Shown here: piece by piece, positions 1 to 37,301 of the stretch
Numbering within the stretch: position 1 is the stretch's first letter
How the letters are laid out: each line of letters starts with the position of its first letter
From: Synechococcales cyanobacterium CRU_2_2
GTDB taxonomy: Bacteria > Cyanobacteriota > Cyanobacteriia > PCC-9006 > JAAUQQ01
NCBI GenBank assembly: GCA_012034805.1
Contig: JAAUOP010000037.1
Coordinates: 1-37,301, forward strand
DNA: 37,301 bases
Direction of reading: 5' to 3'
Program-made: the position numbers and the translations under genes
The notes under the pieces: model-generated
Database searches by the model: none
Told to the model about the DNA's origin: nothing
The model's input: the letters and a program-made list of their open reading frames with translations, nothing else

Positions 1-67
1 TTGCCTGGAGCACAGTGGAAGCCTGAAAGCGTTCCTCAGATCGCCTCCCTGCGATGCGCTTATCTCA

Positions 68-271
68 ATGGGTTGCTCGACTTCTGACCTTCGAATATCC
101 CTGTTCTTTCAACTTTGGGATGCTCCCCTGCTCATCTCCCATACAGAGCTGAGTTTCGTGCTTCAGCAGGGGCAGCCAGACCCGCGTCTGCTCTCGGTGA
201 CCCTTTGGCGTTACGGTTTTATTCCTCTGGAAAAGCTCGAGCAGATTTTCGAGTGGTTGTCGATCGCTTAA
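68..271 (+). CDS. DUF2949 family small protein
   Basis: A 67-residue protein of unknown function. Its C-terminal half (VTLWRYGFIPLEKLEQIFEW) matches what I recall of the cyanobacterial DUF2949 family, whose members are about 60 residues long and end in a similar LWQYGL-x-LEQL-x-x-IFDWL pattern. The upstream part, from FFQLWDAPLL, also aligns with the family's FLQEEL-A-I start, so the ATG at 68 gives a full-length protein. The reading frame stays open to the window edge, so a longer N-terminus cannot be excluded. It is convergent with the NicO gene, with about 64 bases between the two stops. No role is known for the family. Family assignment is from memory of the motif, moderately sure. Confidence 0.6.
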   Translation: MGCSTSDLRISLFFQLWDAPLLISHTELSFVLQQGQPDPRLLSVTLWRYGFIPLEKLEQIFEWLSIA

Positions 272-335
272 GCTGCCATTTGCTTAAACTGTTGTTCGGC
301 CAAGCAGCCATCGCTTAAACTAAACAGCTCTGGAC

Positions 336-1851
336 TCAAAAGATTTGTAGTGCAGCTCGAGTGAAGATGCCAAGTCCCAAAATCGTAATTCCAAGAGCAC
401 TGGCTGTGGGGAGTAATTTTAAGAGTGGTTGTAAGAAAGGAATTCTGTGCTGATTGAAGCTTTTCGGCAGCCAGTGCCAATGCTTGGCATAAACGACCAG
501 TACGCCTAAGCCGAAGAGCACAGCGGCCAAACCGAAGCTAAACGAGAGCACCAGGAGTAGGCCCATGCCGGGATTGCCTAGGGCGATCGCCCCCAACAAC
601 AAGACTAAGGCCGCCGGACAAGGTATTAACCCACCCGAAATCCCCAGCAGAATCAGGCTTTGCCAAGTTACCTCATGATCGAGCGGTAGGTGCGTGTGGG
701 CTTGGTCATGATTAATTTCTCCATGGGTATGGTCATGGGTGTGAGTGTGAGTGTGAGTGTGAGTGTGAGTGTGAGTGTGAGTGTGGCCATGATGCTGTTT
801 AGGATCGTGGTGTTTAGAGTTGTAATGCTCATGGTTGTGAGGGACATGGGCATGATGGTCGTGCTCATGTCTTTGAGTGTGAGTGTGGGCATGACTGGCT
901 CGCTGTTTTTGACGACGCGACAATAGTTGAAAGCCGACCCAGATAACCATGGCACCGGACAACAGACTAAACCAGGGATAGAGCTGTTCGGGCACAACAT
1001 AGCGTGAGGCAAATAGTGCAACTAAGCCCAAACCCAAGACTCCGATGGTATGGGTCACGGTGGTAGTGAGTGCCAAAAGAGCTGCGTGGATTGGTGTGGC
1101 TCGCTGACCGACGAGATAAGCCCCGACTAAGGTTTTGCCGTGACCCGGTGAGAGTGAATGGCCTGCGCCCCAAGTGAGTGCTCCTAACATTGCCAAACCG
1201 AGCTTGCTCCAGTCCCACTGGGATGATTGGGGGTCAAGGCTGAGGATTTTTTGTTGAGGGGTAAACAAAAAGGTGCGCAGTGTCTCACCTTGGGCAATCG
1301 TTGCAATGCAATTAAAGTTGCCAGCATTGCGGGGAAACAAGCGGTACTCAATTCGGCTCAGCTGTACCGGCTGAGACCAACGATAGTTGAGGCTCAAGGT
1401 TGTGTGGGTACTCGGGGTAATGCCCTCCTGTTCAGAGGCGGGTGTGGCGTTGATTAACAGCGATTTAGGGCTCAGACCAGAGTCATGAAGAGAAGCTTCG
1501 GCTAGCAGAACACTGACCTGAGGGCTGGGCTGACGCGAGTCCTGGAGGCGGAGCGATCGCCCAAAAATCAGCTAGTGCCACAGCCTGACCCGAAATTTCG
1601 GCGGCGGAGAGTTGACCATTTTCATCGCTATCGGCAAAAGCTGTGAGCTGGGTAGGATACGTCAAGACCAGTTGGGCTTGGGTGCCCTCTGTTCGAATTT
1701 CAGCGGAGGCCAAGTCTGCCCAATGGGCATGACTGGCGGGTGTAATCAGGCTCCAGAGCAAGAGCGTGAACAAAACCAGCAAAAAACCGGCCCAAAATTG
1801 TGACCAAAATCCCAGCCAAGATTTCATCAAGCGGCGGCGCATGTTCAGCAT
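336..1851 (-). pseudogene. NicO/RcnA-type nickel-cobalt transporter, His-rich, frameshifted
   Basis: Membrane transporter for Ni2+/Co2+ of the NicO family. The N-terminal part (start at 1851, or an internal ATG at 1842) has a membrane segment, then a HAHW-containing extracytoplasmic stretch with an EF-hand-like DSDENGQLSAAEI motif. The main part carries the NicO signatures GAGHSLSPGHGKT and GISGGLIPCPAA, several hydrophobic helices, and a cytoplasmic-type loop packed with His (HTHTHT, HDH, HNH) that probably binds metal. The two parts are in different frames. Removing one T from the run at 1563-1567 (T5 on the coding strand) joins them seamlessly into about 500 residues. The gene is therefore either newly broken or carries a sequencing error. 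It is divergent from the SOD gene. Whether it imports or exports metal cannot be told from sequence. Confidence 0.8.
739..784. repeat. Hexanucleotide repeat encoding (His-Thr)n
   Basis: About 7.7 perfect copies of GTGTGA on the plus strand. Read on the minus strand this encodes alternating His-Thr in the metal-binding loop of the NicO transporter. The 6-bp unit means copy-number changes alter loop length without shifting the frame. Confidence 0.9.
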
Positions 1852-2020
1852 GGTGATGTCTCTCCGTCGGTAGACGAATTGGGTTGTGATGCAACTTTGA
1901 TGGGTATACGAAAATTTGATCGCCTTGGATTTTAATCCAACTGAATCCCCTATGGGGGCATTGTTTGTTGAGGTGTTCAGCCCTAGGCTGAACGGAGGAG
2001 TTTCAAAGGTTAGAGAAGCT

Positions 2021-2620
2021 GTGTCTTGCGAACTACCAAATTTGCCTTACGAATATACGGCGTTGGAGCCCTATATCTCGAAAATCACCCTAGAGTTTCA
2101 CCATGATAAACACCATGCAGGCTATGTGGCGAAGTTTAATGATGCGGTGAAAGGCACCGACTATGATCGCCAACCAATTGAGGCCGTCATTCGAGCGATC
2201 GCCACAGATGCCTCCCAGGCCGGTTTGTTCAACAATGCGGCCCAGGCTTGGAATCACACATTCTATTGGAATAGTATGAAACCTGGCGGCGGCGGGCTAC
2301 CGACTGGGGAGCTCGCTCAAAAAATTGACGCTGACTTTGGCTGTTTTGAAAAATTTGCCGAAGCCTTCAAGACTGCGGGGGCAACTCAATTTGGCAGCGG
2401 CTGGGCTTGGCTGGTTTTGGACGGTGATACGCTGAAAGTGACGAAGACACTGAATGCAGAAAATCCCCTCGCAAGTGGTCAAATTCCGCTGATGACGATG
2501 GACGTTTGGGAGCATGCTTACTATTTGGATTACCAAAATAAGCGCCCCGACTACATCGAAACCTTTCTGAATCACTTGGTGAACTGGGAGTTTGCAGCCC
2601 AAAATCTTGCAAATGTCTAG
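2021..2620 (+). CDS. sodB: Fe superoxide dismutase
   Basis: Converts superoxide to O2 and H2O2, cytosolic. The metal ligands are visible: His in the FHHDKHHAGYV helix, His in AQAWNHTFYW, and Asp and His in DVWEHAYYLDY. AQAWNHTFYWNSM and the following GGGG favour iron over manganese. Homologues start close to the ELPxLPY motif, so I place the start at GTG 2021, giving 199 residues, the usual length. The frame is open back to 1916 but the extra 35 residues look non-coding. A GGAGGAG at 1994-2000 is a rather distant ribosome site. The upstream region shared with the divergent NicO gene holds TTGGATT-TT-AATCCAA (1925-1940), a possible operator of unknown meaning. Confidence 0.92.
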   Translation: MSCELPNLPYEYTALEPYISKITLEFHHDKHHAGYVAKFNDAVKGTDYDRQPIEAVIRAIATDASQAGLFNNAAQAWNHTFYWNSMKPGGGGLPTGELAQKIDADFGCFEKFAEAFKTAGATQFGSGWAWLVLDGDTLKVTKTLNAENPLASGQIPLMTMDVWEHAYYLDYQNKRPDYIETFLNHLVNWEFAAQNLANV

Positions 2621-2641
2621 ATCTGGGAATCAGATTTGAGC

Positions 2642-2890
2642 ATGAATGGAAACGGGCCGTTCAAAAGAGTTGACGCTATGCTTATGCCGAACTATCCCAA
2701 GATTGTGCTTGCTTTTAACTACAACGGTTGGAAGCTAGAAATTGACGAAGGTGAGCTAGATGGGATGACGACTTATACGGTTTGGGCAAATAATGCCTTT
2801 AGTTCTGCGGTGGCGGTTCCCTATGCCACTTCTCGTCAAGAGGCGATCCAACGGGCAAAGCGCTGGGTCGATGCCAGACTCAAGGCGTAA
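2642..2890 (+). CDS. Conserved-looking small hypothetical protein
   Basis: An 82-residue soluble protein with no domain I can name. The body (PKIVLAFNYNGWKLEIDEGE, then YTVWANNAFSSAVAVPY and a C-terminal basic helix ending RWVDARLKA) reads like a compact alpha/beta fold, with composition typical of real genes. It lies 21 bases after sodB on the same strand and may be co-transcribed with it. The start is uncertain: ATG 2642, 2678 or 2684 are all in frame and none has a strong ribosome site. The conserved-looking part begins at MPNYPK, which favours 2678 or 2684. Confidence 0.6.
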   Translation: MNGNGPFKRVDAMLMPNYPKIVLAFNYNGWKLEIDEGELDGMTTYTVWANNAFSSAVAVPYATSRQEAIQRAKRWVDARLKA

Positions 2891-2938
2891 TTCATCCAAG
2901 CCAATGACTCAGGCAAGGGCTTGGATTGTTGGCTTGGA

Positions 2939-3848
2939 CTAACCTTTGTCAACCAGGACTAACTTGGGAGCCAAAATTGTTGCGCCTTCCCCGAGACGAA
3001 GTTCTCCAATTCCGAGCAATATCCCGGCTTGATCTTCGACTTTGACGGGATTGGGATTGGGCCGTAGTTCGAGGGGGAGGCGCTGACCAAACTGCCAACG
3101 CTGAACCAAGTTTGGGGCCAGTTGCACTGAGGGCAAATGCGTTAACGCCTTTGCGGGATCTAGGGGTGTAAACGTCCCTGTCTCTAGCTGAAATGTAATG
3201 GCTTCGAAGGTCAAACTGGTCTCCAGGTTCAGACCACAGCTTTGGGTTCGGACTAAGCGAGCCAGCGTGCCCCAATCCCCAAACATTGCCAAGGTCACGA
3301 GCGAGCGATCGAATATAGGTGCCTGGGCCGCAGGCGATCGCCAGCTCTACTTCTGGCAGCGTTTGTTCATCTCCGGGGCTCCAATCAACGATCTCAATGG
3401 AGTGGACTTGTACAGTTCGCACCGGTACTTCAAAGGCTTCGCCTTTGCGGGCGCGATCGTAAAGCCGCTGACCCTCGACTTGAATGGCGCTGTAGCGAGG
3501 CGGAATCTGCTCGAAGGTGCCGATAAACTGGGGCAACAAGGCTGCGATCTTTTGCTGCGTTATCTCTAGGAGGGTTGAAGCATCCTGCTGAGTTAGCACG
3601 TCTCCTTCGAGATCATCGGTTGTCGTCGTCAGCCCAAGGCGAATACGTCCTCGGTAGGCTTTATCCGTTGGCAGATAAGGTAAAAGGCGCGTAGCTTGAC
3701 CGAGGGCGATCGGCAGCACTCCAGTTGCCGCTGGGTCGAGGGTACCGCCGTGCCCAATGCGCTTTTGTTGAAGCAAGCGACGCAGCTTGGCCACGCAGTC
3801 ATGAGAGGTCCAACCGTCAGGTTTGTGAAAGTTAATCAGTCCGTACAC
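2939..3848 (-). pseudogene. truB: tRNA pseudouridine-55 synthase, frameshifted
   Basis: Makes pseudouridine at position 55 of the tRNA T-loop. The N-terminal frame, from GTG 3848, shows the TruB signatures: [15 protein letters not shown], the catalytic-Asp motif [15 protein letters not shown], the [20 protein letters not shown] segment and [14 protein letters not shown]. The frame is then lost. It resumes one base over as [20 protein letters not shown] and the PUA-like C-terminus ending LVLVDKG at 2939. Skipping one base at CCCCAAA (3277-3283; GTTTGGGG on the coding strand) restores a roughly 300-residue protein of normal TruB length. TruB is normally well conserved in bacteria, so a sequencing error is the likelier cause. 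Confidence 0.88.
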
Positions 3849-3964
3849 AGGTCAAAATTTCCGCACAGATAAGATGGACAAGAACCTCGAGAGCGATTCC
3901 TCTTCAAGAAAAAGGATTGGGGAAAAATGGCTTAAGAGGAAGAATGACTTGGGAAGAAACGGCT

Positions 3965-4594
3965 TTAGCAAGAGCTGATGAGCTGAGCACCATCTTCCCG
4001 CAGGCAAACGACGTATCCTTCTTTGAGGCCGTCGAGCAGGGCTGGATCGAGATACTGAGCCACTTTGTCGAGGATGCCATGAGCCGTCACAATCAAGGTT
4101 TCAGATCCTTGGCGAGAGAGACGGCCTGCAACATTGAGAACGCCTTCAAAGTCTTTCTCCAGCTTAAAAAAACGATAGAACTGCCGATTGATTTGTAGGG
4201 CTAAACAGGGGCCACGTTTGGGTATTTGTACCATACAGGGGTAAAACTCGGCTTGGAGCGGTAGGATTTTGCAGTAGACTGGCTCCTCACTCAAGTTGGG
4301 CGGACGCTCCAAGAGAGGTTTGGCTTCTGGCTCTTGCACCCACAGCGTGTAACCCTTCGGAGAACGGGTGAGGGCCATGCGATCGCCATGATAAGCCAAC
4401 TTACAAACCACGTTAATCAGCTTTTTCGGATCCGGAAAAACCTTATAAAAGCTATAAAACTCAGCACCCGCCTGAATCGCGCTTAAATGCTGTTCTAGAT
4501 CCGGCACGCGAATATGGCATGTCTGGTATTGGCGACGAGAAATCAGTAGCTTGCAGCTTGCAGGAGGCTGGGCAGCGAGCTCACTCAGTAACAT
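3965..4594 (-). CDS. Hypothetical protein upstream of truB
   Basis: A 209-residue soluble protein I do not recognise. It begins MLLSELAAQPPASCKLLISR and has mixed alpha/beta character with recurring aromatic-rich segments (EFYSFYKVFPDPKKLI, QINRQFYRFFKLEKDFEGVLNV). The two segments resemble each other, so it may be an internally duplicated domain. No signal peptide or membrane helix is present. It sits about 116 bases upstream of truB on the same strand and could share its transcript. I chose ATG 4594 over the in-frame GTG at 4600. The plus-strand frame opposite its 3' end looks like a shadow. Confidence 0.65.
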   Translation of the reverse strand: MLLSELAAQPPASCKLLISRRQYQTCHIRVPDLEQHLSAIQAGAEFYSFYKVFPDPKKLINVVCKLAYHGDRMALTRSPKGYTLWVQEPEAKPLLERPPNLSEEPVYCKILPLQAEFYPCMVQIPKRGPCLALQINRQFYRFFKLEKDFEGVLNVAGRLSRQGSETLIVTAHGILDKVAQYLDPALLDGLKEGYVVCLREDGAQLISSC

Positions 4595-4827
4595 ATGCAC
4601 CCACTATGCAGTCCACGCTGCGATCTAGGTTTGGCATCCAGGCTTACGGATCTCGTTTGCAGGTCACGATGTCTACCGTTGACTAGGAATGTTTTCCCAT
4701 GAAGACATTCACCTATCCTAGAGTAAGATCCTAGGCAAAGACAAATCTTACAAGCGAAACTTGGCAGACTGCAACTGCCAACATTGATGGGATGCGGCAA
4801 TCTCGCTTTCTCCGAGTCCCTGCGGCT

Positions 4828-5109
4828 TTAGCCGACGACACTCGCTGGATTACCGGGGGCAACAGCCTTATCTTGAGCTGCGGCTTGGGTATTGGGGTCA
4901 AACTGAGCAATGACGATGTTATTCAGCAACGTGGTCACAAAAGCAAAGAGCAAAAAAGGCAACGATAGGACTAGAATCAGTCCAACCGTAGCCAGCGCAT
5001 AAATTGGACTCCCTGCTCCCATCAGGGCCAACGCTGCGGCCAAGCTCAGAAAAATGACGATCAACCAATGATGATCTGACCGTAGATATCGCCAAATGTC
5101 AGCGTGCAC
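4828..5109 (-). CDS. Small membrane protein, two helices
   Basis: A 93-residue protein of unknown function. After a charged N-terminus (ADIWRYLRSDHHW) come two strongly hydrophobic segments, roughly residues 15-33 and 36-64, joined by a short Gly/Ser/Pro turn. A polar tail (QFDPNTQAAAQDKAVAPGN) follows. The only usable start in frame is GTG 5109. The frame continues upstream with coding-like residues (HYEKQHLSVD) to a stop near 5155 but has no ATG, so the true start may lie a little further up. The flanking 233 and 249 bases show no further genes. Confidence 0.55.
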   Translation of the reverse strand: MHADIWRYLRSDHHWLIVIFLSLAAALALMGAGSPIYALATVGLILVLSLPFLLFAFVTTLLNNIVIAQFDPNTQAAAQDKAVAPGNPASVVG

Positions 5110-5358
5110 GTCAACCGATAGGTGTTGTTTTTCATAGTGTCTTTACAACATGCTCTTTGCGTAACGGGATTTTTGCGTAGCTAGAGTCATAACCTACAGT
5201 GGGTTAGATCTAAGTCTAACCCTAAAGTCAATTTGGGCAAAATCAGTCTAGATTGAATAAACTTAAATAAATCTCCGCAATAAGTCTTAATTATCGGAAA
5301 TAACAAAACACCAAAAGCTAACCTAAATTGAGTTGATCGGAGCGATTTTGGGCGAAGC

Positions 5359-5916
5359 TCAGGTGAGGAAGCGATCGCCCTTGTTGTTATCCTCCGAATC
5401 ATGATCCAGGTAGTCCTTAATCACCGCTTGGTGATTAAATGCCAGCTCCATCGCTAGAGCTTCTTGCAACGGAAACCAGCCTGCTTGCTCCACTTCTTCT
5501 GGGCCGACCTGGGGAGTTAAGGGAGGGAGAGGAGTTCCGGGGCGATCGAAAAACGTCAGTCCAAAACGCAGGGTGATATTTTGTTGTCCGCGTGGTGCGC
5601 TGGCTACAGAATAAGGTTGCTCCAGATTGCCCACCCACCGATGAAGACCCTGTAGCTCTGGGAGATTGAGACCAATTTCTTCCCAGACCTCCCGAATTAG
5701 AGCCTCCCCCACAGTTTCGCCGTAGTCTACGTACCCCCCCGGCAAGCCCCATTTCCCGACTTCATAAGCCAATGCCTTGCCTCGAATCCCAAGTGGTACA
5801 TAGCGTTGCTCACCCACTCTAAAAATCAGAACAGCAAGCACGGTCATACTGCGGCTGATCCAAATTTCCTCATCTCCAAGGATGAGTCGGCGGTTGGGTG
5901 TATTGTTAAAATCCAT
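5359..5916 (-). CDS. Nudix hydrolase
   Basis: Hydrolyses a nucleoside diphosphate linked to another moiety; substrate unknown. The full Nudix box G-x5-E-x7-REUxEExGU is visible as GGYVDYGETVGEALIREVWEEIGL near residues 70-93, within a typical 185-residue single-domain protein. The preceding stretch (VPLGIRGKALAYEVGKWGLP) is the usual strand leading to the box. The ATG at 5916 gives a clean N-terminus. It is divergent from the AGE epimerase, with about 124 bases between them. Confidence 0.88.
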   Translation of the reverse strand: MDFNNTPNRRLILGDEEIWISRSMTVLAVLIFRVGEQRYVPLGIRGKALAYEVGKWGLPGGYVDYGETVGEALIREVWEEIGLNLPELQGLHRWVGNLEQPYSVASAPRGQQNITLRFGLTFFDRPGTPLPPLTPQVGPEEVEQAGWFPLQEALAMELAFNHQAVIKDYLDHDSEDNNKGDRFLT

Positions 5917-6040
5917 GATGGCTTAGTTTGAAACTCGGGTTTACAATGCTAGCCCTAGGAGTTTTTGGGTCTTTCTAGCATGATTCAATCTCACACTAGT
6001 CGTCTCACGCCAGCCGTCTCTTGGCAAGATTACCACTGAA

Positions 6041-7264
6041 ATGATACGCAACTTTACAGATCGAAATTTTACAGACCGTAACTTTACAGGCTTAGCTCAA
6101 CAATACAAAACGGCATTGCTAGAAGATGTGTTGCCATTTTGGCAAAGATACTCTCTCGATGCAGAGTTTGGTGGCTACTTCACCTGTCTCGATCGCGAAG
6201 GCCGTGTCTATGACACAGACAAATTTGTCTGGTTGCAAAATCGTCAGGTGTGGACATTCTCAATGTTGTTCAACCAACTGGAACCTCGCAGAAGTTGGTT
6301 GGCAATCGCCAAAAGTGGCGCAGATTTTCTGGCTCAGCACGGTCGTGATGCGGACGGCAATTGGTATTTTTCACTGGATCGTCGTGGCCAACCCCTGACT
6401 CAACCCTACAATATTTTTTCAGATTGCTTCGCCGCGATGGCATTTAGTCAGTACGCCCGAGCCTGTCAGGCGGAACCCCGTCAAGCGGAATCTGCTAAGG
6501 CGATCGCCCTCCAATCCTACAACAACGTGCTACGCCGCAAAGATAGTCCGAAAGGACAGTACGCTAAAACCTATCCCAATACCCGTCCGCTCAAGTCCTT
6601 GGCGGTGCCGATGATCTTGGCCAATCTGACCCTAGAAATGGATTGGTTGCTAACAGGTACTCAGCTAGAGACAATTTTAGTCCAGACCGTGGATGAAGTG
6701 ATGAGCGATTTTTGGGATCGCGATCGCGGCCTCTTGTTCGAGCACCGCTCACCACAGGGTGGCTTGATTGACTGTTTTGAAGGACGATTGATCAATCCAG
6801 GGCATGGGATCGAAGCGATGTGGTTTGTAATGGATATTGCTCAACGGCGCAATGACGTGGACTTGATCAACCAGGCTATTGAGATTGTGCTGAACACCCT
6901 CGAATTTGCTTGGGATAAACAGGAGGGTGGTGTTTTCTATTTTCTTGATGTCGATGGCCGCCCTCCCCAGCAACTCGAATGGGATCAAAAACTTTGGTGG
7001 GTTCATCTTGAGACTTTGGTGGCCCTGTCCATGGGCTATCGGCTGACAGGAAGAGACGACTGCTGGAATTGGTATCAGAAAGTACACGATTATACTTGGT
7101 CTCATTTTGCGGATCCCGAGCAAGGCGAATGGTTTGGGTATTTAACCCGTCAAGGCCAACCTTTGTTAAATCTCAAGGGGGGGAAGTGGAAAGGCTGTTT
7201 TCATGTCCCTCGGGCGATGTACCTGTGTGGGCAGCAGTTTGAACAAATTAGTCTACTTTCGTGA
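6041..7264 (+). CDS. N-acylglucosamine 2-epimerase (AGE) family protein
   Basis: An (alpha/alpha)6-barrel sugar epimerase/isomerase, 407 residues, the usual family length. Known members interconvert GlcNAc/ManNAc or related sugars, and some act on cellobiose or mannose; the substrate here cannot be assigned. Recognisable segments are [46 protein letters not shown], the active-site His region [15 protein letters not shown], and the second conserved His in [13 protein letters not shown] near the C-terminus. The N-terminus has a short duplicated NFTDR repeat that precedes the conserved part; the real start could be slightly downstream. A hairpin lies directly at the stop codon. Confidence 0.85.
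6050..6090 (+). repeat. 15-bp tandem repeat, NFTDR x2.7
   Basis: Two full and one partial 15-bp units starting at AACTTTACAGATCGA and differing by a few bases. They encode [14 protein letters not shown] at the N-terminus of the AGE protein. Confidence 0.8.
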
Positions 7265-7293
7265 ACGAATGTTGAACTGTTTTACATTCGTTC
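7263..7293. terminator. Hairpin at the AGE stop codon
   Basis: GAACGAATG (7263-7271) pairs with CATTCGTTC (7285-7293) over a 13-nt loop, overlapping the AGE stop codon. There is no U-run after it, so it may act as a 3' stabiliser rather than a classical Rho-independent terminator. Confidence 0.4.
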
Positions 7294-7347
7294 GCATTTC
7301 GCGAATTGGGTTGACTGACCTGGGAGAATTGTAGGAAGTGCTAGGGA

Positions 7348-8676
7348 ATGCTCTGGCAATGTTTTTGTGTATTCATTTGTCTTGCCATCATGGTTAGTCC
7401 TCTCTCAGCCAGTGCTACGTCCGAGTCTGTTGATCCATCGGAGCAATTATTTCATCATCAAATTGTGATCGTCGGAGGTGGGTCGGCGGGGATCACTGTG
7501 GCTGCTCAATTGTTGAAGCGGTCGCGATCGCTCGATATCTTGATCATCGAACCTTCTGAGCAGCACTATTACCAGCCCGCTTGGACGTTGGTGGCAGGTG
7601 GCTGTATGTCATTAGAAGAAACGGTTCAGCCTCAAAAAGACCAAATTCCCAAAGCTGCAATCTGGCGGCAAGATGCGGTAACTCAGTTTGACCCCGATCA
7701 CAATCGCCTGCGCACACAAGCAGGAACCGTGTTGAGCTATGACTACCTGGTTGTCTGTCCCGGTATTCAGATTGATTGGGATCAGATTCCAGGACTGAAA
7801 GAGGCACTAGGGAGCAATGGCGTTTGCAGCAACTATGCGATCGGAGGTGCGACCTATACCTAGGAAGTGATTCATCAGTTTCAAGGTGGCAACGCGATCT
7901 TTACTTATCCAGCAACCCCGATTAAATGTGCTGGTGCTCCCCAGAAGATTATGTACTTAGCAGACGAAACTTTTCGACGCAATGGCGTGCGTGAAAAAAC
8001 CCATCTGAGCTACTGTACAGCGATAGGAAAGATTTTTGGTGTACCCGCATTTGTGCCTGCTCTCACGAAAGTTGTTGAGCGCAAAGCCATTCAGCTGAAG
8101 GTGCAGCATAATCTTAAAGCTATCCATGCTGCCGACAAAGTTGCGGTCTTCGAAGTCTCGGGTGAAAACGGTCTTGAAGAGTTGGCCATGCCCTACGACA
8201 TGATCCATGTGACGCCACCGATGAGTGCGCCGGATACAGTCAAACAGAGCCCCCTAGCCGTTGCGTCCCCTGGGGGCTGGGTTGACGTAAACCAGTACAC
8301 GACGCAGCACAATCGCTATCCTAATGTGTTTAGCTTAGGAGATGCGTCATCCTTACCGACCTCAAAAACGGCAGCCGCAATACGGGGAGAAGCACCGGTT
8401 TTGGTTGAAAATCTTTTTGCTCACATGAACCAGCAAGAGCTGGTTGCAAGCTATAACGGCTATAGCTGCTGTCCTTTGATTACGGGCTATGGGAAGGTCA
8501 TTCTGGCTGAGTTTGATTATGATGGCAAACCTGATCCTAGCTTTCCGCTAAACCCAACCCAAGAACGCTCTAGTATGTGGGGTCTAAAGCGTCATATTTT
8601 GCCTTGGATTTACTGGAATCGGATGCTCAAAGGCGGTGAACATGAAGGTCAGCTCGTTCGCCGCTTCTTCTCATGA
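7348..8676 (+). pseudogene. SQR-like FAD/NAD(P) oxidoreductase with in-frame stop
   Basis: A flavoprotein of the sulfide:quinone oxidoreductase superfamily, SQRDL type. It starts with an apparent signal or anchor segment (LWQCFCVFICLAIMVSPLSA), then the dinucleotide-binding IVIVGGGSAGITVAAQLL. It continues with NYAIGGATYT, the family motif TPIKCAGAPQKIMYLAD, the FAD-contacting FSLGDASSLPTSKTAAAIR and a C-terminal YSCCPLITGYGKVILAEFDYD. Cysteines are present near the expected redox positions. A TAG at 7861-7863 interrupts the same frame. Relatives have TWE at this point, so a single G-to-A change (TGG to TAG) explains it. Without it the protein would be 442 residues. Either a pseudogene or a base-call error; convergent with the SGNH gene, whose stop abuts. 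Confidence 0.82.
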
Positions 8677-10071
8677 TCACCGTGAGTCTAAATTGGGTTC
8701 TGAGTTGATTTCTAGTGTTTTTGCAACGGCACTATAGAGCTTTTTGGCTAAAATCTGATTGGCTTTGTCCGTCAGATGAATGGGATCTTGAAAGGCCTCA
8801 GTTTCAGTTTTGTCATATAGATCTCTTAGATTCAGAGAAGATACATTTGGATAGGTCTTTTTGATCTTCTCAACGGACTGTTGTAGTTGTTCATAGGCTA
8901 TCTCTATCTGTTGGGGATAGTCCGCGTTGAGTTTGTTCAGAATCGCTTGCTCTGCTGGGGAAGGATTGTGATTGAGGCGATCGCTAATCTCTGGTTGAAT
9001 AGCCACTATCAAGGGAGTCTTGGCTATTGAAGTGAGGTGAGCTAAGTCTGCTAAGTTGACCTCATAGCGATCGATACGTCGATTTAACTCGAGTTTATCT
9101 TTCGGTAGTTCAGGAGGTAAATGCAGAGAATATTTCAGATGAGCTTGGCTGTTGGATTTGGATAGCTGATTCCTTATTGACATCGCATATCGAGTAACCT
9201 TGACTGTATAAAAACGATTCAAAAATTGACTTATGGATACTCGAATAGAACGCAAAAAATGTGATCTAGCATTGTCCAAGATCTCATCTATTTGAGGGAT
9301 ATCAGATGCAATTTGATTGCTGGGAGTAAGTAAGTCTGTATAGCCATCGATGAGAACCAGCATATCTGGCTGATAGTGCGATACCTGATGAATAAACTGA
9401 GAACGTTCATTGCTGGAGATATAGCCTGGAACCGCAGCATTGATCACACGATATTGCTTTTTCTGGATACGTTTGGGCTTCGCTAGCGCGATCGCTTGTT
9501 CGTCGGCATAATAAGGCAGCCGTGGCGGTTGAAACTGACCTGGAGTCTCTTTTTGCTTGCCAACTCGCTCATTGAGTTGACGCTCTAACTGATAGGAAAT
9601 AGTTGTCTGATCGCTAGAACTGAGTTGGCCAAAAGCCGTAGACCCTCCTAAAACAAAAATTCGCATTTCATTCGTCGGTTTCTTATCACTGAGCAATGGT
9701 GCTAGTAATGGTGCTCGGAATCCCTGTGCACTAATACTCCAATGCTGACCCGATTGATCTTTCTGTAGCTCATATCCTTGTAAAGGACTGCGGCGAACTA
9801 CTAGTTTTCCTTGGGAAGAAAGATCTTTGTAGAGCTTTCCGGAGGCATCCCCATAGGCCAGTCGATAGTCGACGGTGACCGCCGATTTTCCAGCGTATTG
9901 CAGAGCGTCTGCGTTGCCTGTCAGACCAAAGCCCAAACGCAGCAGTAATTCTAAACCGAGTAATAGACAGAGGATTAAGACTAATAGCCGCCAACGCCGA
10001 GGAGAGGGCTTGCCGTAGGGTCGATAGGACGACTGACTGGAAAAGAAGGATTTACGACGGGTCTTAAACAT
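8677..10071 (-). CDS. Membrane-anchored SGNH/GDSL-like hydrolase
   Basis: A 464-residue protein with a basic N-terminus and one membrane segment (about residues 29-50), followed by a large domain on the far side of the membrane. SGNH features are seen in order: GGSTAFG (nucleophile Ser) near 145, VINAAVPGYISSNER, IDGYTD in place of the usual GxND block, and the C-terminal FQDPIHLTDKANQILAKKL carrying the Asp-x-x-His pair. Such proteins are often acyl-esterases acting on cell-surface polysaccharides, but the substrate is unknown. Codons are somewhat richer in A/T at third positions than its neighbours. It is divergent from the malic enzyme across 457 bases. Confidence 0.8.
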   Translation of the reverse strand: MFKTRRKSFFSSQSSYRPYGKPSPRRWRLLVLILCLLLGLELLLRLGFGLTGNADALQYAGKSAVTVDYRLAYGDASGKLYKDLSSQGKLVVRRSPLQGYELQKDQSGQHWSISAQGFRAPLLAPLLSDKKPTNEMRIFVLGGSTAFGQLSSSDQTTISYQLERQLNERVGKQKETPGQFQPPRLPYYADEQAIALAKPKRIQKKQYRVINAAVPGYISSNERSQFIHQVSHYQPDMLVLIDGYTDLLTPSNQIASDIPQIDEILDNARSHFLRSIRVSISQFLNRFYTVKVTRYAMSIRNQLSKSNSQAHLKYSLHLPPELPKDKLELNRRIDRYEVNLADLAHLTSIAKTPLIVAIQPEISDRLNHNPSPAEQAILNKLNADYPQQIEIAYEQLQQSVEKIKKTYPNVSSLNLRDLYDKTETEAFQDPIHLTDKANQILAKKLYSAVAKTLEINSEPNLDSR

Positions 10072-10528
10072 TCCACCTGGGAGCTAACGGGTTCACATAA
10101 TACTGCCTAGGGGGAATATCATTGCAACTCGGTAGCTCCCCTATGGAAAGGGGGGAAGACAGCCTTTTGGCAGATTTTGAAAAGAAACACCGATCAAGGT
10201 CGAGGGGCTACTCAATACATTTTTTGAGCTTGCTCGCAAAAACATTATGTCTCAAGCTAACAAATTAAGACGCAATAAAAGACTCATTATGCGTCTTACT
10301 TGAGACCAGTAGTTGTGAGTTTTCCTGGTGGGCTTTTTTCGACCTTGGCTACCTGGCGGCGCTATTTCTTTGCGATCGCCAGATTGAGTTCGTGAGCCTC
10401 ATTTCGGACTCAGCTTGAGACCAAGAAGGAGACGGCAAAGTCTCACTTGATACAATATGTTTTGTCGGTATTTTTGAGGGTTTGATGATTAAGCGAAAGA
10501 TCTACATACCCAACCCAGTTGCAAAAAA
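10072..10528. other. Long divergent intergenic region (457 bp)
   Basis: No gene is seen. It contains the nested inverted repeat at 10249-10306, a second copy of CTTGAGACCA at 10414-10423, and a small inverted repeat GAGAC-GGCAAA-GTCTC at 10429-10444. A TACAAT (10451-10456) may be the -10 box for the malic enzyme gene. Confidence 0.5.
10249..10306. other. Nested two-stem inverted repeat
   Basis: An outer stem GTCTCAAG (10249-10256) / CTTGAGAC (10299-10306) encloses an inner stem AAGACGCA (10267-10274) / TGCGTCTT (10290-10297) with a 15-nt loop. Both stems are perfect 8-bp matches, with a 10-nt bulge on the left and 1 nt on the right. This could be a structured RNA, a regulator site or a small element relic; no known family is recognised. 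Confidence 0.55.
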
Positions 10529-11926
10529 ATGGTTGAATTAACTCCAAATCCCAGCTTTAGCGTCAAAATGCGCGTTCAAGGGCCAAATCGAGCTGGCATG
10601 TTGGCAGGCGTCGTCGAGGCGATCGCGACGGCTCGCGGTAGTCTCAGCACGATTGACCTCATTGAGCAGACACTTCAGGTTTCTGTGCGCGACTTAGTCG
10701 TGGATGCGTATAGCGAAGCCCATGCAGCGGCAATCATTACAGCTGTTCAAGCGCTGCCGGACGTAGATTTACTGGGATTTCACGATCGCACTTTTCAGTT
10801 GCACCAAGGTGGCAAAATTGTCGTGGGGGGGAAACAGCCCCTGAAGACAGCCTCGGACTTGGCGATGGCCTATACTCCTGGAGTTGGGCGGATTTGTCAG
10901 GCGATCGCTGCTGATCCAGAACGCAGCTATGAATTAACCATTAAAGGGAACACCGTTGCGATCGTGAGCGATGGCAGCGCCGTCTTGGGGTTGGGTAATT
11001 TGGGTGCAGCGGCGGCCATGCCGGTCATGGAAGGAAAAGCGCTTCTTTTTAAGGAATTTGCCGGTGTCGATGCGTTCCCCATCTGCCTAGACACTCAAGA
11101 CATAAATGAGATCGTCGAAACCGTCAAGCGAATTGCCCCCGTATTCGGCGGCGTGAATCTAGAAGACATCGCCGCACCCCGTTGTTTTGAAATCGAAGCT
11201 AGATTGCGGGCTGAAACCGATATCCTGATTTTCCACGATGATCAGCATGGAACTGCAATTGTTGTCTTAGCGGCTTTGACCAATGCACTGAAACTGGTGG
11301 CCAAATCCCTCTCGGAGGTACGGATTGTGATTAATGGAGCAGGGGCTGCAGGAATGGCGATCGCGAAGTTACTCCAAGAGGCAGGAGCAACCCAAATTAT
11401 TGTCTGTGACTCTAAGGGGATCCTTTCCAAGGCTCGCACAGATTTGAATTCAGAGAAACAGGCCTTCGCCGTTGAAGCTAGCGGTTTTTTGGCGGATGCT
11501 ATGCAGCAGGCAGATGTTTTTCTTGGCGTGAGTGCACCGGGTGTCTTGACCGTTGAGATGGTAGCAACGATGGCGGAACAAGCGATTGTATTTGCGATGG
11601 CCAATCCTATCCCCGAAATCCAGCCTGAAAAAATCCGAGATCACGTCGCAATCATTGCTACAGGACGGAGCGATTATCCCAACCAAATCAACAATGTTCT
11701 GGCCTTTCCAGGGGTCTTCCGAGGCGCGCTCGACTGTCGGGCAACTTCGTTTACCGAATCAATGTATTTGGGTGCCGCAGCCGCGATCGCATCCCTTGTT
11801 GAGCCCGCTGAACTTGCACCCGACTTAATCGTTCCTTCCGTCTTTGATCCTCGGGTTGCTCCAGCGGTGGCAGAGGCCGTGCGGCAGGTGGCGATCGCTT
11901 CCGGAATGGCACGAATTAAGGGATAA
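10529..11926 (+). CDS. NAD(P)-dependent malic enzyme with N-terminal ACT domain
   Basis: Oxidative decarboxylation of malate to pyruvate, cytosolic. Residues 1-80 look like an ACT regulatory domain (FSVKMRVQGPNRAGMLAGVV, then SVRDLVVDAYSEAHAAAIIT). Next come the malic enzyme core motifs: MAYTPGVGRIC, KGNTVAIVSDGSAVLGLGNL, FPICLDTQD, GGVNLEDIAAPRCFEIE, the metal/substrate motif FHDDQHGTAIV, and the dinucleotide-binding INGAGAAGMAIAKLL, ending with TGRSDYPNQINNVLAFPG. At 465 residues this is the short bacterial form. The ACT domain suggests allosteric control by a small ligand, perhaps an amino acid (inference). Downstream are two hairpins. Confidence 0.92.
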   Translation: MVELTPNPSFSVKMRVQGPNRAGMLAGVVEAIATARGSLSTIDLIEQTLQVSVRDLVVDAYSEAHAAAIITAVQALPDVDLLGFHDRTFQLHQGGKIVVGGKQPLKTASDLAMAYTPGVGRICQAIAADPERSYELTIKGNTVAIVSDGSAVLGLGNLGAAAAMPVMEGKALLFKEFAGVDAFPICLDTQDINEIVETVKRIAPVFGGVNLEDIAAPRCFEIEARLRAETDILIFHDDQHGTAIVVLAALTNALKLVAKSLSEVRIVINGAGAAGMAIAKLLQEAGATQIIVCDSKGILSKARTDLNSEKQAFAVEASGFLADAMQQADVFLGVSAPGVLTVEMVATMAEQAIVFAMANPIPEIQPEKIRDHVAIIATGRSDYPNQINNVLAFPGVFRGALDCRATSFTESMYLGAAAAIASLVEPAELAPDLIVPSVFDPRVAPAVAEAVRQVAIASGMARIKG

Positions 11927-12014
11927 TCACGCCAGAATAGGCTGATACCAAAGGCCCTAAAACCCTTGCCCAGATAGCTCCAGTAACCTTTAGAGACTTT
12001 TTCACGGACTCAGC

Positions 12015-12053
12015 AGTAGTCAGTCCAAAATAAGCCTTCTTGGACTGACTACT
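12015..12053. other. Perfect 14-bp stem hairpin after malic enzyme
   Basis: AGTAGTCAGTCCAA (12015-12028) pairs perfectly with TTGGACTGACTACT (12040-12053) around an 11-nt loop. No T-run follows on either side. Probably part of the malic enzyme 3' end, though a small RNA or protein site is possible. Confidence 0.6.
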
Positions 12054-12082
12054 ACACACGACTCTTGTCTTGTCTAAGTTTC

Positions 12083-12126
12083 AACCCACAGACCCACTGC
12101 GTAATCCGCAGAAGGTCTGTGGGTTT
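12083..12126 (+). terminator. Terminator-like hairpin after malic enzyme
   Basis: AACCCACAGACC (12083-12094) pairs perfectly with GGTCTGTGGGTT (12114-12125), ending in a short TTT. It lies about 160 bases after the malic enzyme stop and before the promoter of the next gene. Confidence 0.6.
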
Positions 12127-12234
12127 GCCTAAGTTGCTATCGATAAACTTACGGCCGGACTAATTCGAGTCATCACAGCTTGTTCAGGGTACAATAGTTA
12201 GGAATACAACCTGGTTTGTTTTTCTTCTTCCAAA

Positions 12235-12254
12235 AAGTCTAGTTAACTAGACTT
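12235..12254. promoter_or_regulatory. Perfect 20-bp palindrome at a translation start
   Basis: AAGTCTAGTTAACTAGACTT is identical to its reverse complement and ends 6 bases before the ATG of the 360-residue unknown gene, where the ribosome site should be. A possible -10 box TACAAT lies at 12190-12195, about 40 bases upstream, so the palindrome would sit in the early leader. It is well placed for a dimeric repressor, perhaps the gene's own product, to block transcription or translation (inference). Confidence 0.6.
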
Positions 12255-12260
12255 ATTGCT

Positions 12261-13343
12261 ATGGCCGCCGCAGAAGTCAATGTTATAGCAGAGCTAAAAA
12301 ATCCTGAGCTTCAAACGATTGAATCTCGGATTGTGGAACTACTTCAGCAAGATCGCTATCGCTGGCAAGAGCTTGCTCAGCTGGCACTACTCGTACGACG
12401 CGAAAGGCTCTATCTTAAGCGAGGGATGCAATCGTTCACCGCCTGGATCAAGGGTATTGCGGAAGCGTCCGGACGGCAACCTTCTTTATTTTGGCGCTAC
12501 CTTAAAGCGGCAGTTTATTACCTGCGTCAGGTTGAAAGTGAAGATATTGAGCGTATCGGTGAAATCAAAGCGGCCCCAGAAGCACTCGATCGCCTCGAAA
12601 AGATTGAACGTCAAGCGCCTCGCCCTGTATTTGAAGCCATGCGCGAAAAGGTGATGGCTGGGGAGGCAACGGTGCTAGAGTGCCGTCAAGTAGAACGGCA
12701 GTATCGTCCCGAAAATGCCCTCAGCAATCGTGGACGACCGATTAAAGGTGCTGAGGGAGATTATGCTTACCTGGGTCAGTGGCGCAGTGTTAAGGAACGG
12801 GAAACCCTGAAGGCTGAAGCCGAATCCCTTAGCCGTGAACAAGTTACACAATTGCTCCAACACGCCGTCGAAGCCTACGTTTTAACCTGGAGTCGAGACT
12901 GTGCCGGAGCGAGTTATGTCGCTCGCAACCATGCTTTTTATACAAACTTGAAGGTTCTCCAAGGCAACCAGCTACAAACTCTAGAGTCGATAGCGGTGGT
13001 TCGCTGGGATCTAGCCCAACCGAAGGCTGTGTTTGCCGTCGCGACCAAAAATTGTCTTGCTACATTCGAACAACAACAAGACTGGACAGTCTATCTCAAT
13101 CTCTGTCACTACTTCAGTCTTGCCATTCCCAAGCAGGACATTGCACTTCAGCAAGCCATTCGTCAACAGACTCCCAGTCATGTTGGCATCTTATTGATAG
13201 ATCTCAATACAACTCCTAGTGAAGTAACCGGTGAGCTCAGCTATGTCGTTGAAGTTGCCCGAAAACCCAGGAAGGCGGATGCCAATGCCGTCGGGCTTGT
13301 TTACGAGGCGTTATACGATGAAGTCATGACTTGGAAGCGCTAA
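12261..13343 (+). CDS. Unrecognised 360-aa protein, possible degenerate nuclease fold
   Basis: I do not recognise a family with certainty. Residues 15-160 are helical and charged (RRERLYLKRGMQSFTAWIKG, EASGRQPSLFWRYLKA) and look like a DNA-binding or ParB/KorB-like helical region. A basic NRGRPIKG linker follows. The C-terminal part (about 230-330) has the order ESIAVVRWD, AVFAVATKN, DWTVYLNLCHYFSLAIP, HVGILLIDL. This resembles the MmcB-like PD-(D/E)xK layout (strand, EvK strand, W-x-x-Y-x-x-x-C-D/H-x-F-x-F-A-x-P). The usual Glu is Ala here while Lys is kept, so it may be inactive. The comparison is from memory and tentative. The gene stands alone between terminator-like hairpins and is preceded by a 20-bp palindrome. 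Confidence 0.75.
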   Translation: MAAAEVNVIAELKNPELQTIESRIVELLQQDRYRWQELAQLALLVRRERLYLKRGMQSFTAWIKGIAEASGRQPSLFWRYLKAAVYYLRQVESEDIERIGEIKAAPEALDRLEKIERQAPRPVFEAMREKVMAGEATVLECRQVERQYRPENALSNRGRPIKGAEGDYAYLGQWRSVKERETLKAEAESLSREQVTQLLQHAVEAYVLTWSRDCAGASYVARNHAFYTNLKVLQGNQLQTLESIAVVRWDLAQPKAVFAVATKNCLATFEQQQDWTVYLNLCHYFSLAIPKQDIALQQAIRQQTPSHVGILLIDLNTTPSEVTGELSYVVEVARKPRKADANAVGLVYEALYDEVMTWKR

Positions 13344-13639
13344 CGACTTTCATCGACATCTTTACCTGAAAAAATTACGGTAGCCCTATTCAGACATGAA
13401 TAGCTACATGGTGAAACTGCTCCTGGCAGAGAGTTTCAGGCATCTTTACCTTTAGAGCACTACCAAGAGATCAACATCACTGAGACATCTAAATCACCAT
13501 CTCTTTTTAGCCTTATTAGTCTTAGCTTGAGTCTCATTTCGGGCATTGGCAAGACGAGTGAGATCTTGATTGTGTCCCTGATCTTGCAAGCTTCGAACTG
13601 TTATTTCCTGCTAAGGTTGTATCTCTTGCCGTTGGAGTT

Positions 13640-14688
13640 ATGCATTGGGTTATGGGTGCGCACAAAAAAATCCTTGTGACAGGAGCAGCTGGGTTTATTG
13701 GTTATCACGTATGCCATCAGCTTTTGCAACAGGGAAAACAAGTTGTCGGCATCGATAATCTAAGTGACTACTACGACGTTGTTCTTAAGGAAAACAGAAT
13801 TTTACGCCTGAAGAAATCTCCTCAGTTTTTATTTCAAAAGCTCGATCTAAGCCATCGTCCCAGCATTGAATACTTATTTCAGAATCACGATATCCAACAG
13901 GTAATTCACCTGGGTGCTCAGGCAGGTGTTCGGTACTCAATTCAGAATCCTCATATCTATGTTGAAAGTAATGTCGTTGGGTTTCTAAATATTTTGGAGG
14001 GCTGCCGTCATAGTCGTGTGGAGCACCTTGTATTTGCCTCTTCTAGCTCAGTTTATGGCAATAATCGAGATATGCCGTTTCGAGTTAGTCAGAACGTAGA
14101 TCATCCTGTGAGTCTGTACGCAGCCACCAAGAAATCTAACGAGCTAATGGCTCATACCTACAGTCATCTCTATAATCTACCGATTACTGGATTGCGTTTC
14201 TTTACGGTATATGGACCTTGGGGACGTCCGGATATGGCACCCTTTCTCTTTGCCAGTTCTATTTTTCACGAGCAACCCATCAAGGTATTTAACTATGGTG
14301 ATATGAAACGAGATTTCACCTATGTTGATGATATTGTCGAGGGTGTTATACAAGTTCTTGATCATCTGCCAAAACCGATTTTTTCATTTGATCATCAGGT
14401 CAAAACTTTGACACCTGGCTGTAGTAATGTGCCCTATAGAATTTATAATATCGGCAATAATAAGCCCGTTGATTTAATGGAGTTTATTGAAGTTTTAGAA
14501 CAAGCAATCGGTAAGAAAGCAAAAAAGAATTTTTGCCAATGCAGCCTGGTGATGTCAAAGAAACATTTGCTGACACTAGCGATCTTCATCAAGAGATTGG
14601 TTTTGAGGCTAAAACTTCGATCGAAGTCGGCATTCCTCAATTCATAGAGTGGTTTCGCGACTATTACGGTTACGGAACAAGGCCATAG
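13640..14688 (+). pseudogene. UDP-glucuronate 4-epimerase-like SDR, frameshifted near C-terminus
   Basis: An extended short-chain dehydrogenase acting on nucleotide sugars, most like UDP-glucuronate/galacturonate 4-epimerases. Visible features are ILVTGAAGFIGYHV (NAD binding), HLGAQAGVRYSIQNP, ASSSSVYG, catalytic Tyr and Lys in YAATKKSNELMAH, GLRFFTVYGPWGRPDMAPFLF and RDFTYVDDIVEGV. After KKAKKNF the frame is lost. One more T in the run at 14530-14534 would restore LPMQPGDVKETFADTSDLHQ and a normal end (IEWFRDYYGYGTRP) at 14688. Likely role: sugar precursors for envelope polysaccharide. Third positions are A/T-rich compared with neighbours. The restored end overlaps the convergent dipeptidase by 19 bases. 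Start could also be ATG 13655. Confidence 0.85.
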
Positions 14689-15419
14689 CGAGCGATCGCC
14701 CCAGCTGGCCACTCTGCCTTCATCTCAGGCACACCACCTTGCTCTAGCCAAACCCAAACTTGATCTCCAAAGGAGAAATGCCACCACTCCCGAGGATGTC
14801 TTAGAAATCCAGCAGATTCCATGGTTAAACGTAAGATTTCGCGGTGTTGGTGAAATCGTTGTGCCTCTAAAACCTGTTCTGCTGTTCGAGAAACAGAAGC
14901 TTGAGAGGCAAAATAATTAGGATATGAGCGCTCTGAAATTGCGTCGATGGGCGACCCCATATCTATGACCTGGCCCAGTTGATTGATAAGGGTTACATCC
15001 ACCGCTGCCCCGGTACTGTGCGGCGGTGGTGTTGCAGGGTCATCACTAGGAATCGCCCAAAAAGTATGTACCTGAGTCCAAAGTTCCGTTTCTGATTCAG
15101 GTGTCAGTTTTGCACCCAAGCCCTGCGCAAGACGCTCTTGCTCAAATGTGTAATTGACCATGTATCGCTGCACGGCCACTGGGCGATAGGCATCAAAAAT
15201 CTGGATGCGCCAATCCGGTTGCGATCGCTGCAAATTCTGCTGAGCTTGGTGTAGCCGGGTCAAAATGCCTTGACGGACAAAAAAAGGAGAGCGATCGCCA
15301 TAGGGTGCTCCCACTGCAAGGTAGGGATGGGGATCGACGCGCTCGAAAACATCGAGTGGAATGGCAACTAACGGCTCACCACAATCTTGGATCGGTATCG
15401 TTTGGTAAGGCTTGAGCAT
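14670..15419 (-). CDS. D-alanyl-D-alanine dipeptidase (VanX-type, peptidase M15)
   Basis: A zinc dipeptidase cleaving D-Ala-D-Ala, 249 residues. The M15 motifs are clear: FDAYRPVAVQRYM, the zinc-binding PHSTGAAVDVTL (S-x-H-S-x-G-x-x-x-D), and the C-terminal catalytic Glu and zinc His in REWWHFSFGD. No signal peptide is apparent, which suits a cytoplasmic VanX-like enzyme. In non-resistant bacteria these enzymes may recycle cell-wall dipeptide; nothing nearby suggests a vancomycin cluster. Its 3' end overlaps the restored epimerase end. Confidence 0.9.
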   Translation of the reverse strand: MLKPYQTIPIQDCGEPLVAIPLDVFERVDPHPYLAVGAPYGDRSPFFVRQGILTRLHQAQQNLQRSQPDWRIQIFDAYRPVAVQRYMVNYTFEQERLAQGLGAKLTPESETELWTQVHTFWAIPSDDPATPPPHSTGAAVDVTLINQLGQVIDMGSPIDAISERSYPNYFASQASVSRTAEQVLEAQRFHQHREILRLTMESAGFLRHPREWWHFSFGDQVWVWLEQGGVPEMKAEWPAGAIARYGLVP

Positions 15420-15469
15420 CTTAGGGGAAAATATTTCAGATCCATTGCTTCCCTAGTTGGAACCGTCAA

Positions 15470-15507
15470 AAAACCGGGTCTTGCAGTGCTTTACAAGACC
15501 CGGTTTT
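15470..15507. terminator. Rho-independent terminator after rpmA
   Basis: AAAACCGGGTCTTG (15470-15483) pairs with CAAGACCCGGTTTT (15494-15507), a perfect 14-bp GC-rich stem with an A/T run at each foot. It lies directly downstream of rpmA and could work in both directions. Confidence 0.85.
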
Positions 15508-15526
15508 CAATGGTAAGCAAAAACAA

Positions 15527-15784
15527 CTAAGCAGCAGTGTAAACGCTGACTTGCTTACGATTTTTACCCTTACGTTCAAAGGTAACAACGCCAGGAATTA
15601 GGGCAAAAATTGTATCATCGCTACCACGACCGACATTATTGCCAGGGATAAAGCGGGTGCCGCGTTGGCGGATAATGATACTACCAGCTTTAACCACTTC
15701 TCCCCCAAAGCGCTTGACACCCAAGCGCTTTGAATTAGAATCGCGACCGTTACGTGTACTACCAGTACCTTTCTTATGAGCCAT
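15527..15784 (-). CDS. rpmA: 50S ribosomal protein L27
   Basis: Large-subunit ribosomal protein near the peptidyl-transferase centre. The 85-residue sequence has the hallmark start [20 protein letters not shown], then RLGVKRFGG and [19 protein letters not shown]. It begins directly at MAHKKG without a leader peptide to be cleaved. It lies 88 bases after rplU on the same strand, the standard rplU-rpmA operon, and is followed by a strong terminator. Confidence 0.98.
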
Positions 15785-15872
15785 GATGTTCTCCTCGTAA
15801 AAATTAGTATTCGCTCCAAGCTCTGAAGCGAGGTGCCAGAACCTTTATCGAAACCTTGGTCAAAAACCTGAC

Positions 15873-16256
15873 CTAAGCTTCGACCTCCGACTCGGAAACG
15901 GGTAGCCCGTCCGCTGTGTCATTTTGGGCGATCGCCTTACCACCCAGTGAGATCGACTCCACCATAATACGGGTTAGATCCTGGCGGTGACCTTGCTTTT
16001 TACGGTATTTTTTCTTGGGCTTCATCTTGTAAACGATGATTTTCTTGCCGCGCAAGTGGCTCATCACCGTCGCCTCGACAGATGCCCCTTCCACGTAAGG
16101 CTGACCAACTGTGGTTTCACCGTCATGGCTGAGCAGCAACACGTTTTCCAGGGTCAGAGCAACATCGGGGTCGAGGCCCTGACGATCAATGTCATAGAAG
16201 CGACCGGCTTCTACCCAGAGCTGCTTTCCCGCGACTTCAACAATTGCGTAGGTCAT
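15873..16256 (-). CDS. rplU: 50S ribosomal protein L21
   Basis: Large-subunit ribosomal protein. [24 protein letters not shown] and the basic [25 protein letters not shown] rRNA-binding segment are diagnostic. At 127 residues it carries an acidic C-terminal tail ([12 protein letters not shown]) beyond the roughly 103-residue core, as in several cyanobacterial L21 proteins. First gene of the rplU-rpmA operon. Confidence 0.97.
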
Positions 16257-16494
16257 GGAGATCTTTCTTTCCTAAAGAGCCGTACAGGTAGCTAAGTGTG
16301 TATCGCTGTAACGCCCTCATCGGTTGTTCAGCATCAAACATCAGCATTTTGGTTAAGCCTGACCTGATCCGTGCTGGTTCGAGCCTGAATTCGAACTGGA
16401 TAATTTGACAGACAGCCTCCAATTATTAAGCAAGGCGATCGCCCCTGTCAATATCCCTGAAAATATTCCCCAAAATCATCCGTGAGAGTTATTC

Positions 16495-16558
16495 GTGGGT
16501 GTGACATCCTCCTAGCGCTGACCTTTTAGGTACAGCGCGGGCTTCCCTGGGTCACCCC
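16495..16558. mobile_element. Possible IS200/IS605-type element end (relic)
   Basis: The string GTGACATCCTCC, a GC-rich hairpin, then GCGGGCTTCC and GGGTCACCCC resembles the subterminal hairpin ends I recall from IS200/IS605 (TnpB-type) elements. The hairpin is GCGCTGACCT (16515-16524) pairing with AGGTaCAGCGC (16528-16538), with one bulged A and a 3-nt loop. No transposase or TnpB gene is in the window, so at most a solo end or small non-autonomous relic. The 377-bp gap it lies in (16257-16633) otherwise holds only the hairpin at 16579-16622. Confidence 0.4.
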
Positions 16559-16578
16559 AAGGCATTCCTGTTTCACAG

Positions 16579-16622
16579 GGTCTTGTCGAGGGGTGCCGCG
16601 TTGCTGCACCCTCGACAAGACC
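16579..16622 (-). terminator. Long hairpin downstream of the spondin/RTX gene
   Basis: GGTCTTGTCGAGGGGTGC (16579-16596) pairs with GCACCCTCGACAAGACC (16606-16622), 17 pairs with one bulged G and a 9-nt loop. It lies 11 bases beyond the stop of the minus-strand RTX gene, so it probably forms its 3' end; there is no clear U-run. Confidence 0.6.
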
Positions 16623-16633
16623 ACCCACGCTCG

Positions 16634-17868
16634 TTAGACAAACGAGAGACTCGTGGTTTGAACTCCTTGCAGTATGGCTAGTAGATCAGAGCCATTGCTA
16701 ATTAAGGTATTGTTACCCTGAATGCGTGCGGAGATTGTGTCACTGCTACTCAAACCTGCCCCTAGACCAAATCGATCATTGCTCCCATAGTTGTAGATTC
16801 TGACCTGGCCTTCGCCTGCATTGAGAACAAAGCGATCGCTCCCACCACCTGCATAAACTCGGTCATTTCCCGTTCCGGCATCAATCCAGTCATTCCCCCC
16901 ATTGGCAAAAATCAAATCATTCCCCGCTCCCGTAATGATCACGTCATTGCCTAACCCAGCAAAGATTCGGTCATTACCACTCCCCGTGAGGATCCGATCA
17001 TTGCCCCCATTGCCGTAGATAGTATTGTGACCATCCCCAGCTTCAATCACATCGTTACCTGCGCCAGCAAAAATGCGATCGTTGCCGCTACCGCTATAAA
17101 TCCGATCATTGCCGCCATTGCCAAAAATGACATTGTTGCCATTGCCTGCAAAAATATCATCCGGTGCATCCGTGCCGAAGAGGCGATCGTTCCCCGCTTC
17201 ACCCTCGATTAAATTGGCAATACGCACCCGTACAAACTGATACCCAGGGGCTAGATAATCAGCGTTGGAAAACTGAGGGGAATCTAGGATTCCGCCACTG
17301 CCACGGGGATTGAATCCTAGAGCCTGAGTCACCACACCATTCTCATCTACCCCTGTATTGGGAGTTGCCTGACCAAAAAACGCCGTATTAGCCGGGCGTT
17401 CATCATTCACCTCGGAGCCAGCATCCCAGGCTTCGCTCGCATCAATGACAAACTCCGCCCCTAAAAAGCGACCATTCGGGCTAAAAATGCGCTCATCCCT
17501 TGGATCCGCATTGGCAATAAATTGATCATTGCTTGGCAGAATCATCGCCGCATAGCTAAAGTACTGACTCGTCGTAGCTCTGGGGTCAATGTCCACCGTG
17601 GTACGGACTAGATCATTGGGAGCAAAGGGTCCTCCCAAGGTTCCTAAGAGAGCCCCTTGAACCGTACCTTGACCGGCAGCAGCAAACTCAGCAATTACTC
17701 CAGTAGGTGCACCATCTTCAGCGAGTTGCTCAACCCCGGCCGACACTTTCTGACCGACTTCAAAGGTTTTAAATTGACCGTTATGAAAGCCAAACCAAAA
17801 AGGGGCGATCGATCCACCATTTGAGGAGCCAAATTTTCAACAGAAATAGATAGTTTTTGGGTGTTCAT
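16634..17868 (-). pseudogene. Spondin-domain RTX calcium-binding protein, frameshifted
   Basis: A predicted secreted or surface protein. The N-terminal spondin-type domain is recognisable (GSIAPFWFGFHNGQF, SAGVEQLAEDG, MILPSNDQFIANADP). Repeats of GGNDRIYSGSGNDRIFAGAG type follow: at least eight GxGND nonapeptide motifs that form a Ca2+-binding beta roll and mark type I-secreted proteins. The start is ATG 17868 (MNTQKLSISVENLAP). One base is missing in the AAA run at 17820-17822 (TTT on the plus strand), after which the frame continues to the stop at 16634. Without repair only the part from GTG 17746 is open. Function unknown; adhesion or matrix binding is an inference from the spondin fold. 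Confidence 0.82.
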
Positions 17869-18134
17869 GATGATTTAAAACCAATAGGTTTGAGTTAACA
17901 AAATTACCCTGCTCTCAATGCCACGGTAGCTCGACCAAATATCACAAAGTCGAGCGATGCATCTATAAGGAATACACGCAGCTCATCAAACTAGATTTAT
18001 AAAAATCAAAGAGAATAGTACCGTTTAAGCACCCATTAACTGTCCCTGAAGTCAAGTGCTTAAAAGTATAGGATTTGACTTCAAGCTCTGGCTTCAAGCT
18101 CTAACTTTAAGCGACGGGGTAACTGTGCGAAAAT
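17869..18134. other. Intergenic region upstream of the spondin/RTX gene
   Basis: No gene, RNA or convincing promoter was recognised. A short direct repeat is present (GACTTCAAGCTCTGGCTTCAAGCTCT region near 18077-18102). Confidence 0.4.
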
Positions 18135-18159
18135 GGGCGATCGCACCGTGCGATCGCCC
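18135..18159 (-). terminator. Hairpin made of two HIP1 sites
   Basis: GGGCGATCGCA (18135-18145) and TGCGATCGCCC (18149-18159) are a perfect 11-bp inverted repeat around CCG. Each arm contains the HIP1 octamer. Read on the minus strand it lies 22 bases past the anti-sigma stop and is followed by ATTTT, so it looks like that operon's terminator. Confidence 0.65.
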
Positions 18160-18181
18160 GCCTATGACAGCTTTGATTCTT

Positions 18182-19071
18182 TCAAATCAGTGGACTACTC
18201 AAGACCATCTCCCCCGTAGCATTGGGAATTGTCCCCGTATCCTCAAGCGTAATCGATACCGATGGCGCATTGGCCCAATTACGAATCGGAATCTGAATAA
18301 AAACACGCCCCTGGGCATCTGGTTTAAATTCCATACAGTAGATTTTTTGACCATCAATCATCGCCCAGAGCTGATAGGCTTTTCCTGCCGGAGGAGCGGG
18401 GAGCTTTTGCAGCGTGAGGATCGCTGTTTGCACCTGGGGGCAATGACAAGACTGCCCGAAGAGGTAGCGGTTAGCCCTCCCGAACCGTTAAGCGGGAGGA
18501 GCCGATTGTTGGCCCGCTGGAGCAGCGCTAGGGTATCGAGACGGGGATCAAGCTGGGACTGAAGTTGGGCAAGATGCGATCGCATCTGATGGGCTTGACT
18601 CTCCGATTGGGTCAGCCGTTGTTCGGCAAGCCGTAGCTCCTGATGCAACTGGCGCGTGGTCAGCCCCCCTGCGATCGCCAGCCCCGCCGCGACCGAAAAC
18701 CCCAGCCACGGCACCCAGGAGCGCTGCCTCAGCGGTCGAGTTGCCCTGGGCTGCTTCAGCATCACAGGGGACTCTTGGCCAAAGGCTGCCGCATCCTGTA
18801 GGACTAGATCGCGCAATGCCAATGGAGGCTCAGCCGTTTCTGGCAGTGCCAACGGGAGCACATGCAGCGTCTCTTGCAATTGAGCCAGCTCCGCAACTGC
18901 GTCAGGATGCTCAGCCAGATAGGCCTGGACAGCGATCGCTTCATCCGGCGACAGATTCCCGAGCACGTACCCAGCCGTTAAGTCCTGCCACAAACTCTGA
19001 GCACCCTGGACCTGATCATCCTGGAACCAACTATCGAAAGATTCAGCCTCCGCATTATCCCACTCACCCAT
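18182..19071 (-). pseudogene. RskA-like anti-sigma factor, frameshifted
   Basis: Predicted membrane anti-sigma factor for the adjacent ECF sigma factor. The N-terminal cytoplasmic part (LWQDLTAGYVLGNLSPDEAI, AYLAEHPDAVAELAQLQE) matches the usual sigma-binding region. One membrane helix follows (WVPWLGFSVAAGLAIAGGL), then a coiled coil (ELRLAEQRLTQSESQAHQMR). An RskA-type outer domain ends it (APPAGKAYQLWAMIDGQK, VSITLEDTGTIPNATGEMVL). The outer domain is one frame off. Adding one G to the run at 18436-18440 (C5 on the coding strand) joins them as VIAPQVQTAILTL. It starts 2 bases after the sigma stop. The signal sensed is unknown. Confidence 0.85.
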
Positions 19072-19073
19072 AG

Positions 19074-19697
19074 CTAATTCATCACATGCTTCAAGAGTTG
19101 ACGCAGTTTCAATAATCCCTGACGGGAGCGACTTTTAACAGTCCCCAGGGGAACCGCTAACCGCTCCGTAATTTCTGCATGGGACAAACCCTGATAATAA
19201 GCCAGCTCCAATACCTCGCGCTGATAGGATGGTAACTTCGCCAAGGCTTGACGGACGTGACTGGCAAGCTCATGGAGCGACAAATCCTCCAGCAGCCCCG
19301 GTGTGTCATCCAAAGGGATGATCGCTTGTTTACACTGTTCCAGCAGCCGTTGTTGAGACTTCGTTGTTCGAATGCGATTGAGAGCCTGCGATCGCGTCAT
19401 CATCATCAAAAACACTAGCATCGACCCCCGAGCCGGATCGTAGGAGGGTTTGCGCCATAGCAGGAGAAAGACCTCGTGGGTCAGATCTGCGGCGTCTTCG
19501 GGAGACCCCAACAGCCGCAGGGCGAGGCGATAGACAGGCGTGCTATAGCGATGGTAAAGGATATTCAAGGCAGACAACTGCCCAGCATGGAGATCACGAA
19601 ACACATCTACATCGGAGGGTTCAGCTGGGGGCATGGTCTGGCAGTCGATATTCTGATGCGCTACAGCAGTCTGGTAGCCCAGGAGACGATGGCTCAC
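19074..19697 (-). CDS. ECF-type RNA polymerase sigma factor
   Basis: Directs RNA polymerase to stress-type promoters. Region 2 is seen as LSALNILYHRYSTPVYRLAL, DAADLTHEVFLLLWRKP, then AFL-like LVFLMMMTRSQALNRIR. Region 4 is LPSYQREVLELAYYQGLSHAEITERLAVPLGTVKSR with the helix-turn-helix. The length (207 residues) and the paired RskA-like anti-sigma gene fit the group 3 SigG-like factors of cyanobacteria; the specific name is an inference. The first 20 or so residues may not be translated, since MPPAEPSDVDVF is a good alternative start. Probably held inactive at the membrane by the downstream partner. Confidence 0.9.
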   Translation of the reverse strand: MSHRLLGYQTAVAHQNIDCQTMPPAEPSDVDVFRDLHAGQLSALNILYHRYSTPVYRLALRLLGSPEDAADLTHEVFLLLWRKPSYDPARGSMLVFLMMMTRSQALNRIRTTKSQQRLLEQCKQAIIPLDDTPGLLEDLSLHELASHVRQALAKLPSYQREVLELAYYQGLSHAEITERLAVPLGTVKSRSRQGLLKLRQLLKHVMN

Positions 19698-19898
19698 AGG
19701 TGGGAACTCCTAGGGGACAGCAAGGGACTGAAAGCGATCGCTCTTAATCCTAGGGCAAGTCTAGTGAGGATTTCCTAAGCTCAGTCTGAGAAAAGTCTGA
19801 ATGTTTCCTGAAAAATGGCTGAACGAGTAGAGGCGACTAGAGGCGGATTCTAGGGGCCGATCGCTCAGGAGGGCGAGGTCTTTGACTTTGACTTTGAC

Positions 19899-20564
19899 TT
19901 AAAAGCAAGCGATCGCCGCTACCTCAAGCCGAAACTCACCCGCAACAAAGGCAGGATTGAGAACGCCGTCATATTCAAACTTGCTCAGCATGAGCTGCAG
20001 TGCTCGGATGCGGCTGGAATCGAGCGATCGCCCGTCTTTCACTGTCTTTGCTCGCATCACCGGCACCAAGCGATCGAACGGGATTCGGACGGTGATCCAC
20101 TGATTCTTGACCGTATCAAACGAATAGGCAAAGGCAACGCTATCCCAACCTCCATCGTCTCGGGTCAAAAACTTATAGCGCTGACCATCTCCCTTGACGC
20201 GCAGCGTCACACCGAGTTTTCCAGACAGATCGAGTGGCGGATCAAAATTGCGGGTTCGCACCGAGGCAAAACCACCGTTATTGTCCGTAGATACAAGCCC
20301 AGAAAAAACTGCATTGCCTGCTTCTAGGCGAATACCACTGGTGCTAACGCCACCCATCACCACATCATCAACAGCGCCCCAAATCTGGTTGATTTGTAAG
20401 CCGGGCTGAGCAAAGTCAAAGATGACTCCGGTTTGGGGTTGCGGCGACGAAGGAGAAGGTGAGGCATAGAACATGGTTTGAACCCAGCTAAGAACGGGGA
20501 TGACCTCAAAAAAGGTCAGCGTTTTCCAGAAGCGATTGAAATCCCAGGTACGAAATGAAGCCAT
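19899..20564 (-). CDS. CIA30 family protein
   Basis: Resembles complex I intermediate-associated protein 30, a beta-sandwich (galectin-like) domain: WGAVDDVVMGGVSTSGIRLE, FSGLVSTDNNGGFASVRTR, LSGKLGVTLRVKGDGQRYKF, WITVRIPFDRLVP and RIRALQLMLSKFEYDG are all characteristic. 221 residues. The N-terminus has a weakly hydrophobic segment (FFEVIPVLSWVQTMFYA) that could be an anchor. In cyanobacteria its role is not established; assistance in NDH-1 assembly is a guess from the name. Two tandem near-copies of CACTGTCTAAG-CCTGG lie upstream at about 20649-20682. Confidence 0.85.
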   Translation of the reverse strand: MASFRTWDFNRFWKTLTFFEVIPVLSWVQTMFYASPSPSSPQPQTGVIFDFAQPGLQINQIWGAVDDVVMGGVSTSGIRLEAGNAVFSGLVSTDNNGGFASVRTRNFDPPLDLSGKLGVTLRVKGDGQRYKFLTRDDGGWDSVAFAYSFDTVKNQWITVRIPFDRLVPVMRAKTVKDGRSLDSSRIRALQLMLSKFEYDGVLNPAFVAGEFRLEVAAIACF

Positions 20565-20743
20565 CGTTTCTCTTTGGCGCTCCCTTTAGAGCAGTTAGCA
20601 CTAGCTCCATCCTGACACAATTCAATCAAACCCGTTCCAGTTACACTCACTGTCTAAGACCTGGGCACTGTCTAAGGCCTGGTTAAGGTGTTTAGAGAAC
20701 TCTCTGGGTCTTCTCAGGACATCTAAAGAAAGTTTGGCGATCG

Positions 20744-23131
20744 CTATAATTTCTTACCAAACCGACGTTTCAAATCCTCTAAACTGGCCTGACCCTGAGG
20801 CCGATCCACCGCCGGATTTATCTGGGGTTTGCCAGCCTGACTGGGCTTTGGCCTGCCAGATTGTGGACGATCTCGACCCAGAGGTTGCTCGGCTTGAGTC
20901 GGACGAGCGGTACTGGCCGCCGCCGCCGTGGTCGCATTGCCCGCCACGGCCTTGATTGAAAGCCCAATCCGCTTGAGCTTCTCATTCACCTCCATCACCC
21001 GTACCTTTACCACCTGGCCCACTTTGACAACCTGCTTGGGATCGCTGACAAACTGATTGGCAAGCTGCGACACATGTACCAGCCCGTCCTGGTGAACCCC
21101 AATATCCACAAAGGCACCGAAATTGGCTACGTTGGTGACGATGCCTTCAAGTTCCATGCCTTCTTTGAGATCGCTGATTGCATTGATGTCATCGCGGAAC
21201 TGGGCGTAGGTGAATTGCGCCCGTGGGTCGCGACCTGGTTTTTCAAGCTCCGTCAAAATATCACGTAACGTCGGTTCTCCAACGGTTTCAGTAACGTACC
21301 GTTGGAGATCAATTCGATCGATCTCAAGCCCTTTTAATTCATCTTTGGATGTGAGAACAATTTGGCAATCTTGTAAAATTGTCGAAACAATTCTATAGCT
21401 CTCTGGGTGAACTGCCGTGTTATCTAATGGATTTTTACCGTTGCGAATGCGAAGAAAACCGGCACATTGTTCAAAGGCTTTGGGGCCAAGTTTAGGGACT
21501 TTGAGAAGTTGCTTGCGATCGCCAAATGCGCCATGCTCATTCCGATAAGCCACAATATTGTTGGCGATCGTCCCACTAATCCCCGAGACATACATCAACA
21601 GCTCCTTCGAAGCCGTATTCAAGTCCACACCCACGTAATTAACGCAGCTCTCCACTGTCTCTGCTAGTTTTTGTTTTAATAACTTTTGATCGACGTCATG
21701 TTGATATTGACCGACACCAATCGATTTTGGATCAATCTTGACCAATTCAGCGAGTGGGTCTTGCAATCGACGGCCAATACTGATAGCTCCGCGTACGGTA
21801 ATGTCGAGGTCTGGGAATTCTGCGATCGCCACCTCACTGGCTGAATAGATCGACGCCCCGGACTCATTCACCATCACCTTAGTCGGCATCTGTTTCAGTT
21901 TGCTTAGATCCAGCTGTTGAAAAACCTCGGCGACAAAGGTTTCTGTCTCACGACTGGCCGTACCATTGCCGATCGCAATCAACTCAACCTTGTATTGCTC
22001 AATTAACCGTTTGAGTATTCGGGCCGCCTGTTCCCGATTGCCTGCACCTGTGTGCGGAAAAATCGCTTGATAGTCAAGATACTGACCGGTTTGGTCAATC
22101 ACTGCCACCTTACAGCCTGTGCGGAAACCGGGGTCGAGCGCCAGGGTCGGCTTCATCCCCGCCGGGGCCGACAGCAATAGATCGCGGAGATTGGTTTCAA
22201 AGGTCTTAATCGACTCGATATCCGCCCATTCCTTTTGCTCAGCGATGACGCTATTCACCAAGCTCGTCTTCATCAGCCGCTTGAATGCATCCCGAATCAA
22301 TGCCTGATAAAACTTGCGCACAGCGGCATTTTTGCTGCGCAGAATACGGCTGTCGAGTTCAAAGAGTACAGCATCTTCGTCAAAATTGAGGCCAAAGCTC
22401 AAGACGCCTTCGGCTTGGCCGCGCATCAGGGCCAGGAGATTATGGGGCGCAACGGATTGAAAACTGCGCTGGTAGTTGCGATAGGTTTCAAACTTCGTGC
22501 TGCCCTCGGGAAATTCAGCCTTGATTTTGGCCGCAAACACCCCCTCTCGCAACACAAACTCTCGTACCCAAACTCGCAAATCCACTTGTTCAGCAACGCT
22601 TTCTGCGAGGATGTCGGCTGCGCCCTGCAGCGCGTCTTCAACAGTTGCAACGCCTTTTTCAAGGTCGATATATTTGCTGGCCTCAGACTCCAGATCACCC
22701 TCCAGATCACCCTCAACAGCCTGGGTGTTGTTAAGCCATTCAACCCAATCGGCCAAGGGTTGTAATCCCTTCTCTCGGGCCAGAGTGGCTTTGGTGCGGC
22801 GCTTGGGCTTGTAGGGCAGGTAGAGGTCTTCGAGTTCTGTTTTTTGATCGCAAGCTTCGATTTTGGCCTGGAGTTCGGGGGTGAGTTTGTTTTGCTCGGC
22901 GATCGCCCTCAATATGGTCTGCTTACGCTCATACAGCTCACTCAAATAGCCTTGGCGCTCTTGAATTTGCCGCAGTTCAATTTCATTCAGTTCCCCAGTA
23001 CGTTCCTTGCGGTAGCGCGCCACAAATGGAATCGTTGCACCCTCATCAAACAAATCCAGTGCGCTCTGCACTTGGTTAGACCTCAGGTTGAGCTCCTGGG
23101 CAATTTGGTGGGAAAAGGAGGCGGTGGGCAT
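20744..23131 (-). CDS. tex: Tex family RNA-binding transcriptional accessory protein
   Basis: 795 residues. Tex proteins bind nucleic acids and affect transcription; the exact role is unclear. Domains in order are an N-terminal helical region (ALDLFDEGATIPFVARYRKE, ELEDLYLPYKPKRRTKA), the YqgF/RNase H-like domain (TLALDPGFRTGCKVAVID, AIGNGTASRETETFVAEV, VNESGASIYSASEVA), helix-hairpin-helix motifs (LNTASKELLMYVSGISG, LLKVPKLGPKAFEQCAGFL), and an S1 RNA-binding domain (GMELEGIVTNVANFGAFVDI). A basic, low-complexity tail ends LKRRFGKKL. A small in-frame duplication (EGDLEGDLE) is seen around residues 145-153. Intact, no frameshift. Confidence 0.95.
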   Translation of the reverse strand: MPTASFSHQIAQELNLRSNQVQSALDLFDEGATIPFVARYRKERTGELNEIELRQIQERQGYLSELYERKQTILRAIAEQNKLTPELQAKIEACDQKTELEDLYLPYKPKRRTKATLAREKGLQPLADWVEWLNNTQAVEGDLEGDLESEASKYIDLEKGVATVEDALQGAADILAESVAEQVDLRVWVREFVLREGVFAAKIKAEFPEGSTKFETYRNYQRSFQSVAPHNLLALMRGQAEGVLSFGLNFDEDAVLFELDSRILRSKNAAVRKFYQALIRDAFKRLMKTSLVNSVIAEQKEWADIESIKTFETNLRDLLLSAPAGMKPTLALDPGFRTGCKVAVIDQTGQYLDYQAIFPHTGAGNREQAARILKRLIEQYKVELIAIGNGTASRETETFVAEVFQQLDLSKLKQMPTKVMVNESGASIYSASEVAIAEFPDLDITVRGAISIGRRLQDPLAELVKIDPKSIGVGQYQHDVDQKLLKQKLAETVESCVNYVGVDLNTASKELLMYVSGISGTIANNIVAYRNEHGAFGDRKQLLKVPKLGPKAFEQCAGFLRIRNGKNPLDNTAVHPESYRIVSTILQDCQIVLTSKDELKGLEIDRIDLQRYVTETVGEPTLRDILTELEKPGRDPRAQFTYAQFRDDINAISDLKEGMELEGIVTNVANFGAFVDIGVHQDGLVHVSQLANQFVSDPKQVVKVGQVVKVRVMEVNEKLKRIGLSIKAVAGNATTAAAASTARPTQAEQPLGRDRPQSGRPKPSQAGKPQINPAVDRPQGQASLEDLKRRFGKKL

Positions 23132-23250
23132 AGCACAAGTCTACAAGTGAATTGGGTCGAACTCAATGCAGTTCGACCCATTATCATCGCTAAGTATCGC
23201 TAAGTTGACGAAGGCGGATTAAACACATCTAGATGAGCGGCGAAAATTAT

Positions 23251-24399
23251 CTAGCCCAAGACCTGGGCCGCTGCTGCGACACCTGCACCGGGGCTAGGCG
23301 GTTGATGGCCTAGGGCGATCGCCGCTGCTTCGATCGCCGCGACACCGGTAAGAACATCGCGATCGCTCGCAAAGCCCAAATGGCCAATGCGAAAAATCTT
23401 GCCCTTGAGGCTGTCTTGCCCTCCAGCTAATGCAATATCAAACTTGTGCTCTACGAACTTACGCAATTTCTCCACATCTAAAACATCAGTCCCGAGTACT
23501 GCTGTTGCCGCCGTACTGGCTGACTCATCCGACGCAAACAACGGCAAACCGATCGCCTGCATTCCCGCACGGGTGGCGCGGGTCAGGCGTTCATGGCGCG
23601 CAAAGATACTCTCTAGCCCTTCCGCCTGCATCATTTCCAAGGCCGCTTGCAGCGCAAAATAGAGATTCACCGGTGGTGTAAAGGGCGTTAGATCCTTGGC
23701 GGCATTTTTGCGATAGGCCTTGAGGTCAAAGTAAAACTTGGGCAACTTGGCCGTTTCATAGGCCTGCCAAGCCTTCTGGCTCACTGCAATAAAACCCAGC
23801 CCCGGCGGCATCATGTAGCCTTTCTGCGAGCCTGAACAAACAACATCGAGCCCCCATTCATCCACAGGCACTGGACTAGCGCCCAAACTGGTCACGGCAT
23901 CGACGATCATCAACGCCCCGTGGGATTTAACGTAGCCACTGATAGTCTGGAGATCATTGAGCACACCTGTTGAGGTTTCGCTATGGGTGACCACGACCGC
24001 TTTGATGGTTTTTTCGGTGTCAGCCTCTAGCTTTTCACGAAAGGTTTCTGGATTGAGGGGTTTGCCCCAATCGACTTTGATTTCATCCACATCTAAGCCA
24101 AAGGCTCGAGCCATATCGACCCAGCGTTCACCAAATTTGCCATTGTCAGAAACAATCACGCGATCGCCCGCACTCAAAAAGTTAACCATTCCGGCTTCCA
24201 TGGCTCCAGTGCCACTGGCTGCTACAACCAGCACATCGCCTGTGGTTTGGTGCAGCCACTTGAGGCCAGCGGTCACATCCTTGGCGATCGCGCTAAATGC
24301 CGCAGTGCGGTGACCAATGGTGTGTTTGCCCATGGCCTGAAGGACCTTCTCCGGCACCGGAGTAGGTCCCGGAATCATGAGCATCATTTTGTTATCCAT
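23251..24399 (-). CDS. Class V aminotransferase (alanine-glyoxylate / serine-pyruvate type)
   Basis: PLP enzyme of the family that includes alanine-glyoxylate and serine-glyoxylate aminotransferases, likely linked to photorespiratory glyoxylate in a cyanobacterium (inference). Start MDNKMMLMIPGPTPVPE is typical, so I use ATG 24399, which has AGGACAGGA upstream. The frame extends 23 codons further to 24468 without coding character. Motifs are HTIGHRTAAFSAI, SGTGAMEAG, THSETSTGVLND, DAVTSLGASPVPVDEWGLD, and the PLP lysine in CSGSQKGYMMPPGLGFIAVS. It ends with a short Ala/Gly-rich tail. It is divergent from cbiD. Confidence 0.9.
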   Translation of the reverse strand: MDNKMMLMIPGPTPVPEKVLQAMGKHTIGHRTAAFSAIAKDVTAGLKWLHQTTGDVLVVAASGTGAMEAGMVNFLSAGDRVIVSDNGKFGERWVDMARAFGLDVDEIKVDWGKPLNPETFREKLEADTEKTIKAVVVTHSETSTGVLNDLQTISGYVKSHGALMIVDAVTSLGASPVPVDEWGLDVVCSGSQKGYMMPPGLGFIAVSQKAWQAYETAKLPKFYFDLKAYRKNAAKDLTPFTPPVNLYFALQAALEMMQAEGLESIFARHERLTRATRAGMQAIGLPLFASDESASTAATAVLGTDVLDVEKLRKFVEHKFDIALAGGQDSLKGKIFRIGHLGFASDRDVLTGVAAIEAAAIALGHQPPSPGAGVAAAAQVLG

Positions 24400-24627
24400 G
24401 GGGGTTCCTGTCCTGCGCGATCTCAGCGGCGGGTGATGAGTCATCAATGGGGTAAGGGGTGTGAGCAATCAAAACGATTGATGATTACCACCATTGGTTT
24501 TCTAGATTACGATTTCCCCTGCGATAAATCGCGCTCCAATCAAAAAAAATCCACAATTTAGGCTCAGCACCGTCCACAATGGAGCGATCCCCGATTTACC
24601 CGATTTATCTTTCGGCATTCTTTCGGC

Positions 24628-25797
24628 ATGGCTCGATCTGGACATACCTTACCGGTGTTCGCTTGTGCGGCAGCGATCGCAGCCCTCCGAATTCTGCTGC
24701 GGAGCGATCGCTTCCCGGCTCCCACGGTCGCATTCAATTTGCTGAATCCGGATGCGATCGCGACCATCCCCATTGAACAAGCAGCACGCCTCTCAGACAC
24801 CATGGCCCTGGCCATTACACGTAGTGATCCCGGTGACAATCTGGATTTGACAAGGGATACACCGGTTTGGGCCTGGGTTGAACTCGACCCCCTGGGACAG
24901 GAGGAGGCGATCGCCATCGCAGGCGGGGAAGGGATCGGGATCCAATCCCAAGGCACCGCAGCCATTTATCGCTATGCCCGCGAATTGCTGCTACACCACC
25001 TCGAAGCCGAGCGCCAAGGCCACAAACTTCGCGTCACCCTGATTTTGCCGGAAGGTCGAGCCCTGGCGGAGCGCACCTCCAATGCCGCGTTTGGTGTCGT
25101 GGAGGGGCTCTCGCTCTTAGGCACCAGTGGTATTGCCCAGCCCCTCAGTGCTCCGGATCAGCTTGAAGTGTTCCGGCTCCAGCTGCGATCGCAAGCCTCT
25201 CAGTGCAAGCATTTAATTTTTTGCATTGGCGAAAATGGCCTCGATCTTGCGCCGACCCTGGGTTTCCCCCCAGAGCGCCTGGTCAAAACGGCCAATTGGC
25301 TGGGGCCGCTGCTCGTGGAAGCGGCCATGCAGGAGATTGAAGGGGTGATCTTGCTGGGATACCACGGCAAACTCATCAAGCTGGCGGGCGGGATTTTCCA
25401 TACGCATCACCAAGTTGCCGATGGACGCCAGGAGATTCTGACGGCGATCGCAGCCGACCAAGGTTTACCGACGCCCTTACTCCAAGCGCTTTACCAGGCT
25501 CAAACTGTCGAAGCGGGTCTAGGTCTTTTGCGATCGACTCGCTTGTCAGCCCCATCTCAATCTGATCTCGTGCAAACTGATCTCGTGCAAACCGATCTCT
25601 TGCAAACCGATCTCGTGCAAACGGTTTATCGGGCGATCGCCGCTCGCATTGATCAACGCGCCACAGATTATGTCCGCAAACATTGCGGGGACATGGGCTC
25701 GGGCCGATCGCTGCGGGTTGGGTGTATTTTGTTCGATCGCCAGCGTCAGGTGATTGTTGAGAGTGATGAGGCGATCGAACAAAAACGGGGGGGGTGA
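24628..25797 (+). CDS. cbiD: Cobalt-precorrin-5B C1-methyltransferase
   Basis: Anaerobic cobalamin pathway enzyme that methylates C1 of the corrin ring precursor. RSGHTLPVFACAAAIAALR at the start matches CbiD proteins. LEVFRLQLRSQ, LIFCIGENGLDLA and VILLGYHGKLIKLAGGIFHT with its HHQVADGRQEIL continuation are also familiar. At 389 residues it is slightly long, in part because four copies of a DLVQT repeat are inserted before the C-terminal helix (about residues 313-332). No cobalamin riboswitch was seen upstream. It is 75 bases before the Roco gene, but no functional link is apparent. Confidence 0.85.
   Translation: MARSGHTLPVFACAAAIAALRILLRSDRFPAPTVAFNLLNPDAIATIPIEQAARLSDTMALAITRSDPGDNLDLTRDTPVWAWVELDPLGQEEAIAIAGGEGIGIQSQGTAAIYRYARELLLHHLEAERQGHKLRVTLILPEGRALAERTSNAAFGVVEGLSLLGTSGIAQPLSAPDQLEVFRLQLRSQASQCKHLIFCIGENGLDLAPTLGFPPERLVKTANWLGPLLVEAAMQEIEGVILLGYHGKLIKLAGGIFHTHHQVADGRQEILTAIAADQGLPTPLLQALYQAQTVEAGLGLLRSTRLSAPSQSDLVQTDLVQTDLLQTDLVQTVYRAIAARIDQRATDYVRKHCGDMGSGRSLRVGCILFDRQRQVIVESDEAIEQKRGG
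25564..25623 (+). repeat. 15-bp tandem repeat in cbiD, four units
   Basis: Four successive 15-bp units of the type GATCTCGTGCAAACC, differing at one or two bases, encode DLVQT-DLVQT-DLLQT-DLVQT. The frame is preserved. Confidence 0.95.
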
Positions 25798-25872
25798 ATT
25801 TCTGGCAATGGCGACGGCCTGATTTTCCTGCCAGAATAAGCCTAGTTATGGTTGCGTATTATTTTTGCCGAT

Positions 25873-28551
25873 ATGGCTGCGATCTCTCGTGATGAACTGC
25901 TGGCACTGATCGACTTGGCCCAGGCCGAAAATCGGGAGGAGCTGGATCTGTCGGGAATGGAGCTGACAGAGCTGCCCCCTGAGATCGGGAAGCTGACGAA
26001 GCTGCGGAAGCTGGTGCTGGGCAAGGTGACGGAGTGGAACTGGGTGGGTGGCAAACTAGTTCCAACCTTGGTGACCAATCAGCTGACCGCATGGCCCGAG
26101 GAACTCCAGCTTCTGACCCATCTGCGGGAACTTGATCTGAGCGGAAATCCCCTGGGCTGTTGTCCGGATTGGATTGGAAAATTCGGGCTGCTGGAGCAGC
26201 TACAGCTGACCAGCATCGGCTTGTCGGAAATCCCAGACTCGCTCGCGGCGCTGACCAATCTGACGGAACTTTGGCTCCATAGCAACCAAATCACGTCCAT
26301 CCCAGACTCGTTCGCAGCGCTGACCAATCTGACTTGTTTAGATCTGGAGAAAAATCAAATCACCGATATTCCAGTCGTACTCCAGGCCCTGCCCAAGCTA
26401 GCTCAACTCGATCTCCGGGGCAATCCCCTCAGCGTTCCCAAGGATGTTTTGGACTCCGATGCCAACACCCGAGACGACAGCGATCGACCCGCCGCAAAAC
26501 CCATCCTCGACTACTACTTCACCACCCGCGACCCCAACGAAATCACCCATCTATACGAAGCCAAACTCCTCATCGTCGGCGAAGGCGAATCCGGCAAAAC
26601 CAGCCTCGCCAACAAACTCATCACCCCCGAATCCCCACTCCAACCCCAGCCCACCACCCACGGCATCGACATCCTCCCCTGGGACTACACCCACCAAGAC
26701 CACCCCTACCGCATCCACATCTGGGACTTCGGTGGCCAAGAAATCTACCACGCCACCCACCAATTCTTCCTCACCGAACAATCCCTCTACCTCCTCGTCG
26801 CCGACAGCCGCAAAGAAGACACCGACCACCCCTACTGGCTCAACATCATCCGCCTGCTCAGCAACAACAGCCCCGTCCTCCTCGTCCGCAACGAAAAAGA
26901 CGATCGCCCCTGCAACCTCAACCTCCGCGAACTCCGCACCGAATTCGACGCCCTCTCCATCCCAAAACCCATCAACCTCGCCGACGATCGCGGCCTCCCC
27001 GACCTCCGCAAAGCCATCCAGCGCCAGCTCGAAGACCTCCTCGGCCCCGGCATCCGCTTCCCCAACAAATGGTTCAACCTCCGCAACAGCCTCGAAAACG
27101 ACAAACGCAACCACATCACCCTCCACGACTACCAAGCCACCTGCCGCCGCCATAACATCACCGACGAGCGTGAAATGCTCACCCTCAGCAACCACCTCCA
27201 CCAGCTCGGCACCTGCCTCCACTTCCAACACGACCCCATCCTCAAACACACCCTCATCCTCAAACCCAACTGGGGCACCGCCGCCGTTTACAAAGTATTG
27301 GACAACGATCGCGTCACCCAAAACCTCGGCCAATTCAGCACCGCCGACCTCAGCGACATCTGGAGCGATCGGCAATACACCAACCTTCAGGACGAACTAC
27401 TCCACCTGATGCGCCAATTCAAAGTCTGCTACGAAATCCCCCACCGATCGGGCCATTACATCGCCCCCCACCTCCTCAGCACCGACTCCCCCGACTACCC
27501 CAACTGCTGGAGGAGCCCCACCACGATCGCCCTACGCTACGAATACGAAGGCATCATGCCCAAGGGCCTCCTCAGCCGCTTCATCGTCGAAATGCACGAA
27601 GACATCGAAAACGTCTCCTGCCCCGACCAAGCCCTCGTCTGGCGAACCGGCGTCGTCCTGAGCCGAGCCAACAACCGCGCCGAAATCCTCGAAACCCAAA
27701 TCCGCAACGAAATCCAAATTCGCGTCAGTGGCCCTAGCCCCCGCGACCTCCTCACCGTCATCCACCACGAATTCACCAAAATCCACAACAGCTTCGGCGA
27801 TCAACTCCACTACGACACCCGCATTCCCTGCAATTGCAGCTGCTGTAAACCCAGCAAAAAACCCAACAGCTTCACCCTCAAACTAATCGACACCTACATC
27901 GAACGAGGCCAACCGACCATTCAATGTAATGAAAGCGCCGAAAATGTCCAAGTCCGTAACCTACGCGATGGCGTAATTGCCCCCGATCGGTTCGATAAAC
28001 CAGGGTATGAAGCATTCATGGGCTACGATCGGCCAGACTTCGGCCCCGATCTAACCTCGGTGCGATCGCGCAAACCATCCAGCCCCAAAAGCCGAAAACC
28101 TAAAGCAGAAAAATCAGTTCAGCCGATCGTCAACGTTACCGTACACGCCAATAATCAACAGGAGCAAACCATGACTAACGACAAAATTTGGAACGGCGAT
28201 CGCATCGATGGCGATAAAGTCATGGGCGATAAAGTTGCGGGCAACAAAATGCAAATCAACACCGTTCAGGGGGACGCGATCGCAGGCAACAAAATCGTCA
28301 ATGCCCAAAACCTCACCGAAGCCGCCAAAGACATCAAAGCACTACTCAATCAAATCTCCGCGACCGACACAACGAAGAATCCAATGCTCATCGCCGTAAA
28401 AGCGATCGCAGAAATTGAGAACAACCCAACCCTCAAAACCCGCATCCTTAACGCAGGCAAAGAAGCTGGATTTGCCGCCCTCGACGCCGCCGTCGATCAC
28501 CCCGCCATCAAAATCGTCACTGCCGCATTGAAAGGGGCGATCGACGCCTAA
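25873..28551 (+). CDS. LRR-Roc-COR (Roco) GTPase with C-terminal pentad repeats
   Basis: An 892-residue signalling protein. Residues 1-190 are leucine-rich repeats of about 23 residues (LTELPPEIGKLTKLRKL, ITSIPDSFAALTNLTCLDL), two of them nearly identical in DNA 69 bases apart. The Roc GTPase follows: P-loop GEGESGKTS near 235, DFGGQE at 285, and RNEKDD at 339 in place of NKxD. Then comes the COR domain with CNCSCC (653 on) and a later Cys, a likely metal knuckle seen in other bacterial Roco proteins. The last 120 residues hold seven x-G-[DN]-x-[IVM] pentads and a helical end. ATG 25873 is preferred to the TTG at 25852. Roco GTPases dimerise through COR; the cellular role of bacterial members is mostly unknown. 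Third codon positions turn strongly C-rich after about 26455. Confidence 0.93.
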   Translation: MAAISRDELLALIDLAQAENREELDLSGMELTELPPEIGKLTKLRKLVLGKVTEWNWVGGKLVPTLVTNQLTAWPEELQLLTHLRELDLSGNPLGCCPDWIGKFGLLEQLQLTSIGLSEIPDSLAALTNLTELWLHSNQITSIPDSFAALTNLTCLDLEKNQITDIPVVLQALPKLAQLDLRGNPLSVPKDVLDSDANTRDDSDRPAAKPILDYYFTTRDPNEITHLYEAKLLIVGEGESGKTSLANKLITPESPLQPQPTTHGIDILPWDYTHQDHPYRIHIWDFGGQEIYHATHQFFLTEQSLYLLVADSRKEDTDHPYWLNIIRLLSNNSPVLLVRNEKDDRPCNLNLRELRTEFDALSIPKPINLADDRGLPDLRKAIQRQLEDLLGPGIRFPNKWFNLRNSLENDKRNHITLHDYQATCRRHNITDEREMLTLSNHLHQLGTCLHFQHDPILKHTLILKPNWGTAAVYKVLDNDRVTQNLGQFSTADLSDIWSDRQYTNLQDELLHLMRQFKVCYEIPHRSGHYIAPHLLSTDSPDYPNCWRSPTTIALRYEYEGIMPKGLLSRFIVEMHEDIENVSCPDQALVWRTGVVLSRANNRAEILETQIRNEIQIRVSGPSPRDLLTVIHHEFTKIHNSFGDQLHYDTRIPCNCSCCKPSKKPNSFTLKLIDTYIERGQPTIQCNESAENVQVRNLRDGVIAPDRFDKPGYEAFMGYDRPDFGPDLTSVRSRKPSSPKSRKPKAEKSVQPIVNVTVHANNQQEQTMTNDKIWNGDRIDGDKVMGDKVAGNKMQINTVQGDAIAGNKIVNAQNLTEAAKDIKALLNQISATDTTKNPMLIAVKAIAEIENNPTLKTRILNAGKEAGFAALDAAVDHPAIKIVTAALKGAIDA
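28192..28296 (+). repeat. Seven pentapeptide repeats in the Roco C-terminus
   Basis: Seven consecutive 5-residue units: NGDRI, DGDKV, MGDKV, AGNKM, QINTV, QGDAI, AGNKI. The pattern is x-G-D/N-x-aliphatic, with 15-base spacing but little base identity, so it is conserved as protein rather than as fresh DNA duplication. Such Gly-Asp-x-Val runs also occur in other cyanobacterial signalling and conflict proteins (recalled, not searched). Confidence 0.8.
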
Positions 28552-28775
28552 GCGCTTTCAATGCCAGAAAACGCTTAAAACGACACCTGTATTGGTGGAT
28601 ATCCGGAAAAACCGGGCATTATAGAAAAACAAACTCACTCAAAATGGACTAACCGTTTGCTCAGAGGATTCAGCATTCAAACGAACTGGCCCTAATCAAC
28701 ATTCCCTCGTCAACGGCAATCCTCAATCACCGATGTAAAACTATCAAAACTCATAAAGATTGAAACAAAAAGGAC

Positions 28776-30590
28776 ATGTACCCTGGTGAATACCCAGAGA
28801 GCCCGAGTACATTAAAAAAACAGGTGCAACGGGTGCAAATACAAGTCAGGTGCAGGCCAACATCGATGAAATCATCGAACTCGCAACCTCACGTTTTTTT
28901 ACCCATGCGATACCCCAATAGACTGACGCAATGTTTCCGCTTGCCTGTGGTGGCGGCTAACCTGACTGTTGCGAACCTAACCCGTTTTAGCCTAGCAATC
29001 TCAAGCGTATTAATTCTAGGGGGGCAAGTCCAAGCAGAAGAGACATGGCCCCACCCTGTGCCACCCAATCCGCTTCAAGACACCCAAAACGATACTCCCA
29101 AAGATGCAGTCCTGCGCTGGAACGAAACCACTCTAAAGGCGATTAGCTTGGCCAAACTTGGGCCTACCCCGACCTCTCGTGCCATTGGCATCGTAACCAC
29201 CAGCATGTATGACGCTTGGGCAGCCTACGATCAGCGCGCCATCGGCACCACGCTTGGAAATTCACTTCAGGTGTCTGCCGAGCACATTAACGACAGCAAT
29301 AAACAAACCGCCTTGAGCTTTGCCGCTTATCGCACGCTTAGCGATTTGTTCCCAGCCCAGACCGAGTTGTTTAACCAACTTATGACTGAGCTAGGCTATG
29401 ACCCTCAGCTCGCCACGACCGAAACCACCAGCGCTGCCGGAATCGGCAATTATGTCAGCCAGCAGCTCATTGCTTCTCGCCGAGCAGACGGCTCCAACCA
29501 ATTGGGAGGTTATGCTGATATCAGCAATTATCAACCCCTCAACCGTTGGAACGACATTCAAGACCCTGCCCACTGGCAACCCCTCAGCCTTGATGGTGGC
29601 CAAAAAGTTCAAACATTTTTGACTCCCCATTGGGGCAAGGTCACTTCCTTCGCGCTCACGTCGGGCAATCAGTTTTTGCCACCGCCGCCAGAGCCTTTTC
29701 AAGATGAAAGTGGCCAGCTCAATCCGGATTTTGTGGCCCAGGCACTTCAAATTTTGGAATACAACGCAGAATTGACCGATCGCGAAAAAGTGATCGCAGA
29801 ATACTGGGCAGACGGCCCAGGTACGATCCTACCGCCAGGACATTGGCAACAATTTGGGCAAACCGTTTCAATCCGAGACCAACTCTCCCTCGACGACAAT
29901 GTCAAACTTTTCTTTGCCCTCGGCAACGCTATGCTCGATTCAGGGATTGCAGCCTGGGATGCCAAAGTCACCTACGACTATGTGCGGCCCATTAGTGCTA
30001 TCCGCTACCTAGCTCAAAACAATCTGCTGCCCACAGACCACGCCAACGTAAGACTCAACGCTGCAGGCCAAACCGAAATTTATGCCTGGGCTGGCCCCAA
30101 TCGGGGATCGGACTGGATTTTGGGCAGCGAGTGGCTGCCCTACCAGGCGCTATCATTTGTGACCCCGCCGTTTGGAGAATACGTTTCGGGGCACAGCACC
30201 TACAGTGCCGCCGGGGCAGAGATTCTGCAACGGTTTACGGGCAGTGAGGCCTTCGGACTCTGCCACCTAGAGCCCGCTAACAGCTCCCGGTTTGAATCGG
30301 CAACGCCCAACGAACCCGTCGAACTCTGCTGGGATACATTTACGGCGGCAGCGGATCAAGCCGGGATGTCGCGGCTGTATGGTGGAATTCACTTTGCCGA
30401 CGGAGATATTCAAGGACGAGTTTTAGGGCGATCGGTGGCGGGTGCCGTTTGGGATAAGACGCAGTTTTATATCAACGGAGGACAGACCACGAAAGTTCCG
30501 GAACCGTCAGCAGGCTTGGGGTTCGCGATCGTCCTCTGGGGCATGGCCAGACGCTCTTCCCAGCCGAAAAAGATAGGCCTAAAACCATAG
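28776..30590 (+). CDS. Vanadium-dependent haloperoxidase-like protein with PEP-CTERM tail
   Basis: A secreted PAP2/haloperoxidase-superfamily enzyme, 604 residues. Vanadate-site signatures are present: KVTYDYVRPISAIR, the PPFGEYVSGHSTYSAAGAEIL loop (Ser-Gly-His-Ser) and the late GIHFADGDIQGRVLGR. The C-terminus is a PEP-CTERM sorting signal: VPEPSAGLGFAIVLWGMARR, that is the PEP motif, a membrane helix and basic residues. A signal peptide ends near GGQVQAEE. Whether it oxidises halides or acts as an acid phosphatase cannot be told. The start is uncertain: ATG 28776 follows AAAAAGGAC closely, while MKSSNS (28866) or MRYPNR (28905) would give a better signal peptide. The 224 bases before it hold no other gene. 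Confidence 0.87.
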   Translation: MYPGEYPESPSTLKKQVQRVQIQVRCRPTSMKSSNSQPHVFLPMRYPNRLTQCFRLPVVAANLTVANLTRFSLAISSVLILGGQVQAEETWPHPVPPNPLQDTQNDTPKDAVLRWNETTLKAISLAKLGPTPTSRAIGIVTTSMYDAWAAYDQRAIGTTLGNSLQVSAEHINDSNKQTALSFAAYRTLSDLFPAQTELFNQLMTELGYDPQLATTETTSAAGIGNYVSQQLIASRRADGSNQLGGYADISNYQPLNRWNDIQDPAHWQPLSLDGGQKVQTFLTPHWGKVTSFALTSGNQFLPPPPEPFQDESGQLNPDFVAQALQILEYNAELTDREKVIAEYWADGPGTILPPGHWQQFGQTVSIRDQLSLDDNVKLFFALGNAMLDSGIAAWDAKVTYDYVRPISAIRYLAQNNLLPTDHANVRLNAAGQTEIYAWAGPNRGSDWILGSEWLPYQALSFVTPPFGEYVSGHSTYSAAGAEILQRFTGSEAFGLCHLEPANSSRFESATPNEPVELCWDTFTAAADQAGMSRLYGGIHFADGDIQGRVLGRSVAGAVWDKTQFYINGGQTTKVPEPSAGLGFAIVLWGMARRSSQPKKIGLKP

Positions 30591-30655
30591 GCTCAAAGAA
30601 AACGCTTCGACCCCCTGGTTTCAACCCCAATCAGGATCGGGGATACCGACCCCCA

Positions 30656-30715
30656 CGAATGGTGGGGACACGTCCCAGCTCGGGCATTGGGCACGGAATT
30701 CGTGCCCACCATTCG
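30656..30715. terminator. REP-like inverted repeat between convergent genes
   Basis: CGAATGGTGGG (30656-30666) pairs with CCCACCATTCG (30705-30715). Within it GGGCACG (30689-30695) pairs with CGTGCCC (30701-30707), so two alternative hairpins overlap. It lies between the convergent haloperoxidase and typA genes and probably ends both transcripts; it also looks like an intergenic REP element. Confidence 0.5.
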
Positions 30716-30751
30716 CTCTAACTTAATTCGTATGACTCAGATTCGTGTGCC

Positions 30752-32548
30752 TTAGCGCTTACCGGCCACCTTCTTCTTCGCGAGCTTGCGCAGGCGAATC
30801 GATTCTGGCGTCACCTCGAGTAACTCATCAGGGCCGATGTACTCTAGCGCCCGCTCTAGGCTCATATCCATCGGCGTTTGCAACTGCACCAGTTCATCCC
30901 CACCCGCCGCGCGGTGGTTGGTGAGCTGTTTGGCCTTGCAGATGTTCAGCTCCAGATCTTGAGGGCGATTATGCTCGCCGATGATCATGCCTCGGTAGAC
31001 CTTAGTACCCGGTTCAATGAAGAACGTACCCCGATCCTCCGAACCCTTGAGCGAGTAGAATGTCGCCGTTCCCTCCTCAAAAGCAATCAACACACCGTTG
31101 CGGCGAGTGTCGAGGTCACCACAAATCGGGCGGTAGTCGAGGAAACTGTGGTTCATAATCCCGTCACCTCGAGTAATCCGCATGAAGTCCCCTCGGAAAC
31201 CAATCAGGCCGCGTGCCGGAATAATGAATTCGAGTTGGGAACGACCATTCGCACCGATTTGCATATTCTGCATTTCGCCCTTGCGCTGGCCCAGTCGCTC
31301 GATACAACCGCCCATGCCGTCTTCCGGCACATCAAGCACTAACAATTCGTAGGGTTCGCAGGGTTGACCGTTGACCTCACGGTAGATCACCTGAGGCTGG
31401 GATACTTGGAACTCGTAGCCTTCACGACGCATGTTTTCGATCAAAATACCCAAGTGGAGTTCGCCGCGACCTGAGACCAAAAACTGCTCGGGAGAGTCGC
31501 CCTGAACCACCCGCAAGGCCACGTTGGTTTCGAGCTCACGGAAGAGGCGATCGCGCACCTGCCGCGAGGTGACAAACTTGCCTTCTTGGCCCGCAAAGGG
31601 CGAATCGTTCACACAGAACGTCATTTGTAGCGTCGGCTCATCCACCTTGATCAGCGGCAACGCCTGGGGCTCATTTGGGCAGGTGATGGTCTCGCCAATG
31701 TTGGCGTCGGCGAAACCGGAGATTGCCACCAAGTTCCCCGCCGCCGACTCCGCAATCTCGACCCGCTGAAGTCCCTCAAACCCGAGCAGCTTGGTAATCC
31801 GGCTTTTGACAATACTGCCATCTTCCCGAATCAACGCCGCCTGCTGACCCGACTTAACCACGCCATTGTGAATCCGGCCAATGACAATCCGGCCCAAATA
31901 ATCGGAGTAGTCCAGCGTCGTCACCTGCATTTGCAGGGGCTTTTCGGGATCGCCAACCGGAGGCGGTACATGACGCAAGATCGCCTCGAACATGGGCTTC
32001 ATGTTGTCAGACTCATCCGCCATGTCAGCCTTGGCAAATCCAGCCAGACCCGAAGCAAACAAGTAGGGAAAATCGCACTGGTCATCGTCTGCGCCCAGCT
32101 CGATGAATAGATCTAGCACTTTATCCACCGCTGTCATCGGCTCAGCTCGTTCGCGATCGATTTTATTCACCACGACGATCGGGCGCAGCCCCTTCTCCAG
32201 AGCTTTCTTGAGTACAAAGCGCGTCTGGGGCATTGGGCCTTCGTTGGCATCCACGATCAAAATACAGCCATCGACCATGCCCAAAACTCGTTCGACCTCA
32301 CCGCCAAAGTCCGCGTGACCCGGGGTATCGACAATATTGATCAGCGTGCCTTCATAGCGAACCGCCGTATTTTTGGAGAGAATCGTAATGCCGCGCTCTC
32401 GCTCAATCGCATTCGAGTCCATCACGCAATCCGGAACTTCCTCGCCTTCTCGAAAGACACCAGACTGTCTGAGCAGAGCGTCCACGAGCGTGGTTTTGCC
32501 GTGGTCAACGTGGGCGATGATTGCGACGTTCCGAATGGGAAGAGACAT
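30752..32548 (-). CDS. typA: Translational GTPase TypA/BipA
   Basis: Ribosome-associated GTPase of the EF-G/LepA group, important under cold and other stress. 598 residues, full length. [26 protein letters not shown] contains G1; [18 protein letters not shown] is switch [17 protein letters not shown] is G3; [12 protein letters not shown] is G4. The C-terminal [26 protein letters not shown] and the RLRKLAKKK end are TypA-specific. Intact. About 70 bases upstream of its start lies the DUF2103 gene stop on the same strand. Confidence 0.97.
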
Positions 32549-32618
32549 GTGTTTACGGCCCCGGAGGTGGGGGAGAACTTATGATTGGTCTGATTTTTGT
32601 AACAAAACTTTCACAATC

Positions 32619-32903
32619 TTAGCTTAAGGACTGCTCAATTGCGGTCTCAAGTTCGTCTTGATCCAAACTTGTGAGCACAAAGACTTCCTGACACCCTTTA
32701 CCCTGGCGGGCAATCAGCTTGAAGCCGCCGCGAATGGGAACGGAAACTTTGAGCAACAGCTTGGGCACATTACCGCGCGCGCGTCCAAGTACCGCAGGGG
32801 TTACAGTGTAAATTCCGGGCTGCTGACAAAGTTTTCTGAGCTTCGGAATCAAACCTTGAAGATGGGTTGAGTGGTTCCACACGAGGCGTCCCTCATCCTT
32901 CAT
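32619..32903 (-). CDS. DUF2103 family protein
   Basis: A 94-residue protein found, as I recall, in cyanobacteria and relatives; function unknown. GRLVWNHSTHLQGLIPKLRK, GIYTVTPAVLGRARG and KVSVPIRGGFKLIARQGKG are the recognisable family segments. Its ATG overlaps the clpS stop codon by 4 bases (ATGA), so the two genes are translationally coupled. Confidence 0.75.
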   Translation of the reverse strand: MKDEGRLVWNHSTHLQGLIPKLRKLCQQPGIYTVTPAVLGRARGNVPKLLLKVSVPIRGGFKLIARQGKGCQEVFVLTSLDQDELETAIEQSLS

Positions 32904-33232
32904 GCCGCCTCCAGCGGGGCCATTGTCAGCCCCGCTCGGCGCAGCTGCTGGTGGTGGAGTTCGGCTTGTTCTTGGGGGCCCACCCAGACGATCGCTCGTC
33001 CCTCAAAATGCACCTCGTTCGTCAGATCCCAGGCGCGATCGGAAGTCATACCCGGAATATACTTCATCAGCATTTGCGATACATGCTGAAAGGTGTTCTC
33101 TTCGTCGTTCAGGACAATAATTTTGAAGTTCGGATAGGGTTTCCGAATCGTTTGGGCTGTTTTCTCGGGGGTCAGCGTCGGAATGCCGGCAGCGTTACGG
33201 ATCGGGTTAGGGATGGAGTTGTCGATGAACAT
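32900..33232 (-). CDS. clpS: ATP-dependent Clp protease adaptor ClpS
   Basis: N-end-rule adaptor that delivers substrates to ClpAP/ClpCP. The ClpS core is visible: YPNFKIIVLNDEENTFQHVS (NDE in place of the usual HND), MLMKYIPGM, then RAWDLTNEVHFEGRAIVWVG and EQAELHHQQLRRAGLTMAPLE. 110 residues with an N-terminal extension of about 35 residues. It is first in a clpS-DUF2103 pair and divergent from petN, with 208 bases between. Cyanobacteria often have two ClpS types; which this is was not decided. Confidence 0.92.
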   Translation of the reverse strand: MFIDNSIPNPIRNAAGIPTLTPEKTAQTIRKPYPNFKIIVLNDEENTFQHVSQMLMKYIPGMTSDRAWDLTNEVHFEGRAIVWVGPQEQAELHHQQLRRAGLTMAPLEAA

Positions 33233-33335
33233 GGCAGACGGTAGTGATCACAATTATTAATATAGTCAAACCGATGTCCCATTGGCTTCAGAACCTCGCC
33301 TATGGTAGATATTAAGGAACGTGAACGACAAGCAC

Positions 33336-33374
33336 GCGGGTTCACAGGCTGCGGGTTCACAGGCTGCGGGTTCG
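33336..33374 (+). repeat. 15-bp tandem repeat upstream of petN
   Basis: GCGGGTTCACAGGCT occurs twice in tandem, followed by a partial third copy GCGGGTTC, in the clpS-petN divergent intergenic region about 65 bases before the petN start. Confidence 0.85.
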
Positions 33375-33440
33375 CGAGTGACCCGTGTGTCAGTTTTCTT
33401 GTTCATGCATGTTCATTCATTTTATCTAGGAGCGATCGCA

Positions 33441-33539
33441 ATGTTGACTCTCGGTTGGGCCGCGCTGGTTGCCCTGTTTACGTTTTCAATTGCGATGGTG
33501 GTCTGGGGCCGCAATGGCGACGGCAGTATCGGGCTTTAG
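33441..33539 (+). CDS. petN: Cytochrome b6f complex subunit PetN
   Basis: A 32-residue single-span membrane subunit of the thylakoid cytochrome b6f complex. [20 protein letters not shown] followed by VWGRNG is the diagnostic PetN pattern. The usual proteins are about 29 residues; here the tail is extended by DGSIGL. The start ATG 33441 has GGAG eight bases upstream and lacks the MDI of many homologues. Divergent from clpS, followed after 35 bases by another small membrane protein. Confidence 0.93.
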
Positions 33540-33574
33540 ACTTGATCACAGGTTAAATTCTGAGAGGTGAGCTG

Positions 33575-33706
33575 ATGGATTATTCGGCACCAACGATTTT
33601 GGCGACCGTTGCTCTGGGGCTAATGGCAGTGCTTTCCCTCGGAGTCATTTATCTAACCGCCTATGAGTGGCGCGAGCGCCGTCGTCAAAAACGAGACAGT
33701 CTATAG
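33575..33706 (+). CDS. 43-aa single-span membrane protein after petN
   Basis: MDYSAPTILATVALGLMAVL continues as a membrane helix (to about residue 29), then a basic tail (YEWRERRRQKRDSL). It follows petN on the same strand with GAGAGGTGAG upstream of its ATG. Not recognised as a named photosynthetic subunit; its size, topology and place suggest a small thylakoid protein (inference). Confidence 0.7.
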   Translation: MDYSAPTILATVALGLMAVLSLGVIYLTAYEWRERRRQKRDSL

Positions 33707-33760
33707 GACAGATTCAATTCAGCCACGGATTATGTTGGTTGATCCGTAGCACTGAGGCTC

Positions 33761-33798
33761 GCCTGATCTGAGTGAACGATCATTCATCTGGATCAGGC
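33761..33798. terminator. Hairpin between convergent small membrane gene and TPR gene
   Basis: GCCTGATC (33761-33768) pairs with GATCAGGC (33791-33798); further imperfect pairing inside (GTGAA with TTCAT) lengthens the stem. It lies 7 bases before the TPR gene's stop and 55 after the small gene, suiting a shared terminator. Confidence 0.55.
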
Positions 33799-33804
33799 AA
33801 GACC

Positions 33805-34755
33805 TTACAGGCGTACCTGAGCAATCAGCGATTCAGTGCGCTCGACCCAGTCTTGGTTCTTTTGGCTGCGAAACAGGTCTCGTGCGTAGGTCAACATTTC
33901 CCGCGCATCTTTTTCTTTGCCCAGCGCAATAAACGCCAGTCCAGCGCCATAGTAGGCATTGGCATAGCGTTGATCCGCTGCCGCCGAATCCGTAAACGAC
34001 TCTAAAGCCGGAACCCACTGGCGGCGCTGAAGACGCAGGGAGCCAATGCTGTACTGAGCCTCTGCATAGCTTTGGCGCAGGCTAATGGCGCGCTGAAATT
34101 GCCCTAAGGCTTCCTCGGTCTGGCCCTTTTGCTGATAAGACAAACCCAGATAATAGGCCGATTCCGCAGACTGGGGATCAAGTTGAGTCGATTTCTGGAA
34201 ATGATAAAACGCGTCAGCCTGCCGGTTGTTTTGCCACAGCACCTGGCCTAGGTTGTAGTGCAGCACGCCTAGCTCTGGCGAGACCCGCAGGCCTTCCCGC
34301 AGATAGGATTCGGCTTGCTCATAATTTTGGCCTTCGAGCAATGCTGCTCCTAGGTTGGCATAGGCAAGACCAAAGCGAGGGTCAGTACGAGTCGCGGTGT
34401 AAAACGAACTCGCAGCCTCTTGCAGTAGCCCTTGAGAACGGTAGGCCAAACCCAGATTGTAGTGAGCTGGGGCAAGGATCGGGTCGCTGGCGATCGCGTT
34501 CCGAAACGCCAAAATGGCCGCTTCAGTGCGGTTTTGCTGAATTAACCCCAGCCCTTCTTGCAGCCACTGCTTGGCAATCACCGTCGGGTCGGTGACTTGA
34601 GCCAGCTGCACGGCCATTGACGGCCTGGTCACCAGAACCCCATCCGTCTGAGCCAGAACAGGTTGCGCTAGGACACCTAGAAAACCCCAGGCCGCAGCAC
34701 CCAAAAAGATTACACCTAAAGTATTAGGCCGATTTACTTGACAAGTCATTGACAC
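33805..34755 (-). CDS. Secreted TPR-repeat protein
   Basis: 316 residues with an N-terminal signal peptide (LGVIFLGAAAWGFLGVLAQPVLAQ). Tandem tetratricopeptide repeats follow: APAHYNLGLAYRSQGLLQEA, FGLAYANLGAALLEGQNYEQ, LGVLHYNLGQVLWQNNRQAD, SAESAYYLGLSYQQKGQTEE, YAEAQYSIGSLRLQRRQW and more, seven or so in all. TPRs bind other proteins, so this is probably a periplasmic or thylakoid-lumen scaffold; the partner is unknown. Intact. Confidence 0.88.
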   Translation of the reverse strand: MSMTCQVNRPNTLGVIFLGAAAWGFLGVLAQPVLAQTDGVLVTRPSMAVQLAQVTDPTVIAKQWLQEGLGLIQQNRTEAAILAFRNAIASDPILAPAHYNLGLAYRSQGLLQEAASSFYTATRTDPRFGLAYANLGAALLEGQNYEQAESYLREGLRVSPELGVLHYNLGQVLWQNNRQADAFYHFQKSTQLDPQSAESAYYLGLSYQQKGQTEEALGQFQRAISLRQSYAEAQYSIGSLRLQRRQWVPALESFTDSAAADQRYANAYYGAGLAFIALGKEKDAREMLTYARDLFRSQKNQDWVERTESLIAQVRL

Positions 34756-34960
34756 ACGTCTCTGTAAAAATCGCTGGAAAACGACCTCATCCTACACCCT
34801 GGGCGTAAAGACGGCGGGATCCTGGAGCGATTTGTTCGAGAGAGAACCGGAGTGTTGGAAAGAACTGATTTATGATGAGGGGGTTTGATGAAGAAACGTA
34901 AAGTTGTTTCCAGAGTCTTACTCAGTTTTAGAGTTGGCCCCAGACCCAGAGCTTCTACCT

Positions 34961-35866
34961 ATGGCGATCGCACCTCCTCCTGCCCTCAGCCCCACCTCGC
35001 TTCACACCTGGACTTGGCGGGATTATTCAATTCAGTTTACTCAGGTCACACCGTCTGACGATTCAGTACCCCTAATTCTCGTCCACGGATTTGGCGCTTC
35101 GATTGGCCATTGGAAGCACAATATCCCAGCACTAGCGGCGGCAGGATACCAGGTGTTTGCAATCGACTTGCTCGGTTTCGGCGCGTCCGAAAAGCCAGTC
35201 CTTGAATACAGCCTGGAGCTGTGGCAGGAGCTCCTGGTTGATTTTGCCCGCAAGTTTGTCCAGCACCCCGCAGTGTTGATTGGCAACTCCATTGGAGGCC
35301 TACTGAGCTTAATGCTCGCGGTCAACCACCCAGAATTAGTGCGAGGCATCGTCTTGCTCAACTGTGCCGGTGGCCTCAGCCATCGCCCGGACGAACTGCC
35401 ACCCCTGCTGCGATGGGTGATGGGCACATTCAACGCCCTGGTCAACTCCGAGCAACTGGGGCCTTTGATGTTCAACTTAGTACGCCGCAAGCCCCAGATT
35501 CGGCGCGCACTCCAGCAGGTCTACCGCAAACCTGGTTCGGTAACGGACGAGTTGGTGGAGATGCTCTACAAGCCCTCCTGCGACCCCAATGCCCAAAAGG
35601 TTTTTGCAGCGATTTTGACCGCACCCCCTGGCCCCACGATCGAGGAACTTCTGCCCCGGCTAGAAAAGCCAATGCTAGTGCTCTGGGGAGAAGACGACCC
35701 CTGGACACCGGTTGCAGGCAGTCAAATTTTCCAAGAGCACGCCCGTAGCCATGACACCGAGTTCATCTCGATTCCTCGGACGGGCCACTGCCCCCATGAT
35801 GAACGCCCTGAAATCATCAATCCACTGGTCACGAATTGGTTGCGATCGCAACTGGTTCGCAACTAA
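34961..35866 (+). CDS. Alpha/beta hydrolase
   Basis: A soluble serine hydrolase fold. The oxyanion-region motif LILVHGFGASIGHWKHN, the strand YQVFAIDLLGFGASEKP, the nucleophile elbow IGNSIGGL (Ser), the acid motif VLWGEDDPWTP and the catalytic His in RTGHCPHDERPE are all present. This subgroup is common in cyanobacteria and plant plastids, where some members act in chlorophyll breakdown; substrate here unknown. Start uncertain: ATG 34961 (MAIAPPPALS) or TTG 34904. A short stem AACTTG-TGAC-CAAGTT overlaps the stop. Confidence 0.88.
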   Translation: MAIAPPPALSPTSLHTWTWRDYSIQFTQVTPSDDSVPLILVHGFGASIGHWKHNIPALAAAGYQVFAIDLLGFGASEKPVLEYSLELWQELLVDFARKFVQHPAVLIGNSIGGLLSLMLAVNHPELVRGIVLLNCAGGLSHRPDELPPLLRWVMGTFNALVNSEQLGPLMFNLVRRKPQIRRALQQVYRKPGSVTDELVEMLYKPSCDPNAQKVFAAILTAPPGPTIEELLPRLEKPMLVLWGEDDPWTPVAGSQIFQEHARSHDTEFISIPRTGHCPHDERPEIINPLVTNWLRSQLVRN

Positions 35867-35976
35867 CTTGTGACCAAGTTGGTCGAAAAGAGTCGCGATC
35901 CCCTCGTTGGCGAATGAGCATTTTTACCAGTATGATTCAGGGCTGAAACTTCTAAAACTCTCGGGTGAGGAATTTG

Positions 35977-36962
35977 GTGTCCCAATCAGCTCGTCATGTG
36001 GTTCGTCGTCCCCGGCTTGAAAAATGGGTCCGTCAAGGCCTCAAGGGATTGGAAGCCTTTTCCCCTGCGATCGCAGTTGGATCGCCTTTCAAGTCTTCCT
36101 AACGCCACTACGAGACTATTTCCCCATCAGCGACGAAGAAAAAGCTGTGCTCAACAGCGCCCACACCCAGATGATTCGCTGCCAGCTGCCGGGGTACCGC
36201 AAGGCCCACCGAATTCAAACCTACACGTGGGACAGTGCTTCCCCCAGCGACCCCTGCCCGACCATTTTGCTGCTACATGGTTGGATGGCCTCTTCGAGTC
36301 ACATGGGGAGTTTTGTCAAACCGCTGCTAAAGTCGGGCTTTCGGGTGGTTGCCCTAGATGCCCCAGCCCACGGCTGTTCCAGTGGTGTTCGCAGCGATAT
36401 GCCTGCCTTCGCCCACGCGCTCAAAACCGTAGTGGATCAACTTGGCCCCGTAGACGGCATCATTGCCCATTCCTTCGGGGCGGCATCATGCTTGTTTTTG
36501 CTCCACGAGGAGCCGGATAGCATTGCCATCAAAAATCTAGCGCTGCTGGCTCCTCCTTCAGAGGTCAGTCTTTTGCTCGAAATTATCACCAATGGCCTCG
36601 GAGCTTCGCCGCAATTGCGGGCCGCAATGGAAGAACGATTTATCAAACGCTACGGCCATCCCCCCAGCCACTATACGATCGCCCGTATGGCCAGCCAAAA
36701 CCCACTGCCGGGGATCGTAATCCACGATCGCGATGATCAATTAGTGCCGTTTCGAGAAGGGGAGGCGATCGCCCAAAACTGGCCCCATAGCCAGCTGATC
36801 GCCTCTAGCGGCCTGGGCCATGGTGGCATTTTGCGGGATCCCGATATGATTGCTGAGGTGATTGCATTTCAGCAGGCCCATTGCCGTCCCTACGCTCCAC
36901 CGGCCTGGACAAAAACCGCCTGGGCTGAACGTAGTTTTGGGGCTGTCCTGAATCAGGTCTAG
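35977..36962 (+). pseudogene. Alpha/beta hydrolase, frameshifted near N-terminus
   Basis: A second alpha/beta hydrolase. GTG 35977 begins SQSARHVVRRPRLEKWVRQG and GLEAFSPAIAV. One base is missing at the GG of 36079-36080, after which IAFQVFLTPLRDYFPISDEE continues in another frame to the end. The core has ILLLHGWMASSSHMGSF, VVALDAPAHGCS, the nucleophile motif IAHSFGAAS, IHDRDDQLVPF (acid) and GLGHGGILRDP (His). Without repair only the part from ATG 36024 is open, with a spurious N-terminus. Substrate unknown. Confidence 0.82.
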
Positions 36963-37017
36963 GCAAACTCCCGGCAGCACCGACTCGGGGTCAGACCGGG
37001 TATGATCGAGCCATCGG

Positions 37018-37301
37018 ATGCTTGAATTTATGTCCCTTGTTTCGCCAAGACCGTTATCCAACCCACGATCGCCCCGCATCCGCATCAACGTAGAAAGCCA
37101 GATAGATGCCCATGAGCTCAATCAGCTTTTTATCAAGGTTGGTAAGCCTGTGCAGGATGTGGCGAAGCTTCGGTGCGCCTTAGAGCATTCGCTGTTTTGC
37201 GTGACAGCACGTCTGATCACCGGACGCCTATTGATTGGTTTTGCTCGAACAACGGAGACGGGGTGTTTAATGCAGCGATTCTAGATTGGGGTTGTTGATC
37301 C
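37018..37301 (+). pseudogene. GNAT acetyltransferase, 5' part, two frameshifts, cut by window end
   Basis: The start of a GNAT-family N-acetyltransferase like those of plastids and cyanobacteria: DAHELNQLFIKVGKPVQDVA, KLRCALEHSLFCVTAR, RLLIGFARTT. After that the frame is lost at 37254-37257. In the next frame GVFNAAILDW reads as the family continuation, and a further base is missing in the G run at 37288-37291 before VVDP, where the window ends. Start may be ATG 37030. Confidence 0.7.

Follow-up and report, generated by a model that had tools for sequence, protein, structure and literature searches.

The window, the complete 37,301-nucleotide stretch of cyanobacterial DNA analysed here, carries on its forward strand a Roco gene at 25873..28551, which encodes 892 aa from its ATG and has its stop at 28551. 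An earlier TTG start at 25852 is possible and would add 7 residues to the ORF. Neither start has a Shine-Dalgarno sequence (duplex energies of 0.5 kcal/mol at ATG 25873 and 0.2 kcal/mol at TTG 25852), and among the other long ORFs of the window, taken at their first listed start, −4 kcal/mol is reached in 4 of 20. The genes flanking the Roco ORF are cbiD and a vanadium-haloperoxidase-like gene. A sequence-only reading of this gene had proposed LRR, Roc and COR domains, and all of them were recovered above the Pfam cut-offs: leucine-rich repeats at 26101..26430 (LRR_4/LRR_8/LRR_14, several models above cut-off), a Roc GTPase domain at 26563..26901 (PF08477, E 2e-24), COR-A at 27061..27477 (PF16095, E 1e-44), and COR-B at 27523..27969 (PF25497, E 4.7e-34). 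The order of these domains, with the LRR ahead of Roc and then COR-A and COR-B, places the protein among the Rocos. A STAND NTPase (NACHT/NB-ARC) was not found in it by Pfam; it carries Roc-COR instead.

COR-B is followed on the same strand by a variable linker of about 67 residues (27970..28170), which ends N-N-Q-Q-E-Q-T and diverges among relatives, and then by seven consecutive five-residue units, NGDRI DGDKV MGDKV AGNKM QINTV QGDAI AGNKI (28192..28296). The seven units had been called exact: their number and spacing hold, but not their exactness, as six of the seven fit G-[DN]-x-[VIM], the exception being the fifth unit, QINTV, and only three have V at the fifth position. Even so, chance is far from explaining the array: of 20,000 shuffled tails, each read in the best register, 14,366 gave no unit, 5,564 gave one, 70 gave two, and none gave more. 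Across tail relatives the count of G-[DN]-x-[VIM] units ranges from 0 to 7, a variation as would be seen in a true repeat. Elsewhere in the window's own genome the array pattern occurs in two places, no more than in a reversed control.

The remaining 84 residues (28297..28548, forward strand) have no Pfam match and are predicted, by inspection of the sequence, to form a helical C-terminal domain. We found no Pfam family that covers the tail, that is the array and its helical end, in 56 tail-bearing proteins, and the pentapeptide models PF00805, PF13599 and PF13576 match neither the window array nor the tail-bearing relatives. A pentapeptide repeat or a known adaptor domain was rejected, the tail having no substantial match in Pfam, NCBIfam or PDB. 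A KANK1 ankyrin match to the tail (E 0.009) and a GapS6b match in 1 of 16 tail members (E 0.003) were treated as chance; literature on GapS6 gave only unrelated papers among the matches listed. No description of the tail was found in the titles and abstract beginnings of papers on DUF6232/DUF4926, cyanobacterial Roco proteins, Roco with TRADD-N, amyloid motifs, or amyloid motifs with pentapeptide.

The arrangement, which the sequence-only reading could not match to a described Roco, is not confined to this one. A database search with the tail, taking in only proteins 0.55–1.75 times the query length, returned 57 proteins: the window's own, 55 that bear COR and one pentapeptide protein, so that 55 of the 56 other tail relatives carry COR, and the same module also ends non-Roco proteins. 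Pfam annotation of 30 proteins, eight of which had no family at all, gave as N-terminal partners Roco, pentapeptide, DUF4926, WD40-TIR, NACHT-HEAT and TPR proteins; stand-alone tail genes of about 120–130 aa also exist. In 12 of the 55 COR-bearing relatives a different short motif (KGANIANFANEVKDNARQQANQ type) stands in place of the pentads and the helical end is kept; the helical part is the conserved element common to very different array types. At E ≤ 1e-8 a tail profile matched in 102 of the 388 genomes sampled from the class; it also matched in 15 of 42 genomes of one order and 146 of 388 of another at E ≤ 1e-12. These genome samples overlap. A single-sequence scan of genome contigs with the tail gave only 4 loci. 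The array with its predicted helical end is a portable cyanobacterial module without a Pfam match, one that has been exchanged between unrelated proteins.

The border of the module in the window gene coincides with an apparent translation start. The end of the linker encodes a Shine-Dalgarno sequence, AGGAG (28160..28164, forward strand), with a duplex energy of −6.6 kcal/mol, 6 nt before an in-frame ATG (28171..28173) that is predicted to be an internal start codon and is conserved at the border in fused Rocos. Its predicted product of 126 aa (28171..28551) comprises the array and the helical domain and has stand-alone homologues of the same extent. Of 59 small database proteins, at least 13 have the border Met as their first residue. 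Some small proteins that start there may be gene calls on partial contigs. All but one of 31 fused Roco ORFs show a start codon at the module border (26 ATG, 4 GTG), while the linker before it diverges; the exception, L060, has no clear border start and was left out of the border test, in which the border residues were picked by eye. The residue after the start is S, T or A in 30/30, compared to 19/183 other Met residues of the same ORFs.

The ribosome-binding signal at these borders is stronger than at other sites in the same genes. The mean Shine-Dalgarno energy is −4.6 kcal/mol at the border versus −1.4 kcal/mol at a further 270 ATG/GTG codons in frame (p 3e-8; this and all other internal-start and pairing p-values ignore relatedness among the sequences), although it is weaker than −4 kcal/mol in 10 of the 30. 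Border codon choice beats synonymous re-encoding by a mean of 2.3 kcal/mol (Wilcoxon p 1e-7), with p ≤ 0.05 in single genes at only 4 of 30 borders. In a blind test of junction windows, a start with a Shine-Dalgarno of −4 or better was found in 22/31 Roco and 43/60 non-Roco fusions as compared to 100/1,109 and 185/1,353 in the controls, some of the best starts lying inside GD-rich arrays and not at the border. Re-encoding of whole junction windows gave −2.38 for the Roco fusions against −0.44 for their control (p 0.0014) and −1.25 for the non-Roco fusions against 0.47 (p 2.5e-4); single genes reached p ≤ 0.05 in 5/31 Rocos and 3/60 others (controls, 8/117 and 4/199). These comparisons indicate that codon choice favours the border Shine-Dalgarno beyond amino-acid need. 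A literature search for phage-defence proteins whose short isoforms come from internal translation returned none.

In other relatives the tail is a separate gene, and the protein encoded upstream of it often ends in an array of its own. The 70 Roco ORFs in the fetched loci comprise 32 fused, 14 split, 21 without a tail in the flank, 1 cut (L034) and 2 fragments (L022 and L033, which were dropped); 16 listed split cases reduce to the 14 distinct ones. Most split loci were fetched for holding a tail, so the counts are no estimate of how frequent the split form is. Among 30 COR-B loci, which were the top-scoring ones and no random sample, a tail is absent from the fetched flank (38–1,320 bases downstream) in 21. 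Each of the 14 split Rocos ends in an array, with an array-bearing tail gene up to 746 bases downstream. Their own-pair scores average 74.4, compared to 60.8 ± 4.1 when permuted (p 4.5e-4). With array types assigned by eye, the tail that scores best against each Roco shares its type in 14/14.

The pairing of arrays extends beyond Rocos. For 34 non-redundant split loci, left after 5 near-duplicates among 39 tails were dropped before permutation, own pairs score 36.3 on average and permuted pairs 21.6 ± 1.25, and 0 of 20,000 permutations reached the own mean. As partner this test took the closest ORF upstream with at least 130 aa, a choice that picks the wrong ORF at L136. Eleven loci have an own-pair score of 45 or more, and the other 23 have no strong match to the nearest upstream ORF. 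The score alone is not specific, because values of 25 or more occur in 255/1,122 mismatched pairs as well as in 13/34 own pairs. At L199 the upstream gene ends IHQNGLGDNSAGDKVMGDK and is followed by a tail gene with MSNIYQSGKGDNIAGDKVMGDK; the upstream and tail-gene arrays are ATIGVGYAEQLQSGQIGGKIDN and ASIGVGYSEKVEAEQIGGTINN at L083, and GNLIQGNVSGSVSY and GNFIQGNVSGNVSF at L130. The upstream partner is a DUF6232 protein by Pfam at L083, L130, L132, L166 and L013, the last from the window's own genome, and by resemblance at others; some of these proteins have TM-like stretches. It is a pentapeptide protein with apparent membrane stretches at L169 and a HEAT protein cut by the contig end at L193. 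Where a split locus is matched, the match is between arrays: the protein encoded upstream has the array and lacks the helical domain. Arrays of neighbouring genes match in a good part of the split loci, which is the signature of paired signalling motifs and lends indirect support to the sequence-only reading's idea of an NLR-like nucleating segment. Only a single array is present in the window, where no tail gene adjoins the Roco, so array pairing applies there by analogy. As to the suspicion that the segment is an ordinary linker found in unrelated proteins, it is present in unrelated proteins, but its recurrence in 55 COR-bearing relatives and its pairing with neighbouring genes rule out an ordinary linker.

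On a COR-B tree of 65 rows, which took in 12 of the 14 split Rocos (two had too little COR-B), the fused label changes 14 times and the split label 4 times; supported branches force 10 and 3 of these changes, respectively. The fused and split forms therefore interconvert.

We favour, with somewhat better than even confidence, an explanation in which one gene yields both the long Roco and, by internal initiation, a free 126-residue array-helix partner, the two being predicted to co-assemble through the array. The start at ATG 28171 would be used and would release the free array-helix protein. Judging from the domain families, sensing by the LRR and control by the Roc GTPase/COR dimer may govern exposure of the array; the activated Roco dimer would then present its array and template free array-helix subunits. 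Array would meet array as a stacked beta-solenoid or an amyloid-like template, and the clustered helical domains might trigger a defence or death output. In the split form two genes each carry an array, and a single fused gene with an internal start would take their place. Homotypic assembly is the most economical reading. In both forms a sensor faces a free array-helix protein that bears the same array; the split form encodes this protein as a gene of its own, and in the fused form it is predicted.

A broader version, which we put forward tentatively, is that the array acts outside the NLR world as a signalling amyloid or a templating solenoid. The single ORF would then condense a two-gene system widespread in cyanobacteria, whose very different sensors (Roco, DUF6232 membrane, pentapeptide-membrane and HEAT proteins) would each carry an array matching that of their own array-helix partner.

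The internal start could instead be a relic. The tail would then be a mobile cassette captured in frame together with its leader, the ATG and Shine-Dalgarno would be leftovers, and only the long Roco would be made. Stand-alone tail genes exist from which such a cassette could come, and the 14 changes of the fused label imply that captures or losses are frequent. Against this, the border start is kept in nearly all Roco fusions despite the diverging linker, and synonymous codon choice favours the Shine-Dalgarno. Furthermore, at the internal Met of extended tail genes a Shine-Dalgarno of −4 or better occurs in 2/9, compared to 20/30 fusions (rank test p 0.04), a weakening to be expected if the internal start is required in fusions but dispensable in split genes. 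We therefore regard a relic as rather unlikely.

A second alternative takes its model from the EADs of bacterial conflict systems. Homotypic contacts would be made by the helical domain, and the array would serve only as a stiff beta spacer whose length varies. The accessible text of PMC7159879 describes EADs as small and mostly all-helical with cognate copies in adjacent genes. The tail resembles them as a non-enzymatic module placed on many sensors and effectors, and one of its relatives lies within a VMAP operon. Its helical part is also what stays conserved across very different array types. For the array, cognate copies were observed in adjacent genes; for the helical domain, which the upstream partners in matched split loci lack, none were seen. 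The matching element is a repeat array and not a globular domain as in EADs. None of the 56 tail-bearing proteins has an EAD match in Pfam at E ≤ 0.01, though at least EAD10 is in that library. An EAD-like adaptor is accordingly an unlikely reading. Least probable, and in our judgment quite improbable, is a static pentapeptide-like beta-helix that scaffolds the Roco dimer with neither partner nor signalling role: it fits the strict five-residue period and the pentapeptide proteins that often bear the same tail, but the array matches no pentapeptide Pfam model, and the neighbour-gene matching and the internal start are left unexplained.

The nested-partner reading shares its logic with NLR/effector amyloid signalling (HET-S/NWD2 in fungi; BASS motifs with BELL domains in bacteria). 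In the accessible parts of PMC12261475 and PMC7889193, amyloid signalling motifs are paired elements of NLR N-termini and effector C-termini encoded by collocated genes, and they occur, like the module, in filamentous bacteria including cyanobacteria. In both cases a short motif is common to the products of neighbouring genes, and a larger sensor-like protein is joined to a small protein with a predicted helical domain. The same motif in neighbouring genes is found in the split relatives only. The sensor here is a Roco GTPase (or a DUF6232, pentapeptide or HEAT protein) and not an NLR as a rule, the polarity is reversed, with the motif at the C-terminus of the sensor and the N-terminus of the partner, and the motif is a pentad array. 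The partner can also be nested in the sensor ORF by a predicted internal start. The BELL bundle has a hydrophobic TM helix, whereas a TM-like 19-residue window was found in none of 167 tail ORFs (duplicates from overlapping loci counted); a BELL-like pore former was therefore not adopted. The family is not filed as a BASS member because sensor class and polarity differ, and its amyloid state is conjectural.

For the nested start the closest likeness is to Cas11-type small subunits translated from within the ORFs of large Cas proteins: according to the accessible text of PMC11899642, the Cas11b small subunit arises from a nested in-frame start, and one ORF gives two products, the C-terminal part being also a free subunit, as is predicted here. 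A conserved in-frame start with a ribosome-binding site is present at the module border, the Shine-Dalgarno being −4 or better in 20 of 30; no sequence relation between Cas11 and the module is claimed. Among prokaryotic Roco proteins, for which the accessible portion of PMC7159879 cites a C. tepidum Roc-COR structure, the window protein is ordinary in its LRR, Roc and COR-A/B domains and differs in adding an array and helical tail with its own start signal.

The possible immune setting raised by the sequence-only reading gained support from two sources. A relative with 73% tail identity and the same AGGAG-6-ATG lies beside caspase, EAD10-VMAP and AAA genes, the last of which we infer to be MoxR-like; this is probably the Roc-COR protein of Calothrix PCC 6303 that appears in the accessible text of PMC7159879. 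PDC-M14B, a candidate-defence family of PADLOC, matches the relative L076 over residues 94–327 (E 9.5e-42), which include most of its tail; the match to the window tail is at E 4e-4, and 3 of 16 tail members match. The module is also fused to WD40-TIR and, in the relative L096, to NACHT-HEAT. Taken together, these observations suggest a conflict role.

A review asked, in its accessible text, whether signalling amyloids independent of NLRs exist in fungi and bacteria (PMC7889193). The array-helix family is a concrete, testable candidate for these, and it is centred on the Roc-COR class, which according to the accessible text of PMC4104024 includes LRRK2. Some two dozen naturally matched array pairs, with their mismatches, are available in it for a seeding comparison. 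The family suggests, in addition, that a two-gene receptor-partner system may fold into one gene by keeping the start codon of the partner, and a partner start nested in this way could escape ordinary gene annotation.

The tail that closes the window Roco, a short-motif array followed by a predicted helical domain, also ends proteins of other architectures. The same tail stands at the end of a WD40-TIR protein (L068, 853-4413, + strand) and of a NACHT-HEAT protein (L096, 512-4057, − strand). Three further tail-ending proteins of 1,338-1,360 aa (L102, L103 and L106) grouped in a single cluster, and L102, the member scanned, had no Pfam or PADLOC match.

The genome of the window Roco holds a second tail-type locus, in which the tail is encoded separately downstream of a DUF6232 gene (L013; G000:C236, 1489-2453, − strand). 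The DUF6232 protein has TM-like stretches and ends in VNVTGDFNGNLHNGEKKVAIFN, and the small reading frame that follows starts with the cognate motif NNSINIGRDFNGSLHN. Because the remainder of the tail runs on in a different frame, this tail gene is broken or misassembled. In the window itself, the immediate 3′ neighbour of the Roco gene encodes a vanadium-haloperoxidase-like protein (28776-30590, + strand) with VCPO_2nd and DUF6851 matches and a marginal PEP-CTERM match.

Tail genes located 3′ of split Rocos frequently carry an extra N-terminal domain (L019-L024, L028, L029, L033, L056). One type is DUF4926, identified by Pfam in L024 and by resemblance in others; the other, the 'MLPEYD' domain (L019), had no Pfam match. 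Both have an antitoxin-like appearance. Proteins of 207-300 aa, some of which seem to have a membrane stretch at the N-terminus, are a recurrent upstream partner of tail genes in L171, L174, L176, L188 and L190. These partners do not share the tail motif with the tail genes, and a Pfam scan of the L188 protein, the sole member scanned, returned no family.

L076 (851-1942, + strand) gives a strong hit (E = 9.5e-42) to PDC-M14B, a candidate defence family of PADLOC; the C-terminal portion of that family overlaps the tail. At L230 (6855-14993, − strand), caspase, EAD10-VMAP and AAA ATPase genes adjoin the gene for a Roc-COR-array-tail protein of 1,196 aa. Nearby are a transposase and two more EAD10 genes, one of them EAD10-NACHT and the other again EAD10-VMAP.
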